64,000 bases of DNA from an uncultured Caryophanales bacterium (GTDB lineage: Bacteria; Bacillota_I; Bacilli_A; RFN20; CAG-826): assembly GCA_946407815.1 (NCBI GenBank), contig CAMJPB010000001.1, positions 124,001-188,000 on the forward strand, written 5' to 3'. The translations under genes and the position numbers were made by a program. Of the stretch, positions 1 through 64,000 are shown in pieces. Position 1 is the stretch's first letter. Every line of letters begins with the position of its first letter. The notes under the pieces were generated by a model. It had not been told where the DNA came from. It worked only from the letters and a program-made list of their open reading frames with translations, and searched no databases.

Positions 1-1
1 A

Positions 2-2911
2 CTTGCAGTTGCAGGTAAAGATGGCGAATACACTTATAAAGAGTTTAATGAAGCCGCAAATAAGGTAGCTCATGCTTTGCATGATAACAAAGTTGAACTT
101 GGCGATAGAATTGTTATGCTCATGCCTCGACGTGCCTCTGCTTACATCGTAAGAGAAGGTATTATTAAGTCAGGTGGAGCCTTTGTTACAATCGATCCAA
201 AATATCCTGACGATAGAATTGAATACATCATTACAAACTCTGACTCCAAAATAATCATCACAACAAAGGAAATTGAAGAGGAAAAGGAAGACCTCATTAA
301 GAAGACTGGAGTTAAGGTTTTAAGAATTGAAGAAATTCTAAAATCAGATAAAACAACAAATCTAAATCTTGAGATTTCTATGGATTCTCTTGCATATATC
401 ATCTACACCTCAGGTAGCACTGGAAAACCTAAAGGTGTTATGTTGTCCCACAAGAACTTATCGAACTATGTTCTTGATGGCACCAACCTTGCTACAAGGG
501 AATATAAAGTCATTAAAGGAAAGGTTTCTTCATGTTCATTCGCATCATTCTCATTTGATGCTTCCTTACAAGAAGAATGTGTCGTTCTTTCACATGGATA
601 TCAAGCAGTAATTGCAAGTGAAGAAGAAATTGAAAACCCACTTCTTTTATCAGAAACACTTAAGAAATATGGCGTTAATATAATGTTCTTAACCCCATCC
701 TACGTTTCTAACGTATTAGATACACCTGAATTTGTTGAAGCTCTTAAAAACTTCCAAGTTCTTGATATGGGTGGTGAAGCAGTTCCTTATGAACTTGTCG
801 AAAGAATTAGAAAACTTGGCATTAATTGCTTAATTGATAATGGTTATGGACCAACAGAAACCACAATCACATCATCTATGACATTTATCAAAGATAAATA
901 TGTCACAATTGGTACACCGGTTGCTAACACAAAATATTATATTTTGGACAAAGCAGGACATGTTTTACCAATATGCGCGATTGGTGATTTAACAATCGGC
1001 GGTGATAGCGTTGGTATTGGCTACTACAAACTTGAAGAAAAGACTAAAGCTTCATTTATCGAAGTCTTTGGAGAACGTGCTTATCGTTCAGGTGACCTTG
1101 CCAGAATGAATATGGAAGGCAACACCGAATTCTTCGGTAGACTTGATAACCAAATTAAGTTACATGGTTTAAGAATTGAACTCGATGAAATCGAGAATGT
1201 CTGTAATTCCCACCCAGATGTCACTAGATGTGTCATCTTAGTTAAAAATAACGCTGTTGATGGTGACTATTTAGCACTTTACTACACAGCTTCTAAAGAA
1301 GTTTCGAAAGAAGAACTTACAGAGCATATGGCAAAATCACTTACTCCATATATGATTCCAAAGGCCATGATGCAGTTAGATAGAATTCCTTTAACTCCAA
1401 ATGGAAAGATTGATAAGAAAGCTCTTCCTGAGATTGTCACAACTACATCCACAAAGGAGAAAAAAGCTCCTAGAACTAAGTTAGAAAAGGCAATTTGTGC
1501 TATATTTGCTAAAGCACTAGGCGTTGAAAGCGTTGGAGTTGATGAAGATTTCTTTGAACTTGGTGGCACATCCTTAAGTGCTTCTAAAGTCGCAATGCTT
1601 GCATTAAAAGAGAATTTAGCAATTGCTTACAAAGATGTTTTTGAACATTCAACCGCCGAAGAACTCGCTGGAACTATTGAAAAGCCTGAAAGTATTTCAG
1701 AAACAAAAGAAGAAAAGGCTGTTGAAACTAAAGGAAGTAACAAATATCCTGCTCTTGAAAAGAATAAAGTTGAGTTTGTTGATGAAATTTATAAAGAAAG
1801 AGAACTCGGCACAGTTCTTCTTACCGGAGCAACTGGATTCCTTGGAATCCATATCCTAAAAGAACTTATTGATCAAAAGGTAGAAACTTACGTTTTAGTT
1901 AGATCAAAACACATCTCACTTAGAAGTAGACTCTCACTTCTTTTAGAATACTATTTTGATTCGCCTTTTGAAGAAGAACTAGACAGCTTCATTCATATTG
2001 TTGATGGAGATATTGCTGATCCTGACCTAGGCGAAAAACTTAAAGGAATTAAGTTTGACACTTTGATAAATTCAGCCGCTATTGTTAAGCATTTCTCAAA
2101 TGATGATATCATTGAAAGAATTAATGTCGGCGGTGTTAAAAACTTAATCGAGATTGCTTTAGCACATAAAGCAAGAATGATCCAAATTTCAACACTTAGT
2201 GTTGCGGGCGAAAATATTGACCACAAGTTCCCTGATCATTATAAGATGAAAGAATGTGAACTTGATATCGGTCAAGATATTTCTAACAAGTACATTCACT
2301 CTAAATTTATGGCAGAAGAAGCTATGCTCAAAGCCATTGATGAAAGAGGACTTGATGGTAAGATTATCCGTGTCGGTAACTTAATGTCTAGACAAAGTGA
2401 TGGTGAGTTCCAAATCAATTCAATCACAAACGGGTTTATGAGAACTCTTCGAGGTTACTATGCTCTAAATAAGTTCCCTATTTCTGGCTTAGATGATACA
2501 ACTGATTTCTCGCCAATTGATGAAGTAGCTAAAACTATTTTAGTTTTATCAACAGCACCAAAACAGTTTACCCTCTTCCATAGCGCCAACTCTCACCCAG
2601 TTGAAATGGGCGATGTTATGAAGGCGATGAATGACTGTGGTCTAAAGATTGAAAATGTTAAAGAAAAAGACTTTATGGATGCTGTTATTGATGCTGCAAA
2701 TGATGAGGAAAAGAGCAAAAAAGTCTCAGCGCTTATTGCTTATACCTCACAAGACTCTCATACCCATTCATATATTTTGACCGATAATAGTTTTTCTATT
2801 AAGGCATTATATAGACTTGGATATAAGTGGCCAATTACCGACCAAGAGTATCTTGAAAAAGCCATCAAATCATTAATTGGACTCGAATTCTTTGAAAGGA
2901 ATGATGATTAA
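2..2911 (+). CDS. NRPS-like synthetase: adenylation, carrier and thioester-reductase domains (5' end outside window)
   Basis: The reading frame is open from base 2, so the N-terminus lies upstream; an internal TTG at 77 is not a credible start. Numbering visible residues, the adenylation domain has YTSGSTGKPKGV near 135, NGYGPTE, YRSGDLARM and NGKIDKKALP near 466. A carrier domain follows with GGTSLSAS near 520, whose Ser would carry phosphopantetheine. A thioester-reductase domain ends the protein, with TGATGFLG near 608 and a YIHSK catalytic Tyr/Lys pair near 763. FDAS contains the Asp that normally contacts the alpha-amino group, so an amino acid substrate is likely. Reductive release would give an aldehyde or alcohol. 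The stop overlaps the next start (TAATG), so it is coupled to the MATE gene. No condensation domain is seen in the visible part. Confidence 0.9.
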   Translation, partial: LAVAGKDGEYTYKEFNEAANKVAHALHDNKVELGDRIVMLMPRRASAYIVREGIIKSGGAFVTIDPKYPDDRIEYIITNSDSKIIITTKEIEEEKEDLIKKTGVKVLRIEEILKSDKTTNLNLEISMDSLAYIIYTSGSTGKPKGVMLSHKNLSNYVLDGTNLATREYKVIKGKVSSCSFASFSFDASLQEECVVLSHGYQAVIASEEEIENPLLLSETLKKYGVNIMFLTPSYVSNVLDTPEFVEALKNFQVLDMGGEAVPYELVERIRKLGINCLIDNGYGPTETTITSSMTFIKDKYVTIGTPVANTKYYILDKAGHVLPICAIGDLTIGGDSVGIGYYKLEEKTKASFIEVFGERAYRSGDLARMNMEGNTEFFGRLDNQIKLHGLRIELDEIENVCNSHPDVTRCVILVKNNAVDGDYLALYYTASKEVSKEELTEHMAKSLTPYMIPKAMMQLDRIPLTPNGKIDKKALPEIVTTTSTKEKKAPRTKLEKAICAIFAKALGVESVGVDEDFFELGGTSLSASKVAMLALKENLAIAYKDVFEHSTAEELAGTIEKPESISETKEEKAVETKGSNKYPALEKNKVEFVDEIYKERELGTVLLTGATGFLGIHILKELIDQKVETYVLVRSKHISLRSRLSLLLEYYFDSPFEEELDSFIHIVDGDIADPDLGEKLKGIKFDTLINSAAIVKHFSNDDIIERINVGGVKNLIEIALAHKARMIQISTLSVAGENIDHKFPDHYKMKECELDIGQDISNKYIHSKFMAEEAMLKAIDERGLDGKIIRVGNLMSRQSDGEFQINSITNGFMRTLRGYYALNKFPISGLDDTTDFSPIDEVAKTILVLSTAPKQFTLFHSANSHPVEMGDVMKAMNDCGLKIENVKEKDFMDAVIDAANDEEKSKKVSALIAYTSQDSHTHSYILTDNSFSIKALYRLGYKWPITDQEYLEKAIKSLIGLEFFERNDD

Positions 2912-4680
2912 TGCTTCAACGTAACTCAAAGTTGATGACCAAAAAAATGATTCAGTATCTGATTCCATCAATACTGATGATCTTTGCTATGCAATTTGGG
3001 TCACTTTTAGATGGCATTTTTGTTGGAAATTTAATCGGAAATGACGCTCTGACTGCGACATCGTTAGTATTGCCAATACTTTTTGTTGTGCAACTTCCGG
3101 GTTTTGCATTAGGCACAGGCGGGTCAATAGTTGTTGCTAATTTGCTTGGGAAGCGCGAAGTATCAAAAGCTAAAACAACATTTTCCTTATGTATGATTTT
3201 AGCAGTAGGAATTTCTTTAGTTTTTGCTATACTTTCCTTCTTTGTATCTGAGCCTTTAGCAGCTTTATATTGCCCTGCAGAGTTCAAAGAACTCGGACGA
3301 CAATATATCTTCATTTATATGGTGACTGACCCAGTTATTGGATTTGCTTTAGCACTGGCTTGTTTTGTTGGCGTTGATAATAATCCACGTTTAGCAGCTG
3401 GAATGTATATTGTTGCAAATGCAGTTAAAGTTTTAACTGAATTTATATTTATTAAATATCTTAGCATGGGTGTTTATGGTGCCGCTCTTTCTACAGTCGT
3501 TGGTTATGCTTTTGGTTCGCTTTTAATTATCCTTTACATCTTCTCAAAAAGAAGATTGCTCTCCTTTACCCTTCATTTTGAGGCAAGTAAAGAAGTTATG
3601 GGAAGTTCACTTAAAGCATCATCTTCAACTGCTTTCAACCTTGCTCTTACTGCAATTCAAATGTCGGTTTGTAACATCTTTATTTCTCGACTTATTGACC
3701 CATCCTCAGCAGATATTTTAATTTTTGGTGTAATGGCAAATATGATGTTTGTATTTGACCTACTACTTGGCGGAGTAATCCAAGTTATTCCAAATATTTG
3801 TGGCGTCCTTTATGGAGAAAAAGATTACTATGGCTTAAGGAAGATTGTAAAACAGTTATATTTTATTAATATAATTGTAACGGTAATAGTGGCACTTATA
3901 TTATTCTTATTCCCAGCATTTTACTGTCGAATCTTTGGTTTTGATGCATCCGTTGCCCCTCAGCAAATTAATCTTTATGTCAGGATTTTTGTATTCGCAT
4001 TTATTCCTTATGAGATTAGCAAATTTAACCAAATGTATTACCCGACCATCGAAAAGAATATGCCTGCTTACATTACTGTTTTCTGTCGTGGAGCAATTTT
4101 AATGATCCCTCTTTCTTTAATTTTATTAAGTTCATTCGGATTAACAGGTTATTATATTGGCCAATTAGCGGCAGAATTAGGAACAGTTTTACTAACGTAT
4201 CTTTTCATTTTCATTTATTCAAAGAAAAAAGGTTTGAAGAATCAAGGTCTATTTATGATTCCTTCCTATAAGAGCATTGATAAGTATGATGTCACTGTGA
4301 ATAATGACCCTAAAAATGCCTCAATTTTATCTGAGGAAGTAGAATCTTATGCTTTAAAGCATAATGTCGATGCTAGAGACGCAGCTATGATTGCATTAGG
4401 AGCAGAAGAAATGGCCTCAAATATTATCAGTTACGGTTATAAAATGAAGCATCATCATTACTACATTGATGTTACACTTAAGATTGTTGATAATAAGTTA
4501 ATTTTAACTTTAAAAGATGATGGAATAGTCTTTGATCCAACTCAGTACAAGGAAGAAGAAGCAGAGTTTTCTACTTCTGGAATCTTGCTTGTTAAAAACA
4601 TTGTGGATAAAATCTCTTATACAAGAGTTTTGAATACAAATAACACTTCGATAGAGATCTATTTGAAAGGAGCTAAATAG
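2911..4680 (+). CDS. MATE-family exporter fused to a C-terminal HATPase (RsbW-like) domain
   Basis: Residues 1 to about 440 form a MATE-type polytopic transporter: it starts with basic residues, then a hydrophobic helix and GSLLDGIFVGNLIGNDAL, followed by about twelve membrane segments. Residues from about 460 form a soluble GHKL ATPase domain of the anti-sigma kinase type, with an N-box (EEMASNIISYGY near 499), a G1-like LKDDGIVFDP and a G2-like SGILLVKNIVD. Typical MATE proteins end after about 450 residues, so the kinase domain is a real addition. The neighbours are a STAS protein (the usual kinase substrate) and a PP2C phosphatase. I infer that transport is coupled to the phosphorylation state of the STAS partner. 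Cargo is unknown; the product of the upstream synthetase is an obvious candidate. Confidence 0.88.
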   Translation: MLQRNSKLMTKKMIQYLIPSILMIFAMQFGSLLDGIFVGNLIGNDALTATSLVLPILFVVQLPGFALGTGGSIVVANLLGKREVSKAKTTFSLCMILAVGISLVFAILSFFVSEPLAALYCPAEFKELGRQYIFIYMVTDPVIGFALALACFVGVDNNPRLAAGMYIVANAVKVLTEFIFIKYLSMGVYGAALSTVVGYAFGSLLIILYIFSKRRLLSFTLHFEASKEVMGSSLKASSSTAFNLALTAIQMSVCNIFISRLIDPSSADILIFGVMANMMFVFDLLLGGVIQVIPNICGVLYGEKDYYGLRKIVKQLYFINIIVTVIVALILFLFPAFYCRIFGFDASVAPQQINLYVRIFVFAFIPYEISKFNQMYYPTIEKNMPAYITVFCRGAILMIPLSLILLSSFGLTGYYIGQLAAELGTVLLTYLFIFIYSKKKGLKNQGLFMIPSYKSIDKYDVTVNNDPKNASILSEEVESYALKHNVDARDAAMIALGAEEMASNIISYGYKMKHHHYYIDVTLKIVDNKLILTLKDDGIVFDPTQYKEEEAEFSTSGILLVKNIVDKISYTRVLNTNNTSIEIYLKGAK

Positions 4681-4682
4681 AT

Positions 4683-4982
4683 ATGGAAATCAAAACAAGA
4701 GAAGAAAATGGTACATTAATTATCGAACTTGAAGGAAGACTTGATACAGTCACATCCCAAGAGCTCGCTAATGCTTTACCTATTGAAAAAAGAAGAAATC
4801 TTGATATTGATTTAAACTTTGAGAAACTTCAATACGTTTCTTCCGCAGGACTAAGACTTTTAGTCGCATTTAAAAAGGAAGCTCAAGCCACAAATAACAA
4901 GATGGTTATTCGTAACATTAATGCTGTTGTTAAAGAAATCTTTAGTGTTACTGGTTTTGATAAGATTTTAAAAATTATCTAA
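4683..4982 (+). CDS. STAS-domain anti-sigma-factor antagonist-like protein
   Basis: A 99-residue single STAS domain of SpoIIAA/RsbV size. The segment YVSSAGLRLL carries the Ser-Ser-Ala-Gly loop in which the family's phosphorylatable serine sits. In known partner-switching systems a HATPase kinase phosphorylates this serine and a PP2C phosphatase removes it. Both enzyme types flank this gene, 2 bp upstream and 6 bp downstream. No sigma factor lies in the visible operon, so its effect is probably on the two HATPase-bearing membrane proteins rather than on transcription. That last point is inference. Confidence 0.88.
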   Translation: MEIKTREENGTLIIELEGRLDTVTSQELANALPIEKRRNLDIDLNFEKLQYVSSAGLRLLVAFKKEAQATNNKMVIRNINAVVKEIFSVTGFDKILKII

Positions 4983-4988
4983 AAACAT

Positions 4989-7091
4989 ATGGCTAAGAAG
5001 AGATTTGGCTTATTAAGTAAAATTATTTTACTTACCGGACTACTTACTGTCACAACAGTGTCCGCTTCTTTAGCAATCTCTTCTGGAATATCTTATTCCA
5101 ACAACAAAAAGACATTCGTAAGTGACTGCGCTCAAGCAACTGAGAATATTGAGTCTATTTTTTCTAACAATAAAGACCAAACTTCTGAAATTATGTCTAT
5201 CCTTTACACTCGTTACAATAGTGTGAGAAACGGTTTTGATAGCTTAAATCAAGAAGAACTAGATTCATATCAGAAAGATATGCGTATCGCTTTATTTGAT
5301 CCTCCAGAAGGTTCTTTAGGTATGGATTTACATAAAGCCTTGAGAAAAGCTTTTTATTCTGAGTCTTTAGCAAGAGTCCAACAACTTTGTTCAACATATC
5401 AAATCCCATATTCATCATTAGGTTTATATGATTTGAAATTTGATAGATTAATTATTGTTTTTAATTCCGATTTAGAAATGGAAGATAATCTTTCTACTAT
5501 TGGTTTAGCGGACACTGATGTGGATGAATATGATAGAGAATTTTGCAAATCGGATGAAACTGCTAAATCAGTCACAACAAAGGATAAATTATTTACATAT
5601 CATATCGTTAACGTACCTTTAATTGACGATGATTTTAAGATTATAATTCGCGGTGAATATAGTTTTGCCGAATTCCAGAAGGAATTTCGTAGTCAACTAC
5701 TTACTGAATTACTTATTACTTTTGCTTCAGCAATAGTCCTCGTTGCTATTTATGCCCTTTTAGCGAAACTGTTTGTTCTAAGAAATGTTTCAAGACTCAT
5801 GCTTTCTACCGATCAATTCGTTGATAAGATGAAAAATGAGGAAAAACTAGAGATTGTTGACGCAAACGTTAATACTCATGATGAAATTAAAGACTTGTCT
5901 GACAAATTTAATGTCATGCAAGAACAAATCATTAGCTATGTTGATAAAATCAAAAAAGCTAAAGATAAAGAACAAGCTATAAATGCTGAAATTAATGTCG
6001 CAAGTAAGATTCAAATTGAATCTTTACCAGCTCAAACTTTCTTTGAAAAAGATATTGAACTTAGAGCTTTTATTAAACCTGCAAAAGGTGTCGGTGGAGA
6101 CTTTTATGATTATTTCTTTATTGATGAAGATCATTTAGCAGTTACAATCGCTGATGTTTCCGGAAAAGGCATTCCAGCATCATTATTTATGATGCGCTCC
6201 AAAGAATCTATCCAAAGTGTATCTAAACAAGAGAAAGATTTAGCAAAAGTCTTCCAAAGTATTAATAATTCGCTTTGCATGAACAATAAAGAAGGATTCT
6301 TTGTAACTTGTTTCCTTGGTGTTTTAGATTTAAAAACAAAGGAATTTAACTATGTTTCCGCTGGTCATGAACGTCCATTTATTCGTAGAAATAGTAAGTG
6401 GGAAAGATTAAATGTTGAATCTAACTTTGTTCTTGGTATTGAAGAGGACTTTGAATATATCTCACAAAAAATTAAGCTTCAAAAAGGCGAAGCGATTGTT
6501 TTATACACGGATGGATTAAATGAAGCCATTAATAGTGATAAAGAAGAATTTTCTTACGAAAGAATCAAAGATTCTTTAGCGAAAGTGAATGAAGTTAGTA
6601 GCTTCATCCCTAGCGCAATTAATGATCTAGAAAGTTTTATTGGGCAAGAAGAACAATTTGATGACATTACTATGCTAGCGTTTGAGATTAAAAAAGATGC
6701 TGTTTCATATTCTTATTTAAATCCAACTTATGATGACATTACCGATTTAACTGAAAAAGTTAATAAAAATTTAAAGCATTTAGATGAGAATACACTTAGC
6801 AAAATTGGTGTAGTTATTGATGAAGCAATGAACAACATCATTTCCTATGGTCAAACTAAAGCTTATAAATCTTTAGAAGTTATTATTGAGAAAGATAAAG
6901 ACTCATCAACTTTAATATTTATTGATAACTCCCACCCATTTAATCCGCTTTTAAAAGAAAAACGAACAGTCCAAGAAAATATGGAACAAGGCATTATTGG
7001 TGGACTTGGTATTTCCATTATTAAAAGTATTAGCAAAGAAACTGAATATGTTTACGCAAATAACAAGAACATTTTGCGTATAAAATTCTAA
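4989..7091 (+). CDS. Membrane PP2C (SpoIIE/RsbU-type) phosphatase with sensor region and C-terminal HATPase domain
   Basis: Layout: transmembrane helix at residues 9-33, an extracytoplasmic region of about 200 residues, a second helix near 237-262, a HAMP-like linker, a PP2C domain and a C-terminal HATPase domain. The phosphatase carries GGDFYDYF near 366, DVSGKGIPAS and EEQFDDITML, which supply the metal-binding acidic residues. The C-terminal domain has the N-box VIDEAMNNIISYG near 608 and IDNSHPFNPL. This joins RsbU-like and RsbW-like activities in one protein with an external sensor. It most likely dephosphorylates the STAS protein encoded just upstream. The ligand of the external domain cannot be read from the sequence. 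Last gene of the operon; a terminator follows but is interrupted by an IS element. Confidence 0.9.
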   Translation: MAKKRFGLLSKIILLTGLLTVTTVSASLAISSGISYSNNKKTFVSDCAQATENIESIFSNNKDQTSEIMSILYTRYNSVRNGFDSLNQEELDSYQKDMRIALFDPPEGSLGMDLHKALRKAFYSESLARVQQLCSTYQIPYSSLGLYDLKFDRLIIVFNSDLEMEDNLSTIGLADTDVDEYDREFCKSDETAKSVTTKDKLFTYHIVNVPLIDDDFKIIIRGEYSFAEFQKEFRSQLLTELLITFASAIVLVAIYALLAKLFVLRNVSRLMLSTDQFVDKMKNEEKLEIVDANVNTHDEIKDLSDKFNVMQEQIISYVDKIKKAKDKEQAINAEINVASKIQIESLPAQTFFEKDIELRAFIKPAKGVGGDFYDYFFIDEDHLAVTIADVSGKGIPASLFMMRSKESIQSVSKQEKDLAKVFQSINNSLCMNNKEGFFVTCFLGVLDLKTKEFNYVSAGHERPFIRRNSKWERLNVESNFVLGIEEDFEYISQKIKLQKGEAIVLYTDGLNEAINSDKEEFSYERIKDSLAKVNEVSSFIPSAINDLESFIGQEEQFDDITMLAFEIKKDAVSYSYLNPTYDDITDLTEKVNKNLKHLDENTLSKIGVVIDEAMNNIISYGQTKAYKSLEVIIEKDKDSSTLIFIDNSHPFNPLLKEKRTVQENMEQGIIGGLGISIIKSISKETEYVYANNKNILRIKF

Positions 7092-7144
7092 AATAGTGGT
7101 GATTTCTAGGGGATTTTCATTTATTAACCGTTAAAAGACTAAGA

Positions 7145-7163
7145 AAAAAAGGCCTAATGAACT
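7145..7163. terminator. Left arm of a bidirectional terminator split by the IS element
   Basis: An A-run followed by GGCCTAATGAACT, which pairs with AGTTCATAAGGCC plus a T-run at 8520-8537 with a single mismatch. Without the intervening element these would form one hairpin serving the plus-strand phosphatase gene and the minus-strand DUF2188 gene, which converge here. Confidence 0.7.
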
Positions 7164-7195
7164 AGTCAACAAAAAGTAGACAGCCAAAAAAAGCA

Positions 7196-8041
7196 TCAAT
7201 ACCCCATGTCAGATTTATACTGATGTGGGGTTTTGTATTTCAAACAATACATTGGACGCTCATGATTATAATAATTTATATATTTTTTTATCAGCGATAA
7301 AACATCGTCACATTTCTGTAAATTAAAATCGATAAACAATTCATCTTTAATCCAACCATTAAGAGATTCGTCTATTGGATTGTCCGTCGGAGTTCCTGCT
7401 CGAGACATTGAATGAATAATGCTATTATTAATTAGAAGCTTATTAAAGGCTTCAGAAGAATAAACCGCACCCTGATCTGTATGCAAAGTAGATGAGTTGG
7501 TTTGTTCTTTTTCTTTTAAAAGCCCGATAACTTGTTCTAATCCTTCAAAATATGGTTTTATATCACCTTTTCGATCAGTTAATCCAAAGCCCACAATTTC
7601 ACGGTTGAATGTATCAAAATATAATGTTAGTTCGTAATAGATTCCTTTTGAATAGAATGCCGTCATATCAGATACGATAATTTCTAATGGTTTAGAAGCG
7701 TTCCAGTTATTCCATATGAGATTTGGATAAATGTAACTACTCTCGCCAGGTTTCTTATATTTATAATGCTTTGATTCGCACACAACTCCAGCATATTTCC
7801 TACATCGATATATGTATTCTGGAGACATAATCACGCCATCGTTTTTCTTCAGGTAAGCCGCTAACCAACGATAACCATGGGCTTTATGTTTGTTAGACTG
7901 CTCTTTGATATATTCGACATCTTTCATTCTTTGGATATGTCTTGCTGATGGATGAGATTTTCGAAATTTCCATTTATAATATCCACTTCGATTTATATCC
8001 ATAACATTGCATAGCAATGAAATAGGATATTGTTTTGACAA
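7196..8041 (-). CDS. IS3-family transposase OrfB (DDE integrase domain)
   Basis: A 281-residue rve-type integrase. The DDE residues are visible in SDMTAFYS, HTDQGAVYSS and NPIDESLNGWIKDE, followed by the conserved INYYNHERP segment. An N-terminal helical region (INRSGYYKW) matches OrfB proteins. The listed start is a TTG at 8041, but the frame stays open upstream to the A6G slippery site at 8086-8092 (reading FKKGIRYYQRLEYEVLEEL), so the natural product is probably an OrfAB fusion made by -1 frameshifting. Confidence 0.93.
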   Translation of the reverse strand: MSKQYPISLLCNVMDINRSGYYKWKFRKSHPSARHIQRMKDVEYIKEQSNKHKAHGYRWLAAYLKKNDGVIMSPEYIYRCRKYAGVVCESKHYKYKKPGESSYIYPNLIWNNWNASKPLEIIVSDMTAFYSKGIYYELTLYFDTFNREIVGFGLTDRKGDIKPYFEGLEQVIGLLKEKEQTNSSTLHTDQGAVYSSEAFNKLLINNSIIHSMSRAGTPTDNPIDESLNGWIKDELFIDFNLQKCDDVLSLIKKYINYYNHERPMYCLKYKTPHQYKSDMGY

Positions 8042-8046
8042 TTCTT

Positions 8047-8442
8047 CTAAGACTTCGTATTCAAGTCGTTGATAGTAACGTATTCCTTTTTTGAACCAAC
8101 TCCTTTCACTTGGTACCCTTTTTTTAATCGGGCAACCTCGACTTTTAATTTAAGATTTTCTAACTCAAGTTCTTCTTCTCTAGTTTTGTTTTTCTTGTTT
8201 TGCAAAGAGCTATACGGATTGCCTTTTCCTGGATGCTTTTTTCGACCTGTTTTACTTCTTAAACCTGCGATTCCATATTTGCGATAATTTTTTATCCAAA
8301 GTGTGAAACCGCCACGACTTATTCCATACTTATCTGCCGTCTTTCTATAAGATGGACATTTGTCATTAAAATATTCAAGGACGATTGCTTCCTTTTCCTT
8401 TGGCGACCGCATATTGTTTTTTGTTCCTCTAGGTCTGCCCAT
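8047..8442 (-). CDS. IS3-family transposase OrfA (helix-turn-helix, leucine zipper)
   Basis: Start chosen at the ATG at 8442, preceded by AAAGGAG at good spacing; an upstream in-frame TTG at 8460 would lie before that ribosome site. The product has a helix-turn-helix (YRKTADKYGISRGGFTLWIKNY) of the IS150/insJ type and a C-terminal acidic and leucine-rich coiled coil (EEELELENLKLKVEVARL). It binds the IS ends. The slippery heptamer A AAA AAG at 8092-8086 is in the correct zero frame (tcA AAA AAG) a dozen codons before its stop. Confidence 0.9.
   Translation of the reverse strand: MGRPRGTKNNMRSPKEKEAIVLEYFNDKCPSYRKTADKYGISRGGFTLWIKNYRKYGIAGLRSKTGRKKHPGKGNPYSSLQNKKNKTREEELELENLKLKVEVARLKKGYQVKGVGSKKEYVTINDLNTKS
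8086..8092 (-). promoter_or_regulatory. Programmed -1 ribosomal frameshift site (A AAA AAG)
   Basis: On the minus strand the orfA frame reads tcA AAA AAG. A -1 slip gives AAA AAA G and continues in the orfB frame without a stop to the TTG at 8041 and beyond. A AAA AAG is the classic IS3-family slip site. No stimulatory structure was evaluated. Confidence 0.75.
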
Positions 8443-8519
8443 TTTTATTCTCCTTTTCAATAGAATAGCAAAGAAAAAAGTGGACGGTTCATTTTTTCCT
8501 TGTCCACTTTTATGCTAGC

Positions 8520-8537
8520 AGTTCATAAGGCCTTTTT
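8520..8537. terminator. Right arm of the IS-split bidirectional terminator
   Basis: AGTTCATAAGGCC followed by T5, directly next to the stop codon of the minus-strand DUF2188 gene. It complements the arm at 7145-7163. Confidence 0.7.
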
Positions 8538-8847
8538 ATTTTGATTTAATCTTTCCTTTGTTTTTACCTTTGGAATTATGTACTAACATGGCGCCGCCTT
8601 GGTTTTCAGCCATTTGTTTTGAGTATTCAAGAGCTTCTTTTTGAGTTTTGAATAACTTAATAGCTTTTTCACCTCCAGCAAATTTAACTTGCCATTTACC
8701 ATCTTCTCTTTTTGCAACATGGTAAACTCTTGTTGAATCAACTGGTTCTTTCTTAGCAGGAGCTTTCTTAGCAGGAGCTGCTTTTTTAGGCTCGTGCTTT
8801 GTAATAGTTACTTTTGGATGTTCGTTTCTTTTAGGTTTAATAATCAT
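8536..8847 (-). CDS. DUF2188 domain protein with Lys/Ala-rich N-terminal tail
   Basis: The C-terminal half (YHVAKREDGKWQVKFAGG, then a KTQKEALEYSKQMAENQGG helix and AMLVHNSKGKIK-like end) matches DUF2188, a small two-copy-fold domain of unknown function. The first 35 residues are rich in Lys, Ala and Pro (KKAAPAKKAPAKKEP), like histone H1-type or nucleic-acid-binding tails. The start at 8847 is preceded by GAGGTTAAAAAG. Predicted pI is very basic, so DNA or RNA association is plausible but not shown. Its terminator is disrupted by the adjacent IS. Confidence 0.8.
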   Translation of the reverse strand: MIIKPKRNEHPKVTITKHEPKKAAPAKKAPAKKEPVDSTRVYHVAKREDGKWQVKFAGGEKAIKLFKTQKEALEYSKQMAENQGGAMLVHNSKGKNKGKIKSK

Positions 8848-8893
8848 CTTTTTAACCTCGAATTGCCTTATATTTTAGCACAATTATGAAAAG

Positions 8894-9331
8894 TTAAAGC
8901 AAATGTTCAATTTCTTTTGCAACTTTTTCTAAAAATTCTTTCTCTTCGGTAGAGAATCTAGAGTAAATTGGAGCGTCTATATCAATGACTCCAAATACTT
9001 TATTATTTTTAATAATAGGCACAACAATTTCGCTTTTTGATAATGAAGAACAAGCAATGTGACCTTCAAATTTATTAACATCATCAACGATTATTGTTTC
9101 TTTTTTGGCTGCAGCAGTGCCGCATACGCCTTTTCCTAAAGGAATAATTGTGCAGGCAACGTCGCCTTGGAAAGGCCCTAACACCAAGCGGTCATTATCC
9201 ATAAGATAAAAGCCAGCCCAGTTAATATTTTCCATTTTGAAAAGTAAAGCAGAGATATTCGCAAGATTTGAAGTTAGAGGAATATCTTTTTTAATAATTG
9301 TCTTAATTTGGTTAAAAAGTAAGTCGTACAT
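8894..9331 (-). CDS. msrC: Free methionine-(R)-sulfoxide reductase (GAF domain)
   Basis: A 145-residue single GAF domain of the fRMsr/YebR family, which reduces free Met-(R)-sulfoxide in the cytoplasm. The three family cysteines are present: C60 in GDVAC, C70 in GKGVCG and C94 in GHIACSS. The substrate-pocket motifs NWAGFYL and VIDIDAP are also typical. The length is normal for the family. The ATG follows a -10-like TATAAT by only 9 nt, so the message is probably leaderless. Confidence 0.9.
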   Translation of the reverse strand: MYDLLFNQIKTIIKKDIPLTSNLANISALLFKMENINWAGFYLMDNDRLVLGPFQGDVACTIIPLGKGVCGTAAAKKETIIVDDVNKFEGHIACSSLSKSEIVVPIIKNNKVFGVIDIDAPIYSRFSTEEKEFLEKVAKEIEHLL

Positions 9332-9340
9332 AATTTTATA

Positions 9341-9346
9341 ATTATA
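9341..9346 (-). promoter_or_regulatory. -10 box of a leaderless promoter (fRMsr gene)
   Basis: TATAAT on the minus strand, 9 nt before the ATG at 9331, with no Shine-Dalgarno between them. The -35 would lie in the 3' end of the esterase gene and is not clear. Confidence 0.5.
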
Positions 9347-10079
9347 AAATTTTATTCAAGAAGTAAGGAAGTTGATATTTCCAACTTGGCCAGTCATGAG
9401 TTGAGTTTTCATCCCAGAAGTTAAAATCGATATGAATTCCTTTTTCTCTAGCGATTTGATCGAGTTCATAGTTGGAATCAGAAACTAAATGTTCATAAGC
9501 GCCTTTTCCAATACAAGCGATCATTCTTTTAGAATTATACACGCCTATGTAGAAGTGGTCATTAGGCATGTTTCTTAAATAATGAACTGGAGAATTGTTA
9601 TAAACATCAGAGTTCATATAGCCTCCAAAGAAGGAGGCGATATTGTATTGTCCGCTTAAAGCGATGAATCCAGCGAACAATTCTGGTCTACGTAAAAAGT
9701 TGTTAACAGAGTGAGATGCGCCCATTGACATTCCGATCAAATATGGATAGCAAAAACCTTGCATGTTGTCGTAAACAAATGGAAGTACTTCATTAATGAA
9801 GTATTGATGATACATTTCAAGCTTATACGCTGCATGAGCCTTATCCCAATGAGTGGACGAAACTGTCTCATCATCATTTGAATCTAGGCAGAAAAGTTTC
9901 ATTCTTCCTTCTTCTAGAAAAGGCTTTAAAACATCGATCATTCCGTTATTTGCGAAGTCATCTGAAAGTTTATCTTGGCACGGAAAAGCGATGAAAGCTG
10001 GTCCATAATGACCATAAATTCTAATTTTCATGTAGCGGTTTAGTCTTTCGCTATACCAACTCACTTCTTCGTACTTCAT
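9342..10079 (-). CDS. Alpha/beta-hydrolase, esterase-like (COG4947 type)
   Basis: A 245-residue alpha/beta-hydrolase. The nucleophile elbow GMSMGASHS lies near residue 135 and a C-terminal THDWPSW supplies the likely catalytic His. It has no signal peptide, so it is cytoplasmic. The N-terminal segment (WYSERLNRYMKIRIYGHYGP) and overall length resemble putative esterases annotated as COG4947. The substrate is unknown. It lies directly upstream of the fRMsr gene on the same strand with a 10-bp gap. Its own promoter places the -10 box 7 nt before the ATG. Confidence 0.8.
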   Translation of the reverse strand: MKYEEVSWYSERLNRYMKIRIYGHYGPAFIAFPCQDKLSDDFANNGMIDVLKPFLEEGRMKLFCLDSNDDETVSSTHWDKAHAAYKLEMYHQYFINEVLPFVYDNMQGFCYPYLIGMSMGASHSVNNFLRRPELFAGFIALSGQYNIASFFGGYMNSDVYNNSPVHYLRNMPNDHFYIGVYNSKRMIACIGKGAYEHLVSDSNYELDQIAREKGIHIDFNFWDENSTHDWPSWKYQLPYFLNKIL

Positions 10080-10086
10080 ACGTAGA

Positions 10087-10117
10087 ATAATACACTAAAA
10101 GTGGAGTGTTTTGTCAA
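10087..10117 (-). promoter_or_regulatory. Leaderless promoter for the esterase gene
   Basis: On the minus strand TTGACA (10117-10112) and TATTAT (10092-10087), 19 bp apart, with the ATG only 7 nt after the -10. Transcription would begin at or next to the A of ATG. Confidence 0.6.
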
Positions 10118-10167
10118 GATAACGTTACATTATATGTAACTGCTTTCATAAAATTTTCTACTATTTT

Positions 10168-10279
10168 AGTTGATTTTCTAGTTTAAAGGACTATGCTATT
10201 ACCCTTCGATTCTTGAAGGCGCGCTAAAAGAATTGAAGAAACCCCCTCCTCTGACTGATTAGAAAGGAGAAACCAAATC
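10168..10279 (+). promoter_or_regulatory. Promoter and structured 5' leader of the 48-residue gene
   Basis: A TTGATT / TATGCT pair with 16-bp spacing lies near 10170-10197. The leader that follows can form a CCTTC/GAAGG hairpin and then CTCCT...AGGAG, in which the second arm is the Shine-Dalgarno of the small ORF. Sequestration of that site suggests translational control. I do not recognise a known riboswitch class in it. Confidence 0.45.
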
Positions 10280-10426
10280 ATGAAAAACTTATTTAAGTTT
10301 TATTCTGAGGAAGAAGCTGAAGTTCGTAATGAAAATTTGGTTGAAAACATTGCTGAATCAGATGAACCAATCTCTGATGTCAACAACATTGAATCAAATT
10401 TAGACGAAGCTCTCTTATTCTTCTAA
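10280..10426 (+). CDS. Small acidic protein of 48 residues, unknown function
   Basis: An ATG preceded by a strong AGAAAGGAG at 10 nt opens a 48-codon frame (MKNLFKFYSEEEAEVRNENL at the N-terminus) ending in ALLFF and TAA. It is acidic, without a membrane helix or signal peptide, and begins with a short amphipathic basic/aromatic segment. The dedicated promoter, structured leader and strong ribosome site support real translation. It precedes corC on the same strand, with a hairpin (10441-10467) between them. No family is recognised. Confidence 0.6.
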   Translation: MKNLFKFYSEEEAEVRNENLVENIAESDEPISDVNNIESNLDEALLFF

Positions 10427-10440
10427 ATTGGAATGGATTT

Positions 10441-10467
10441 AGTAGTGGTAATATTAAATTATCACTA
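10441..10467 (+). other. Inverted repeat between the small ORF and corC
   Basis: TAGTGGTAAT and ATTATCACTA form a hairpin with a short AT loop and one G-U pair. It is followed by an A-run, not a T-run, so it may be an operator or a processing/termination site; undecided. Confidence 0.35.
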
Positions 10468-10488
10468 CAAAAATCCTAACAAATCTTA

Positions 10489-10494
10489 TACAAT
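10489..10494 (+). promoter_or_regulatory. -10 box before corC-like gene
   Basis: TACAAT 12 nt before the ATG at 10507, with no Shine-Dalgarno in the gap; a near-leaderless message is expected. Confidence 0.4.
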
Positions 10495-10506
10495 ATCAAA
10501 TTGTCT

Positions 10507-11550
10507 ATGAATACTAGCCCTGATCCCAGTATTATATTTACATCTCTAGACGAATTACCAAATTTCGTTCTAATTTCAATAATTATCTTAGTAGGTTTAT
10601 TACTATTCTCAGCATTCTTTTCATTAAGCGAAACTGCGTTTACATCTCTTAATGAAATTAGAATTGAAAATCTTGCTAAAACACATCGAAGTGCGAGACT
10701 TGTTATGAAAATTAGCAAGAACTATGACCGCTTATTATCAACGATTTTAATTGGTAACAATATTGTAAATATTGCGGCATCAGCATTCGCGACAATTTTA
10801 TTTGTAAAATACTATGGAGATTTAGGTCCAACTTTAGCCACAATTATAGTGACAATAGTGGTCCTTATATTTGGAGAAGTTACCCCTAAATCACTCGCTA
10901 AAGAGCGACCAGAGTTCTTCGCGAGAATAAACGTTTATTTACTTTACGTTTTCTATTATTTATTCTTCCCAATTTCACTTATTTTAAGTGGAATTCAATG
11001 GTTAATTAAGAAACTTCTTCACGTTGAAAATGAGGAAGACGTTCCTTACACCGAAGAAGAATTCTCAATGCTTGTTGAAGACATGAATGAAGCTCGTGTT
11101 CTTAACGATATTGAAGAAGATATTATTCAAAACACCATAGAATATGGTGACACTAAAGTTGAAGACGTTATGATCAAGGCTAAAGAAGTTGATCATATTC
11201 GCGGAAATGAATCATTTAAAAAGATTTGTCAGTACTTTATTGAGACTAATAGATCCAGAATGGTCGTTTGTAAATCTACAAAGCTTGATACAGCCTATGG
11301 TGTTATACACCAAAAAGATTTATTTGAGCTCTTAGTTAAAGGCGAAACAGACATTAATAAGATCATTATGACTGATATTGTCGTGTGTAAACCATCTCAC
11401 AAAATCTCAAGATTATTTAAGAAGTTACAAGCTGCTCATCAACACTTAGCCATCGTCAAAGACGATGATAAGGTTGTCGGCATCGTTACAATGGAAGATA
11501 TATTAGAAGAACTCGTCGGCGAAATTAAAGACGAGAATGATGAGGATTAA
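10507..11550 (+). CDS. CNNM/CBS-domain membrane protein (CorC/HlyC-like), short form
   Basis: The N-terminal CNNM (DUF21) domain has four hydrophobic segments and FSLSETAFTSL, LLSTILIGNNIVN and FGEVTPKSLA. A CBS pair follows (VMIKAKEVDHIRG through GIVTMEDILEELVGEI). Relatives are linked to magnesium or cobalt efflux and resistance. This protein ends right after the second CBS domain and lacks the C-terminal CorC_HlyC domain of about 80 residues found in full-length members. The start is taken at ATG 10507; a TTG two codons earlier is possible. Confidence 0.85.
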   Translation: MNTSPDPSIIFTSLDELPNFVLISIIILVGLLLFSAFFSLSETAFTSLNEIRIENLAKTHRSARLVMKISKNYDRLLSTILIGNNIVNIAASAFATILFVKYYGDLGPTLATIIVTIVVLIFGEVTPKSLAKERPEFFARINVYLLYVFYYLFFPISLILSGIQWLIKKLLHVENEEDVPYTEEEFSMLVEDMNEARVLNDIEEDIIQNTIEYGDTKVEDVMIKAKEVDHIRGNESFKKICQYFIETNRSRMVVCKSTKLDTAYGVIHQKDLFELLVKGETDINKIIMTDIVVCKPSHKISRLFKKLQAAHQHLAIVKDDDKVVGIVTMEDILEELVGEIKDENDED

Positions 11551-11555
11551 TTGTT

Positions 11556-12122
11556 ATGAAAAATGACTCAGTAAGAAAAATTACAGGAGTTGCTATTTTA
11601 ATAGCATTAGAAATAGTTTTGGCGGTTGTCAGCTTATTTTGGAAAATAGGACCTTTTGTCATTAATTTAGCTCTTATACCGATTGCGTTGTGCGCAATTA
11701 TGTATGGTCCATGGGCTGGTGCATTAATTGGCTTGGTAAACGGTGCATTCTTCCTAATTTTTGATTCAGCTGCTTTCTTTTCTGTAGCGCCAGTAGGAAC
11801 TGTATTCACTTGTTTATTAAAATGTACTATCGCTGGTATGGTATCTGGTTTCGCTTATAAGTTACTTTCTAAGAAAAATGAGTTATTCGCTGTAATTTTA
11901 GCGTCTATTTTGGTTCCTCTTATAAACACTGGGCTCTTCGTTTTAGCTTCCTTTACAATTGTTGCTGAAGCCGTGAGAAATCTTGTTCCAGAAGGTGCTA
12001 ATCTTTATAGATTCTTTTTCTTGGTTATAATCGGCTGGAACTTCATTTTTGAGATTACTGTTACTGCAGCATTATCTCCAACAATTTATAAAATCATAAA
12101 TATTGTGAGGAAAGAAAAATAA
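11556..12122 (+). CDS. ECF transporter S component, substrate unassigned
   Basis: A 188-residue protein with about six hydrophobic segments and the S-component pattern: a short N-terminus, GVAILIALEIVLAVV, MYGPWAGALIGLVNG and a C-terminal helix ending in lysines. S components bind vitamins or similar molecules and use a shared EcfA/A'/T module encoded elsewhere. The pattern recalls folate or pantothenate-type S components, but I cannot fix the substrate. It follows corC by 5 bp and is probably co-transcribed with it. Confidence 0.8.
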   Translation: MKNDSVRKITGVAILIALEIVLAVVSLFWKIGPFVINLALIPIALCAIMYGPWAGALIGLVNGAFFLIFDSAAFFSVAPVGTVFTCLLKCTIAGMVSGFAYKLLSKKNELFAVILASILVPLINTGLFVLASFTIVAEAVRNLVPEGANLYRFFFLVIIGWNFIFEITVTAALSPTIYKIINIVRKEK

Positions 12123-12123
12123 A

Positions 12124-12384
12124 ATGCACTACAAATATATTTGTAAAGGAACATGTTCATCTTCAATTGATTTCGATATTGAAGGCAATGTAATCACTAA
12201 TATAAAGTTTAATGGTGGTTGTCCAGGGAACACTAAAGCGGTAGCCAAACTAGTTGATAGCTGGACCGTAGAAAAGATTGAACAATATCTTAAAGGAAAT
12301 ACGTGCGGTTATAGGCCTACATCATGCGCAGACCAGCTCGCGACAGGCGTGCGTGAAGCCTTAGAAGCAAGCAAAAATAACTAG
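12124..12384 (+). CDS. TSCPD domain protein (TIGR03905 type)
   Basis: An 86-residue protein with cysteines in GTCSSSIDF, NGGCPGNTKAV, NTCGYRPTSCADQLA. The TSCPD fold is also found at the end of class II ribonucleotide reductases; standalone members of this length are common in Clostridia-like bacteria and of unknown function. The cysteine spacing suggests metal binding. It overlaps or abuts the S component gene, with a single base between them. Confidence 0.85.
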   Translation: MHYKYICKGTCSSSIDFDIEGNVITNIKFNGGCPGNTKAVAKLVDSWTVEKIEQYLKGNTCGYRPTSCADQLATGVREALEASKNN

Positions 12385-12385
12385 A

Positions 12386-12413
12386 AAAAAACTTCCCGAT
12401 TTGGGAAGTTTTT
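12386..12413. terminator. Bidirectional terminator
   Basis: AAAAACTTCCC, loop GATTT, GGGAAGTTTTT. It lies between two convergent genes and can serve both. Confidence 0.85.
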
Positions 12414-12431
12414 CATAATTATTTACAATAA

Positions 12432-13103
12432 TTATTTAGCAGCCTTTTTGCCTTTCTTAAGTTCGAGTACGAAGACCCAAATAACATAAGCGAGCACAAG
12501 TGCTAAATAAACGAAGCAGAGCCAGATAACAAACTTACATAATTCAAAGATAAGAATGAAGATTGATAAGGCTACTACTACGATTGAGAAACACAATTCA
12601 AGTTTCTCAATTTTTGTTAATTTTGCAAGTTTTGAGCTCTTTTTATCTACTTTTTGTGTTTTTTTTTCGAAAAATTCGATAATTGACATTACAAGTGAGA
12701 ATGCACCAGCAATGAAGAGAAGAACTGCGATTGCAATGATTGCACCTGTTAATTCAGGTTTATAAATTGCACGTGCGGCATGCCATGGAGCGTTAAGGAA
12801 TAATACGCCTGCGGCGATGAATGATAATCCACCTAAGCATGTTGTGAATTTACGTGCTTTGAATGGGATGAATGCTAAAAGCATTAATGCACAGGCAAGG
12901 ATGAATAAGAAGAATCCAACGATACCCATGACGTTAACGTTGTGTGTAGCAACTTGACCTTCCCAAATGACTTGGTAGATGTTTCCACTTGCAGCATCAC
13001 TACGTGCAGCATCAATAACAGCTGTTTTACCGCTTAATCCCCATGCAATTGAGACGAGGACAACATTTACTAAATTGATAATTGGTAATAAGAATTTACG
13101 CAT
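12432..13103 (-). CDS. Polytopic membrane protein of unknown function
   Basis: A 223-residue protein with about six hydrophobic segments (near residues 4-22, 58-80, 86-106, 118-143, 168-187 and 190-213) and a basic cytoplasmic loop rich in lysine around residues 145-165 (KKTQKVDKKSSKLAKLTK). The tail KKGKKAAK is also basic. There is no signal-peptide cleavage motif. An AAAAGGAG ribosome site precedes the ATG at 13103. No family is recognised. Confidence 0.7.
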   Translation of the reverse strand: MRKFLLPIINLVNVVLVSIAWGLSGKTAVIDAARSDAASGNIYQVIWEGQVATHNVNVMGIVGFFLFILACALMLLAFIPFKARKFTTCLGGLSFIAAGVLFLNAPWHAARAIYKPELTGAIIAIAVLLFIAGAFSLVMSIIEFFEKKTQKVDKKSSKLAKLTKIEKLELCFSIVVVALSIFILIFELCKFVIWLCFVYLALVLAYVIWVFVLELKKGKKAAK

Positions 13104-13237
13104 AAGTTTGTAGCTCCTTTTACTTAAAGCGAGATAAATTATAAATAATTTGTTTCACTTATGCAAGAAAAACCACCTTTTTATATCAAAATCTAATTTT
13201 ATTTTGATTTTGCTTGAAATCTAAACTTTATGCTCAA

Positions 13238-13243
13238 TAATAT
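13238..13243 (+). promoter_or_regulatory. -10 box of leaderless promoter (CmpB-like gene)
   Basis: TAATAT ends 8 nt before the ATG at 13252, with TTGAAA 18 bp upstream. No Shine-Dalgarno. Confidence 0.45.
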
Positions 13244-13251
13244 TGTTGATT

Positions 13252-13995
13252 ATGAAAATTTTAGTAGCTATTGCAACCTTGTTCGTTATTGGGTCAGTAA
13301 CTGGTTACTTTATCGAACTTTTATTCAGAAGATTTGTCTCTCAAAAGAAGTGGGTTAACCCTGGATTTATGGTTGGTCCTTACATCCCACTTTATGGTTT
13401 TGGAGTGTTAATTTTGTTTGGCATTTCCAACATAAATATTGAGGGTTTAGGCCTACCAAATTGGGTCAATGTTTTGATCATTTTAATCGCCATCGGAATT
13501 GGCCTAACTTTGATCGAATTAATTGCCGGTTTGATATTTATCAAAGGTTTACACATGAAGCTCTGGGATTACTCCAATCAATGGGGCAATTTTAAGGGCT
13601 TAATTTGTCCATTATTTTCGCTCATATGGTTTGGTGCTGGAGTGGCGTATTATTTCTTGCTCAATCCAATCCTAATTGAGGCACTATATTTCATTTCCGA
13701 ATTCCCACTTTACGTCTTCTTCATTGGCATCGTTATCGGCATGATGATTGTTGACTTCTGCTACTCGCTCCACGTTGGTTTAATGATCAAAAAATACGCG
13801 GATGCCGCATCAGTCAAGTTTGAAGAATTCAAAGCCTCCATTTCTGAAAAAGTCGGCAGTGTAACCAAAAAATCGCCTTTCTACACGCTAAGATATTTAA
13901 CTAAAGAAAATATCAAAGAGTATCTAACTGAATACTACGAAAAGCAGAAAGAAAAAGCGATTCAAGTTAAAAATAAATTATTTAAGAAAAAATAG
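13252..13995 (+). CDS. CmpB-like membrane protein (putative ABC-transporter type IV, PF06541)
   Basis: About five membrane segments with the family pattern GYFIELLFRRF, WVNPGFMVGPYIPLYGFG, HMKLWDYSNQWGNFKGLICP and a tryptophan-rich helix. The family is widespread in Firmicutes; its transport role is only predicted. The C-terminal 60 residues are charged and helical (KYADAASVKFEEFKA onward). The start is taken at the third candidate, ATG 13252, because it is the only ATG and sits 8 nt behind a -10 box. Confidence 0.85.
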   Translation: MKILVAIATLFVIGSVTGYFIELLFRRFVSQKKWVNPGFMVGPYIPLYGFGVLILFGISNINIEGLGLPNWVNVLIILIAIGIGLTLIELIAGLIFIKGLHMKLWDYSNQWGNFKGLICPLFSLIWFGAGVAYYFLLNPILIEALYFISEFPLYVFFIGIVIGMMIVDFCYSLHVGLMIKKYADAASVKFEEFKASISEKVGSVTKKSPFYTLRYLTKENIKEYLTEYYEKQKEKAIQVKNKLFKKK

Positions 13996-14027
13996 TTGCA
14001 AAGTTAATTATATTAAGGCACAATAAT

Positions 14028-14081
14028 GTTGCTCAGTTCGCTGAGTAACTCTTATTTTTAAGAGTGGCAGGTTGCCACTCT
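14028..14081 (+). promoter_or_regulatory. Structured leader upstream of rimP
   Basis: A UUCG-capped hairpin (GTTGCTCAG TTCG CTGAGTAAC, 14028-14049) is followed by AGAGTGGCA/TGCCACTCT (14061-14081). The segment ACTCTT...AAGAGT (14048-14065) would pair in competition with that second hairpin. This resembles an attenuator ahead of the translation-factor operon. No known Rfam class is claimed. Confidence 0.5.
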
Positions 14082-14103
14082 TTAGTTTATTAAGGAGACA
14101 TTC

Positions 14104-14568
14104 ATGACACTTGAAAGTACCGTCTTAAACCTTATTGAAAAGCCTATAAAGGCTTTAGGTTACTCTGAAGTCGAAGTTAAATTCGTTAATGAATTTGGCA
14201 CAAACTACTTAAGAGTAATGGTGGACAAAGATGATGAAGTTATTGATCTAGATGAAATTATGAAGGTCAATGACATCGTTTCTCCAATCCTAGATGAAGC
14301 TGACTTAATTAAAACAAATTATGTTTTAGATGTCACAACATTTGGAGCAGAGAAGGCTATCGACGTCTCTAAGCTAGAGAAATACGTTGGTAGATACGTC
14401 AACATTCACCTAACTAACCCATATAAAGGATTAAACATTATAGAAGGTACTTTACAAAGTGTTGATAACGATAAAATCGTTATCTCTTACAAAGAAAAAA
14501 CACGTCTTATCAAATGTGAGATAGTGAGACCTACAGTTGATAAAGCACGTCTTGCAATCAAATTTTAA
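14104..14568 (+). CDS. rimP: Ribosome maturation factor RimP
   Basis: A 154-residue protein of normal RimP length, needed for late 30S assembly. It has the two-domain pattern: LRVMVDKDDEVIDLDEI in the N-terminal domain with a DVTTFGAEKAI hinge (a variant of the usual SSPG segment), then a KGLNIIEGTLQSVDNDKIVI Sm-like C-terminal domain. It is the first gene of rimP-nusA-infB-rbfA, and AAGGAG precedes the ATG. Confidence 0.95.
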   Translation: MTLESTVLNLIEKPIKALGYSEVEVKFVNEFGTNYLRVMVDKDDEVIDLDEIMKVNDIVSPILDEADLIKTNYVLDVTTFGAEKAIDVSKLEKYVGRYVNIHLTNPYKGLNIIEGTLQSVDNDKIVISYKEKTRLIKCEIVRPTVDKARLAIKF

Positions 14569-14582
14569 GGAGAATAAAAAGT

Positions 14583-16274
14583 ATGGATGCAACAAAATTC
14601 TTAGAAGCTCTAGAAGAAATTGCAGAAGCTAAGGGAATTAGCAAGGATGCAATTATCGAAGCCCTCAAAGAATCACTCAAAAAAGCTTTAGAAAAGCAAA
14701 TTTGTGATGGCTACATTGTTGAAGGCATCGATGTTAGAGTCACAATTACCGAACAACCAGCCGAAATTAAGATGGAATATGTTCGTAAAGTCGTCGAAGA
14801 TGATGATCATGTCGAAGATGATCTTTTAGAAATTTCTTTAGAAGACGCAAACAAAGGCAAGAAAGGCAAAAAATACGCTGTTGGAGACGAATATGTTGTC
14901 GAAACTTCACCAGATGATATGGCCCGTCTTACTGCTTTAACTGTTAAATCTGTCTTAAGACAGAAACTTGCAGAAGCTGAAAAAGTTTCTCTCTATGAAG
15001 TCTACAAAGACAAGATTGGTGAAATGATCACTGGTGTTGTTGAAAAATGTGATGATAGAGGTGCAGTTGTTAATGTTGGTCGCTCTTCCTTATATTTAAC
15101 AAGAAAAGATTTAATCGGCGACGAAATGTTAGAATCTGGTGCTCCAGTTAGATTATATGTTAGTAACGTTACCGGTGCTGAAAGTGGCAAGAGCCCAATG
15201 GTCCGTGTTTCAAGAGCAGATGCAGGATTTTTACGTAGACTCTTCGAAGAAGAGGTTCGTGAAATCTATGACGGCACAGTTATTATTAAAAACTTAGCTC
15301 GTGAAGCCGGCATTCGTTCCAAACTTGCTGTTTACAGCAACGATATCAACGTTGACCCAGTTAGCTGCTGTATCGGTGCTAACGGTTCAGTTATCCAAAA
15401 AATTGTTGCCCAATTAGGTAACTCAAGAGACAAAGAAAAGATCGATATCATTCAATATTCTCCAAATGATGCTCTTTTCATCATTGATGCTCTTAGACCA
15501 GCACAAATCCTCAAAATCGGTACATTTACTGATGAAAATGGTAAAAAATGTGCAATCGCGGTTGTTCCAGATGGACAACTCTCACTCGCAATTGGTCGTA
15601 AAGGCGCAAACGTCCGCGTTGCTTCTAAATTAACAGAAACACACATTGATATTAAAGAAGAATCAATGGCTAACGAAGTTGAAATCGAACTCAAGACAAT
15701 CGAACAAGTTCAAGAAGAAGAGAAACTTCGTGTTCAAAAAGAAAAATATGAAAGATATCTTTTACAAATTAAATCTGAACGTGCAGCCGCTTCAAAACTT
15801 GAGGGTGGTGTAGAAAAAGCTAAACCTCAAAAGATTGAAGACGAAGTTGAAGCCGCTAAAGAAGAAGCTCCAGTTGTCGAAGAGCCAGTCGTTGAAGCTC
15901 CAGTTGTTGAAGAAAAAGCTCCAGAAGTTGCTCCTGAAATTGTTGAGGAAAAACCAGAGCCAAAAACAACTGTTGTTAAAACAACAACTTCTATCGATGC
16001 TCTTGAAGCAGCTCTCGATAGCGAGAAAGCAAAAGAAAACTTCAAGGCTACACAAAAGACTTCTAAACGTCCACGCAAGATCGAGGAAGAAGAAGTTGCT
16101 CATGAAGAGGTTAAACCAGAAGAAGTTAAACCAAAAATGGCAATCTACACTGACGAAGAACTTGCTGAACTTGCTCGTGAAGAGGAAGAATACTACGAAG
16201 ATGATTACGCAGATTCAGATGAAGACATCGATTACGATGAATTCGATGAATACTACGACGATGACGATAAATAA
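14583..16274 (+). CDS. nusA: Transcription termination/antitermination factor NusA with long acidic tail
   Basis: A 563-residue protein. The NusA N-terminal domain (residues 1-125), an S1 domain (MITGVVEKCDDRGAVVNVGR) and KH domains (CCIGANGSVIQKIV and SLAIGRKGANVRVASKL) are clear. From about residue 405 a low-complexity extension follows: Val/Glu/Pro repeats (EEAPVVEEPVVEAPVVEE), then a very acidic Asp/Tyr/Glu end (EYYEDDYADSDEDIDYDEFD). Typical Bacillus NusA is about 370 residues, so about 170 residues are extra. The ylxR and ylxQ genes that usually follow are absent. Confidence 0.95.
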   Translation: MDATKFLEALEEIAEAKGISKDAIIEALKESLKKALEKQICDGYIVEGIDVRVTITEQPAEIKMEYVRKVVEDDDHVEDDLLEISLEDANKGKKGKKYAVGDEYVVETSPDDMARLTALTVKSVLRQKLAEAEKVSLYEVYKDKIGEMITGVVEKCDDRGAVVNVGRSSLYLTRKDLIGDEMLESGAPVRLYVSNVTGAESGKSPMVRVSRADAGFLRRLFEEEVREIYDGTVIIKNLAREAGIRSKLAVYSNDINVDPVSCCIGANGSVIQKIVAQLGNSRDKEKIDIIQYSPNDALFIIDALRPAQILKIGTFTDENGKKCAIAVVPDGQLSLAIGRKGANVRVASKLTETHIDIKEESMANEVEIELKTIEQVQEEEKLRVQKEKYERYLLQIKSERAAASKLEGGVEKAKPQKIEDEVEAAKEEAPVVEEPVVEAPVVEEKAPEVAPEIVEEKPEPKTTVVKTTTSIDALEAALDSEKAKENFKATQKTSKRPRKIEEEEVAHEEVKPEEVKPKMAIYTDEELAELAREEEEYYEDDYADSDEDIDYDEFDEYYDDDDK

Positions 16275-16322
16275 CTTTAGTTATTTTATCTGATATAAAA
16301 GGAAGAAAGGGAGGTAAAAGTT

Positions 16323-18155
16323 ATGGCAAAATATCAAGATAATAGAAAAACAAATATTCCTTCTGGCCAGTCTAGAAAAGACGCTACAAACAAAGTCAAT
16401 AACGGTGTTTTTGTCTTTACTAGAAATATGTCAGTCGGCGAACTTGCCAAGGAATTAAATATTCAAGTTAATGATATCATTAAATTTCTCTTCCTAGAGA
16501 AGAAAATGATGGTCACAATTAACCAAACCCTCGATGATGAAACCATTGGTCTAATTTGTTTACAATATGGCTATGATTTCAAGAAAGAAAAGATTGTTAG
16601 CGAAGAAAACTTCGAAGAAGTTGAAATCGTTGATAAACCAGAAGACTTACAACCAAGAGCTCCGATTGTCACAATCATGGGCCACGTCGACCACGGTAAA
16701 ACTACCTTAATCGACGCCATCAGGTCTTCACATTTAACTGAAGCTGAAGTTGGTGGTATTTCTCAAGCCATTGGTGCTTATCAAAAAGAAATTAATGGCC
16801 AAAAAATTACATTTTTAGACACTCCAGGTCACGAAGCATTCACCGCTATGAGACAAAGAGGTGCAGCAGTTACTGATATTGTTGTCCTTGTTGTCGCTGC
16901 AGATGATGGAGTTATGCCTCAAACAATTGAGGCTATCGACCACGCTAAAGCAGCTGGCGTCCCTATTATTGTTGCTATCAACAAAATGGATAAACCAGGT
17001 GCTGATCCAGACCGTGTTAAAACAGAATTAATGTCTTATGACATTATTGCCGAAGAATATGGTGGAAGTAACATTTGCTGCGAAATCTCTGCAAAGAAAA
17101 ATCAAGGCATTAAAGAGTTACTTGAATCCATTATTCTTGTCGCTGAAATGCAAGAACTTAAGGCTAATCCAAATAGATATGCTATCGGTACAGTTATTGA
17201 AGCAAATCTAGATAAAGGTGAAGGCCCAAAAGCAACGCTTTTAGTTGAAAATGGAACATTAACTTTCCAAGACTATGTCGTTGTCGGAACTGCCTATGGC
17301 AAAATCCGTAGAATGACAAACGAGTACAAGAAAACTGTCAAGGAAGCTAGACCTTCTACCCCAGTTTCCGTTATTGGTTTAAGTGAAGTTCCTAACGCTG
17401 GTGATAAATTCATGGCGTTTCCAACTGAAAAACAAGCTAAAGACATCGCTACAAAGCGTGCTTTAGCAAAGAAAGCAGAAGATCAAAGCGCTCAAGCAGC
17501 AGCTTCTCTTGAGAAGATTTACTCAAGAATTACCGAACACCAAGGCGAAGTTCAAGAAGTTAACATCGTCTTAAAAGCTGATACAACTGGTTCAGCAGAA
17601 GCTGTTAAAGCGTCTCTTGCTAAGCTCTCAAATGAGCAAGTTCATATCAACGTTATTCACTCCTCAGCGGGTGCAATTACAAATAATGACGTCATGTTAG
17701 CAAGTGCTTCAAATGCTATTATTTATGGCTTTAATGTTAGACCTACAGCAATGGTTTCAGCTAAAGCTGAAGAAGCTGGTGTTGAAATTAGATTACATCG
17801 TATCATCTACGCTCTTATTGAAGAAATGGAAGCCGCGATGAAAGGTATGTATAAGAAAGAAAAAGTTGAGTCTATCTTAGGTCAAGCTGAAGTTAGAACG
17901 CTCATTAAGATTTCTAAAGTTGGTACAGTCGCTGGTTCTTACGTCACTAGTGGTGTAATTAAGGCAAACTGCTTAGTTAGAGTCTTAAGAAATGGTGTCA
18001 TTGTCTACGAAGGCAAACTTGGATCTCTTAAAAGATTTAAAGATGACGCTAAAGAAGTTAAAGAAGGATTCGAATGCGGTATTACAATTGAAAACTTCAA
18101 CGATTTGAAGGAACAAGATGTAGTCGAAGCATACGAAATGGTTGAAAAAGAGTAA
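16323..18155 (+). CDS. infB: Translation initiation factor IF-2
   Basis: A 610-residue short-form IF2. A brief N-terminal domain ([20 protein letters not shown]) is followed by the GTPase domain with [17 protein letters not shown] and [10 protein letters not shown], then domains II, III and IV ([20 protein letters not shown] onward). GGGAGG lies 8 nt before the ATG. The stop overlaps the rbfA start as TAATG. Confidence 0.97.
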
Positions 18156-18511
18156 TGGCAGACCGTACTCAAAGAATTCAATCAATCATTGGTAAAAATA
18201 TTTCTGAAATCATTCAATTTGAGTTAAGAAATCCAAAAATAGGATTTTGCACTGTTAGTGAAGTTTGGGTAAGCGCTGACTTTAGCTACGCTAAAGTTTA
18301 TGTTACCTTCCTTGGAGCGAAGTACCCAAAACAAAATCTTGAAGAGCTTAATAAGTGTAAAGGCTATGTCAGAAGCTCACTTGCAAAGAAGATTGATATT
18401 AGAAAAACACCAGAGATTACTTTTTATCTTGATGAGACTTATGAAAAGGTAAATCGTTTAGACGAATTACTTAAAAAAGAGTCTGAACAAATTGATAAAA
18501 TGAAAAAGTAA
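18155..18511 (+). CDS. rbfA: Ribosome-binding factor A
   Basis: A 118-residue protein of normal length with the KH-type fold (RIQSIIGKNISEIIQFEL, then YAKVYVTFLG, and PEITFYLDETYEKVNRLDELL). It acts in 16S rRNA 5' end maturation. It is coupled to infB by a 1-nt overlap. Its last ~85 bp recur in diverged form at 57880-57966, on the far side of the island. In most Firmicutes truB follows; here truB is 41.5 kb downstream. Confidence 0.96.
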   Translation: MADRTQRIQSIIGKNISEIIQFELRNPKIGFCTVSEVWVSADFSYAKVYVTFLGAKYPKQNLEELNKCKGYVRSSLAKKIDIRKTPEITFYLDETYEKVNRLDELLKKESEQIDKMKK

Positions 18512-18532
18512 GGATGCTATGCATCCTTTTCT
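18425..18532 (+). repeat. Left copy of the island-flanking direct repeat (rbfA 3' end plus terminator)
   Basis: From TATCTT through the rbfA stop and the following hairpin, this matches 57880-57989. Within the coding part most differences are synonymous. The repeat brackets the 39-kb catabolic island. Confidence 0.85.
18512..18532 (+). terminator. Terminator after rbfA
   Basis: GGATGC, loop TAT, GCATCC and a T-run, directly after the stop codon. Confidence 0.8.
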
Positions 18533-18544
18533 TTAAATTTATAG

Positions 18545-18598
18545 TTGTACGTTTTATTGTACAATTGTACTTGATATTGTACATGTTTATGATATAAT
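18545..18598 (+). promoter_or_regulatory. yefM-yoeB promoter and TGTACA operators
   Basis: Four TTGTAC hexamers start at 18545, 18557, 18565 and 18577; two of them extend to TGTACA. They overlap a promoter with TTGATA (18571-18576) and TATAAT (18593-18598), spaced 16 bp. TGTACA is the core known to be bound by E. coli YefM, so autoregulation is expected. Confidence 0.75.
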
Positions 18599-18618
18599 AA
18601 TTATGGGAGGAGTGACAT

Positions 18619-18870
18619 ATGTCAGTAACAAGTATCTCATCATTAAGAAAGAATTTATTTACCTCAATTGAAAATGTCGTTGAATATAATGATGCAATTA
18701 CGGTAAGTACGAAAAAAGGCAACGCAGTTATTGTTTCTGAAGAAGATTATAACGCAATGATGGAAACAATCTTTTTAGTGTCACAAAAAGGACTTTTAAA
18801 TAAGATTAAAGAAGGAGAAAAAGAAGATATTTCCAAAATGTCTACTTTTAACCCTAACGAAGAATGGTAA
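18619..18870 (+). CDS. yefM: Antitoxin, Phd/YefM family
   Basis: An 83-residue protein with the N-terminal DNA-binding Phd/YefM fold (SVTSISSLRKNLFTSIENVV, then STKKGNAVIVSEEDYNAMMET) and a C-terminal acidic, probably disordered segment that would wrap the toxin. A GGGAGG ribosome site precedes the ATG. It is the first gene inside the left border of the island and overlaps the toxin gene by 7 nt. Confidence 0.93.
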   Translation: MSVTSISSLRKNLFTSIENVVEYNDAITVSTKKGNAVIVSEEDYNAMMETIFLVSQKGLLNKIKEGEKEDISKMSTFNPNEEW

Positions 18871-19139
18871 ATATGTGGGTTGTTAAGTTTACTAAAAATG
18901 CTGAAAAAGATAAGGAATTATTGAAAAGAGCAGGACTAGAAAGTAAAGTCAAAAAGTTGCTCTCTCTTTTAGTAAACAACCCATTTCAAAATCCTCCTCC
19001 ATATGAAAAATTAGTAGGTGAACTAGCAGGATATTATTCTCGAAGAATCAATATTCAACACAGGTTAGTTTATAAAGTCTATAAAGAATTAAATACCGTT
19101 GTCGTCCATTCGATGTGGTCACATTATGAAGATAATTAA
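18864..19139 (+). CDS. yoeB: Toxin, YoeB/Txe family mRNA interferase
   Basis: A RelE-fold ribosome-dependent endoribonuclease. It has the family pattern MWVVKFTKNAEKD, NPFQNPPPYEKLVGELAGYYSRRINIQHRLVY and a C-terminal HSMWSHY. The catalytic-type Glu, Arg and His residues of YoeB are present. The start may be the ATG at 18864 (overlapping the antitoxin stop) or, more like family members, the ATG at 18873. It forms a type II module with the gene before it. Confidence 0.92.
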   Translation: MVNMWVVKFTKNAEKDKELLKRAGLESKVKKLLSLLVNNPFQNPPPYEKLVGELAGYYSRRINIQHRLVYKVYKELNTVVVHSMWSHYEDN

Positions 19140-19159
19140 AGGCAGTTAATGCCTTTTTT
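19138..19159 (+). terminator. Terminator after yoeB
   Basis: AAAGGCA, loop GTTAA, TGCC and six T residues, starting at the yoeB stop. Confidence 0.75.
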
Positions 19160-19332
19160 CTTACATTGGATAGAACCTTCTTTTTAATACTGTACGTGAC
19201 TGGCTAAGAATGGAACCATCGTCCAGCTGCCTGGTTGAAGTGTTGTGAAAATCGAGAAAATGGAAAAATAGTGAAGAGGATGCTTAGCAACATTTTTAAG
19301 TCTTATAAAAGTATTAAATTAAAAAGATCTAT

Positions 19333-20130
19333 TTATTGCAATTTATGATTTTGCTTTTTCAGTAACTTATAAAAATATGATTCATTTGGAATGTTCACTA
19401 TTTCACGTATATCATTGTTGCTATAGAAACCAGTTTGTTTAAGAGTGATAGCGTATTCAATTTTATTTGTATTAAAAAATGTGGTCATGGTCGTGCCTGT
19501 AATCTTCTTAAATAATCTACAAATATATTCACGACAATAACCAACATTTTCCATTTGGAGTATATCATTAATATCGTATTTAAAAAAATCGGGTGATGAT
19601 AAAACCTTTACTAAACGAGCTACTTTTTCATTGTTTTGATCAATATTATTTGTCCCAGAAAAAATAATTGTACCAATTATTTCGTAACAGATTTGTTTCT
19701 CTAATAATTTATTTGACTTAGTAAGAGCCATTTCGAGATTCTCAGAAAGCTTTTCTAAACTAATTAAATTTGAGTTGTTCGGAATGAAACTTAAAGAATA
19801 TTTTCTATTTATTATTTCATTAAATAAAGTAGGCGAGTATTGTTCACAAATCGATTTAAATAAATTCTTTTTTATTAATAAATCTCTATGCAAAAATTCC
19901 TTATTACCATATTCGAACGAATGATGATCTTCAGGTAATAATAGAAAAGCCTGTCCTTTTTTAATTTTAAATCTTTTTCCATTTAAATTGTGAATGGCTT
20001 CTCCACTAATGACATAAAAAAATTCAAAAAAATCGTGGCAATGATACTTGGTATCCATATATTTAATTAGTTGTGTGCTAATTGATTTTGAATTAAAAAA
20101 TATGTCTTTTTCAGAAAGTTTGATTTCCAT
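19333..20130 (-). CDS. AraC-family transcriptional regulator, cupin plus HTH
   Basis: A 265-residue protein. The N-terminal sugar-sensing cupin has KYHCHDFFEFFYVISGEAIH and FLLLPEDHHSFEYG. The C-terminal region from about residue 170 is an AraC-type double helix-turn-helix (DINDILQMENVGYCREYICRLFKKITGTT onward). It reads away from the GH78 gene across a 107-bp control region that contains two direct repeats, so it most likely activates the island operon in response to rhamnose or a rhamnoside. This role resembles RhaS/RhaR but cannot be called orthology. Its own -10 is 6 nt from the ATG. Confidence 0.88.
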   Translation of the reverse strand: MEIKLSEKDIFFNSKSISTQLIKYMDTKYHCHDFFEFFYVISGEAIHNLNGKRFKIKKGQAFLLLPEDHHSFEYGNKEFLHRDLLIKKNLFKSICEQYSPTLFNEIINRKYSLSFIPNNSNLISLEKLSENLEMALTKSNKLLEKQICYEIIGTIIFSGTNNIDQNNEKVARLVKVLSSPDFFKYDINDILQMENVGYCREYICRLFKKITGTTMTTFFNTNKIEYAITLKQTGFYSNNDIREIVNIPNESYFYKLLKKQNHKLQ

Positions 20131-20136
20131 AGTTTG

Positions 20137-20142
20137 ATATTA
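20137..20142 (-). promoter_or_regulatory. -10 box of the araC-type gene, leaderless arrangement
   Basis: TAATAT on the minus strand ends 6 nt before the ATG at 20130. Confidence 0.45.
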
Positions 20143-20159
20143 GTATTTTAAATAGAAAA

Positions 20160-20206
20160 AGTCAATATAGGACAGTATTTAGTCAATCAGGAAAATTGTA
20201 TATAAT
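20160..20206 (+). promoter_or_regulatory. Probable AraC-type operator and promoter of the catabolic operon
   Basis: AGTCAATATAGGA at 20160 and AGTCAATCAGGA at 20181 are direct repeats 21 bp (two helical turns) apart. The downstream copy covers the -35 position of a TATAAT box at 20201-20206 whose -35 is poor. This is the classic layout for an AraC-type activator. The message would start near 20213, about 25 nt before the GH78 ATG. Confidence 0.65.
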
Positions 20207-20237
20207 CGCCAATTATCCTAAAATATTTTTGAATATT

Positions 20238-21839
20238 ATGGATGAGCTTACATTTTTAAAGCCAATTTCTATAATTCATTCATCTCCAAACGTTTCTAAT
20301 TTGGAATATTTGTTTTCTAACTCTTTTTTTAGCAATTTAATTGCCCCCAATAAGTATTGCTTGGTAAAAGGGAAAGGTTTCCTAGTAATGGACTTTGGAG
20401 CTGAATATTTTGGTGGCATCAGAATTAGTTTCGGAAACAATTCTTATGATGGTATTAATCCTTTTTTAAGGATTCGTTTTGGTGAATCACTTATGGAAGC
20501 TAATAGTGAATTAGGCTACAAAGGCTCTTCAAATGATCATTCAACAAGAGACATGGTTGTTTACATGTCTTCCCATTCGGATATGGTATGGGGTTCGACG
20601 GGTTTCCGTTTTGTAAGATTAGATTTCTTAGAAGACGCCGAATTCCAAATTGAGAATATATTTTTAGCTTTTAAACACGAAGAAGCTCCAGTATTTAAAT
20701 TTAAATCAAACAATGAAAGATTAAATAGAATTATGGATGCTGCAAGCCGAACATTATGGCTAAATCGCCAAAATGGTGTTTTCTTTGAAGGTGCAAAAAG
20801 AGATCAACATATTTGGGCTGGAGATTTATATCCTGAATTATCTGCAGCAATTTATTCATTTAATTCATTAGAAAACGTTAAAAATAGTTTAAATTTTGTA
20901 ATTGAAAATTATCCCTCTCCAACATGGTATAACGGTATTCCATCTTATAATGCGTGGTTTGTTTTAACTTTGTTAAAATATTTTGATTTAACAGGCGATA
21001 TAGATGAAAAATATTTAAGTTGTATAAGTAATAATCTTTTAATGTTTAAAGAATTGATTTCTAAAAACTTTGTTCTTGTTGATCATCAATATTGGGGTTT
21101 GACATTCTTTGATTGGTCTACTTGGAATCAAAATTGCAGTTTAGTTGGTATTAAATGTTTATTTATATTTACTTTAGATAAATTAATTAATTGCCCATTT
21201 ATATCAACTACTGATAAGAGTCTTGGTAAAGAGCTTTTTGATTTATTAAATAAATCATCATTTAAAGTAACTAATTCAAAACCAGTTAATTCTTTAGGTT
21301 TATTAACTGGAAAAATGGATAAAAAACAATGTATTGAGCAAATAAAGAACAATGGATGTGAAGGATATTCTGCATTCCTTTCTTATTTTATTCTTGAATC
21401 CCTTGCTCAAAATGACAATTTACAGACCGCCTTTAATTCCATGCTCGATTATTTTGGCGGTATGTTAGATGTCGGAGGAACTACTTTATTCGAAGAATTT
21501 GATATATCATGGACAAAAAATTCTTGTAAATTGAATGAGATTCCTAAAGAAAATCAATTAGATTTTCATGGGGATTTTGGTTCTGACTGTTTTACAGGTT
21601 ATAGAAAATCACTTTGTCACGGATGGTCATGTGGTGTAATTCCATTTGTCCTTGAGAATATTGTTGGTCTTCATATTGAATATGGAAAAGTTATTTCCGT
21701 ACGTCCTAATTTATTAAATTTAGATTATATTGAATGTTCAATTCCTTCAGTCAATGGAACAATTGAAATTTCCATTAATCATAAAAATGTAAAAGTTAGA
21801 GTTGACGATTCTTTCATCAGGAAAGGAAAAAAACTATGA
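20238..21839 (+). CDS. Alpha-L-rhamnosidase, GH78
   Basis: Cleaves terminal alpha-L-rhamnose. Family motifs are visible: EGAKRDQHIWAGDLYPE, DVGGTTLFEEFDISW and KSLCHGWSCG. A short beta-sandwich precedes the (alpha/alpha)6 catalytic domain. At 533 residues it is shorter than many GH78 enzymes and has no signal peptide, so it should act in the cytoplasm on imported oligosaccharides. The start is ATG 20238; an upstream TTG at 20196 lies before the predicted transcription start. It overlaps the next gene by 4 nt (ATGA). Confidence 0.92.
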   Translation: MDELTFLKPISIIHSSPNVSNLEYLFSNSFFSNLIAPNKYCLVKGKGFLVMDFGAEYFGGIRISFGNNSYDGINPFLRIRFGESLMEANSELGYKGSSNDHSTRDMVVYMSSHSDMVWGSTGFRFVRLDFLEDAEFQIENIFLAFKHEEAPVFKFKSNNERLNRIMDAASRTLWLNRQNGVFFEGAKRDQHIWAGDLYPELSAAIYSFNSLENVKNSLNFVIENYPSPTWYNGIPSYNAWFVLTLLKYFDLTGDIDEKYLSCISNNLLMFKELISKNFVLVDHQYWGLTFFDWSTWNQNCSLVGIKCLFIFTLDKLINCPFISTTDKSLGKELFDLLNKSSFKVTNSKPVNSLGLLTGKMDKKQCIEQIKNNGCEGYSAFLSYFILESLAQNDNLQTAFNSMLDYFGGMLDVGGTTLFEEFDISWTKNSCKLNEIPKENQLDFHGDFGSDCFTGYRKSLCHGWSCGVIPFVLENIVGLHIEYGKVISVRPNLLNLDYIECSIPSVNGTIEISINHKNVKVRVDDSFIRKGKKL

Positions 21840-23791
21840 AAAAACGGTTTTTAATGTTGCCTTTATTATTTGGCTTAGTTTTATCCGGCTGTAAATTTTT
21901 TGATATTTTTAATGGTGGCGGTGAAACTCATGAAGACGACACTCATGAAGATGATACGCAGGATGAAGAAGATATTCTTCCAAATGAAGCCGTTCCTAAA
22001 ACATACACTTCAAATGGTGTTGATATAAGAGAATACAAGATTGTTATCTCTAACAACATAAATTCTGTTACAAATTACGCATCTAGCGAATTACAAACTT
22101 ATTTTAAGAAATCTCTTGGATATGATTTGGAAATCATCACTGATTCAACTTCTGAACAAGAACATGAAATTATACTTGGAGAGTGTAATAGAACAAAAGT
22201 CTCTAATATAGATTTTGCTTCTTTAGGTGAAGAATCATTCATCATCAAAAATATTGATGATGATTTAATTATCGCCGCTAATAAAAAGAGAGGACTTCTT
22301 TATGGAGTTTATTCTTTCCTTGAAGCTTTAGGGTATAGATTTTTCACACCAACCTGCGAAAGAATCCCTGAATCAAAAGATGTTTTTGTGCCAAATTCAA
22401 TAGATTTATCTTGGACTCCAAAAATGGATATGAGAGAAACAATGTTTAAGTGCGCTTGGGATCCTGCTTTTGCAGTAAAACAAAAGATTAACCATGATTT
22501 CCAACGTAGTGATCTTAAAAACACTTTAAAGTATGGTGGTTATACAGGTTATATTGGTGGAGGCAAATATTTAGTTCACACATTTAAACATTTGCTTCCA
22601 TACAATACATACTATAGCGCACATCCTGATTGGTATTCCTCAAATGTTGGTTCTGCTTATTCAGGTGCAGAAAATCGCCAGCCATGTTTTTCAAATTATG
22701 ATTCAATAGAAACACTTTTAGCCAATATTGATTCTTTAATTGCAACAGACCCTAATTCAAAAATTTTGTCTTTAAGTCAAAATGATGGTGGCGCTTTCTG
22801 TCAATGTAGCAAATGCATTGAAGCAGAAAAAATATACGGGAAAAGTGGCGTTATGCTTTTGTATATCAATAAAGTTGCTAAAGCTATTAAAGAAAAATAC
22901 CCTGATATTAAAGTTGATACTTTGGCCTATAATTGGTCAATCGAAGCTCCAAAAGGAGGAGTTAAGGCTGAAGATAATGTCATTATTAGATTTTGTAGTG
23001 AGATGTGTCCTTTCCATGACGATGATCATAAATGTGAAAAATTGATACAAAGAGAACAATATTTCCTTGATTGGCAAGACTGCGCTAATGAATTTTCTGT
23101 TTGGACTTATCCTATTACATGGGGAAATTTATATAATTCTTGGCCAAATTATTATCAGTTAAAAGATAATATTGAATTTTATTATAAACACGGAGTTAAA
23201 GCTATTTACCAAGAAGGTTTTGCTGAAGATTCATGTGAATTTGCCGAACTCAAGGCTTACGTTTTAGCAAAATTAGCGGCTAAACCAACTATGTCTGATG
23301 AAGAATACGAATATCATATTTGTGATTTTTTAAGAGGATATTATGGAGCTGGCTGGAAGCATGTTAGAGATTATATTAAGTATGCAAATAGATCCATTTT
23401 GAACAAGATTAAAGAAAAAGGATGCCTTGATACACATGCTGGACAAGAAGACTTATTCGATTTTAAATGGGATAAGAAAACGCAAAAGTACGATATGGAG
23501 TTTATAAATAAAATGAATAGTTGCTGGAACAATGCTATGGATGCTGTTTCAAAAGATTCTGATGAATTTGCTCATGTCGAAAAATCATCCCTTCACTGGG
23601 TCTTTATCGAATTATTTTGCACTTTCGAGAAACGCTACTTAGCAGCAGATGAATTTGAAGCTGCTGAATTAGTAGAAAGAAACAAGAACTTATATCAAAA
23701 CTTAAAAAAATATAATGCCATTTATAAATATGATAATTGCACGATAAATCTATATATTACTGATTTCACATCATCACCTCAATATTGGTAA
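21836..23791 (+). CDS. DUF4838 lipoprotein, putative glycoside hydrolase
   Basis: A lipoprotein: signal peptide MKKRFLMLPLLFGLVLSGC with lipobox LSGC, then an acidic Asp/Glu/His linker. Residues 60-160 resemble the GH20/GH67-type N-terminal zincin-like domain (ELQTYFKKSLGYDLEIITD, KKRGLLYGVYSFLEALGYRFF). The DUF4838 domain follows with SLSQNDGGAFCQCSKC, a Cys-x-Cys-x2-Cys motif, and ETMFKCAWDPAFAVKQKIN. The domain is linked to carbohydrate loci and predicted to be a TIM-barrel glycosidase; activity is not established. It is the first of three paralogues in this island, anchored outside the membrane. Confidence 0.85.
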   Translation: MKKRFLMLPLLFGLVLSGCKFFDIFNGGGETHEDDTHEDDTQDEEDILPNEAVPKTYTSNGVDIREYKIVISNNINSVTNYASSELQTYFKKSLGYDLEIITDSTSEQEHEIILGECNRTKVSNIDFASLGEESFIIKNIDDDLIIAANKKRGLLYGVYSFLEALGYRFFTPTCERIPESKDVFVPNSIDLSWTPKMDMRETMFKCAWDPAFAVKQKINHDFQRSDLKNTLKYGGYTGYIGGGKYLVHTFKHLLPYNTYYSAHPDWYSSNVGSAYSGAENRQPCFSNYDSIETLLANIDSLIATDPNSKILSLSQNDGGAFCQCSKCIEAEKIYGKSGVMLLYINKVAKAIKEKYPDIKVDTLAYNWSIEAPKGGVKAEDNVIIRFCSEMCPFHDDDHKCEKLIQREQYFLDWQDCANEFSVWTYPITWGNLYNSWPNYYQLKDNIEFYYKHGVKAIYQEGFAEDSCEFAELKAYVLAKLAAKPTMSDEEYEYHICDFLRGYYGAGWKHVRDYIKYANRSILNKIKEKGCLDTHAGQEDLFDFKWDKKTQKYDMEFINKMNSCWNNAMDAVSKDSDEFAHVEKSSLHWVFIELFCTFEKRYLAADEFEAAELVERNKNLYQNLKKYNAIYKYDNCTINLYITDFTSSPQYW

Positions 23792-23796
23792 AAATT

Positions 23797-24786
23797 ATGA
23801 TCGCCAAAAGCAAAGTTACTTTCAACGGAAATATCGTAAATTATTACAGCAAAATTGATGCTGATATAGTTTTTGATGCGGCTAAACAAAAGAAAAGAAA
23901 TCGCACCAAAGAGTTACTTTGCATTTGGTCAGTTTTAATTCTTCCGATTATAGACTTAATTATTTTCTGGGTTTATGGAACAATTCAGTCCGTTCCGATT
24001 GCTTTTGAAGTTTATGATACATATGGCAATGTTATTAGATATGGGTTTGATAATTTTAAATACGTTTTCCAACAAATGCGAACACCAGGAAACTTATTTG
24101 TAGAGGCACTTGTAAATAATTTGAAGTATTGGACTCTTAATATAGTTGTATTAACCCCTATTAGTTTTATTATGGGATTTTTCTTATATAAGAAAATATG
24201 GGGATATAAGATTTTTAGATACGTGTTTTTCTTCCCGTCTTTACTTTCTAGTGTCATTATTTCTATTTTCTTTAAAAATATGGTTGGACCTAATGGACAA
24301 GTTCAGTTCTTCATCCAACAATTATTTGGCCAAGAAGGTATTTTGCTTCTTCGTGACTCTCGTTTCGCAATGAAAACAATGCTCTTTTATTTCTTCTATG
24401 CTCACTTGACAGGAAACCTAATTTATTGGTTGAGTGCTTTTTCTCGTATACCTGATGAAATAATTGAAGCGGCACATTTAGATGGTTTAAATGTCATTCA
24501 AGAATTTATTTATATTGTTTTCCCGATTACTTGGCCATTCCTTGCAACAATGTTGATGCTTATGTTTACAGGTATTTTAACTACTAATGGTGCAACACTT
24601 TTGTTAACGCAGGGTGCATATGGTACATATGATCTAGGCTATTTCGAATATGTTTTAACTGTTTCTGGAACAAAATCAGATCAGGCGTTATCAGGCGTTA
24701 TTGGTTTATTAAAAGGAGTTATAGTCTTGCCATTTACGCTTCTAATTAATCACTTTGTAAGCAAGATAGAACCAGTAAGGTATTAG
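23797..24786 (+). CDS. Carbohydrate ABC transporter permease (MalF/UgpA type)
   Basis: Six-helix inner-membrane permease with the EAA-loop region DEIIEAAHLDGLNVIQEFIYIVFPI that contacts the ATPase. It pairs with the permease encoded 4 bp downstream and the binding lipoprotein after that. The start is set at ATG 23797; an upstream TTG at 23785 overlaps the previous stop. The N-terminal 40 residues are cytoplasmic and basic. Confidence 0.93.
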   Translation: MIAKSKVTFNGNIVNYYSKIDADIVFDAAKQKKRNRTKELLCIWSVLILPIIDLIIFWVYGTIQSVPIAFEVYDTYGNVIRYGFDNFKYVFQQMRTPGNLFVEALVNNLKYWTLNIVVLTPISFIMGFFLYKKIWGYKIFRYVFFFPSLLSSVIISIFFKNMVGPNGQVQFFIQQLFGQEGILLLRDSRFAMKTMLFYFFYAHLTGNLIYWLSAFSRIPDEIIEAAHLDGLNVIQEFIYIVFPITWPFLATMLMLMFTGILTTNGATLLLTQGAYGTYDLGYFEYVLTVSGTKSDQALSGVIGLLKGVIVLPFTLLINHFVSKIEPVRY

Positions 24787-24790
24787 AGTT

Positions 24791-25672
24791 ATGAAAACAA
24801 AAATAAAAAGATCTCCTAATTCTAGAATTAGAAAAAGTCCATTTGAACTTGTTATTTTTGGTTTTGTTTTCCTATTATTCTTCATTTATGCTGCAATGCT
24901 TTTTTACCCACTTATTTGGGGCTTAATTTCCTCGCTTAAATCATTTAAAGACTACTCAGATTCTCCGTTTACATTCCCAAGCGTTCTTAGAATCGATAAT
25001 TATATTAAGGCTGTTAAAACCATTTCCTCCGAAGGAATGACATTTACTCAAATGTTATGGAATTCTATTTGGTTTGCGGTTGGAAGCGCCGTAATTCATA
25101 TGGAATTTACATCCGCATATGCGTACGTACTTAATAAATATAATTTTAGAGGGAAGAAATTCCTTTATGGATTGTGTTTATTTATGATGTCTGTCCCAAT
25201 TGGTGCAACGTTTATTTCAACATATAGACTTATGTACGGACTCCATCTTACAAATTCATATTTAATTCTTTTAACTGCAATTAATGTTTATGGAATGAAG
25301 TTAATTATGTGTTATTCATTTTATAACAATATATCTAATGCTTATGTTGAGGCTGCTCAAATTGACGGAGCAGGATTTTATACAATTTATTTTAAGGCCA
25401 TGAGACCACAAGCAACTCCGATTCTTGTAACTCTTATTATTCTTGAATTCATTGCTAAGTGGAACGATTACATGGGTCCTTTACTTTACTTAAGTAAAAT
25501 GCCGACTCTTGCTACTGGTTTATATAAATACCAATCAATTGTTGAATGGTCGGGAAATTATCCAGTTTTATTTGCTGGAATATTTATTTGTACATTCCCG
25601 TTATTCATAATATTTATTTTCTTTTCAAACAAACTTATGGAAAACATCTCTATTGGTGGCTTAAAAGGATAG
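24791..25672 (+). CDS. Carbohydrate ABC transporter permease (MalG/UgpE type)
   Basis: A 293-residue six-helix permease with an EAA loop (AYVEAAQIDGAGFYTIYFKAMRPQATPI) and the typical C-terminal ISIGGLKG end of MalG-like proteins. It is the second half of the importer with the gene at 23797 and is followed within 12 bp by the binding protein. The sugar is not determined by sequence; gene context suggests rhamnose-containing oligosaccharides. Confidence 0.94.
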   Translation: MKTKIKRSPNSRIRKSPFELVIFGFVFLLFFIYAAMLFYPLIWGLISSLKSFKDYSDSPFTFPSVLRIDNYIKAVKTISSEGMTFTQMLWNSIWFAVGSAVIHMEFTSAYAYVLNKYNFRGKKFLYGLCLFMMSVPIGATFISTYRLMYGLHLTNSYLILLTAINVYGMKLIMCYSFYNNISNAYVEAAQIDGAGFYTIYFKAMRPQATPILVTLIILEFIAKWNDYMGPLLYLSKMPTLATGLYKYQSIVEWSGNYPVLFAGIFICTFPLFIIFIFFSNKLMENISIGGLKG

Positions 25673-25683
25673 GAGGAAAAACT

Positions 25684-27261
25684 ATGAAAAAGATTAAGTT
25701 ACTTTTACTTCCATTAATCGCATGTGGTGCAATATCATGCGGAGTGCAATTTAATGATGACGATGAGGAAGATGGAAAAGGACAATATGTTCCTAGCGAA
25801 ACAATCCAGCCAGATACTTCTGTAAACGGTTCTTTAAACATCCGTTTCTTCAAAAAAGGTTTTGGCGAAGAATGGTTAGGCAATGCAATCGATGCATTCA
25901 AAATTAAGTATCCAAATGTAAAAGTTGATAAGTCATATTCAGTTCGTCCAGATGATATTTATGGTCAAATTGTTGGTGGTATTGAGGATAAGTATGATCT
26001 TTACATGACTGAAGCAAGTATTATGGATTATCGTAGTTTATTCGTAAGTCTTGACGATGTTTATGAAGCTAATGCTACTGATGAATCAATTAAAATCAAG
26101 GATAGAATTGAAGAATCATATTTTGAATCATGCAGTGATGAAAATGGACATTTCTATACGATACCAGCTTACTGTGGTGCGTACGGATTTGCTTATAATC
26201 GTGAATACGTTAGTGATTCTCAAATCCCTGTTACTACAGACGAATTAATTAGTTTATGTAATCAAATTAAATCACAAGCTGCTACTCCTCTTGTATATTC
26301 TGGTGGTGATAGTTCAGTCTATTTAAACTTCCTTTATTCTTCTTTGGCAGCACAATATGAAGGAAAAGAAGCTTATACGAAAGCTCAATATGGTAGAGTT
26401 TGGAATGGCACTAAATACACAACAGATGTTAGTTCAGCCTATCTTGATGGTCATCTTAAAGCAGGTAAAGTACTTGAAGACCTATATTGGGGTGATAAAT
26501 TTGCATCAAGTCAATGCACTGGTTATAACGCAAATGCTGCTCAACTAAAGTTGTTACAACCTGGGACAGCAATGATGTTTGTCGGAAGTTGGCTTATGAC
26601 TGAGATGGAAACCGCTATAAAAAACTATGGAGTCAATGTAAATGATTATGGAATGTTTAAAGCTCCTGTCATTTCTGCAATTAGAGAAAAATGCCCTTCA
26701 ATTGAAAATGATGCTGAATTATCTGCGTTAATTAAGTCAATTGATAACGGAGGAACATCTCTTTCCGGTACAGGATTTGAAGTTAGTCAAGCCGATTTTG
26801 ATCATGTTAAAAAAGCTAGAAATTTTGTTTATGTTGGTTCTGAAGGATCAAGATTTGTTATAACAAAGAAAGGTAAAAATCCTGAATTAGCAAAATTATT
26901 CCTCAAATTTTATTATTCTAAATTTGGTATTGATGCAGTAAATCAAGCAAAAGCAGGTAATTACGTTCCAATTAAAGCCGCTAATACGGATTTAGAAAAA
27001 TATAACAACAATAAATTCTTAAAGGATGCTTACAAGATTCTTTCTCAAAGCGACAAATTCTTTAATATTCCAGCTGCAAAACAAGCTGTATCTCCATATT
27101 TGTATATGGATTCAAATTATGAGAATAAATTTGGGGCATCAAATCCAGCGGATAGAAGAACTGCCCAAGAATTATTTGATGCTAAGAAAACTGCATGGAC
27201 TGCAGACGGCAACAAAAAATACAAATACGAAATGGATCGTAAAGGTTACTCCCTTGATTAA
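25684..27261 (+). CDS. Extracellular sugar-binding lipoprotein of the ABC importer
   Basis: The correct start is ATG 25684, preceded by AGGAGG; a longer frame from 25546 runs through the permease gene and is not real. A lipoprotein signal ends in the lipobox AISC (MKKIKLLLLPLIACGAISC). The mature protein is a cluster-B type solute-binding protein (LNIRFFKKGFGEEWLGNAID, FYTIPAYCGAYGFAYNREYV, PGTAMMFVGSWLMTEME). At 525 residues it is somewhat longer than MalE-like proteins. It delivers the oligosaccharide to the two permeases encoded upstream. Confidence 0.92.
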   Translation: MKKIKLLLLPLIACGAISCGVQFNDDDEEDGKGQYVPSETIQPDTSVNGSLNIRFFKKGFGEEWLGNAIDAFKIKYPNVKVDKSYSVRPDDIYGQIVGGIEDKYDLYMTEASIMDYRSLFVSLDDVYEANATDESIKIKDRIEESYFESCSDENGHFYTIPAYCGAYGFAYNREYVSDSQIPVTTDELISLCNQIKSQAATPLVYSGGDSSVYLNFLYSSLAAQYEGKEAYTKAQYGRVWNGTKYTTDVSSAYLDGHLKAGKVLEDLYWGDKFASSQCTGYNANAAQLKLLQPGTAMMFVGSWLMTEMETAIKNYGVNVNDYGMFKAPVISAIREKCPSIENDAELSALIKSIDNGGTSLSGTGFEVSQADFDHVKKARNFVYVGSEGSRFVITKKGKNPELAKLFLKFYYSKFGIDAVNQAKAGNYVPIKAANTDLEKYNNNKFLKDAYKILSQSDKFFNIPAAKQAVSPYLYMDSNYENKFGASNPADRRTAQELFDAKKTAWTADGNKKYKYEMDRKGYSLD

Positions 27262-27289
27262 GAGTAAATTTTAAAAAGGAGACTAAATT

Positions 27290-30200
27290 ATGAAAAAGAA
27301 GTCACTATTTACTTTATTAATTGTGTCGATGCTAGGATTAACTTCATGTAGTTTATCAGAAGTAAAAAACTCAATTAGTCAGAGTTGGATTGGGCAAAAT
27401 ATTCTTCATCCAATTTTAGATTTTATTCGAGGCAATGAAAGTGGTAAAGATAGTTCAAAAACAAGTACTCTTGGAATTGTAACCGATTTAAAATTTGCTT
27501 CTAGTGCAGGTCAAGTTGAATGGTCAAGTGTCACTGGAGCTACAGAGTATGAATACACAGTTGATAACAAACTTTTTGCTAAAACTAGTGAAACATCCTT
27601 AAACATTTTTGATGTTGTTAAAGATGTTTCAGTCACAGAACTTAAAGTTAGAGCTGTTAACGGAGATAAAGTTGGTGATTTTTCATCTTTATCATTTACC
27701 ACTAAAAAACTTGCAACTCCAAATAAAGGGAAACTTGCAGTTGATGAAAAAACTCATGAAAACATAATTGTTTGGGATGCAGTTGAAGAAGCTTCGTCAT
27801 ACTTGGTCTCTGTAAATGACAAGAACTTTGTCACTTATCAAACAAATGAATTTAAAGCATCAACAACTGGTGACTATTACATTAAAGTTAAATGTAAAGC
27901 TTATGTTAAAAATAGACAAATCGTTTATCTTGAATCGGACGTTTCTGAAAAGAGTGAAACTTTGTCATATATTCCAGGACCAACGCTTTCCCTTTATGCT
28001 TTGAATCAAATTTCTTGGTCGTCTGGATATGAATTTGACTCTTATAATGTTTATATTGATGGTGTAAAAGCTAGAGAAAACGTTAGTTCTCCATTAGATT
28101 TAGTAACAGGCGAAAATCCTATCATAACTAAAACTGGAGAATATAATATTCAAATTGAAGCTATTAAAAACGGTGTTTCTTATTGGAGTAACGTCCAAGA
28201 AGAGGTTGGTACTTCAAATATTAATCCTGGAGAAATCTATTCTTTTGATAATAGAAAATTTAATCGTGTTGTACCTTCTCAACAAGATCCTGGATGGGTT
28301 GTTAGTAACGAACAAGCACATAGTGCCCCTTATTCTTTATATCTTCCAACCCAAACTCAAGTAAATTTACAAAAATATGCCGCAAGTGGTATTAATGATA
28401 TTGATTTTAGAGATATCACAAAAGCATCATATTGGGTTTATATTCCAGAAGTTCCTGGTTATAGTGAATCAACAATTTCAACAAAATATTTACCTAAAAT
28501 AATTTATGATGGGTGGGGAGCTTCTGCTGAACACGAAAGAGCAACTTCTCGTCCAAAAGAAGCAAGTGTTACTATTGGTGAATGGTGCCAAGTACATTTT
28601 GAAGTTGAATTACAAAATGAACAAATTCTTATTTTTGGACCTGGTTCAAAAATTACAATTGGTGAAGAAGAATTCTACATTCCAATGTATATTGACGATA
28701 TTTGTTATGATGAACTTTTGCCAATCTCAGTGAATGAAACTAGTCCGGAATTAAAATATGATTATAAATTTAGATATGATTTTGATTTATGTGGTGGCGC
28801 ATGGTCAAATAAACCATTAAGATTCCATTTTAATGATGATGGTTCATCTAAACTTTTACCTCCAAACGATAATTATGTAGATGAAGCTGATTTAACAAGC
28901 GCTTTTGCAAATCAAAGTGTTGAAATCTCGATGGATATTTGCGGAACTGCTGATCCAGATGGCACAGTTAGTGTTGGTTTTGGTGCATTTGATCAAGACA
29001 AAAAGTTAACTGGCATGTTTGAGCCAATTAAACGCAGTGATATTTCTACTCTTGAATATCACACTGTATCTTTCTTAGCAGATTTAGATGAACATGGTGA
29101 TTTCTACACAACAATTTATGAATACGCTAAGGATGAAAATGAATCTTTAACTGTATTTGCAAGAAACGTTAAATGTGAAGAAAGTAAATATTCAACTGGA
29201 ACTTTAGTTCCTAAGCACGCAAATGTTAATAATACTTACGTTTCAGTATTAGCTATTTCAACTAATCTTGAAGCTGGTAGTGATGTTGAAGTAACAATGG
29301 ATGTTGCGGTTAAAACAACCGGAGATTATTCTGAACTTAGAACTGCTGGATTATTATGGAGCACAGGAACTCCTAGATATACAAGGATTCTTTCAAACGC
29401 TGAGTTAAAAGAAAGCAATGATTTTAGAAGCGTTACTTTCCACACTAGAGTATTAAATACATCGGAAATCAATTTCCATGATGGAGAAAGTGGTTACACC
29501 CATTCATTTGAAGGAAACTACATTCTTGTTTATTTGCATGGACATTTATCAACTGATTTCTTCTATTATAAGAATGTTAATGTTGAACAAATTGGTTCAT
29601 TAAATCCATCTGGTGATAATAACGTTGGTGCTGATATGTATTATCAAAGCATCGGTGTTTTAAAAACAAGTTTACCAGTTGCTACTTTAGTCAACGTCGA
29701 AATGGATGTAAAAACGGATGGAACATTCAATGACTACTCTGGAATTTATTGGGTTGATTCTGTTTACACTGTCGATGGTGGCGAAGTTAAAGATAAGACT
29801 AATATAGCATCTTCTGCTTTAGGAGAGGAATGGCATCATATTTCATTTGATGCAAGAGTTAGAAATTTTGCTAACTTTAGATTTAATTCTTCCTTCCCTA
29901 TTGTTGATACATCTAATGAAGGAAATGGTGTCTATCTTATTTCTAGAAATAAGTCTGTATTTTCAATGTGTTATAAAAATGTATCATTTAACGTCTTGAA
30001 TGAATCACTTACTCCTGCTGGTGATAACGGAAATACTAACGATACTTATTACCAAAGTATTGCTGGATTAAAGACTACTTTAGAAGTAGGAACAACAGTC
30101 GCCGTTGAAATGGACGTTAATGTTACTGGAGAGTTTAATTCTTATTCAGGTATTTACTGGGTAGATTCTGTTTATTCAGTTGCTGGTGGTGAATTAAAAG

Positions 30201-31648
30201 ATAAAACCGAAATTACAAGTTTAATTAATAATGGCGAAACTGGTTGGCATCATGTCTCATTTTTAGCAAAAGTTAATAACTTTGAGAATTTGAGATTTAA
30301 TTCCAGTTTCCCAATTTTTGATACATCTAACTCTGGCAATGCTGTCTATCTCATTGCAAGAAACAAATCAGTCGATGCATTTGACTATAATAATGTCACT
30401 TTAACTCCAGTAGAATCTTTAATTCCTGCCGGAGATAATGGAAATACATCTAATACTTATTATCAAAGCATTGCTGGATTAAAGACTGATTTTGCAGTTG
30501 GCACAATGCTAACTGTTGAAATGGATGTTTACGTTACCGGAACATTCGATACATATAGTCGTATTTATGCTGCTGATAGTGTTTATTCAGTTGCTGGTGG
30601 CGAATTAAATGCTAAAACTGATATTACAAGCGTTATTAATAACGGAGAAAGCGGATGGCACCATGTTTCATTTAACGCATTTGTTAGAAACTTTGAAGCA
30701 TTAAGATATAACTCAGCTTATTCTGTTTATGACACTTCTAGTATCGGTAATGCTATTTATTTAATAGCAATGAATAAATCAGCTGATTCATTTGCTTATA
30801 AAAATGTAACTTTAACTCCAGTCGATACTTTAATTCCTGCAGGAAATAACGGAAATACTAAGGATACATATTACCAAAGTATTGTTGGATTAAAGACCAA
30901 TTATGAAGTTGGCACAAAAGTTATTGTAGAAATGGATGTTTATGTTACAGGAACATACAATTCCTATAGTGATATTTTTGTTGCTGACAGTGTTTATTCA
31001 ACTGCTGGTGGCGAATTAAATGGAAAAACCACAATTACAAGCATAATTAATAATGGTGAAACAGGATGGCATCATGTTTCATTTAACGCTACTGTAAGGA
31101 ATTTCTCTGCTTTGAGAAGAAATTCATCTTATCCAGTTTTCGATACATCTAGTTATGGTAATGCTGTTTATTTACTTTCAATGAATAAATCTGCAGATTC
31201 ATTTGCTTATAAGAATGTTTCTTTTACTGCAATTAAGTCAATGACGCCTGCTGGCGATAACGGAAATAGTGCTGATAGATACTATCAAAGCATTTCTGTT
31301 TTAGAAACTGATTTAGAAGTTGGCACATTAGTTACTGTAACAATGGATATAAAAATTACTGGAACATTTAATCAATATTGTTCGATTTATGCCGTAAATA
31401 CTGTATGGAGTAATAATGTGCGTAATGAAGTTACATCAATTATGTCACTTCTTGATACATCTGACACAAGTAGTTGGCAAACAATTACTTTTGAAGCATA
31501 TGTTAGGAACTTTGACTTACTTAGACAAAGTGCTAACCATCCAGAATTCGATACTTCAAGTTATGGTAATGGTGTTTATCTTATTGCAAATAACAAAACA
31601 GCAAATTCATTTGATTTTACAAATGTAGTTATTACGGCAAAAGCCTAG
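27290..31648 (+). CDS. Giant surface lipoprotein: FnIII-like domains, CBM-like domain and six ~135-residue repeats
   Basis: A 1452-residue lipoprotein with lipobox LTSC (MKKKSLFTLLIVSMLGLTSC). Residues 60-310 contain three FnIII-like beta domains (VEWSSVTGATEYEYTVDNK and similar). Residues 315-480 form a carbohydrate-binding-like beta-sandwich (SFDNRKFNRVV, YSLYLPTQTQVNL). From about residue 640 there are six copies of a repeat with the core YYQSIAGLKT...VEMDV...GWHHVSF...GNAVYLI. No catalytic domain is recognised. The repeats look like jelly-roll carbohydrate-binding modules, so a glycan-capture scaffold is my inference. The next gene carries four more copies. Confidence 0.85.
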   Translation: MKKKSLFTLLIVSMLGLTSCSLSEVKNSISQSWIGQNILHPILDFIRGNESGKDSSKTSTLGIVTDLKFASSAGQVEWSSVTGATEYEYTVDNKLFAKTSETSLNIFDVVKDVSVTELKVRAVNGDKVGDFSSLSFTTKKLATPNKGKLAVDEKTHENIIVWDAVEEASSYLVSVNDKNFVTYQTNEFKASTTGDYYIKVKCKAYVKNRQIVYLESDVSEKSETLSYIPGPTLSLYALNQISWSSGYEFDSYNVYIDGVKARENVSSPLDLVTGENPIITKTGEYNIQIEAIKNGVSYWSNVQEEVGTSNINPGEIYSFDNRKFNRVVPSQQDPGWVVSNEQAHSAPYSLYLPTQTQVNLQKYAASGINDIDFRDITKASYWVYIPEVPGYSESTISTKYLPKIIYDGWGASAEHERATSRPKEASVTIGEWCQVHFEVELQNEQILIFGPGSKITIGEEEFYIPMYIDDICYDELLPISVNETSPELKYDYKFRYDFDLCGGAWSNKPLRFHFNDDGSSKLLPPNDNYVDEADLTSAFANQSVEISMDICGTADPDGTVSVGFGAFDQDKKLTGMFEPIKRSDISTLEYHTVSFLADLDEHGDFYTTIYEYAKDENESLTVFARNVKCEESKYSTGTLVPKHANVNNTYVSVLAISTNLEAGSDVEVTMDVAVKTTGDYSELRTAGLLWSTGTPRYTRILSNAELKESNDFRSVTFHTRVLNTSEINFHDGESGYTHSFEGNYILVYLHGHLSTDFFYYKNVNVEQIGSLNPSGDNNVGADMYYQSIGVLKTSLPVATLVNVEMDVKTDGTFNDYSGIYWVDSVYTVDGGEVKDKTNIASSALGEEWHHISFDARVRNFANFRFNSSFPIVDTSNEGNGVYLISRNKSVFSMCYKNVSFNVLNESLTPAGDNGNTNDTYYQSIAGLKTTLEVGTTVAVEMDVNVTGEFNSYSGIYWVDSVYSVAGGELKDKTEITSLINNGETGWHHVSFLAKVNNFENLRFNSSFPIFDTSNSGNAVYLIARNKSVDAFDYNNVTLTPVESLIPAGDNGNTSNTYYQSIAGLKTDFAVGTMLTVEMDVYVTGTFDTYSRIYAADSVYSVAGGELNAKTDITSVINNGESGWHHVSFNAFVRNFEALRYNSAYSVYDTSSIGNAIYLIAMNKSADSFAYKNVTLTPVDTLIPAGNNGNTKDTYYQSIVGLKTNYEVGTKVIVEMDVYVTGTYNSYSDIFVADSVYSTAGGELNGKTTITSIINNGETGWHHVSFNATVRNFSALRRNSSYPVFDTSSYGNAVYLLSMNKSADSFAYKNVSFTAIKSMTPAGDNGNSADRYYQSISVLETDLEVGTLVTVTMDIKITGTFNQYCSIYAVNTVWSNNVRNEVTSIMSLLDTSDTSSWQTITFEAYVRNFDLLRQSANHPEFDTSSYGNGVYLIANNKTANSFDFTNVVITAKA
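29205..31645 (+). repeat. Six tandem copies of a ~400-bp protein-module repeat
   Basis: Copies begin near 29205 (diverged), 29610, 30008, 30419, 30830 and 31240. Units share GDNGNT, YYQSI, VEMDV, GWHHVSF, VRNF, FDTSSYGNAVYL and KNVT segments. The fifth copy is almost identical over about 300 bp to a unit in the next gene. Confidence 0.9.
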
Positions 31649-31667
31649 TAAAAAAGGAGGACTTATT

Positions 31668-34600
31668 ATGAAATTTAACAAAGGTTTAGTTGCGCTTGCT
31701 TCGACATTAGCCACAGCACTCGCAGTAGGAGTTGCTGCTATTAACAATAATTCCCCTTTTAAAAGAACAGCATTTGCTGAAACAAGTTTATCAACGCCAT
31801 ATAGTATTCTTTTAGATCATGATTGGGGTTATAACAAAGAATCAGTAAAAGATATAACTTCTAGGTTGAATAATAACTTTACTATTGGCTTTTCAAATGA
31901 TGGTGACAATTTTAATAGTGCTACATCAAACACTGCTTTTAGCACAACAAGCAATGGTGAATACATCTATAACGTCACCGTTTTAAATGGTGTTTCTGAG
32001 GTTTATGTTAAAGGTACTAGTAGTAATTCAAATGCATATTTAACAATTTATACTCACTATTATCGACAAACTGAATGTGTAGATGATAGTGTAACTGTTG
32101 AAGGAACATTAAATAACATTATTTCTTTTGAACCAACAAAATATTTTACTATTAAATTTGAAGGAACGGTTTCTATAGAATCAATAGAAATTGGCTATAC
32201 ATGTAGCGTACCAGATGATCCTAATTTATTTATGAAATCTGGAGGACAAAACACAGACGGTAATGGTTTATTCCAATCAATGACAGGGTTACAAAGTAAT
32301 CTTCCGGTAGGAACGCCTGTAACTGTTGAAATGGATGTTTCTGTTACCGGGACTTTTGATAACGTGTCTTGTGAAATTTACTGGGTAAATAATGTCTGGT
32401 CAACTTCTGGTGGCGAAAGTGATAAAGATAGAACGAGTATTAAAACTATAATCATTGATGGTTCAGAAGGATGGCATCATATTAGTTTTGAAGCTACAAT
32501 CAGAAATTTCCCAAATTTAACATACAATACGAAATACGTGACTCAAGATACATCTGAATTTGGAAATGCTGTTTATCTTATCGCTATTACACATGGCACA
32601 TTAGATTCTTTTAACTATAAGAATGTTGAAATTACACAAAACGCATTAACTCCAGCTGGCGATAATGGTAATAATGCTGATAAGTACTATCAAAGTATTA
32701 CTGCATTAGAAACTGATTTAGAAGTTGGCACAAAAGTTATTGTAGAAATGGATGTTTATGTTACCGGAACATACAATTCTTATAGCGATATTTTTGTTGC
32801 TGACAGTGTTTATTCAACTGCTGGTGGCGAATTAAATGGAAAAACCACAATTACAAGCATAATTAATAATGGTGAAACAGGATGGCATCATGTTTCATTT
32901 AACGCTACTGTAAGGAATTTCTCTGCTTTGAGAAGAAATTCATCTTATCCAGTTTTCGATACATCTAGTTATGGTAATGCTGTTTATTTACTTTCAATGA
33001 ATAAATCTGCTGATGCATTTAGTTATAAAGATTTTACCTTCAATCCGTATAAATCTTTAATTCCTTCAGGAGATAATGGCAATAGTAATGATAGGTATTA
33101 TCAAAGTATAGCCTGTTTATCAACTGACTTTGTAGTAGGCACACAAGTCACTATCGATATGGATGTTTATGTTACCGGAACATACAATTCTTATAGCGAT
33201 ATTTTTGTTGCTGACAGTGTTTATTCAACTGCTGGTGGCGAATTAAATGGAAAAACCACAATTACAAGCATAATTAATAATGGTGAAACAGGATGGCATC
33301 ATGTTTCATTTAACGCTACTGTAAGGAATTTCTCTGCTTTGAGAAGAAATTCATCTTATCCAGTTGCTAATACTTCCGATTATGGTAATGGCGTTTATTT
33401 ACTTTCAATGAATAAATCTGCTGATTCATTTAATTATGCGAATGTGGAGATTGCTGCAATCGCAAAATCTGGTGGTGCTAACTCAAAGGGAAATGGTTTT
33501 TATCAAAGTATCGCAGGTTTATCTACGGATTTAGCGGTTGATACAGATGTAATTGTTGAAATGGATATTAAAATTACTGGTACTTTTAATGAATGGAGTG
33601 CTTTTCTTTGGGTGAACAGCATTTATTCAAATAATGCAAGAAATGATGCACCATCAATTGCTTCTCTCGATTTAAGTGATACGACAAATTGGCAACATAT
33701 TACATTTAATGCAACAGTTAGAAATTTTTCACTCTTGAGATTTAGCGTAGAATATACAGAAACTTCTACAACCGAATTTGGAAATGCTGTATATCTTATT
33801 ACTCAAAACAAATCTGCTGATGCATTTATGTATAAAAATGTTTCTGTCGCTACAGATGTTCAAAGAAGTAAGATTGTTATTCCAAACTCAGAAATTAATG
33901 ACTCTTCTTCTCCCACGTGTCACGCAGCAAACATTTTAAAAGATTGTCTTAGTGAAAGTGATATTAATCTTGAAATCGTTTCAGATGTTACGCCGACTGC
34001 TGAATATGAAATTGTTTTAGGTTCCACAAATAGATTTGCTTCTACTATTAATAATCCAGAGTCATATAAACTTGTAAAGCATCAAAATTCATTACACATC
34101 GATGCCATGAATAAACGCGGCATTATTTATGGTGTGTATGCATGGTTGGAAAGTGTAGGATTTGATTTTTATACTAAAGACGTCTTTAAAGCACCAAACA
34201 AATCAGAAATTAAAATTACCAATATCAACGAAACACATCATCAATCTTTTGAATACAGAGAACTTGTATACAAGGATAGTTATGATGTTGATTGGTCAGT
34301 TTCTCAAGGGTTAAATGGTTTAGTTGGCAGAACTGAAACAAACAATAATATTAAAGAAGAACAATATGGTGGATACTTTGGTTATATCAATAGTAACGCA
34401 AATGTTCATACCCTTATTGGCAACTCCTCAAATACAGGTACAGCGCTTATTAATCAGGTTCATTTAGACATTAATGGTAATTATTATCATCCTGAATACT
34501 TTTCTGTTGATAAAAATGGTGATCCATATGTAACTAGTAGTGCTAACGATAACTATAAGAATGCTCAAGTTTGTTTTTCAAGTGAGGGTGCTCTTAATCT

Positions 34601-35714
34601 TGCTAAAACATATCTAATCTATAAAATACAAAATTACAAAGCAGGCATTTATGCTCCTGGTATTAACGGAACATATGACGGTCAATCATCTCGTTATTTA
34701 GTTTCATTGATGGATAATGACAATATTTGTCACTGTGATGATTGTGAAGCGCAATATGCTCAATACGGAGTATCAGGTACATGGTTACGTTGGGTCAACG
34801 AACTTGCTAGACATGTTAAAACTAGTGGTCACAATGATATTCAAATTGAAACACTTGCATATCACGAAACCAAAGAACTTCCTCTTGGTGGAATAGTTCC
34901 GGAAGACAATGTTACCATCAGATTTTGTTCTGACTTTGGTGGTTGTATTGCTGATAGAAATAATTCATTAGATTTAGAAGAAGAGCAAGCTTTACTGGAT
35001 GGATGGACCGACATATGTGATAGTGTCTATGTATATTATTATTCAAATAATTACCGCAATTATATGAATGTTTATCCAAACTTTGATGATATTTACTATA
35101 ACTTAAAATATTTGGAAGAAGTTGGCGTAAAAGGTGTATATGTTGAAGGATTTCTTAGAAATAATGGCGAATTTGGTGAATTAAGAAGCTTTTTAATTGC
35201 AAAAATGCTTCAAAATCCAGCAATGTCATATTCAGAATATACTTCCTTAATTAATGATTTTTGTAATTGTTATTATGGAGCTGCTGGTCAATATATTCTT
35301 TCATACATAAGCGAAGCTAAAAATAATTTGACAGGTGAAATCCGTTCAAGTGCAGATTATGACGCTGGCAAACAATTTAGTTTTACTCCTATATTTAAAA
35401 ATAATTGTGAAAGCTACTGGGATGCCGCGGAAAATGCGGTATCTGGAGATTCGATATTATTAAATCGTGTCCAAAAATCTCGTCTCCATTGGACATTCAC
35501 AATGCTTATGAATTATGAATCTTCTTATTCCACATCAGATTATGAAACTGCAACTTATGCATTAGCAAATAAAATGAATAATCTAAATGTTAAATGTGTT
35601 AGAGGTAATGCATCAATTGGCATATCCAACCAACATGGTTTAACTCAATATCGAGGTGTTAATCCTCAAAATTGGGATGTTCAAACTAATTGGTATGGTG
35701 AGGTCGCTGATTAA
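31668..35714 (+). CDS. Secreted protein: four CBM-like repeats joined to a DUF4838 domain
   Basis: A 1348-residue protein with a cleavable Sec signal (LASTLATALAVGVAA, then AFA). Residues 40-185 are a unique beta-rich domain. Residues 186-730 hold four repeats of the same type as in the preceding lipoprotein. From about 735 the protein is a DUF4838 unit: KLVKHQNSLHIDAMNKRGIIYGVYAW, then SLMDNDNICHCDDCEAQ with Cys-x-Cys-x2-Cys. There is no lipobox or sortase motif, so retention at the surface, if any, would depend on the modules. It is likely a multi-modular enzyme for the same glycan. AAGGAGG precedes the ATG. Confidence 0.87.
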   Translation: MKFNKGLVALASTLATALAVGVAAINNNSPFKRTAFAETSLSTPYSILLDHDWGYNKESVKDITSRLNNNFTIGFSNDGDNFNSATSNTAFSTTSNGEYIYNVTVLNGVSEVYVKGTSSNSNAYLTIYTHYYRQTECVDDSVTVEGTLNNIISFEPTKYFTIKFEGTVSIESIEIGYTCSVPDDPNLFMKSGGQNTDGNGLFQSMTGLQSNLPVGTPVTVEMDVSVTGTFDNVSCEIYWVNNVWSTSGGESDKDRTSIKTIIIDGSEGWHHISFEATIRNFPNLTYNTKYVTQDTSEFGNAVYLIAITHGTLDSFNYKNVEITQNALTPAGDNGNNADKYYQSITALETDLEVGTKVIVEMDVYVTGTYNSYSDIFVADSVYSTAGGELNGKTTITSIINNGETGWHHVSFNATVRNFSALRRNSSYPVFDTSSYGNAVYLLSMNKSADAFSYKDFTFNPYKSLIPSGDNGNSNDRYYQSIACLSTDFVVGTQVTIDMDVYVTGTYNSYSDIFVADSVYSTAGGELNGKTTITSIINNGETGWHHVSFNATVRNFSALRRNSSYPVANTSDYGNGVYLLSMNKSADSFNYANVEIAAIAKSGGANSKGNGFYQSIAGLSTDLAVDTDVIVEMDIKITGTFNEWSAFLWVNSIYSNNARNDAPSIASLDLSDTTNWQHITFNATVRNFSLLRFSVEYTETSTTEFGNAVYLITQNKSADAFMYKNVSVATDVQRSKIVIPNSEINDSSSPTCHAANILKDCLSESDINLEIVSDVTPTAEYEIVLGSTNRFASTINNPESYKLVKHQNSLHIDAMNKRGIIYGVYAWLESVGFDFYTKDVFKAPNKSEIKITNINETHHQSFEYRELVYKDSYDVDWSVSQGLNGLVGRTETNNNIKEEQYGGYFGYINSNANVHTLIGNSSNTGTALINQVHLDINGNYYHPEYFSVDKNGDPYVTSSANDNYKNAQVCFSSEGALNLAKTYLIYKIQNYKAGIYAPGINGTYDGQSSRYLVSLMDNDNICHCDDCEAQYAQYGVSGTWLRWVNELARHVKTSGHNDIQIETLAYHETKELPLGGIVPEDNVTIRFCSDFGGCIADRNNSLDLEEEQALLDGWTDICDSVYVYYYSNNYRNYMNVYPNFDDIYYNLKYLEEVGVKGVYVEGFLRNNGEFGELRSFLIAKMLQNPAMSYSEYTSLINDFCNCYYGAAGQYILSYISEAKNNLTGEIRSSADYDAGKQFSFTPIFKNNCESYWDAAENAVSGDSILLNRVQKSRLHWTFTMLMNYESSYSTSDYETATYALANKMNNLNVKCVRGNASIGISNQHGLTQYRGVNPQNWDVQTNWYGEVAD
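32226..33860 (+). repeat. Four tandem copies of the same ~400-bp module
   Basis: Copies begin near 32226, 32646, 33055 and 33467. Units 2 and 3 are identical over 207 bp (32748-32954 and 33159-33365), and unit 2 is near-identical to 30908-31210 in the upstream gene, including third codon positions. Confidence 0.92.
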
Positions 35715-35758
35715 AATATAAATTTTTTTAGAATAATTTATTATAAAACTTTAAGCAT

Positions 35759-37966
35759 ATGAAAAACTATTTTAGAATTGGAGAACATCTAACTAACATT
35801 TGTATTAACAACCTTAATATAAATGAGTTTTCAATATGCATTCCTTCCTGCGGAGCGTTTTTAGGTCCAAGTGGTGCCGACGAATATATTAAAAAAGGCG
35901 CTCGAATTATCCAGGAATATATCTTTAAATTAACTGGATATCATCTACCAATATATTTAGATTCTTATCCTTTAAGCACTAAAGGAAGAATAATCATTGG
36001 CGATTGTTTTTCTAGTGTTAAAGGAAAAGAAAAATATGATTGCGATGAGTATCATTTCTATTTAAAAAATAATATTTTGTCATTTAATGGCGGAAAACGT
36101 GGTTTACAATATGGCATTTATACGTTTTTAGAAAAATATCTAGGTTTAAGATTCTTTTCTACAGATGTTGAAAAAATCAAATATCAAAAAAGAATAAACT
36201 TAAGTGATTTTGAAGAAAGATTTAATCCACCATTTGAATATAGAGAGATATGTGACTGGAATGCCTGGGATCCAGATTTTTCAGTCAAATCAAAGATTAA
36301 TGGAAATTTTGTTAGGAAATTAAGACCTGAAGATGGTGGTTCTGTTGGATTTGCTGGTGGTTTTGATGGTTTAGTCCATACATTTTCTAAATTAGTCAAA
36401 CCCGCAAAATACTATAAAGAAAATAAAAATCTTTATGCTTTTGATGGAAAAGTGAGAAATCCTAATGGCCTTTGTCTATCAAATCCTGAAACAGTTGAAA
36501 TCATAACAAATGAAGCTATTGAATGGCTTAACAATGAAAACGACCCTTCATTAATTTCTATTTCTATTAATGATGCAAATATGACTTATTGTAGATGCGA
36601 ACATTGTAAGAAGTTATTAAATGAAGGTTATAACGATACTGATTTATTAATCGATTTTGTGAACAAAATAAGTCGCAAAATCCATAATATTTTTCCAAAA
36701 GTTTTAGTGGAAACACTTATTTATCATGAGATGGTGACTCCACCAAATAAGATTAAACCTGATGATGATATTGTTATAAGATATTGCCCTCATGCTGTTA
36801 GAAAAATGAGCATAGAAAATGCTGGAAAATTATATTTAAAGAATAATGATCCAAAATTAAAACAATCTTATCAAACACTTAAAACTATTGAAGAATGGTC
36901 AAAAATGACCAAAAAGATGTATATTTGGGATTATCCATATAATTATGGATTGACAAATGTTATTTTCCCAATTTGGCCATCTCTTTTAGATAATATTAAG
37001 TTCTTTTTGAAACATAATGCTAAAGGGATCTACATTAATGGTGCAAGTGACAGTGCAAACTTTAATGAACTTGAAATTTATTTACTCGCTAAAATTATGT
37101 TCAACCCGTTAATGAGCAAAGAAGAGTATCAACAACATATCCTAGATTTTTTAGAAGGATATTACGGAAAAGGCTATGAATATATTAAAGAATATATGGA
37201 TTTATCATTAGAACTCTCGAATGAATATGTTTATTCAAGTTTTGATCCATATGTGATTATTCCTAAAAAGAACAGTGATCTTTATATTTCAAAAGGAAGA
37301 GAACTATTAAATAAAGCTTTAGCTTTATCTCACGATCACGGAGAGAAAGATAGGATTAGAAAACTGAAATTAACTATTTCTTATTATGATTTATTTGCGA
37401 ACCAAGAACAAGCATATAAATCTGGTAATAAGCAACTAGTTAATCAATATGTTAAAAAATACAAGGAACTTTATTGCAATTCACTTAAATATGGAATTTC
37501 TAGAATTGCTGAAAATATCTTTTTGCCAGTAGTGAAAAACTTTAAACAACCTATAAATGAAACTATTTTCTGGGAACTCAATGGAAAAGCCTATCAGGAT
37601 AGAAATAACGAAAATTATTCTCGAAAACTATACATCTTAATTCCAGTTGATGGACAACTTGGTGAAAAGAAAGATTTAGAAATTCTTTGTAAAACCAATA
37701 ACGAAAACAAAAATGGTTTCATTAACACTTATCTAGATGGTAAGTTCGTCAGTAGCGGAATAAATCCTAACTGGTCAAAATTTAAAGAATATCAAAAGAT
37801 AAAATTAAGCGGCACCATAACAAACGCTTATAAAATAAGCGAACAATTTAATGTGCCATTAAATAGTCTATTCTTGAAGTTTATTCCAATTGAGCAAAAA
37901 GGAATATTTGTAGAGATGAACGAAATGGACGCTGGAGCATATATAACATTTAAAGAAATCGAGTAA
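35759..37966 (+). CDS. DUF4838 protein without signal peptide (cytoplasmic paralogue)
   Basis: A 735-residue paralogue of the two secreted DUF4838 proteins. The N-terminal domain has GGKRGLQYGIYTFLEKYLGLRFF, and the central domain has SISINDANMTYCRCEHC with the same Cys-x-Cys-x2-Cys motif. It also shares FEYREICDWNAWDPDFSVKS with the lipoprotein at 21836. The region after residue 600 is a further beta-rich domain. No signal peptide is present, so it should act on imported material. Glycosidase activity is predicted by context only. No Shine-Dalgarno is obvious before the ATG. Confidence 0.83.
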   Translation: MKNYFRIGEHLTNICINNLNINEFSICIPSCGAFLGPSGADEYIKKGARIIQEYIFKLTGYHLPIYLDSYPLSTKGRIIIGDCFSSVKGKEKYDCDEYHFYLKNNILSFNGGKRGLQYGIYTFLEKYLGLRFFSTDVEKIKYQKRINLSDFEERFNPPFEYREICDWNAWDPDFSVKSKINGNFVRKLRPEDGGSVGFAGGFDGLVHTFSKLVKPAKYYKENKNLYAFDGKVRNPNGLCLSNPETVEIITNEAIEWLNNENDPSLISISINDANMTYCRCEHCKKLLNEGYNDTDLLIDFVNKISRKIHNIFPKVLVETLIYHEMVTPPNKIKPDDDIVIRYCPHAVRKMSIENAGKLYLKNNDPKLKQSYQTLKTIEEWSKMTKKMYIWDYPYNYGLTNVIFPIWPSLLDNIKFFLKHNAKGIYINGASDSANFNELEIYLLAKIMFNPLMSKEEYQQHILDFLEGYYGKGYEYIKEYMDLSLELSNEYVYSSFDPYVIIPKKNSDLYISKGRELLNKALALSHDHGEKDRIRKLKLTISYYDLFANQEQAYKSGNKQLVNQYVKKYKELYCNSLKYGISRIAENIFLPVVKNFKQPINETIFWELNGKAYQDRNNENYSRKLYILIPVDGQLGEKKDLEILCKTNNENKNGFINTYLDGKFVSSGINPNWSKFKEYQKIKLSGTITNAYKISEQFNVPLNSLFLKFIPIEQKGIFVEMNEMDAGAYITFKEIE

Positions 37967-37975
37967 TTTAAAACT

Positions 37976-38836
37976 ATGAAAATAAACAATTTTACACTTA
38001 AAGTCAAAGGACTAAAAAAAGAATATAAGTTCCTTCAAATTACAGATTTACATCTTTTAATTCAAGATGAAGATTTTTCAAAAGAGAAATCTGAAGTTTA
38101 TGCAAGAAGAGAAAAAATCCATTTCACTCGCAATGGTACAAAACCTCAAGAGAAATTAACTGAAATGATGGATTATGCCGCAAAGAACAATTTAATGCCA
38201 ATTTTTTCTGGGGATATTTTAGATTTTCCATCCAAAGCTAATTTTGCCTTTTTTGATAAAGAGCTTTCTAAAGTGAAAAATTATTTCTTTGTATTAGGTA
38301 ATCATGATTGGACTTACATGGATAAATATCAAGGCCTGATTGAAGAAGATGATTACCGTTCTAAAAAAACTTTTGATAAGTACTATCATCTTTTTGATAA
38401 ATACGTAAAAGATGGATCGTTAAATACTCAAAAAATGGAATTTGATGATCTTATTATATTTGGTCTTGATACACATGATAGCCATATTGACAATGAACAA
38501 GTTCAATATTTTAAAGAATTAATTAAGTTAAATAAGCCTGTTTTAGTTGTAGGGCACGCACCATTTTTTGAAGAAGGAATGGACGAAGTTTTTCAAGCAT
38601 TTGCACCTGGCTACTTAAAGAAAGTTGCTTTCGGTCAAAAAGACATGCCTATGGGAGAAAATGAGAAAAACTTTAAAGAATTGCTTGTTAATCCTAAAAA
38701 CAATATTGTTGCCTATTTATGTGGACATGCTCATGTATCGATAAATAATAAAATTGGTGGAATAGTTCCTCAATTTTTACTTGGAGGCTCCTACGAGGGT
38801 GAAGTAAACGAATTTACCCTTGTTCCAGAAAAATAA
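37976..38836 (+). CDS. Calcineurin-like metallophosphoesterase
   Basis: A 286-residue protein with the metal-binding motifs DLHL, GDILDF, GNHDW, GHAPFF and GHAHVS in order. It lacks a signal peptide. The substrate is unknown. Its position in a sugar operon, between a DUF4838 gene and an ABC ATPase gene 1 bp downstream, suggests a sugar-phosphate or nucleotide-sugar related role, which is only a guess. Confidence 0.88.
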   Translation: MKINNFTLKVKGLKKEYKFLQITDLHLLIQDEDFSKEKSEVYARREKIHFTRNGTKPQEKLTEMMDYAAKNNLMPIFSGDILDFPSKANFAFFDKELSKVKNYFFVLGNHDWTYMDKYQGLIEEDDYRSKKTFDKYYHLFDKYVKDGSLNTQKMEFDDLIIFGLDTHDSHIDNEQVQYFKELIKLNKPVLVVGHAPFFEEGMDEVFQAFAPGYLKKVAFGQKDMPMGENEKNFKELLVNPKNNIVAYLCGHAHVSINNKIGGIVPQFLLGGSYEGEVNEFTLVPEK

Positions 38837-38837
38837 T

Positions 38838-39575
38838 ATGCCTAAAGTTTCCATTAAGAATCTCACTGTTTCATATAACAATATCAAAAAAGTAACTACT
38901 ACTGTTATTGATAATCTTTCAGTAAATTTTCCTAAAGGAAAAATAAGCGTTATTATTGGAGCATCAGGTTCAGGAAAGACAACTTTAATCAAGGTTATAA
39001 CCGGTATACTTTCTCCAGATAGTGGGAATGTTTTATTTGATGATTTAGTTACTACTTATCTTCCTCCAAAAGATAGAAATATTTCATATGTAGATCAAAA
39101 TTTAGTACTTTATCCGAAAATGAATGTTTTTCATAACATAGCATTTCCTCTTGAAGTTCAAAATATATCAGTAGAAGAAATTAAGCAAAGAGTGTATGAA
39201 ATTGCCGAATTTTTCAATTTAAAATCTTTATTAACTAGAAAAATTAAAGAATTATCAATCGGACAGGCTCAAAGAGTGCTTCTTGCTAAGGCAATGATTA
39301 AAAAACCTTCTTTGTATATTTTTGATGAGCCTTTTTCTAATTTGGATAAGCCTTTATCACATACTTTAACGATTGAATTAAAAAAGATTTTTAATAAAAA
39401 CAATGACACTGTTATTTTCATTTCGCATGATATACAAGATGCCATTGCTATTGCAGATTACATTTATGTAATGGAAGAAGGTAAAATAATTGCCCATGAT
39501 GAGCCAGTCGCTTTATTAAAGAGTAAAAACAAAAAGGTGCAAGCTTATTTTAAGGATTTATATGAAACTATATAA
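38838..39575 (+). CDS. ABC transporter ATP-binding protein, minimal MalK-type without regulatory domain
   Basis: A 245-residue nucleotide-binding domain: Walker A GASGSGKT, Q-loop in VDQNLVLYPKM, a changed signature LSIGQ in place of LSGGQ, Walker B LYIFDEPFSNLD and switch His in FISHDIQDA. It lacks the C-terminal OB-type domain of MalK proteins. The start is ATG 38838, since an earlier TTG at 38820 overlaps the previous gene. The next three genes are small membrane proteins of unknown type and overlap in sequence, so this ATPase may serve them rather than the sugar importer. Confidence 0.87.
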   Translation: MPKVSIKNLTVSYNNIKKVTTTVIDNLSVNFPKGKISVIIGASGSGKTTLIKVITGILSPDSGNVLFDDLVTTYLPPKDRNISYVDQNLVLYPKMNVFHNIAFPLEVQNISVEEIKQRVYEIAEFFNLKSLLTRKIKELSIGQAQRVLLAKAMIKKPSLYIFDEPFSNLDKPLSHTLTIELKKIFNKNNDTVIFISHDIQDAIAIADYIYVMEEGKIIAHDEPVALLKSKNKKVQAYFKDLYETI

Positions 39576-40038
39576 TCAAGACGATTTAAATCTATTACTT
39601 AAAAAGACAAAAAAGTCTTTTAATCTTTTTGTAGTTTTTGTGATTTTAGCAACTATTTCTTTTACGTGCTTTATTATTTTTTCGTTTTATGAAAAGAAAC
39701 TTCTTTTCCAACTATTAGGTTCTTTCGTTACGTTAGTTTTCACTGTTTTTTCAATATATTTCATTGATAGATCATTGTTTTTTAAACGAATTGCTACTGA
39801 ATATTTAAATATCTTTAAAGAAAAAGGCGAATCTAGAAAAGCTCTTATAAGTGTAATTAAAGAAAAACCAATAACTTTATCTGATAAATCTAACGTATAT
39901 GAAATCACTTGTTTAATAGATAAAAAACCAAGAGTTTTATATTTGTCTTCACTTTTTGAAAACGATTTAAAAAAAGATAAGACTTACAAAATCTTAATCG
40001 CCTTTAATTATATTAAGGAATATTATGAAGAAGCTTAG
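39562..40038 (+). CDS. Unknown protein with two membrane helices
   Basis: A 158-residue protein overlapping the ATPase gene by 14 nt and the next gene by 14 nt. Hydrophobic segments lie near residues 20-43 and 47-68, followed by a cytoplasmic beta-rich domain (ITLSDKSNVYEITCLIDKK and onward). No family is recognised. The overlaps indicate translational coupling with the ATPase and the next membrane protein. Confidence 0.7.
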   Translation: MKLYNQDDLNLLLKKTKKSFNLFVVFVILATISFTCFIIFSFYEKKLLFQLLGSFVTLVFTVFSIYFIDRSLFFKRIATEYLNIFKEKGESRKALISVIKEKPITLSDKSNVYEITCLIDKKPRVLYLSSLFENDLKKDKTYKILIAFNYIKEYYEEA

Positions 40039-40609
40039 TTTTTCACTTAAGAATCATATTACGCATCGACTATATTTATACATATTGGCGGTTATTTTAA
40101 TTCCTGCCGCTCTTACGTATGGAATCATTTTAAAAACTAATCCAAAACCTGAAGAAATGTTTACTGTTTTTGTTGATGCTAACATAAACGATTCAGAAGC
40201 TTTTAAATCATATATAAAACAAAATACGGACGAAAAAGATAAAGAAACAACAATTTATTCTCATCTTAGTTCAATGAATACATATGATGTTGTTTATCAA
40301 ACTCAAGGACTTAATAGCGATATATTAATTCTCTCTGAAAACGGATTTAAAAATGATTATGCCGCCAACTTAGTCGAAATAAATGATGAAAATTCATATT
40401 ATTCAATAACAAACAAAATGGTAGAAGATAAACATTTCGGGATTGAAATTTTTGACGGAAAAGACGGATATTTAAAAGACTACATTAAATATAATGATGG
40501 AATTAAATATTATATATTTATTAATAATGGAAGTGTTCACACTAAAAATTTTAAAAGTGATGGAACCACTGAGGAAATCTTTAAATTACTAGGGGCAATT
40601 TATGGCTAG
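40025..40609 (+). CDS. Unknown protein with one N-terminal membrane anchor
   Basis: A 194-residue protein with one helix near residues 17-36 and an external domain (FTVFVDANINDSEAFKSYI, then SSMNTYDVVYQTQGLNSDIL). The pattern of a short strand, ILSENGF and DYLKDYIKYNDGIKYYIFINNGS is suggestive of a periplasmic-binding-like fold in reduced form, but I do not recognise a family. It overlaps both neighbours. Confidence 0.68.
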   Translation: MKKLSFSLKNHITHRLYLYILAVILIPAALTYGIILKTNPKPEEMFTVFVDANINDSEAFKSYIKQNTDEKDKETTIYSHLSSMNTYDVVYQTQGLNSDILILSENGFKNDYAANLVEINDENSYYSITNKMVEDKHFGIEIFDGKDGYLKDYIKYNDGIKYYIFINNGSVHTKNFKSDGTTEEIFKLLGAIYG

Positions 40610-41480
40610 AAAGAGTAAGAAAGTTGAGATCAAATTAAATAAAAAAGACTTTGATGCCTCTACTTTGCCAACCACAAGAAAGGCTCAATTTAAAGATATT
40701 TTAACTCATGAATTTAAGACCCTTCTTTTATTGGGAATGTGGTTAGTTATTTTCTTTATTCCATTTTTATTAGTTGAAAGTTTTTCAAACATGTTCATGT
40801 ACACTTATTTAGAACAAAATATAGTGTCTATGACAGAAGAAGAAACTAAATCTTTTGAATTACTTTTTACATTAGTAAAAGAAAGTTCTTTAGTCTTTAC
40901 TTTCATGATTTTCTCTATCGGAGTAGCAGGTTGCTTAAGAATAATCAGAAATTTAGTTTATGGAGAAGTTATTTTCTTCAAAAACGATTTCATCTTAGGA
41001 ATTAAAAAATATTGGAAGCTTGCCTTATTATGTGGTTTCTTATTTGGATTATTCAAAGGTGCGACTAACATTTTAGTTACTTTGGTTAGAAATTATGGAA
41101 GTGGAGATTATTTATATTTATTCTCGGGTTTTACATTGGGATTTTTCTATATCTTAATTGTTCCATTTATATTCTTTATCATCTCTTTATTAATGACATA
41201 TGAATTAACATTTGCTCAAACAATTAATGCATCTATTAGATTCACATTTTCTAATTTACTTGTTTCTTTAGCCTTTTCTGGTGTCTTATTCGCGTTAATG
41301 TTCATCTGGTACATTAATATATTATTAATTATAAATATAATACTTTTAGTATTAATGTTATTTATTGGTCCCATTTATATTTTACTTTGGCATTTATATG
41401 TCACATCCAAGTTTGACAAATACATAAACGAAAAACAATTTCCTACTATTTATAAAAAAGGTTTAGCAAAAGGAGAATAA
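40602..41480 (+). CDS. DUF624/YesL-like membrane protein
   Basis: A 292-residue protein with about six membrane helices. The segment CLRIIRNLVYGEVIFFKNDFILGIKKYW matches the YesL/DUF624 pattern (a membrane helix, then LRxxRNLxxGE and FF..DF..G). YesL-like proteins are often linked to pectin and rhamnogalacturonan transport loci; their function is not settled. It overlaps the previous gene by 8 nt, and a MalK-type ATPase gene follows after 3 bp. Confidence 0.75.
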   Translation: MARKSKKVEIKLNKKDFDASTLPTTRKAQFKDILTHEFKTLLLLGMWLVIFFIPFLLVESFSNMFMYTYLEQNIVSMTEEETKSFELLFTLVKESSLVFTFMIFSIGVAGCLRIIRNLVYGEVIFFKNDFILGIKKYWKLALLCGFLFGLFKGATNILVTLVRNYGSGDYLYLFSGFTLGFFYILIVPFIFFIISLLMTYELTFAQTINASIRFTFSNLLVSLAFSGVLFALMFIWYINILLIINIILLVLMLFIGPIYILLWHLYVTSKFDKYINEKQFPTIYKKGLAKGE

Positions 41481-41483
41481 ACT

Positions 41484-43082
41484 ATGTCTACTTTATCACT
41501 GAAAAACATTAATAAGGTTTATCCAAATAACGTTCAAGCGGTATTTGATTTTAACCTCGAAATCAAAGACAAAGAATTTATTGTTTTTGTCGGTCCATCT
41601 GGATGTGGAAAATCTACCACATTAAGGATGATTGCTGGACTTGAAGAAATTACTTCTGGTGAACTTTATATCGATAATCGACTTGTTAATAGTGTAGTTC
41701 CTCAAGAAAGAGGAGTCGCAATGGTTTTCCAAAATTATGCTCTTTATCCACATATGACTGTTAAAGACAACATTTCATTTGCACTTAAACACTGCAAGAT
41801 GGATATGCCAGTATTAGAGGAAAATGAAAAATATAATGAATTGACTGAAAAAATTAAAGTTTTATTCAAACAAATTGATAATATCGATAAAAAAATTAAC
41901 AAAAAAGATGCTGATGAATCTTTATTTGTAGAAAGAGACAAAGTTTATAAAGAAGCTACTTTACTTTTAGAAGAAAGAGAAAAATATGTTAAACAAGTAA
42001 TCGGTAAAGATGAATTAAGAGCAAAAAGAGTTTCTTTAACCATAAAACAATTAGAAAAACGTATTGCCATTATGGAGAAAGATCTTGCTAAAAAAGAAAA
42101 TCAACTTTTAAAAGTTGAAGGGAAGACTGACTTTAAAGATAATAAGGAAAAAGAAACGCATTTAAAAACTGTCGAAAATTTCAATAGTAGTATTAAGGTT
42201 ATCAAAACTGGTATTGCTGAAAGAAAAGAACGCCTTGAAGTTTTGCGAGCTGATTTAGAATTCTTAGAAAATAATGATGTTCCTCTTGTAGAAAGACGAA
42301 AAATGAAAGGACATGAAATCTACAAAGAAGTCTATAACGCTGTTGAAATTCTTGATTTAAAGAAATATTTATATCGTAAACCAGCTGCTTTATCTGGCGG
42401 ACAACGTCAAAGAGTTGCGTTAGGACGAACAATTGTTCGTCATCCAAAAGTTTTCTTGATGGATGAGCCATTATCCAACTTGGACGCTAAACTTAGAGTT
42501 CAAACTAGAAGTGAGATTTCGAAAATTCATAAGCGTGTTGGCGCAACAACTGTCTATGTTACTCATGACCAAACAGAAGCTATGACAATGGCTGATAGAA
42601 TCGTAATTATGAAAGATGGATGGATTCAACAAATTGGCACACCTAAAGAAGTTTTCTCTGATCCTATAAATGTTTTTGTGGCAGGATTTATTGGAAATCC
42701 TCCAACTAATTTCATAAATGCTAAGTATGAAAAAGGAAAATTAGTATTTGGCGAGAACATCTCTATTAACATTAATAATGAAGATAAAGAAATTTTAAAA
42801 GATTACGATGGAAAAGAACTTATTTTAGGTGTTAGACCTGAAAATATTTATCTTTCAAAAGATAATTCAATTAAAACAAAGTCTGAAGCTTTTAAATTAA
42901 GATGTGAATTCGTTGAATTATTAGGTTTTGAACTTGCCGTTTATTTCAAAAATGAAGATCATGACATCATTATGAAAATTCCAAGTGATAATAAAGTTCA
43001 ACCAGATGATTTGGTCGAAATTTGTTTTGATAAAAATAAGCTTATGTATTTTGATAAGGAAAGCGAAAAAAGAATTAAATAA
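41484..43082 (+). CDS. MalK/UgpC-type sugar ABC ATPase with ~160-residue coiled-coil insert
   Basis: A 532-residue ATPase with Walker A GPSGCGKST, Q-loop VFQNYALYPHM, signature LSGGQRQR, Walker B VFLMDEPLSNLDAKL, YVTHDQTEAMTMAD and a C-terminal MalK-like OB domain (ILGVRPENIYLS). Between NISFALK near residue 97 and LSGGQ near 301 there are about 205 residues where MalK has about 45. The extra part is rich in Lys and Glu, with heptad patterns. Similar long inserts occur in mycoplasma UgpC/MsmK-type proteins. It most likely energises the permease pair at 23797-25672. Confidence 0.92.
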   Translation: MSTLSLKNINKVYPNNVQAVFDFNLEIKDKEFIVFVGPSGCGKSTTLRMIAGLEEITSGELYIDNRLVNSVVPQERGVAMVFQNYALYPHMTVKDNISFALKHCKMDMPVLEENEKYNELTEKIKVLFKQIDNIDKKINKKDADESLFVERDKVYKEATLLLEEREKYVKQVIGKDELRAKRVSLTIKQLEKRIAIMEKDLAKKENQLLKVEGKTDFKDNKEKETHLKTVENFNSSIKVIKTGIAERKERLEVLRADLEFLENNDVPLVERRKMKGHEIYKEVYNAVEILDLKKYLYRKPAALSGGQRQRVALGRTIVRHPKVFLMDEPLSNLDAKLRVQTRSEISKIHKRVGATTVYVTHDQTEAMTMADRIVIMKDGWIQQIGTPKEVFSDPINVFVAGFIGNPPTNFINAKYEKGKLVFGENISININNEDKEILKDYDGKELILGVRPENIYLSKDNSIKTKSEAFKLRCEFVELLGFELAVYFKNEDHDIIMKIPSDNKVQPDDLVEICFDKNKLMYFDKESEKRIK

Positions 43083-43083
43083 A

Positions 43084-45270
43084 ATGAAAAATAAAGGATT
43101 TGTTACAATTCCAACTGATTCAACGTTTATTGAAGGCACGAAGAAGTACCTTGAATTTTGGGGTGCCGATGCTGTAAGAGATTGTGATGGTGTTTCTTTG
43201 CCTTTAAAGGCAAAAGATATTTTTGGATGTGATGTCTATAAAGCATATTTTATTGTTAGAGAAGATCACGAATATGCGAAAAATCATCCAGAATATTTAC
43301 AAAATGTTGCGTTAATTACAGATAGAAAAACCGCTTTTGGAAATGAACTTGAAATCGATTTGCTTGATAATTTATTTAAAGAAGCTTTGGAAATAAATCC
43401 TTATAAATATAAAGTTTTTTGGCAAGTCTACGACAGAACAATTGGTAAAGAAATAAAAACTTGGGAATATTTGGGAAATAACATTGTTAAAATTTTCAAT
43501 ACAATTCCTTATCACGAATACACTGTTAATTTCTTTGCAAAAAATATTTGGGATCCAGTTCAAATATATAATTATCATTCCAATAATTGGAAAGATGTTC
43601 CTCATGATGTTGATATTGATCCAATTTATCCTGAAGCATTAAATCATATGCTTTATAGAATGGAAGAATGGTGCAAAGCAAATCCTGATATCACTGTAGT
43701 TAGGTTTACCACATTTTTCTATAATTTCTTTATTTTATATAAATCAGGATTAGAGATGACTCATTGGGATTGGCACACATATGCGATGAGTGCATCACCA
43801 AAGATGTTTGAAGAATACGAGAAAGAATATAAAGAAAAGATTACTTTAGAAGATATTGTAACCGGCGGAAGCTATGCTTCAAGATTTGAAATACCTAATT
43901 CTAGGACACGAAAATACATTGATTTAGTGCAAAGAAAATGCTGTGCATGGGCGAAAATGTTCGTTGATATAGTCCATAAGTATAATAAGAAAGCCATGAT
44001 GTTTGATGGTGACCATAGAATTGGCACTGAACCTTATAATCCATATTTTGCTTCTATTGGTTTAGATGCAGTTGTTGGTGCGCCTCATAGTGGTCCGTAT
44101 ATTCGTCTTTTAAGCGATATGGAAGGCATAAAATATACAGAAGGTAGACTTAATCCATATTTCTTCCCTAACGAATGCCCTAGTGATGAACTTGGTTGCG
44201 CTTATTTGAAAAAGAATTATTTAAGCGAGAGAAGAGGATTATTAAAGAAACCTATCGACAGAATAGGTTTTGGTGGTTACCTCAAATTAGCTGATACCTA
44301 TCCAAATTTCACAAAGCTAATCAAAAAGGTATGCGATGAATTTAGAGAAATAAGATCAAATGTAGATAAAACTGGTTCGTATAATTTTGTGAAAGTCGCT
44401 GTCATGAGTTATTGGGGCAGACAAAATACCTGGATGTTTAATGGCAATTTTACAGATGATGTAAAACAAGAGACTTTAGGTTATGGTACATTGTTTAATG
44501 CAATGTGCGGCCAACCAGTTGATGTAAAGTTCATCTCTTTTGACGACATCATAGATGGGAATGTGTTTCTATCAGATTTTGATGTGTTAATTAACACTGG
44601 TTTAGAAGGCTCTTCTTTCCAAGGTGATTTTTACTGGAAAAATGAAAAATTGTTAGAAAAAATAAGGGATTTTGTTGCTAATGGTGGCGGATTTGTTGGA
44701 ATTGGAAACCCAAGTGGATATAAGTATCAAGGAAAGTATTTCCAACTTTCTGATGTTCTTGGAGTTGAAAAAGAAATTGGTTTTACTTATCACAAGAATA
44801 AGTTTTTTGGTGAGGAAAATAAAGATCATTGGATTATTGATGATATTGATATGTCCAAAGTCAAATTCTTTTCTCAAAATCAAACAGTTTACCCAACTAA
44901 TGCTGAAATCTTAAAATGCATGATTAATGAAAATGATCCAACCCAAAACACTGTTCAGGGTGGTAACTTAAATTTATCAGTAAATGAATACGGTAGTGGT
45001 CGAGCGGTATATATTTCAGGACTTTTAGATTCATTTGAGGCATTTAGATTGATTTATAAAACGTTGCTTTGGGCATCTAAAAAGGAAATGTTGTATAAGA
45101 AAGCTTTATCAACTAATCCAAATGTCGATTGTTTTTATTACAAGGAAATTAATAAATATGCTTTATTAAATAATAAAGCAGAACAAGAAAAAACTATCTT
45201 TTTTGATATAGATGGAAAACAAAAAGAATTGGTATTAAATGGTTACGAAATAATCTGGATTGAGAAATAG
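43084..45270 (+). CDS. GH112 phosphorylase, probably beta-galactosyl-(1->4)-L-rhamnose or galacto-N-biose phosphorylase
   Basis: A 728-residue cytoplasmic GH112 enzyme. GH112 members cleave beta-galactosides with phosphate to give galactose-1-phosphate and the acceptor sugar. The acid residue is in MMFDGDHRIGTEPY, and TTFFYNFFILYKSG, MTHWDWHTYAMS and YTEGRLNPYFFPNE are typical. The start is ATG 43084; the frame upstream belongs to the ATPase gene. Acceptor specificity in this family varies (GlcNAc/GalNAc or L-rhamnose). The RhaA/B/D and GH78 neighbours favour galactosyl-rhamnose; the PIG-L/NagB pair leaves the amino-sugar option open. Confidence 0.88.
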   Translation: MKNKGFVTIPTDSTFIEGTKKYLEFWGADAVRDCDGVSLPLKAKDIFGCDVYKAYFIVREDHEYAKNHPEYLQNVALITDRKTAFGNELEIDLLDNLFKEALEINPYKYKVFWQVYDRTIGKEIKTWEYLGNNIVKIFNTIPYHEYTVNFFAKNIWDPVQIYNYHSNNWKDVPHDVDIDPIYPEALNHMLYRMEEWCKANPDITVVRFTTFFYNFFILYKSGLEMTHWDWHTYAMSASPKMFEEYEKEYKEKITLEDIVTGGSYASRFEIPNSRTRKYIDLVQRKCCAWAKMFVDIVHKYNKKAMMFDGDHRIGTEPYNPYFASIGLDAVVGAPHSGPYIRLLSDMEGIKYTEGRLNPYFFPNECPSDELGCAYLKKNYLSERRGLLKKPIDRIGFGGYLKLADTYPNFTKLIKKVCDEFREIRSNVDKTGSYNFVKVAVMSYWGRQNTWMFNGNFTDDVKQETLGYGTLFNAMCGQPVDVKFISFDDIIDGNVFLSDFDVLINTGLEGSSFQGDFYWKNEKLLEKIRDFVANGGGFVGIGNPSGYKYQGKYFQLSDVLGVEKEIGFTYHKNKFFGEENKDHWIIDDIDMSKVKFFSQNQTVYPTNAEILKCMINENDPTQNTVQGGNLNLSVNEYGSGRAVYISGLLDSFEAFRLIYKTLLWASKKEMLYKKALSTNPNVDCFYYKEINKYALLNNKAEQEKTIFFDIDGKQKELVLNGYEIIWIEK

Positions 45271-45272
45271 AT

Positions 45273-46154
45273 ATGAAACATTTAATTGGAATGGAATCAA
45301 ATGCATTTAATCCAAATAATGAGTTTGGAATTAATTTTGATGAGTTCAAAAAAAGAGGAATAGAAGCTCTAGACTATCAAGGTTTAGCATCTTTTGATAT
45401 TTTAGGGTCTGCTTTAAATTTAGATGGTGAAGAATTCGTTTCATTCCTTTCAAGATTAAAAAGTAAATTAGATGATTATGAATTAGAAATAGTTCAGTTA
45501 CATGCTATGTGGGAACCAAAGTTTGAGTTCGAAAATCAGGATAAAGATATGTTTTTATATTACCGAAAAGCTATTGAAGGGGCCTCAATAGTAGGCGCTA
45601 AATATGTTGTGGTTCACCCAATAGCAGTAAGAGGAAAATATATTTGGGATAAAGCCCCTCTTGAGGAATTAAAAGCAGTAAACAAAGTTTTCTTTTCTAG
45701 ACTTGCAAAAGTTGCAGAAGAAAAAGGTGTTTATATTGCGATTGAAAATTTACCTTTTACAAATGTTAAGGATTTTTTCTCAGGAAGCGGAACTCTTAAT
45801 TTTGTTAAAGAACTCAATCATCCAAATATTGTAATGTGCTTAGACACTGGTCATTTTAATATGCTTAAAGATGAAAATATCTACGACTTCCTTTTAAAAG
45901 GAAAGGATAAAATTAAATGTCTACATATACACGATAATCGTGGTGATTGTGACTCACATCTTATGCCATATTTAGGTACATTTAATTGGGAAGATTTTAT
46001 TAAAGGTTTGAAAGTAATTAATTTTGATGGCGTTTTATCACTTGAAACTAAAATCGATAAAAAAGGTTTAAACGATGAATCCTATGAATTATTAAATAAA
46101 AGCTTGCTAACAATTATAAATGACTTTAGAGAGAGACTAGCTAGCAAATTTTAG
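45273..46154 (+). CDS. Sugar phosphate isomerase/epimerase (xylose-isomerase-like TIM barrel)
   Basis: A 293-residue TIM barrel of the AP_endonuc_2 type. Metal-ligand segments are visible in VVVHPIAVRG, IAIENLPF, MCLDTGHFN, LHIHDNRGDCDSH and LSLETKI. This family covers hydroxypyruvate, tagatose/psicose 3-epimerases and inosose isomerases; the substrate cannot be set here. It may interconvert a keto sugar in the operon's pathway. Confidence 0.85.
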   Translation: MKHLIGMESNAFNPNNEFGINFDEFKKRGIEALDYQGLASFDILGSALNLDGEEFVSFLSRLKSKLDDYELEIVQLHAMWEPKFEFENQDKDMFLYYRKAIEGASIVGAKYVVVHPIAVRGKYIWDKAPLEELKAVNKVFFSRLAKVAEEKGVYIAIENLPFTNVKDFFSGSGTLNFVKELNHPNIVMCLDTGHFNMLKDENIYDFLLKGKDKIKCLHIHDNRGDCDSHLMPYLGTFNWEDFIKGLKVINFDGVLSLETKIDKKGLNDESYELLNKSLLTIINDFRERLASKF

Positions 46155-46165
46155 AAGGTGTTGTT

Positions 46166-47407
46166 ATGAAAAAAGTATTAGAATCTAAAAGCAAACAAAT
46201 AATATTAATTCTTTCATTATCAATTCTTTATTTTGTTCATGTTATTGGCAGATCTGCCGTGGCCGCAAATCTTTTAAATTTTCAAAAAGATTATGGCATC
46301 GAAAAATCAACAGCTAGTTTGATTATTACTCTATTCTCTTTTGCTTATGGTGCGGGTCAAATTATTAATTCGTTTTTGATAAAAAAATATAACAAGAGAT
46401 TATCTGTTTTTATTCCAGTATTACTGGAATCAATTTGTCTTTTCTTATTATATTTACGTTTACCATTTATTACTTATAACTTTATTTGGCTAGCAGGAGG
46501 AGTTTTTTACTCATTTTTCTGGATGTCAATAATGAAAATATTGAGTGAAAATTTGGAAGAAAAGCTCCTAAGTAAAGCATCTGTTATTTTGTCTGTTGTG
46601 AATGGTTTAGGTTCCGCCTTAGGTTATTTGCTTTCCTCAGCTTTTACTGCATTAAACGTTTATAGAATCGTTTTTCTTGTAAGCGCGGTTTTAATATTCC
46701 TTTTTGATGTAAATTTCTTATTTGTTTCAAAATATTTTAAATGTAGTCCAAAAGAATATGATGAAAAAGAAAATGATACAACAATGTACAAAAAAGTAGA
46801 GAAGCCTAAATTTCTATTTTTGTTTATGATTGCATTCATGGTCTTTACTCCAATTGCGGCAATCGGAACTGGAAGTATTAAAAACTGGACTCCAAATATT
46901 TTGGAAGAGAGTTTCGGTTTAATGTCTTCGCTTGCAATCTTTTTTGCTGTAGTAGTTCCAATTGTGCACTGTTTCTGTTCTGTATTAGTCGTAACTTTAA
47001 GAAAATTTAACTGGAAGTTTGAGCAGATAATTTCAGCATTAATGTTTGTTGTCATAATTTCGTTTATAATGATTTTAATTTCATTAAAAACACAGATAAC
47101 TGCTCTTTATATTATATTTGCGGCAATTGGCTATTTTGGATTTGGATGTATTAACACAACAACGACCAATTTATTAGCTCTTCAAATGAGATCATATTAC
47201 GATAGTGGAATGTTTTCTGGATTTGTGAATGGTTCTGCCTATGTAGGAGAAGTTATTGCGGCATACGGTGTAGCACTTTATGTAGAGCACACAAGTTGGT
47301 CTAGTTTATATATTTTATTGATTATTTTAACCTCGTTCGTGGCAATTTCATCCTTACTTCTTTATATTTTCTTTAGAAAAAAGAAAGAGTATCAACCATT
47401 CTTATAA
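46166..47407 (+). CDS. MFS transporter
   Basis: A 413-residue protein with about twelve hydrophobic helices and the central basic loop (YKKVEKPKFLF) typical of the major facilitator superfamily. The first half has VIGRSAVAANLLNFQKDYGI and SFAYGAGQIINSFLIKKYNKR, a GlpT/NarK-like pattern. The substrate is unknown; uptake of rhamnose or a disaccharide, or export of a product such as lactaldehyde or propanediol, are options. Confidence 0.85.
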   Translation: MKKVLESKSKQIILILSLSILYFVHVIGRSAVAANLLNFQKDYGIEKSTASLIITLFSFAYGAGQIINSFLIKKYNKRLSVFIPVLLESICLFLLYLRLPFITYNFIWLAGGVFYSFFWMSIMKILSENLEEKLLSKASVILSVVNGLGSALGYLLSSAFTALNVYRIVFLVSAVLIFLFDVNFLFVSKYFKCSPKEYDEKENDTTMYKKVEKPKFLFLFMIAFMVFTPIAAIGTGSIKNWTPNILEESFGLMSSLAIFFAVVVPIVHCFCSVLVVTLRKFNWKFEQIISALMFVVIISFIMILISLKTQITALYIIFAAIGYFGFGCINTTTTNLLALQMRSYYDSGMFSGFVNGSAYVGEVIAAYGVALYVEHTSWSSLYILLIILTSFVAISSLLLYIFFRKKKEYQPFL

Positions 47408-47422
47408 GAGGAGGATTTGATT

Positions 47423-48862
47423 ATGAATTACGATGAAAATCCAAAAAAGAAAATTATTTGTTGCCTTGGAGACTCTTTAACTGAGGGTGATGATGGTGAT
47501 AGAAAAGAAGGTATTGCTCCTCATCTAGTTGATGAAACTTATCCGTTTTTCTTAAGCGAATTAACTGGATTTGAGACAAGAAATTATGGCAAATGTGGGT
47601 GTAATCCCACATCATATTTAACTTTCTTTAAAAACTGTCATTTAGATGTTTCTGATGCATCAATTATTGTCGTAATGTTAGGCACAAACGGTGGACTTTC
47701 GTTTGAAGAAGAAACACAAGGCAATAAAGATTATCAAGAATTAATCGATATTTTAGAAAAAGAAAGTAGTGCAAAGATTTATTTATGCACGCCTCCATTT
47801 GTAACTCAGGATAGCAATTATCCTTTTGCAGAAAATGTTAGAAAAGCTGTCGGTTTTATCCGCAAATTTGCTAAAGAAAAGAATATTAATTTAATTGATT
47901 TAGCAAGTAGCGAACGTATCACGGAAGAAACTTCTAAAGATCTTCAAGAATTTGATCGACTTCATTTCTCAATTAGAGGTAACAAAGTTTTAGCAGAGGA
48001 AATTTATAAAGACCTTGATTTAGATTTTGTGGAGAATCATATGAATATGAGTTTTAAAAATTCAAAGTTTGTTCAGGAAATGAGTGATATTACTGAAAAT
48101 ATGTATCGTCAAGGATGGGATGAACGTAATGGAGGAAATATTTCTTATCTTATTGATGAGAAGTATGTAAAAGAATACTTCCCTAATGACGTTTCGCTAA
48201 GAGATATTCCTCTTGGTTTTAAAGCAGATGAAATCTGCAGAAACAAATATTTCTTAGTTACAGGAACAGGTAAATATTTTAAGAATGTTAAAAGTGATCC
48301 AGAAAATAATCTTGGATTGATTAAAATAGACTCAAATGGAGCAATTGCGCATCTACTTTGGGGTTATAAAGATGGCGGAAAATTCACAAGTGAATTTCCA
48401 GCTCATTTAATGAGTCATGCAACTAGATTAAAAATAAATCCAAATAATAGAGTTATCATGCATACTCACCCAACTTACACAATTTGTATGGGAGCATGTT
48501 TAGCAACAGATGAAATAATTTTTACAAGAAAACTATGGAAATCAAATACTGAAGCGGTGGTTGTTTTCCCAGAAGGCATCGGTGTTCTTCCTTGTATGGT
48601 TTGTGGTACCAATGAAATCGGTGTAGCAACTGCTGAAAAAATGAAAGAACATCGTATTGTGTCTTGGACAAACCATGGTATTTATGGTGCCGGAAACGAC
48701 ATTGATGAAGCTTTTGGATTAATTGAAACTGTTGAGAAGACTGCTCAAATTTATATGTTGACTCTTGATCATCTAGTTAACGAGATTCCAGATGAAGTTA
48801 TTATGGGCTTAGCAAAACTATGGAATCTCAAGATGATGCCTGGGGTTATTGAAGAAAAATAA
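47423..48862 (+). CDS. rhaD: Fusion: SGNH/GDSL hydrolase plus rhamnulose-1-phosphate aldolase (RhaD)
   Basis: Residues 1-205 are an SGNH hydrolase: GDSLTEG with the nucleophilic Ser, GKCGCN, MLGTNGG and FDRLHFS with Asp and His. Residues 207-479 are a class II aldolase of the RhaD type: WDERNGGNIS, HTHPTY (two zinc-binding His), EAVVVFPEGIGV and NHGIYG. RhaD cleaves rhamnulose-1-phosphate to DHAP and L-lactaldehyde. The start is ATG 47423 after GAGGAGG. A second possible start for the aldolase alone is ATG 48041 with GGAG 6 nt before it. The hydrolase could remove acetyl groups from rhamnose; that is inference. Confidence 0.88.
   Translation: MNYDENPKKKIICCLGDSLTEGDDGDRKEGIAPHLVDETYPFFLSELTGFETRNYGKCGCNPTSYLTFFKNCHLDVSDASIIVVMLGTNGGLSFEEETQGNKDYQELIDILEKESSAKIYLCTPPFVTQDSNYPFAENVRKAVGFIRKFAKEKNINLIDLASSERITEETSKDLQEFDRLHFSIRGNKVLAEEIYKDLDLDFVENHMNMSFKNSKFVQEMSDITENMYRQGWDERNGGNISYLIDEKYVKEYFPNDVSLRDIPLGFKADEICRNKYFLVTGTGKYFKNVKSDPENNLGLIKIDSNGAIAHLLWGYKDGGKFTSEFPAHLMSHATRLKINPNNRVIMHTHPTYTICMGACLATDEIIFTRKLWKSNTEAVVVFPEGIGVLPCMVCGTNEIGVATAEKMKEHRIVSWTNHGIYGAGNDIDEAFGLIETVEKTAQIYMLTLDHLVNEIPDEVIMGLAKLWNLKMMPGVIEEK
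48031..48043 (+). promoter_or_regulatory. Internal ribosome-binding site and ATG for a separate RhaD
   Basis: GGAG at 48031-48034 is spaced 6 nt from ATG 48041, in frame and exactly at the junction between the SGNH and aldolase domains. A free RhaD of about 273 residues, the normal size, could be made from it. Confidence 0.55.
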
Positions 48863-48863
48863 T

Positions 48864-50168
48864 ATGAAATATTATCTCGCGATTGATTTAGGAGCTAGTA
48901 GTGGTCGACATGTTGTTGGCTATCTTAAAGATGGAAAAATCCATCTAGATGAAGTTCATAGATTTAGAACATGTATGGATGATTCTAAAAATGGTTTAGT
49001 GTGGGATATTCCAAGATTTTTTAGAGAAATCATTCAAGGTATAAAAAAAGCTTTTAGTAAATATCGCGAGATTGAGTCTTTATCGATCGATACTTGGGGT
49101 GTTGATTATATTTTAATGAATAAAGATAAAGAAATCCCTCCATATTATGCTTATAGAAATAAAAGATGTTTAAAAGCCGCTGAGAAAGTTCATGAAATAA
49201 TACCTTTTGAACAAATCTATAAACTTACTGGCATTCAATTTGCTTCATTTAACACTATCTATCAACTTTTTGATGATAAAGAAATGGGCAGAATAAAAAA
49301 TGCCACAGATTACTTAATGCTACCGAGTTATTTTATTTATAAACTTACTGGTAAAAAAACACATGAATATACTGATGAATCTACTGGCGGATTTATTAAT
49401 CCAAAAACAAAAAAGTACTCTTTTGGACTAATTGAAAAAATAGGATTACCGAAAAGATTATTTACGTCTTTAAATATGCCAGGAGAAACGGTCGGAAGAC
49501 TTCTTCCTGAAATTGAACAAGAAGTCGGAGGAAACTGTACTGTTGTTTTATGTGCTTCACATGATACAGCCAGTGCTTTTGAGTCTATCGAAGTAGATGA
49601 AGAATCTTTGATTCTTTCATCAGGAACTTGGTCATTATTAGGAATTAAATCTAAAGATCCGATTATAAATAAAGATTCATTAAATGCTAATTACACAAAT
49701 GAAGGCGGTGTGAACTATATTAGATTCTTAAAAAACATAATGGGAATGTATCTTACAAATCAAGTAATGGAAGAAGTAAATTTAAGTTTCGATGAGATCG
49801 CTAAAGGTTTGGAAAAATCGACATATAAAGAAACATTTTCGGTTAATGATCCAAGTTTAAATGCGCCTAAAAATATGAAACTAGCGATTCTTAAATTGCT
49901 TAAAGAAAAACCTCCAAAATCCGATTACGATTTATTTGCCTCTATTTATCATTCAATGGCTAAATCTTATAAAGAGTCGATTAATGAAATAGAAAGAATT
50001 ACTAACAAAAAATTTAAAAAGATTTATGTTATTGGTGGAGGCGCTAAAAATGATTATCTTAACAATTTAATTAAGGAATACACAAAATTAGATGTAATAG
50101 CGATGCCAATTGAAGCAACATCGCTTGGAAACATAAAAGTTCAAATGAAAGTGGGCAAAGAATTATGA
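48864..50168 (+). CDS. rhaB: Rhamnulokinase, C-terminally short
   Basis: A FGGY-family kinase that phosphorylates L-rhamnulose. It shows AIDLGASSGRHVVG at the N-terminus, ASHDTASAF and SSGTWSLLG mid-protein and YVIGGGAKNDYLNNL near the end. The protein has 434 residues and stops right after IEATSLGNIKVQMKVGKEL, while typical RhaB has about 480-490; the last ~45 residues are missing. The FGGY hallmark region before this is intact, so it may be functional. The start is ATG 48864, 1 bp after the RhaD stop; the stop overlaps RhaA as ATGA. Confidence 0.92.
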   Translation: MKYYLAIDLGASSGRHVVGYLKDGKIHLDEVHRFRTCMDDSKNGLVWDIPRFFREIIQGIKKAFSKYREIESLSIDTWGVDYILMNKDKEIPPYYAYRNKRCLKAAEKVHEIIPFEQIYKLTGIQFASFNTIYQLFDDKEMGRIKNATDYLMLPSYFIYKLTGKKTHEYTDESTGGFINPKTKKYSFGLIEKIGLPKRLFTSLNMPGETVGRLLPEIEQEVGGNCTVVLCASHDTASAFESIEVDEESLILSSGTWSLLGIKSKDPIINKDSLNANYTNEGGVNYIRFLKNIMGMYLTNQVMEEVNLSFDEIAKGLEKSTYKETFSVNDPSLNAPKNMKLAILKLLKEKPPKSDYDLFASIYHSMAKSYKESINEIERITNKKFKKIYVIGGGAKNDYLNNLIKEYTKLDVIAMPIEATSLGNIKVQMKVGKEL

Positions 50169-51397
50169 GAAAAGAAGTCAAAGAAGCATATGCTAAATAT
50201 GGTGTTGATGTAAAAAAGGCACTTAAAGAATTAGCGAAAACTAAAATCTCCTTACATTGTTGGCAACTTGATGATGTAAAGGGATTTGAAAATGAAGGAA
50301 AATTAACTGGCGGTATTCAAACAACAGGAAAATATCCTGGAAGAGCTAGAAATTTTGCAGAATTAACTAAAGATTTAGACGAAGCATTGAGATACATTCC
50401 AGGTAGTAAAAAAATCAATCTTCACGCTATTTATCAAACTGGTAAAAAAGTCGATAGATGTGATGTTGGACCTGAGCAATTTAAAGAATGGGTCAAATAC
50501 GCTAAAGAAAGGGGCCTTGGATTAGATTATAATCCAACAATCTTCTCTCATGACATGCTCGTAGATGGTTTATCTTTATCTTCTCCTGATGAGATAGTTA
50601 GAGAATATTGGATTAAACATTGTATTAACGGTTTAAAGATTACCGAAATGTTTGGCAAAGAACTTGGCCAAAAATCTTTAATGAATATCTGGATTCCAGA
50701 CGGCTTAAAAGATGTCCCTGCTGATAGAATTGGACCAAGACTTAGACTTAAAGATTCTTTAGATAAGATTCTCGCTGGTTACAAGTATGACAAGAAAGTT
50801 ATGGACGTTTCAGTCGAATCAAAAGTTTTTGGTATTGGTGTTGAGTCATATACTGCGGGTAGTAATGAGTTTTATCTAAACTATGCCGCAAGTAGACATA
50901 TTTGTTGTTTATTAGACACCGGCCATTTCCATCCTACTGAAAATGTTGCGGATAAAATTTCATCTATGTTCTGTTTTTACGATAAACTTGCATTCCATGT
51001 CTCTAGACCGGTTAGATGGGATAGCGACCATGTTCTAAAACTTAATGATGATCTTCAAGATGTCGCAGATGAATTAGTTAAGTGTAATGGCTTATCAAAG
51101 AGCTATATTGGTCTTGATTATTTTGATGCTTCAATTAATAGGGTCTTAGCACTTATTATAGGTGCTAGAAATATGGAAAAAGCCCTTTTAAGAGCTCTTT
51201 TAACACCATGGAATATGCTTAAAGAAGCTCAAGATAAATACGAGCATGGAAAAGTTCTCGCTTTACAAGAAGAAATCAAAACATTACCTTGGGGTGAGGT
51301 GTGGGATGAATATCTTAAAAACCAAGGCATGGTAAGCGACCATGAAATGTTTATTGAAATAAAAAAATACGAAGAAGAAGTTTTAAGTAAGAGATAA
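50165..51397 (+). CDS. rhaA: L-rhamnose isomerase
   Basis: A 410-residue TIM-barrel isomerase, near the usual 418-425, converting L-rhamnose to L-rhamnulose. Diagnostic segments include SLHCWQLDDVKGFE near the start, WIPDGLKDVPADRIGPR, SVESKVFGIGVESYTAGSNEF and LLDTGHFHPTENVADKIS, then HVSRPVRWDSDHV. The acidic and His metal ligands are kept. It overlaps rhaB by 4 nt and forms the core rhaD-rhaB-rhaA unit. Confidence 0.95.
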   Translation: MRKEVKEAYAKYGVDVKKALKELAKTKISLHCWQLDDVKGFENEGKLTGGIQTTGKYPGRARNFAELTKDLDEALRYIPGSKKINLHAIYQTGKKVDRCDVGPEQFKEWVKYAKERGLGLDYNPTIFSHDMLVDGLSLSSPDEIVREYWIKHCINGLKITEMFGKELGQKSLMNIWIPDGLKDVPADRIGPRLRLKDSLDKILAGYKYDKKVMDVSVESKVFGIGVESYTAGSNEFYLNYAASRHICCLLDTGHFHPTENVADKISSMFCFYDKLAFHVSRPVRWDSDHVLKLNDDLQDVADELVKCNGLSKSYIGLDYFDASINRVLALIIGARNMEKALLRALLTPWNMLKEAQDKYEHGKVLALQEEIKTLPWGEVWDEYLKNQGMVSDHEMFIEIKKYEEEVLSKR

Positions 51398-51398
51398 A

Positions 51399-51890
51399 AT
51401 GAAAAAAGAATTGCTTGATAATAGAACCGGATATACTTCTGAAGTAAAAACATATTTTGAAGTAAAAAAGAAAAATAATTTTCTCGAGTTTTATTTTGAA
51501 GCATTTGATTCTTCACTTAACTCATATTCAAATAAAGATAATGATGCTTTATATAACGGAGATGTTGTTGAAGTGTTTCTTGATTTAGGGTTTGAAGACT
51601 ATTTCGAATTTGAAGTAGCTCCAAATGGTGTAACATTTGTAGCAACTATTAAAAATATAAAACCAACATTTATCTCAAGAGATTTCTTTAAAAGTGATGT
51701 TCTTATAGACGGAAACAATTATTACGTCAAAATTAATTTAGATTTATCTAAATTCGATTATAAATTTATTAAGTTTAATGCTTTTAGAATTGAGACTAAA
51801 GGAATAAGAAGTGAATATATTTTACAAGCTTTATCTCCAACTTTAACAAATTCATTTCATGTTAGAGAAAAGTTTGTAGAACTATCTTAA
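51399..51890 (+). CDS. CBM9/DOMON-like sugar-binding domain protein
   Basis: A 163-residue beta-rich protein with the CBM9-like pattern: FLEFYFEAFDSSLNSYS, a DALYNGDVVEVFLDLG strand pair, YFEFEVAPNG and KINLDLSKF. There is no signal peptide, which is odd for a carbohydrate-binding module and suggests it binds a cytoplasmic sugar or partner enzyme. It follows rhaA by 1 bp. CBM9-like domains often accompany DUF4838 proteins. Confidence 0.72.
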   Translation: MKKELLDNRTGYTSEVKTYFEVKKKNNFLEFYFEAFDSSLNSYSNKDNDALYNGDVVEVFLDLGFEDYFEFEVAPNGVTFVATIKNIKPTFISRDFFKSDVLIDGNNYYVKINLDLSKFDYKFIKFNAFRIETKGIRSEYILQALSPTLTNSFHVREKFVELS

Positions 51891-51904
51891 AAGGGAGGCT
51901 AATT

Positions 51905-52612
51905 ATGAGAGTACTTGCAATAGGGTGTCATCCAGACGATATAGAAATTGCCTGTAGCGGGACACTCGCTAAATGTGTGAAAAGAGGCGATAAAGTTTAT
52001 GTTTGCCATCTTTCAAGCGGCAATTTAGGCCACGTTATTATTCCACCTGAGGAATTATCAAAGATTAGAATTAACGAGGCTAAAAAAGCTGGTTCTTTAG
52101 CAGGAATCAAAGAAGTTATTTATGCTGGATTTGATGATTTAGACATTTTTTCTGAAAACAAAGAATCAGTTGATAAATTAGTTGAAGTTATTAGGAAAGT
52201 TAAGCCAGACTTTATAATTACACATAATCCTGATGATTATATGCCAGATCATATCGCCACTAGTAAACTTGTTTTTGCGGCGTCATTTGCCGCAACAGTG
52301 CCTAATTATCCTCCAAAGACAAAAAACCCTGCTGAATTAGTGCCTATTTTTTATATGGACACATTGGCGGGAGTTAATTTTATTCCAGATGAGTTTGTTG
52401 ATATTTCAGATGAAATTGAACTAAAAATTAAGATGCTTGAATGTCATGAATCTCAATTAGTTTGGATGAAAGAGCATGATGGCATTGATTTCGCAGATAT
52501 GGTCAGAACATGCTCAAAATATAGAGGATATCAATGCGGTGCAAAATACGCTGAAGGATTTAAAAGAGCTAACACGTATTTGAAAAATACGACAAAAAGA
52601 CTTTTACCATAA
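51905..52612 (+). CDS. PIG-L family deacetylase
   Basis: A 235-residue zinc-dependent LmbE/PIG-L deacetylase. GCHPDDIEIACSGTL supplies His and Asp ligands and PDHIATSKL the second His. These enzymes remove acetyl groups from N-acetyl sugars. It is cytoplasmic, with AAAGGGAGG before the ATG. It is followed by a NagB-like isomerase gene, so the two could act in series on an N-acetylhexosamine. Confidence 0.9.
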   Translation: MRVLAIGCHPDDIEIACSGTLAKCVKRGDKVYVCHLSSGNLGHVIIPPEELSKIRINEAKKAGSLAGIKEVIYAGFDDLDIFSENKESVDKLVEVIRKVKPDFIITHNPDDYMPDHIATSKLVFAASFAATVPNYPPKTKNPAELVPIFYMDTLAGVNFIPDEFVDISDEIELKIKMLECHESQLVWMKEHDGIDFADMVRTCSKYRGYQCGAKYAEGFKRANTYLKNTTKRLLP

Positions 52613-52638
52613 TTTAGTTAAGAAAGAAGGGTATATTT

Positions 52639-53583
52639 ATGGATTTCAATTCAACTTTAAAAGGTAGTTTACTCGAAAATTTCTATCCAAAGGGATGGGA
52701 TTTTAAAATAATAGGAAAATGTTGTTCAAATAAGCCAGAAGATATTTTCGAAAAACAACCATTTTGGAATGACAACTTCCAACCAATACAATGCGAAAAT
52801 GTTGAAGAATTTAATGTTTTAATGGGGCATGAGATTGCTAACCAAATTAAACTGGCTAACGCAAGAAAAGAAAAAATAATTTTCATTCTTCCTGTTGGTC
52901 CTATGGGGATGTATCGTTGGGCAGTGTATTTCTTAAAAGAATGGAAAGAATCGTGCCAAAATGTTTATTGTTTTAATATGGATGAATGGGCAGACAAAGA
53001 CGGAAACACAATAGTTGGAGAAGCTTCATTCCAATCTGCGATGAAAAATGCATTCTATAATCCTTTAGGCGAGCTAACAGTACCAGAAAGTCATAGGAAC
53101 TTTGCTTTAAAAAGCAACTTACCAACTTATTTGTCAAAGATTAATAAATTAAAAGAGGAAGGTGCTAAATTAATTTTAGTCTACGGAATTGGTAGAATGT
53201 GTCATATTGCATTCTGGGAACCAATGATCGGAGCAGAATTTGATAGTGATGAGGAATGGCTTAAACAGCCATATAGAATCGGTGTTAAACTTCACCCTCT
53301 TACAATTGAGCAAAATTCTATTACATCTTTTAAATCAAATACATCTTTAATTCCATGTTTTGCTAACACAATGGGTCCTGGAATCATGTTTAAAGCTGAT
53401 TATGCAATTGGTGGAGCGGATGGCGCCTTAGGTCGCGGGATGAATTGGCAAGGAATGTCACTCTGGATGACATTACGTTATGGTCCAACTAGATTTGTAA
53501 CTTCTAGTTACATTCCAACACTTCCTGGTAAGTTGTTCTTCTTAAAGGAACTTGCTGGACCATTAATAGCAGAAGCAAATTAA
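52639..53583 (+). CDS. Glucosamine-6-phosphate isomerase/deaminase-like protein
   Basis: A 314-residue protein of the NagB/6PGL fold. Matching features are FILPVGPMGMYRWAVYFLKEW, YCFNMDEWADKDGN (the DEW/DEY segment), ILVYGIGRMCHIAFWEP, where NagB has G.G.DGHIAFNEP, and the GALGRGMNW insert. At 314 residues it is longer than E. coli NagB (266). The changed glycine-rich loop implies a different or altered substrate. It may be an isomerase for a de-acetylated amino sugar. Confidence 0.8.
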   Translation: MDFNSTLKGSLLENFYPKGWDFKIIGKCCSNKPEDIFEKQPFWNDNFQPIQCENVEEFNVLMGHEIANQIKLANARKEKIIFILPVGPMGMYRWAVYFLKEWKESCQNVYCFNMDEWADKDGNTIVGEASFQSAMKNAFYNPLGELTVPESHRNFALKSNLPTYLSKINKLKEEGAKLILVYGIGRMCHIAFWEPMIGAEFDSDEEWLKQPYRIGVKLHPLTIEQNSITSFKSNTSLIPCFANTMGPGIMFKADYAIGGADGALGRGMNWQGMSLWMTLRYGPTRFVTSSYIPTLPGKLFFLKELAGPLIAEAN

Positions 53584-53587
53584 TAAA

Positions 53588-54532
53588 ATGAAAAATGGTA
53601 TTGAAATAGCGGGAAGCATCATTGTTGATAATATTCGTGAAGTTAAACGTTTTCCTTCTCAAGGTGAACTAGTTACAATTGATCGAGTATTAAAGGCAGT
53701 TGGTGGATTAGTTGCAAATGATGCAATTGATATAAAAAAGATTGATCCTTCAATCGATGTTTTGGTGTCTGCTAAAATTGGCGATGATGAAAATGGCGAA
53801 TTTTTGAAACAAACATTAACTAATTTTTCATTAAGTTTAGAAAATTTAAAAACAACTTCAAAACCAACTAGTTTTACAGAAGTTATTTCTGTTATTGGTG
53901 GGCAAAGAACTTTCTTGAATTACACTGGCGCAGCAGATGATTTTGGTTTTGAGGATATCTCTTTTGATTATTCAATGATTCATTTAGGTTATTTCACCTT
54001 ACTTAAAAAAATCGATGATGGAGATGGTTTAAAAATTTTAAAATGTGCAAAAGAAAAAGGCATAATCACCTCTATCGATATGATAAGCAACGAAAAATTC
54101 GATTACTCTCCAATAGTTAAGTGTCTTCCTTATGTTGATAATTTGATTATCAATGAATTCGAAGCTGGAAGATTGTTAAATGAAAAAGTTGATTCAAAAA
54201 ATCTTATTCAATCTGCTAAAAATCTAAAAAAACTTGGTGTGATTAATCGAGTAATCATTCATATGCCTGAAAAGTGTTGTTGTGTAACCGACAATGAGAC
54301 TATTGAGTTAAACTCTTTAAAACTAGATTCAGATTTAATAATTGGCGCTACCGGTGCGGGAGATGCTTTCTGTAGTGGATGCTTGGTGGGCATTTACCAT
54401 AACTATTCGAATAAAGAAATTTTAAAATTAGCCACTTCAATTGCAGCGAGTTCTTTACTTGGAGCAGACGCAACTAGTTCAATTATTTCTTTATCAGAAA
54501 CTGAAAATTTTTATAACAAATATAAGAGGTAA
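53588..54532 (+). CDS. PfkB-family carbohydrate kinase
   Basis: A 314-residue ribokinase-like kinase with the C-terminal signature GATGAGDAFCSG containing the catalytic Asp, and an N-terminal GGLVANDAID segment in place of the usual GG...N..AA. Substrates in the family include fructose, tagatose-6-phosphate and fructose-1-phosphate. It stands between an isomerase and a class II aldolase, which fits phosphorylation of a ketose phosphate before aldol cleavage. Confidence 0.88.
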   Translation: MKNGIEIAGSIIVDNIREVKRFPSQGELVTIDRVLKAVGGLVANDAIDIKKIDPSIDVLVSAKIGDDENGEFLKQTLTNFSLSLENLKTTSKPTSFTEVISVIGGQRTFLNYTGAADDFGFEDISFDYSMIHLGYFTLLKKIDDGDGLKILKCAKEKGIITSIDMISNEKFDYSPIVKCLPYVDNLIINEFEAGRLLNEKVDSKNLIQSAKNLKKLGVINRVIIHMPEKCCCVTDNETIELNSLKLDSDLIIGATGAGDAFCSGCLVGIYHNYSNKEILKLATSIAASSLLGADATSSIISLSETENFYNKYKR

Positions 54533-54537
54533 ATTTT

Positions 54538-55374
54538 ATGTTAGCTAATTTAAATGATGTATTGCTTAAAGCAAAAAAAGAAAGATATGCGGTAGGTTTG
54601 TTTAACACAACAGACACGGATATGTTAGAAGCAGCTATTTCAGCAGCCGAAGAAATGAATTCACCAATTATAATTGGTACTGCTGAAGTTTTGCTCCCTT
54701 TTGGTGAATTAGAATTAATTGCACCTTCAATTATTGCAAAAGCAAAAGAATCAAAAGTACCTGTTGTAGTTCATTATGACCATGGTTTGACTTTTGAAAA
54801 ATGTAAAGAAGCTTTAGCTTTAGGATTTACCTCTATTATGTTTGATGGTAGTGCTTATGATTATCAAACAAATGTGAAAATGACTAAAGAAATGAGAGAC
54901 TATGCTCATAAATTAGGTGCTACAATTGAAGGAGAAATCGGTCATGTTGGTGATGCAACAATTGGAGATAATTTACTCACTGATCGCTACACAACAGTAA
55001 AAGAAGCTAAAGATTTTTTAGAAGCGACCGGTGTAGATGCTTTAGCAATTTCAATCGGAACAGCTCATGGTGCTTATAAATTTAAACCTGTTTTAAACAT
55101 TGAACGTCTTAAAGAAATTAAAGATAACGTCGATATTCCTCTTGTTTTACACGGAGGAAGTGGACTTTCTGATGACGATTTTAAAAACACAATTGCTAAC
55201 GGCATTGCAAAGGTTAATGTTTTTACTGATTTATGTATCGCGGGTGTTAATGCAATGAAGACCGCTAATGAAAAAGGCTACGATTATCTAAAAACACGTA
55301 ATTTAAAAGTCGAGTATATCAAAAACGCGATTAAAGAAAAGATTAAAATTTTCGGCTCAGAAAATAAGGCTTAA
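54538..55374 (+). CDS. Class II ketose-bisphosphate aldolase (GatY/KbaY/Fba-type)
   Basis: A 278-residue zinc aldolase. VVHYDHGLTFEKC has the catalytic Asp and a zinc His, EGEIGHVGD a zinc Glu region, AISIGTAHGAYK another His and VLHGGSGLSDDD the phosphate-binding Gly segment. Product specificity between fructose- and tagatose-bisphosphate is not clear. It completes a deacetylase-isomerase-kinase-aldolase chain that would end in triose phosphates. Confidence 0.9.
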   Translation: MLANLNDVLLKAKKERYAVGLFNTTDTDMLEAAISAAEEMNSPIIIGTAEVLLPFGELELIAPSIIAKAKESKVPVVVHYDHGLTFEKCKEALALGFTSIMFDGSAYDYQTNVKMTKEMRDYAHKLGATIEGEIGHVGDATIGDNLLTDRYTTVKEAKDFLEATGVDALAISIGTAHGAYKFKPVLNIERLKEIKDNVDIPLVLHGGSGLSDDDFKNTIANGIAKVNVFTDLCIAGVNAMKTANEKGYDYLKTRNLKVEYIKNAIKEKIKIFGSENKA

Positions 55375-55398
55375 TACATAGTATTATAGTTAGTAAAT

Positions 55399-56880
55399 AT
55401 GGATACTAAAGATTTAATATTTTATGAGGTTTATCCGACATCATTTTATGATTCAAATGATGATGGAATTGGTGATTTAAAAGGAATCGAGCAAAAACTA
55501 GACTATATTAAGGATTTAGGGTGTAATGCTATTTGGATAAACCCATTCTTTAAATCCCCTTTTAAAGATGGTGGTTATGATGTTGAAGACTTTTTTGATG
55601 TTGATCCAAAATTTGGAACAATCGAAGATTTTAAATCATTACTAAGAAGCGCACATGAAAAAGGGATTAAGATCATTAACGACTTAGTTATAGGTCATGC
55701 CTCTATTTATAGTAAAATCTTTTTAGAAAGTGCAAAACCTGAAATAAATGAGTTTTCGGATCTTTTTATATGGACAGATTCTGTATGGGAAAACTCGAAA
55801 GAATTACGTTTAATTTCTGGTTTGTACGATAGGGATGGCGCTTTTATGGTGAACTTTTTTTCTCATCAGGCTGCTTTTAACCTTGGTTTTAATGAGATCA
55901 AATATCCATGGCAAATGTCATATAAAGATAAAAGAACGTTAAAAACACGTGAATTTATCCTTAAAATTATGAGATTTTGGCTAGACTTAGGTGTTGATGG
56001 TTTTAGGGTCGATATGGCTGATTGTTTGGTAAAACAAGATAAAGATCTATTGGCGACTATCGAGACCTGGAAATGGTTCTTTAGTATTATTAGAAAAGAA
56101 TACCCTAATGCTTATTTTGTATCTGAATGGGATTGGCCTGAAAAATCTTTAGAAGCAGGATTTGATGCCGATTTTGTTTTAGATTGTAATTTAAATTTTT
56201 ATCATCATTTGGCAAGAAGTAGTAAAGTGTCTGGTGGTCCAAGTTTATTAAACGGTGCTGATGATATTGACTTTATTGTTAATGATATGAAAGAGCGCTT
56301 TACTTCTGCTTTGAAAAGAGATAAACATATTGCACTTATAAGTGGAAATCATGATTGCGAAAGAATTTCGAATTTGTTGGATATTGATAGATTAAAAATG
56401 TTTTACATTTTTATGTATTCTATGCCTGGCAACCCCTTCCTTTATTATGGTGATGAATTAATGATGAGATCTAAACCTCTCGTTTCTAAAGATGGTGGTT
56501 ACCAAAGAACAAGTTCTAGAACTCCGATGATTTGGGATAATAATGATAAAAATCATGGATTTTCAAATACAAGTGGTAAGACATATTTACCTTTCTTTGA
56601 TATGAATACTTTATCGATTGAAGATGCGAAAAAAGATCCAACTTCTTTGCTTAATTTTATTAAAAAAATGATTGGCATAAGGAAAGAATGCTCCGATTTA
56701 ACAGGAAACTTACTTGAAATAAGAAATGCTCATAGAGTTCTTGTTATCGAAAGAGGCAATTTAAAGCTTTATTTAAACTGCTCAACGGAAGATTATATTT
56801 TTGATGGAGAAATTATTATTTCTTCAAAAGATATTACTAACAATATTTTGCCTCCGTTTACTGCTGTTTTAGCAAAATAA
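55399..56880 (+). CDS. GH13 alpha-glucosidase/trehalose-synthase-like enzyme
   Basis: A 493-residue alpha-amylase-superfamily enzyme without signal peptide. The regions are NDLVIGHAS (I, His kept), GFRVDMADCL (II, nucleophile Asp), FVSEWDWP (III, acid Glu) and ISGNHDCER (IV). The EVYPTSFYDSNDDGIGDLKGI start matches oligo-1,6-glucosidase/trehalulose-type enzymes. A short beta domain closes it. It is the last gene of the operon before the terminator at 56987. Substrate specificity is open. Confidence 0.9.
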   Translation: MDTKDLIFYEVYPTSFYDSNDDGIGDLKGIEQKLDYIKDLGCNAIWINPFFKSPFKDGGYDVEDFFDVDPKFGTIEDFKSLLRSAHEKGIKIINDLVIGHASIYSKIFLESAKPEINEFSDLFIWTDSVWENSKELRLISGLYDRDGAFMVNFFSHQAAFNLGFNEIKYPWQMSYKDKRTLKTREFILKIMRFWLDLGVDGFRVDMADCLVKQDKDLLATIETWKWFFSIIRKEYPNAYFVSEWDWPEKSLEAGFDADFVLDCNLNFYHHLARSSKVSGGPSLLNGADDIDFIVNDMKERFTSALKRDKHIALISGNHDCERISNLLDIDRLKMFYIFMYSMPGNPFLYYGDELMMRSKPLVSKDGGYQRTSSRTPMIWDNNDKNHGFSNTSGKTYLPFFDMNTLSIEDAKKDPTSLLNFIKKMIGIRKECSDLTGNLLEIRNAHRVLVIERGNLKLYLNCSTEDYIFDGEIIISSKDITNNILPPFTAVLAK

Positions 56881-56986
56881 TTTGAATCTCGAGATTTAGA
56901 TAAAGTAATAGCAACTACTATTGATAATATCTTGATAGAAAAGCATCTCTTTTTCGTAGTTCTCCATCACTAAGAAAAAATGATAT

Positions 56987-57025
56987 AAAGACAGCAAAAC
57001 TATATTGGTAAAGCTGTCTTTTTTT
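56987..57025 (+). terminator. Terminator of the catabolic operon
   Basis: AAAGACAGC and GCTGTCTTT with a 17-nt loop and a long T-run, 106 bp after the GH13 stop. The gap between stop and hairpin holds nothing recognisable. Confidence 0.8.
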
Positions 57026-57043
57026 ATTTAAATCACATTCTAT

Positions 57044-57081
57044 GTATCATATATGTTGATATTTATCAACATATATGATAC
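57044..57081. promoter_or_regulatory. Perfect 38-bp palindrome upstream of higB
   Basis: Arms of 18 nt (GTATCATATATGTTGATA and its exact complement) around a 2-nt centre. It lies 68 bp before the higB ATG, with a -10-like TATAAA just after it. A HigA operator is likely because HigA autoregulates through palindromes. Confidence 0.6.
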
Positions 57082-57148
57082 TCTATAAAATAACAAATTA
57101 GGTGGGCAAAATGCATGCTTGACATGTACACGTTAAACAGGTATATTT

Positions 57149-57436
57149 ATGATAAGATCTTTCAAAGACAAAGAAACAGAAAATATTTATAATGGTATTT
57201 TTTCTAAGAAATTTCCTTTCAATATTCAAAAGATTGCATTAAGGAAATTAATAATGCTGAATAGCTCTAGCTCATTGAAAGATCTTAGAATCCCGCCATC
57301 AAATCATTTAGAAAAGCTTACTGGGAATTTGGATGGATACTATAGCATTCGTATCAATGACAAATATAGAGTTATATTTAAATTAGATAGTGATGGTGCT
57401 GATGTTATCGATGTTAGAATAGTTGATTATCACTAA
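57149..57436 (+). CDS. higB: Toxin, HigB family (RelE/ParE superfamily)
   Basis: A 95-residue protein matching the HigB pattern along its whole length: MIRSFKDKETENIYNG, RKLIMLNSSSSLKDLRIPP, NHLEKLTGNLDGYYSIRIND and VIDVRIVDYH. HigB toxins cleave mRNA on the ribosome. The toxin gene precedes the antitoxin gene, as is normal for hig. It sits just inside the right border of the island. Confidence 0.94.
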   Translation: MIRSFKDKETENIYNGIFSKKFPFNIQKIALRKLIMLNSSSSLKDLRIPPSNHLEKLTGNLDGYYSIRINDKYRVIFKLDSDGADVIDVRIVDYH

Positions 57437-57447
57437 AGGAGAAAGGC

Positions 57448-57741
57448 ATGAAGAATATAGAATTACCAACAGTTGGAGAAATTCTTAAAGAAGAGTTTAT
57501 GGATCCTTATCACATCTCTGCTTATTTTTTAGCAAATTCTATTGGTGTTCCAGTTTCAAGAATACAAGACATTCTTCATGGAAGAAGAGGTGTTACATTA
57601 GATACTTCGATTAGATTAGGAAAATTTTTCGGCCTATCTGAGAGATATTTCTTAAATATTCAACTTGATATTGACTCTAGAAAGATTCATCTTGATAGCA
57701 AACAATCACTCGAACAAATTATTCCTTTTAAGTATGCATAA
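57448..57741 (+). CDS. higA: Antitoxin, HigA family (XRE-type HTH)
   Basis: A 97-residue protein with the HigA start (LPTVGEILKEEFMDPYHIS), an XRE helix-turn-helix (YFLANSIGVPVSRIQDILHGRRGVTLDTSIRLGKFFG) and SERYFLNIQLDIDSRK. It follows higB by 11 bp behind a GGAG site and should repress the pair through the upstream palindrome. Confidence 0.94.
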   Translation: MKNIELPTVGEILKEEFMDPYHISAYFLANSIGVPVSRIQDILHGRRGVTLDTSIRLGKFFGLSERYFLNIQLDIDSRKIHLDSKQSLEQIIPFKYA

Positions 57742-57783
57742 TTCAAATATGCTTTTTGTAAAATAGTAGTTTGAACAAAAAAG

Positions 57784-57805
57784 AGGATACAAAGCATCCT
57801 TTTTC
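57784..57805 (+). terminator. Terminator after higA
   Basis: AGGAT, 7-nt loop, ATCCT followed by a T-run. Confidence 0.6.
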
Positions 57806-57879
57806 AGATTTTACTAGGGCTTAAATTTTAATTGTCGCATTTGCTACAATCAAAATATGAATTGATTAATAACAATATC

Positions 57880-57966
57880 TATCTTAGTAAAACTTATGAA
57901 AAGGTAAATCGTCTAGACGAAATACTTAAAAAAGAGTCAGAACAAATCGAGAAAATGAAAAAATAA
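57880..57966 (+). pseudogene. rbfA': Truncated second copy of the rbfA 3' end
   Basis: In frame this encodes TYEKVNRLDEILKKESEQIE and KMKK with a stop, against TYEKVNRLDELLKKESEQID and KMKK in intact rbfA. Of the base differences within this matched stretch, four are synonymous and two give conservative changes (Leu to Ile, Asp to Glu). The copy starts abruptly at TATCTT; no rbfA homology lies upstream. This is what remains when an element enters the end of a gene and restores it with its own copy. The mostly silent divergence suggests that the two copies come from two functional rbfA genes, not from decay of one. Confidence 0.88.
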
Positions 57967-57989
57967 GATGCACTTTGTGCATCTTTTTT
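57967..57989. terminator. Bidirectional terminator at the right island border
   Basis: GATGCAC TTT GTGCATC followed by six T residues, next to the stop of galM on the other strand. It resembles the hairpin after intact rbfA. Confidence 0.8.
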
Positions 57990-58961
57990 CTATTTAGTTG
58001 AGAATTTATATTTAATGAATCGAGCGTATTTTTCGCCTGGTCTAAGAACTTTGCGGTTTAAATAGTTATCCATCGGTTCAATTGCAATACCACGATTTAC
58101 TTTTTCATTTGTGTTTAAATACTCAATATCATCTTCATAATTGTCGGAGTAAATTTGAACGCCTTCAAAATCAGTGTAAATTTTTAATTTAACATCTTTA
58201 CTTTTTAGAATAATTTGTGGTTTTTTGCTCATTTCATCAAATAACAAATAGTGGTCATAGCCATTAGCTTTACCTTGTTTTATTTGAGGTGACTTAAGTC
58301 CTTTTTTAATACGTTTGAAACTTCTGAAATCTAGTTCATCGAACACATCCTTAATTTCCAATGGAAGAAGTTCATCAGTGGTGGTGAGCAAGTATTGTGA
58401 AGATAAAATCTTCAAAGACAATGGTTTAACACTTTCTTCGCCAAGATTAAAATAGGAATGATTTGTTAAATCGCATAGTGTTGGTTTGTCTGAACTTGCC
58501 TTAAAATCGATTCTAAATTCAGGTTTTTCTTTCGCAATTTTATATGTAATTTGAGTTTTTAATGTACCAGGAAATCCTGACTCGCCATCTTTTGATGTGT
58601 AACTAAAAACAACTTTTGTCGATGTTTTCGATTCTGAAACTTTATATTTAAATGTTTTTGAGCTTAGTCCGTTGACTCCTCCATGAAGCGTATTTCCAAA
58701 CTCATTTTCTTCTAATTTATAGGTTTCGCCATCAATTTTTATAACGTCCCCTTTAATTCTATTAGCGGTTCTTCCAACGCTCTTCCCATGATAAATATTA
58801 TTCTTAGAATAATCATCTAGATTTTTAGGTGTCAAAAGCATCTCTTTATCTTTCAATTTAATGGAATAAATCGACGCTCCAAGATCACAAAAAGTAATAG
58901 TTAAATCACTATTAGAAACTTTTATGAATTTAAGATTATTTTCTAAGTATTCTTTAATCAT
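57990..58961 (-). CDS. galM: Aldose 1-epimerase (galactose mutarotase)
   Basis: A 323-residue protein of normal GalM length that interconverts sugar anomers in the cytoplasm. GKSVGRTANRI, NTLHGGVNGL, DLTNHSYFNLG (catalytic His) and RGIAIEPMDNYLN (catalytic Glu) are present. It lies outside the island on the opposite strand, 3 bp downstream of ttcA, and is probably part of the native rbfA-truB interval. Confidence 0.93.
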   Translation of the reverse strand: MIKEYLENNLKFIKVSNSDLTITFCDLGASIYSIKLKDKEMLLTPKNLDDYSKNNIYHGKSVGRTANRIKGDVIKIDGETYKLEENEFGNTLHGGVNGLSSKTFKYKVSESKTSTKVVFSYTSKDGESGFPGTLKTQITYKIAKEKPEFRIDFKASSDKPTLCDLTNHSYFNLGEESVKPLSLKILSSQYLLTTTDELLPLEIKDVFDELDFRSFKRIKKGLKSPQIKQGKANGYDHYLLFDEMSKKPQIILKSKDVKLKIYTDFEGVQIYSDNYEDDIEYLNTNEKVNRGIAIEPMDNYLNRKVLRPGEKYARFIKYKFSTK

Positions 58962-58964
58962 GAA

Positions 58965-59996
58965 CTACATTGGGTAAAACGGAGAATTGAAGTAGTGGAG
59001 GTTACTATTTATGAATGCCTCAATTGCTTCTTTTTCTTCCTCGTGTTCCTTTAACAAGCGCAAATCATGGATTGATGGAATCTCCTCTTTAGTGAACGAG
59101 ATAACTCCAATTGGCTTATCAAGTTTATAAACAACAAATCTAGTGACATCTTCCTCAAGATTTAAACATTTAAGATTCAATCTTAACTTAGTTTCATTTC
59201 TCGAGTCAGAAGCAGAAATAACAGGCTTAAATGAGAGATCTTTTCTTTCCATTTTGTAGAAAATATCAGTGTAATATAGGATCTCTTGTTCGTGATTTTC
59301 CATCATTAAGAAGAAATTGTGTTTCGCAGATGGATATTTTTTGTATATATCTTTTAATAAAGATTTCATTTCCGCACGCATTGTTTTGCCATCGTTTGGA
59401 CAATGAGATGGGAATGAAGGAATATTTTCTTCTTTTTGGCAGCGGATGATATCTTCTTCGTGACAAAGAATTAATGGACGAATGAATTCAATATCCGCAC
59501 GGTCAAGGTGCATTTTTGGTTGGAAAGAGGCGACTCGTCCTCCAAAAATTTCGTTCATGAATAAAGTTTCAATTGCATCATCTCCATGGTGTGCAAATGC
59601 AACTTTGTTGCATCCAAGTTCTTTAGCGACCTTATTTATTGCTGCCTTTTTCATTCTAGAGCAGATTGAACAAGGTAGGTTTTTCGCGTCTTTTTGTTGA
59701 GTTTTCAAAATTTTAAAAACTTCGCTTGAGTTATGAACAATTAATTCTAATCCAAGAGATTTAACGTATTCTTTGATTGGTTCCGCATCAAATCCAGGGA
59801 ATCCTAAGTCTAAAATGACTGGAACGATTTCAAAATTAACGCAGTCAAAATGTTGAAATTGAGAAAGTGCTTTTAAGAGCACCATAGAGTCTTTTCCGCC
59901 TGAAACGCCAATCATGACTTTGTCATTCTCGTGGAAAAAATCAAACTTTTGGTCTGCTTTACGAATGAGTCCTAGAATTCTTCTAATGGATTTCAT
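58965..59996 (-). CDS. ttcA: tRNA 2-thiocytidine biosynthesis protein TtcA-like, with C-terminal extension
   Basis: A PP-loop ATPase that thiolates C32 of tRNA. SGGKDSMVLL, PCSICSRMKK (Cys-x2-Cys for the Fe-S cluster) and AHHGDDAIETLFMNEIFGGR are typical. After about residue 260, some 80 further residues follow (FVVYKLDKPIGVISFTKEE onward) that core TtcA lacks; they faintly resemble part of a GNAT fold. The start is ATG 59996, with TATAAT 7 nt before it, so the message is leaderless. Confidence 0.88.
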   Translation of the reverse strand: MKSIRRILGLIRKADQKFDFFHENDKVMIGVSGGKDSMVLLKALSQFQHFDCVNFEIVPVILDLGFPGFDAEPIKEYVKSLGLELIVHNSSEVFKILKTQQKDAKNLPCSICSRMKKAAINKVAKELGCNKVAFAHHGDDAIETLFMNEIFGGRVASFQPKMHLDRADIEFIRPLILCHEEDIIRCQKEENIPSFPSHCPNDGKTMRAEMKSLLKDIYKKYPSAKHNFFLMMENHEQEILYYTDIFYKMERKDLSFKPVISASDSRNETKLRLNLKCLNLEEDVTRFVVYKLDKPIGVISFTKEEIPSIHDLRLLKEHEEEKEAIEAFINSNLHYFNSPFYPM

Positions 59997-60003
59997 AGAC
60001 AAT

Positions 60004-60009
60004 ATTATA
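60004..60009 (-). promoter_or_regulatory. -10 box of leaderless ttcA promoter
   Basis: TATAAT on the minus strand, 7 nt before the ATG at 59996, with TTGCCC 18 bp further upstream. Confidence 0.6.
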
Positions 60010-60039
60010 CATTTTATTTATTAAATAGGGCAATCAATA

Positions 60040-60045
60040 TAGAAT
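60040..60045 (+). promoter_or_regulatory. -10 box before truB
   Basis: TAGAAT 10 nt before the ATG at 60056; no Shine-Dalgarno. Divergent from the ttcA promoter in a 59-bp gap. Confidence 0.4.
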
Positions 60046-60055
60046 ATATGTACTT

Positions 60056-60901
60056 ATGATTAACGGAAGTTTACTAATTAATAAGGAAATTGGGCTAACT
60101 TCAAGACAAGAAGTTAACAATGTTTCTCGTAAATTAGGTCAAAAGAAAGCCGGTCACATCGGAACTCTTGATCCTTTTGCAGATGGACTTTTAGTCGTCC
60201 TTTTAGGAACTTCCACAAAAATTGCTCCATTCCTTGAAGTGATGGATAAAAAGTATTTGGCAACTCTCAAATTAGGAGAGAAAACAAATACTGGAGACCT
60301 AACTGGAGAAGTAGTGGAAAACAAAGAAATTCCAGAACTCACAAAAAAGAAAATATGCGGGATTTTCCAGGGATTTTTGGGAAAAACCACCCAAATTCCG
60401 CCTCTTTTTTCAGCATTAAAAGTGAACGGAAAAGAACTCTACAAGTACGCTAGACAAGGTGTTGAAATTGAAAGAAAACCTCGCGAAATAAATATCTTTT
60501 CTCTTGATTTAGTAAGCTTTGAAAAAGACGAAATAACTTTTGTAACTAAGGTTTCAAAAGGAACATACATCAGAACTTTAGGTGAAGACATAGCTGAAAA
60601 ATTAGGCACCGTTGGTCACTTAACAAAACTCACTCGTTTGGAAGTTGGACCTTACTCGCTTAAGGATGCAAAAAGAAGTAGTGAAGTAACTGAAGCTGAT
60701 TTAATCCCAATTAGCAAAATGTTAGCTCACTTAAAGTCGTTCGAATGTGATGAAGAGCTTGCTAAAAAAGCCTTAAACGGAATGCATTTTAGACTTCCGA
60801 TTAACGATGAACAAATACTCTTAAAAGACAAAGATGGTATAATAGCTCTCTACAAGAGAGAACCAAGTGGAGTCTATAGCTGCGTTCGCGGATTACGTTA
60901 A
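60056..60901 (+). CDS. truB: tRNA pseudouridine(55) synthase
   Basis: A 281-residue TruB. The catalytic Asp is in GHIGTLDPFADGLLVV; RQEVNNVSRKLGQKKAGH and VSKGTYIRTLGEDIAEKLG are further hallmarks. In most Firmicutes it lies directly after rbfA; here the island plus galM and ttcA intervene. ribF follows after a 74-bp gap with a terminator-like hairpin. Confidence 0.95.
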   Translation: MINGSLLINKEIGLTSRQEVNNVSRKLGQKKAGHIGTLDPFADGLLVVLLGTSTKIAPFLEVMDKKYLATLKLGEKTNTGDLTGEVVENKEIPELTKKKICGIFQGFLGKTTQIPPLFSALKVNGKELYKYARQGVEIERKPREINIFSLDLVSFEKDEITFVTKVSKGTYIRTLGEDIAEKLGTVGHLTKLTRLEVGPYSLKDAKRSSEVTEADLIPISKMLAHLKSFECDEELAKKALNGMHFRLPINDEQILLKDKDGIIALYKREPSGVYSCVRGLR

Positions 60902-60905
60902 AAAA

Positions 60906-60948
60906 TAAAAATAGCCAAAATTATCTTAGATAGTGAGTGCTATTTTTT
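60906..60948 (+). terminator. Possible terminator between truB and ribF
   Basis: AAAAATAGC and GCTATTTTTT enclose a 24-nt loop. Confidence 0.5.
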
Positions 60949-60959
60949 CTTTTTACGTG

Positions 60960-60965
60960 TATAAT
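60960..60965 (+). promoter_or_regulatory. -10 box before ribF
   Basis: TATAAT 10 nt before the ATG at 60976, preceded by TG; no ribosome site in between. Leader of about 3 nt expected. Confidence 0.55.
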
Positions 60966-60975
60966 ATTTTTCAGA

Positions 60976-61863
60976 ATGAAAACGATTCTTTTAGATTACA
61001 AAAAACCTACTGAAAGATTTGACTCTCTTTCGCTTTGTTTAGGCTACTTTGATGGCGTACATATTGGGCACCAAGAACTCATTAAATACGCTAGAAAATA
61101 CGCTAAACATATTTTAGGGTTGCTCACTTTCTCTAAACCTATATCTACAATTGTAGATAATGGCAAGAATAAGAGCGTTTTAACTTCTCTAGATGATCGT
61201 TTTAAAATCATTTCTAAACTTGGAGTTGACTACTATTTTGTCGCCCAAATCGATAAAGAATTTACTAAGCTTTCTGACATGGATTTCATCGAAATGCTCA
61301 AGAAAATGCACGTTAAAGAGATTTTTGTCGGAAAAGATTTTAGATATGGCGCTCAAGCTAAAGGAACTATTTCGACACTTAAGGATTATTTCGATGTCTA
61401 CGAAATTGATATTAAAAACGTAAATGGCGAGAAAGTTTCGACTCAATCAATCGCTAATTTAGTTAAAGATGGCGAAATTGAAAAAGCAAATGACCTTTTA
61501 GGTCATAATTACAGTGTTGTCGGAAATATTGTAAGTGGAAATCACATCGGATCAAAGATTGGATTCCCAACATTAAACTTAAAGTTATCTGACAACTACG
61601 TGCTTCCAAAATTCGGTGTTTATAAGACAATTTGTTACGTTGATAACGTTCCACATATTTCAATCACAAATGTTGGAGTTAAGCCAACAATTGGAAAAGG
61701 TTTTGAACCTGGAATTGAAATACATCTTAAAGAATTTAAGGGTGAAGTTAAAGGTGATGTAATTAACCTTGAATTTTTGAAGTTCATTCGCCCTGAAAAA
61801 GAGTTCTCTTCTATTGAAGAACTTAAATCTCAAATCGAAAAGGATGTAAAAGAGGTTTTCTAA
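60976..61863 (+). CDS. ribF: Bifunctional riboflavin kinase/FAD synthetase
   Basis: A 295-residue two-domain enzyme making FMN and FAD. The N-terminal nucleotidyltransferase has LGYFDGVHIGHQELI and VKEIFVGKDFRYG; the C-terminal riboflavin kinase has GNHIGSKIGFPTLNLKL and ISITNVGVKPTIG. The start is ATG 60976, because the earlier in-frame TTG lies upstream of the predicted transcription start. Its stop overlaps the next gene start (TAATG). Confidence 0.95.
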   Translation: MKTILLDYKKPTERFDSLSLCLGYFDGVHIGHQELIKYARKYAKHILGLLTFSKPISTIVDNGKNKSVLTSLDDRFKIISKLGVDYYFVAQIDKEFTKLSDMDFIEMLKKMHVKEIFVGKDFRYGAQAKGTISTLKDYFDVYEIDIKNVNGEKVSTQSIANLVKDGEIEKANDLLGHNYSVVGNIVSGNHIGSKIGFPTLNLKLSDNYVLPKFGVYKTICYVDNVPHISITNVGVKPTIGKGFEPGIEIHLKEFKGEVKGDVINLEFLKFIRPEKEFSSIEELKSQIEKDVKEVF

Positions 61864-63671
61864 TGCTTTTTGGAAAATATTTAAATAAATATTACAAAAA
61901 ATACGGAATCTTCATCTTTTTAGGTGTTTTATTTTTGGCTGCAGTCGACACTGTACAATTATTTATTCCTGATTTGATTGGTGATCTCGTTGCCTTATTC
62001 GTAGAAGGGTATAACCCTGACAACGTTATGAAACAGGTCCAAATCTATGGACTACAGATTTTATTAATCTCGTTAGGGATGTTCGCTGGAAGAATTATTT
62101 TTAGATTTTTCTTATTTGGATCATCCACAAAAATAACCGAATGTTTAAGACAAGACATGTTTGATAAGTCGCTTCGACTTGACCAGACATATTACCACAA
62201 TACTAAAGTAGGTAACGTTATGTCCTGGATTACATCCGACACAGAAGAGGTGCAGGAATATTTAGGTTGGGGCACAGTTATGCTCGTTGATGGCTTCTTT
62301 ATGACCGCAATAGTTCTTATAAGAATGTTCATCAGAAACTGGGTTATGTCGTTATTTATTTTGCTCCCAATTCTTTTAATTGTAGTTTGGGGTTTATTAG
62401 TCGAAAAAGTCATGGCAAAACTCTGGAATCAACGCCAAAGTGCTTTCGATAATCTTTATGATTATTGTGAAGAAACTTTCACAGGAATTAGAGTTATTAA
62501 AGCTTTCTTAAAAGAGACCCAGCAACTTCTTCATTTCTCAAAAATTGCGAGAAAAAATAAAGACGCTGACATAAAACTTGGCGTCATTAGCGTTCTGTTT
62601 GACGTTGTTATTATCGTTTTAATTGAAGGTATTGTTTCGTTAATTATTGGTTTAGGTGGCTGGTTTGTTTATATGGCCGCAACCGGAAAGCCTGCTCATA
62701 TTTTTGGTTTAGAAGTTACTTTAACAACCGCTGAATTAGTCACTTTCTTAAATTATTTTATAATTTTAATCTGGCCTCTTATTGCTCTTGGTTCAGTCAT
62801 TACAATGCACGCTAGAGCTAAAACTTCTTACAAAAGAATCGCTAGATTCATGGATGCTCCAGAAATTATAAAAGATAAAGAAGGCGCAATTGAGTTAAAA
62901 GATGTTCAAGGCAAGATTGAATTTAAGAATCTAAATTTTGCTTATGAAGATGATAAAGTCCCAGTCCTCAAAGATATTTCTTTGGTCATTAATCCTGGTG
63001 AAAATATCGGGGTTGTTGGAAGGGTTGGTTCAGGCAAGTCAAGTTTAGTTTCGTTATTGTCTCGACTTTATAACCTTGAAGAAGGCACACTTTTCTTCGA
63101 TGACAAAGACATAATGAATTGCACTGTAAAATCAGTTAGAGAATCGGTGGCAGCTGTTCCTCAAGACAACTTCCTTTTCTCGATGTCGGTTAAAGATAAC
63201 ATTCAATTTGGTAGAGAAGATGCATTCTTTGATGAGATTGAAATAGCCGCTAAATTCTCCGATGTTGCTAAAGATATTGAGAATTTCGAGAAAAAATATG
63301 ACTCACTAACTGGAGAAAGAGGTCTTTCCCTATCTGGTGGTCAAAAACAAAGAATTGCTATTTCAAGAGCATTTATTAAAAATGCTCCTATTATGATTTT
63401 AGATGACTCAGTTTCTGCAGTTGATATTGACACTGAAGAGAAAATTCTCGCAAATATCGCTAAAGAAAGAGCTGGAAAAACAACAATTATTATTTCTTCT
63501 CGTATCTCCACAGTCAGTAAACTTAACAAAGTTATCGTTTTAAATGAAGGCAGATTAGAAGCTTTCGATACACCTGAAAATTTACTTAATATTTCACCAA
63601 CTTATAAAAAGATGGCTGAACTTCAAAAGTTAGAAGATGAATTAAAGGAGGTTAACTATGCAAGACAATAA
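61863..63671 (+). CDS. ABC exporter half-transporter, ATPase plus six-helix membrane domain (first subunit)
   Basis: A 602-residue MsbA/BmrC-type protein. Six membrane helices lie in residues 1-310. The ATPase domain has GRVGSGKSS, VPQDNFLFSMSVKDNI, LSLSGGQKQR and MILDDSVSAVD, with DDS in place of DEA/DEP after Walker B, a sign of a degenerate catalytic Glu and hence a heterodimer with one poor site. The next gene overlaps by 14 nt and encodes a partner. The exported substrate is unknown. Confidence 0.93.
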   Translation: MLFGKYLNKYYKKYGIFIFLGVLFLAAVDTVQLFIPDLIGDLVALFVEGYNPDNVMKQVQIYGLQILLISLGMFAGRIIFRFFLFGSSTKITECLRQDMFDKSLRLDQTYYHNTKVGNVMSWITSDTEEVQEYLGWGTVMLVDGFFMTAIVLIRMFIRNWVMSLFILLPILLIVVWGLLVEKVMAKLWNQRQSAFDNLYDYCEETFTGIRVIKAFLKETQQLLHFSKIARKNKDADIKLGVISVLFDVVIIVLIEGIVSLIIGLGGWFVYMAATGKPAHIFGLEVTLTTAELVTFLNYFIILIWPLIALGSVITMHARAKTSYKRIARFMDAPEIIKDKEGAIELKDVQGKIEFKNLNFAYEDDKVPVLKDISLVINPGENIGVVGRVGSGKSSLVSLLSRLYNLEEGTLFFDDKDIMNCTVKSVRESVAAVPQDNFLFSMSVKDNIQFGREDAFFDEIEIAAKFSDVAKDIENFEKKYDSLTGERGLSLSGGQKQRIAISRAFIKNAPIMILDDSVSAVDIDTEEKILANIAKERAGKTTIIISSRISTVSKLNKVIVLNEGRLEAFDTPENLLNISPTYKKMAELQKLEDELKEVNYARQ

Positions 63672-64000
63672 GTCTAAATTAGTCGGCGATGTTAAGCTTC
63701 CTGTAAAAGTCATCTTGAAGCGAACTTTTAAATATTTAAAACCATACACAGGTCGTCTTTTAGTTGCGATCTTACTTATCGTCTTAAGTGTTGCTTTAGA
63801 TATTCTTGTTCCACTTATTTACCGTGATATCATTGATAACCTTAATTCGTCAAATATTGTTCTTAAAGTTTTATTTGGTGGAATTGCGGTTTATTTATCA
63901 TGCTTTGTGATATCACAAGGTATCAGATTTATTGAGACAAAAATTCTTCAAAAAGTCGGAAATAATGTTGTTTATCAGATGCGACTTGAGACATTTGAGC
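63658..64000 (+). CDS. ABC exporter half-transporter, second subunit (3' end outside window)
   Basis: The ATG at 63658 follows AAAGGAGG and overlaps the previous gene by 14 nt. The visible 114 residues have the N-terminal exporter pattern: VKVILKRTFKYLKPYTGRLLV, two membrane helices and VVYQMRLETFE. Expected to be the partner of the upstream subunit. The frame runs off the window. Confidence 0.88.
   Translation, partial: MQDNKSKLVGDVKLPVKVILKRTFKYLKPYTGRLLVAILLIVLSVALDILVPLIYRDIIDNLNSSNIVLKVLFGGIAVYLSCFVISQGIRFIETKILQKVGNNVVYQMRLETFE

Follow-up and report, generated by a model that had tools for sequence, protein, structure and literature searches.

Three described systems come closest: catabolite control by CcpA and cre, SR1/SR1P and the leader of Fst. 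In Bacillus subtilis, cre boxes follow the consensus WTGNNARCGNWWWCAW, and those located 5' of the -35 element are associated with activation (PMC3463425). SR1, a transcript controlled by CcpN and CcpA, encodes the 39-amino-acid protein SR1P, and is limited to Bacillales according to the review that treats it (PMC8464778). In the Fst/par system of pAD1, a 5' stem-loop hides the Shine–Dalgarno (SD) sequence of a small open reading frame (ORF) (PMC7472228).

The locus described here lies in a 64,000-nucleotide stretch of DNA from a gut Bacilli genus with small genomes (the window, referring to the whole stretch analysed), in which a first-pass annotation had proposed a regulated micro-gene of 48 codons. 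That proposal is supported by purifying selection, by relatives of the gene and by a conserved upstream site and promoter, and the motifs it named are all present (ORF, 10280–10426; AGGAG, 10265–10269; CTCCT, 10246–10250; CCTTC/GAAGG, 10203–10207 / 10215–10219). Judged from its sequence, the locus is a real gene for a small protein, restricted to its lineage and preceded by a conserved operator of catabolite type.

The ORF (10280–10426, plus strand) encodes MKNLFKFYSEEEAEVRNENLVENIAESDEPISDVNNIESNLDEALLFF, a protein of 48 amino acids of which 13 are acidic and three basic by composition count. Short genes of such length are often passed over by gene finders. A protein search of the genus returned matches in two of 24 genomes, the window's own and that of another species (G014), which has a 79%-identical copy in the same place; the G014 ORF is identical in a public sheep rumen record of the same contig ('MAG: Bacilli bacterium isolate RGIG6798'). 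Absences in the window genome are weak evidence because its assembly (736,588 bases in two contigs) is 45.5% complete. Over 48 aligned codons the window and G014 ORFs differ by 27 bases and 10 residues, with nine codons silently different and one whole-codon difference in length, giving a dN of 0.14 and a dS of 0.70 by the NG86 method (dN/dS about 0.2). Neutral simulation produced a mean of 18.4 residue changes, and 10 or fewer, as observed, in 1/20,000 and 0/20,000 runs. The first-pass annotation had made its proposal depend on conservation of the ORF; it is kept in G014 under this constraint and has diverged copies in G005 and G012, and the comparison indicates that it is a real small gene under purifying selection. 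That it is instead a chance ORF might be argued from its length of just 48 codons and from the lack of a match in most related genomes, yet the residue changes are few for the base changes, the reading frame is kept, the tail of the protein recurs in G005 and G012, and the searches that returned nothing also overlooked these two genomes, which have copies. We regard a chance ORF as scarcely credible; the neutral simulation already refutes it unless the window/G014 alignment is wrong.

The protein belongs to what we term family 1, found in at least four of the 24 genus genomes (the window, G014, G012 and G005; 48, 49, 46 and 46 amino acids respectively), all four members having the C-terminal motif P-[IL]-x-D-x-N-N-I-[DE]-x-S...LFF. 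The G012 and G005 proteins are 89% identical (dN 0.08, dS 0.30) and their link to the window and G014 proteins consists mainly of about 17 C-terminal residues and a common operator. The scores between these two pairs were reached by 34, 20, 0 and 1 of 20,000 shuffles, and two-against-two profile alignment with hhalign gave an E-value of 3.3e-4 over 15 columns with a probability of only 38%. A profile search with the window and G014 sequences in 224 family and 279 order genomes gave weak further matches only, which does not prove absence since the genus copies in G005 and G012 were missed by these searches. One such match, in G265, fell in the E range of about 0.01–0.03; for three others in that range (G066, G128 and G113) the surrounding translations were read and contained no similar small ORF. 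A protein match in G011 (E 0.067) inside a 932-amino-acid frame was taken as chance, as were the blastn matches listed (E up to 1) except for G014 and a stretch upstream of the CNNM gene in G011. Family 1 had no match in Pfam, NCBIfam (two members run) or PHROGs; sequence searches of the PDB gave a best E of 0.3; and no family 1 match was obtained from phages (window protein), plasmids (window and G005 proteins) or viral contigs. In those parts of the literature on CcpA with small proteins and on these bacteria that were available, no mention of the family was found. AlphaFold2 models of the two closest sequences contained two helices (mean pLDDT 63, pTM 0.27), too weak for a fold search. Very acidic and with a conserved NNI-[DE]...LFF tail, the family 1 protein most likely binds a partner via that tail.

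The ORF precedes a CNNM gene in both the window and G014. In G011 the small gene is missing and a rubrerythrin-like gene, named by eye, stands directly before CNNM; in G012 the gap between CNNM and a different ORF preceding it is 12 bases. The window has, between its small gene and CNNM, an inverted repeat, GTAGTGGTAATATTAAATTATCACTAC, followed by a -10-like TATACAAT (10442–10468 and 10487–10507), with the ATG 12 bases on, and a similar repeat and -10 are found in G014 and G011. As these also occur in G011, without the small gene, they are probably CNNM's own, and the CNNM mRNA may be nearly leaderless. Elsewhere in the window, two minus-strand ORFs of 281 and 137 amino acids (7196–8460) look by eye like two IS3-type transposase frames.

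Upstream of the small gene is a putative promoter, TTGATT-16-TATGCT (10170–10197, plus strand), with eight of 12 consensus matches by our own count. The first-pass annotation had called a promoter here; a simple promoter scan does not report it, but it is supported by conservation, with G014 having TTGATT-16-TAAAAT at equal spacing. A clearer signal than the leader, absent from that annotation and lying just 5' of the annotated interval, is a cre/LacI-type operator-like site, TGTAACTGCTTTCATAA (10135–10151, plus strand), a 17-mer identical in G014; the distance from this site to the -35 differs by nine bases between the two species. A perfect 7-base inverted repeat, GTTACAT-TAT-ATGTAAC (10124–10140), overlaps the left end of the operator, between the small gene and a divergent esterase gene; its form is not kept in G014. 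The operator site is the only exact match to TGWAANYGNTTWCA in the window, and with one mismatch allowed seven matches were found against 7.7 expected from shuffles. Because this frequency equals chance, the case for the operator rests on comparison between species.

Across the genus, TGTAACTGCTTTCATAA with up to two mismatches had 25 matches in 15 of the 24 genomes, compared with 10 for the reversed control. Seven of the 25 contain the 15-base core TGTAA[AC]TGCTTTCAT, and all seven precede genes of family 1 or of a second family of small proteins, family 2: these are the sites in the window and G014 (48 and 49 amino acids), in G012 (46), in G005 (75 then 46), in G007 at two places (73 and 74) and in G015 (73). 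Sixteen of the 25 sites were inspected (longest same-strand ORF within 350 bases; motif scan of 121 sequences), namely the seven core sites and nine others, and no family 1 or 2 gene was found at these nine. An eighth core site (G015:C40), with three mismatches, was located via its family 2 gene and lies outside the 25. The promoters of the 74-amino-acid genes in G007 and G015 read TTGACA-16-TATCAT with a spacer ending in AAAGGGAC; these promoters and those of the window and G014 all have a 16-base spacer, with AAAGGAC or AAAGGGAC at its end.

Family 2 (73–77 amino acids) has two members each in G007 and G015 and one each in G013, G022, G008 and G001. All eight genes have a cre-like site within about 170 bases 5', picked by eye; those of G013, G022, G008 and G001, likewise picked by eye, are CG-centred. 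TGTAANYGNTTWCA was matched exactly at seven of the eight loci, the exception being G008. Profile comparison of families 1 and 2 indicated no relation (E 0.27). The 75-amino-acid protein of G005 aligns with family 2 by hhalign (E 8.4e-5, probability 60%) and is, from this alignment, a probable distant member. In G005, the 75-amino-acid (family 2) and 46-amino-acid (family 1) genes stand in tandem, in that order, behind one operator site; given this arrangement the two proteins probably work together, and their genes are probably co-transcribed.

The ccpA model TIGR01481 had matches in all 24 genus genomes, none of them over the cut-off (442), and in nine of 14 control genomes including E. coli, with two over the cut-off. 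As nine of 14 controls match too, matching this model indicates a LacI-family protein and not specifically CcpA. The window genome encodes one protein matched by this model (G000:C1:513194–514270), for which ccpA is the best NCBIfam hit (169.5 bits, cut-off 442; next 124.4). The window site read as ATGTAACTGCTTTCAT has two departures from the cre consensus and is centred on TG, not CG; a family 2 site in G013, ATGTAAACGTTTTCAT, fits that consensus in full.

Folding predicts an 11-bp stem, P1 (CUUCGAUUCUU / AAGAAUUGAAG; 10204–10238, plus strand), where the RNA is presumed to begin. The CCTTC/GAAGG hairpin annotated here earlier is mispaired: when forced, the fold reaches -13.5 kcal/mol compared with -21.2 with P1, which is 7.7 kcal/mol better. 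The minimum free energy (MFE) fold of 10203–10300, containing P1 and the short hairpin P2, is -22.7 kcal/mol versus -13.0 for shuffles (z -3.4), and a P1-like helix arose at this place in 0 of 2,000 window shuffles and anywhere in 0.25%. G014 has a counterpart, CUUUGGU/ACCAAAG, at the same place; read from the two sequences, four pairs are unchanged, one has a one-side change and two have both-side changes. In G014 shuffles, at least seven pairs formed at the P1 place in 2.3% and anywhere in 52%; P1 is not the MFE structure there (-13.9 versus -14.7; pair probability 0.39), and the leader of G014 taken whole is no more stable than its shuffles (z 0.07). MAFFT alignment of the two usable leaders, window and G014, placed P1 out of register. 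In agreement with the earlier remark that the RNA matched no familiar riboswitch class, Rfam 15 gave no match at gathering score in the window or in five related loci; at a loose threshold there were four sub-threshold hits at chance level, the best with an E of 0.31. Two upstream ORFs in the leaders, MKKPPPLTD in the window and one of 21 codons in G014, were dropped because they are not conserved between the two. No intrinsic terminator was reported within 9900–10650.

The start codon is preceded by an extended SD, TAGAAAGGAG (10260–10269, plus strand), presumably complementary to the 16S tail, CCUCCUUUCUA. P2 (10246–10269, plus strand) is the short hairpin predicted between CTCCT (10246–10250) and AGGAG (10265–10269); this pairing, proposed by the first-pass annotation, is also possible in the G014 leader, but the 80 bases 5' of the G005 and G012 starts contain no CTCCT. 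Pairing of the SD is seen in the best window fold and in the 12 lowest G014 folds printed, with a predicted unpaired fraction of 0.13–0.21 in the window and 0.03–0.35 in G014. CTCCT occurs within 45 bases 5' of an AGGAG with start codon at one of 28 window sites (these 28 are not all genes), namely the 10280 gene. By predicted accessibility, however, hiding of the SD is not rare, as the 10280 start is only the fifth lowest among 19 distinct start-like sites of the window (AGGAG or GGAGG, ORF of at least 45 amino acids). Hiding of the ribosome site by the leader, as the first-pass annotation proposed, is predicted for the window and its closest copy, G014; the hiding predicted for G005 and G012 is of another form.

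In G005 and G012 a CTCCT lies 50 bases inside the gene and can pair with the SD, whose unpaired fraction falls from 0.41–0.66 when the RNA is cut 15–50 bases into the gene to 0.13–0.39 at 90–140 bases. The closure is predicted to be largely via the in-gene CTCCT, with pairing probabilities of 0.06–0.95 in G005 and 0.69–1.0 in G012 that vary with folded length; among the 19 window starts, one has a CTCCT within 150 bases of the beginning of its ORF. Being 89% identical, G005 and G012 are treated as a single case. Because this in-gene element closes the SD when longer RNA is folded, the family as a whole may hide its SD, by one of two routes, a leader or an in-gene CTCCT. The 73-amino-acid family 2 genes of G007 and G015 also have a CCTCCT and a partly paired SD (0.19–0.48 unpaired), and CTCCT–SD pairing may keep recurring in shifting positions behind an unchanging operator. 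Just 5' of the family 1 gene, G005 (L063 1878–1955) and G012 (L119) have a conserved stem, CCUGAY/GUCAGG, with an alternative hairpin, GGCA/UGCC; in G005 it is located between the two small genes.

Could control lie mainly in the RNA itself, as a riboswitch, a thermometer or an sRNA-controlled leader in which rearrangement of CTCCT frees the SD and the operator is secondary? The predicted pairing of the SD in the window and G014, the window fold (z -3.4), the both-side changes in P1, a near-equal G014 fold in which a 5' CUCCUUU pairs with the SD, and the uncommon in-gene CTCCT of G005 and G012 are all consistent with this. Against it, Rfam offers chance-level hits only, the leader CTCCT is missing in G005 and G012, the G014 leader fold equals shuffles, four of 18 other distinct start-like sites in the window have a less accessible predicted SD, and the G005 and G012 evidence amounts to one case. 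The predicted unpaired fraction in the window is also nearly flat (0.13–0.15) from 20 to 60°C in the model ensemble, and nothing we found shows ligand sensing by the leader RNA. We consider a primary RNA switch unlikely, though the strongest of the competing readings. A dual-function regulatory RNA, in which a C-rich segment between P1 and P2 would pair with the SDs of other mRNAs and the ORF would be a second product, is more doubtful still. Such a segment follows P1 in the window (AAACCCCCTCC), in G014 (ACCCGGCCCTCC) and, in weaker form, in G005 and G012 (TCCCC, CCC), the operator is of catabolite type, and SR1 offers a precedent (PMC8464778); the segment nevertheless varies among members, and, as noted above, no intrinsic terminator was reported for the region.

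Less probable again, and in our view very improbable, is that the transcript is the toxin mRNA of a type I toxin–antitoxin pair like Fst of pAD1, where a 5' stem-loop likewise hides the SD (PMC7472228). The pattern CTCCT...TAGAAAGGAG, which had 10 matches in the genus versus two in the control (those in G020 and G009 look unrelated), does also find 27–29-residue hydrophobic ORFs, e.g. MKTNKEIVYAFLLGIIELVCLILELIR, at loci L106 (G001), L107 (G003), L113 (G019) and L112 (G018). The window protein, however, is acidic and has no hydrophobic span by eye, and its operator core is common to family 2 genes whose proteins also look non-hydrophobic by eye. At L106 a 20-base repeat flanks the hydrophobic ORF on both sides, and loci of this type look like Fst/par-type type I toxin–antitoxin loci. 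Outside the genus the related pattern CCTCCT...AGAAAGGAG says little, as its 47 matches in 42 of 224 family genomes compare with 34 for the reversed control (own count).

The account that we favour, and hold to be probable, is that of a stand-alone family 1 gene in a catabolite-type regulon, with CcpA-like activation and gating of the SD by CTCCT. A LacI-family regulator, probably the genome's CcpA-like protein, would bind the operator, which is centred some 62 bases 5' of the presumed start of transcription and lies wholly 5' of the -35, the usual position for activation by CcpA. It would thereby switch on the making of small acidic proteins specific to the lineage, from structured mRNAs with strong SDs: the mRNA would begin at P1 and bear the extended SD, onto which the leader CTCCT of the window and G014 is predicted to fold, so lowering or delaying translation. 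RNA gating is, from these folds, a plausible second layer. A broader proposal, which we advance tentatively and with slightly less than even confidence, is that the genus has a catabolite-type regulon devoted to two unrelated, previously unnamed families (46–49 and 73–77 amino acids) in which the operator is the most conserved element, species swap or pair the proteins behind one operator–promoter module, and CTCCT hides the SD from either leader or gene. Protein searches alone had found only one relative, and it was the 17-base operator that led to two more members and the tandem arrangement; a regulatory site may therefore be a practical route to fast-changing small proteins. The finding also suggests that, in gut Bacilli that have received little study, small acidic proteins are under catabolite control.

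By comparison with the CcpA/cre system of B. subtilis, the locus is alike in having a cre-shaped operator 5' of the -35 and a LacI-family protein whose best hit is ccpA; it differs in that the window genome's regulator falls far under the curated ccpA cut-off, the window site is TG-centred, and the core sites followed in this genus lead to small-protein genes. With SR1/SR1P it has in common a short, putatively catabolite-controlled transcript encoding a small protein (PMC8464778), although for SR1 both CcpN and CcpA act as repressors and the cre is situated some 260 bp upstream. The likeness to the Fst/par leader is confined to the 5' structure that conceals a small ORF's SD (PMC7472228): Fst is a membrane toxin with an antisense RNA II and direct repeats, whereas the window protein is acidic and soluble-looking.
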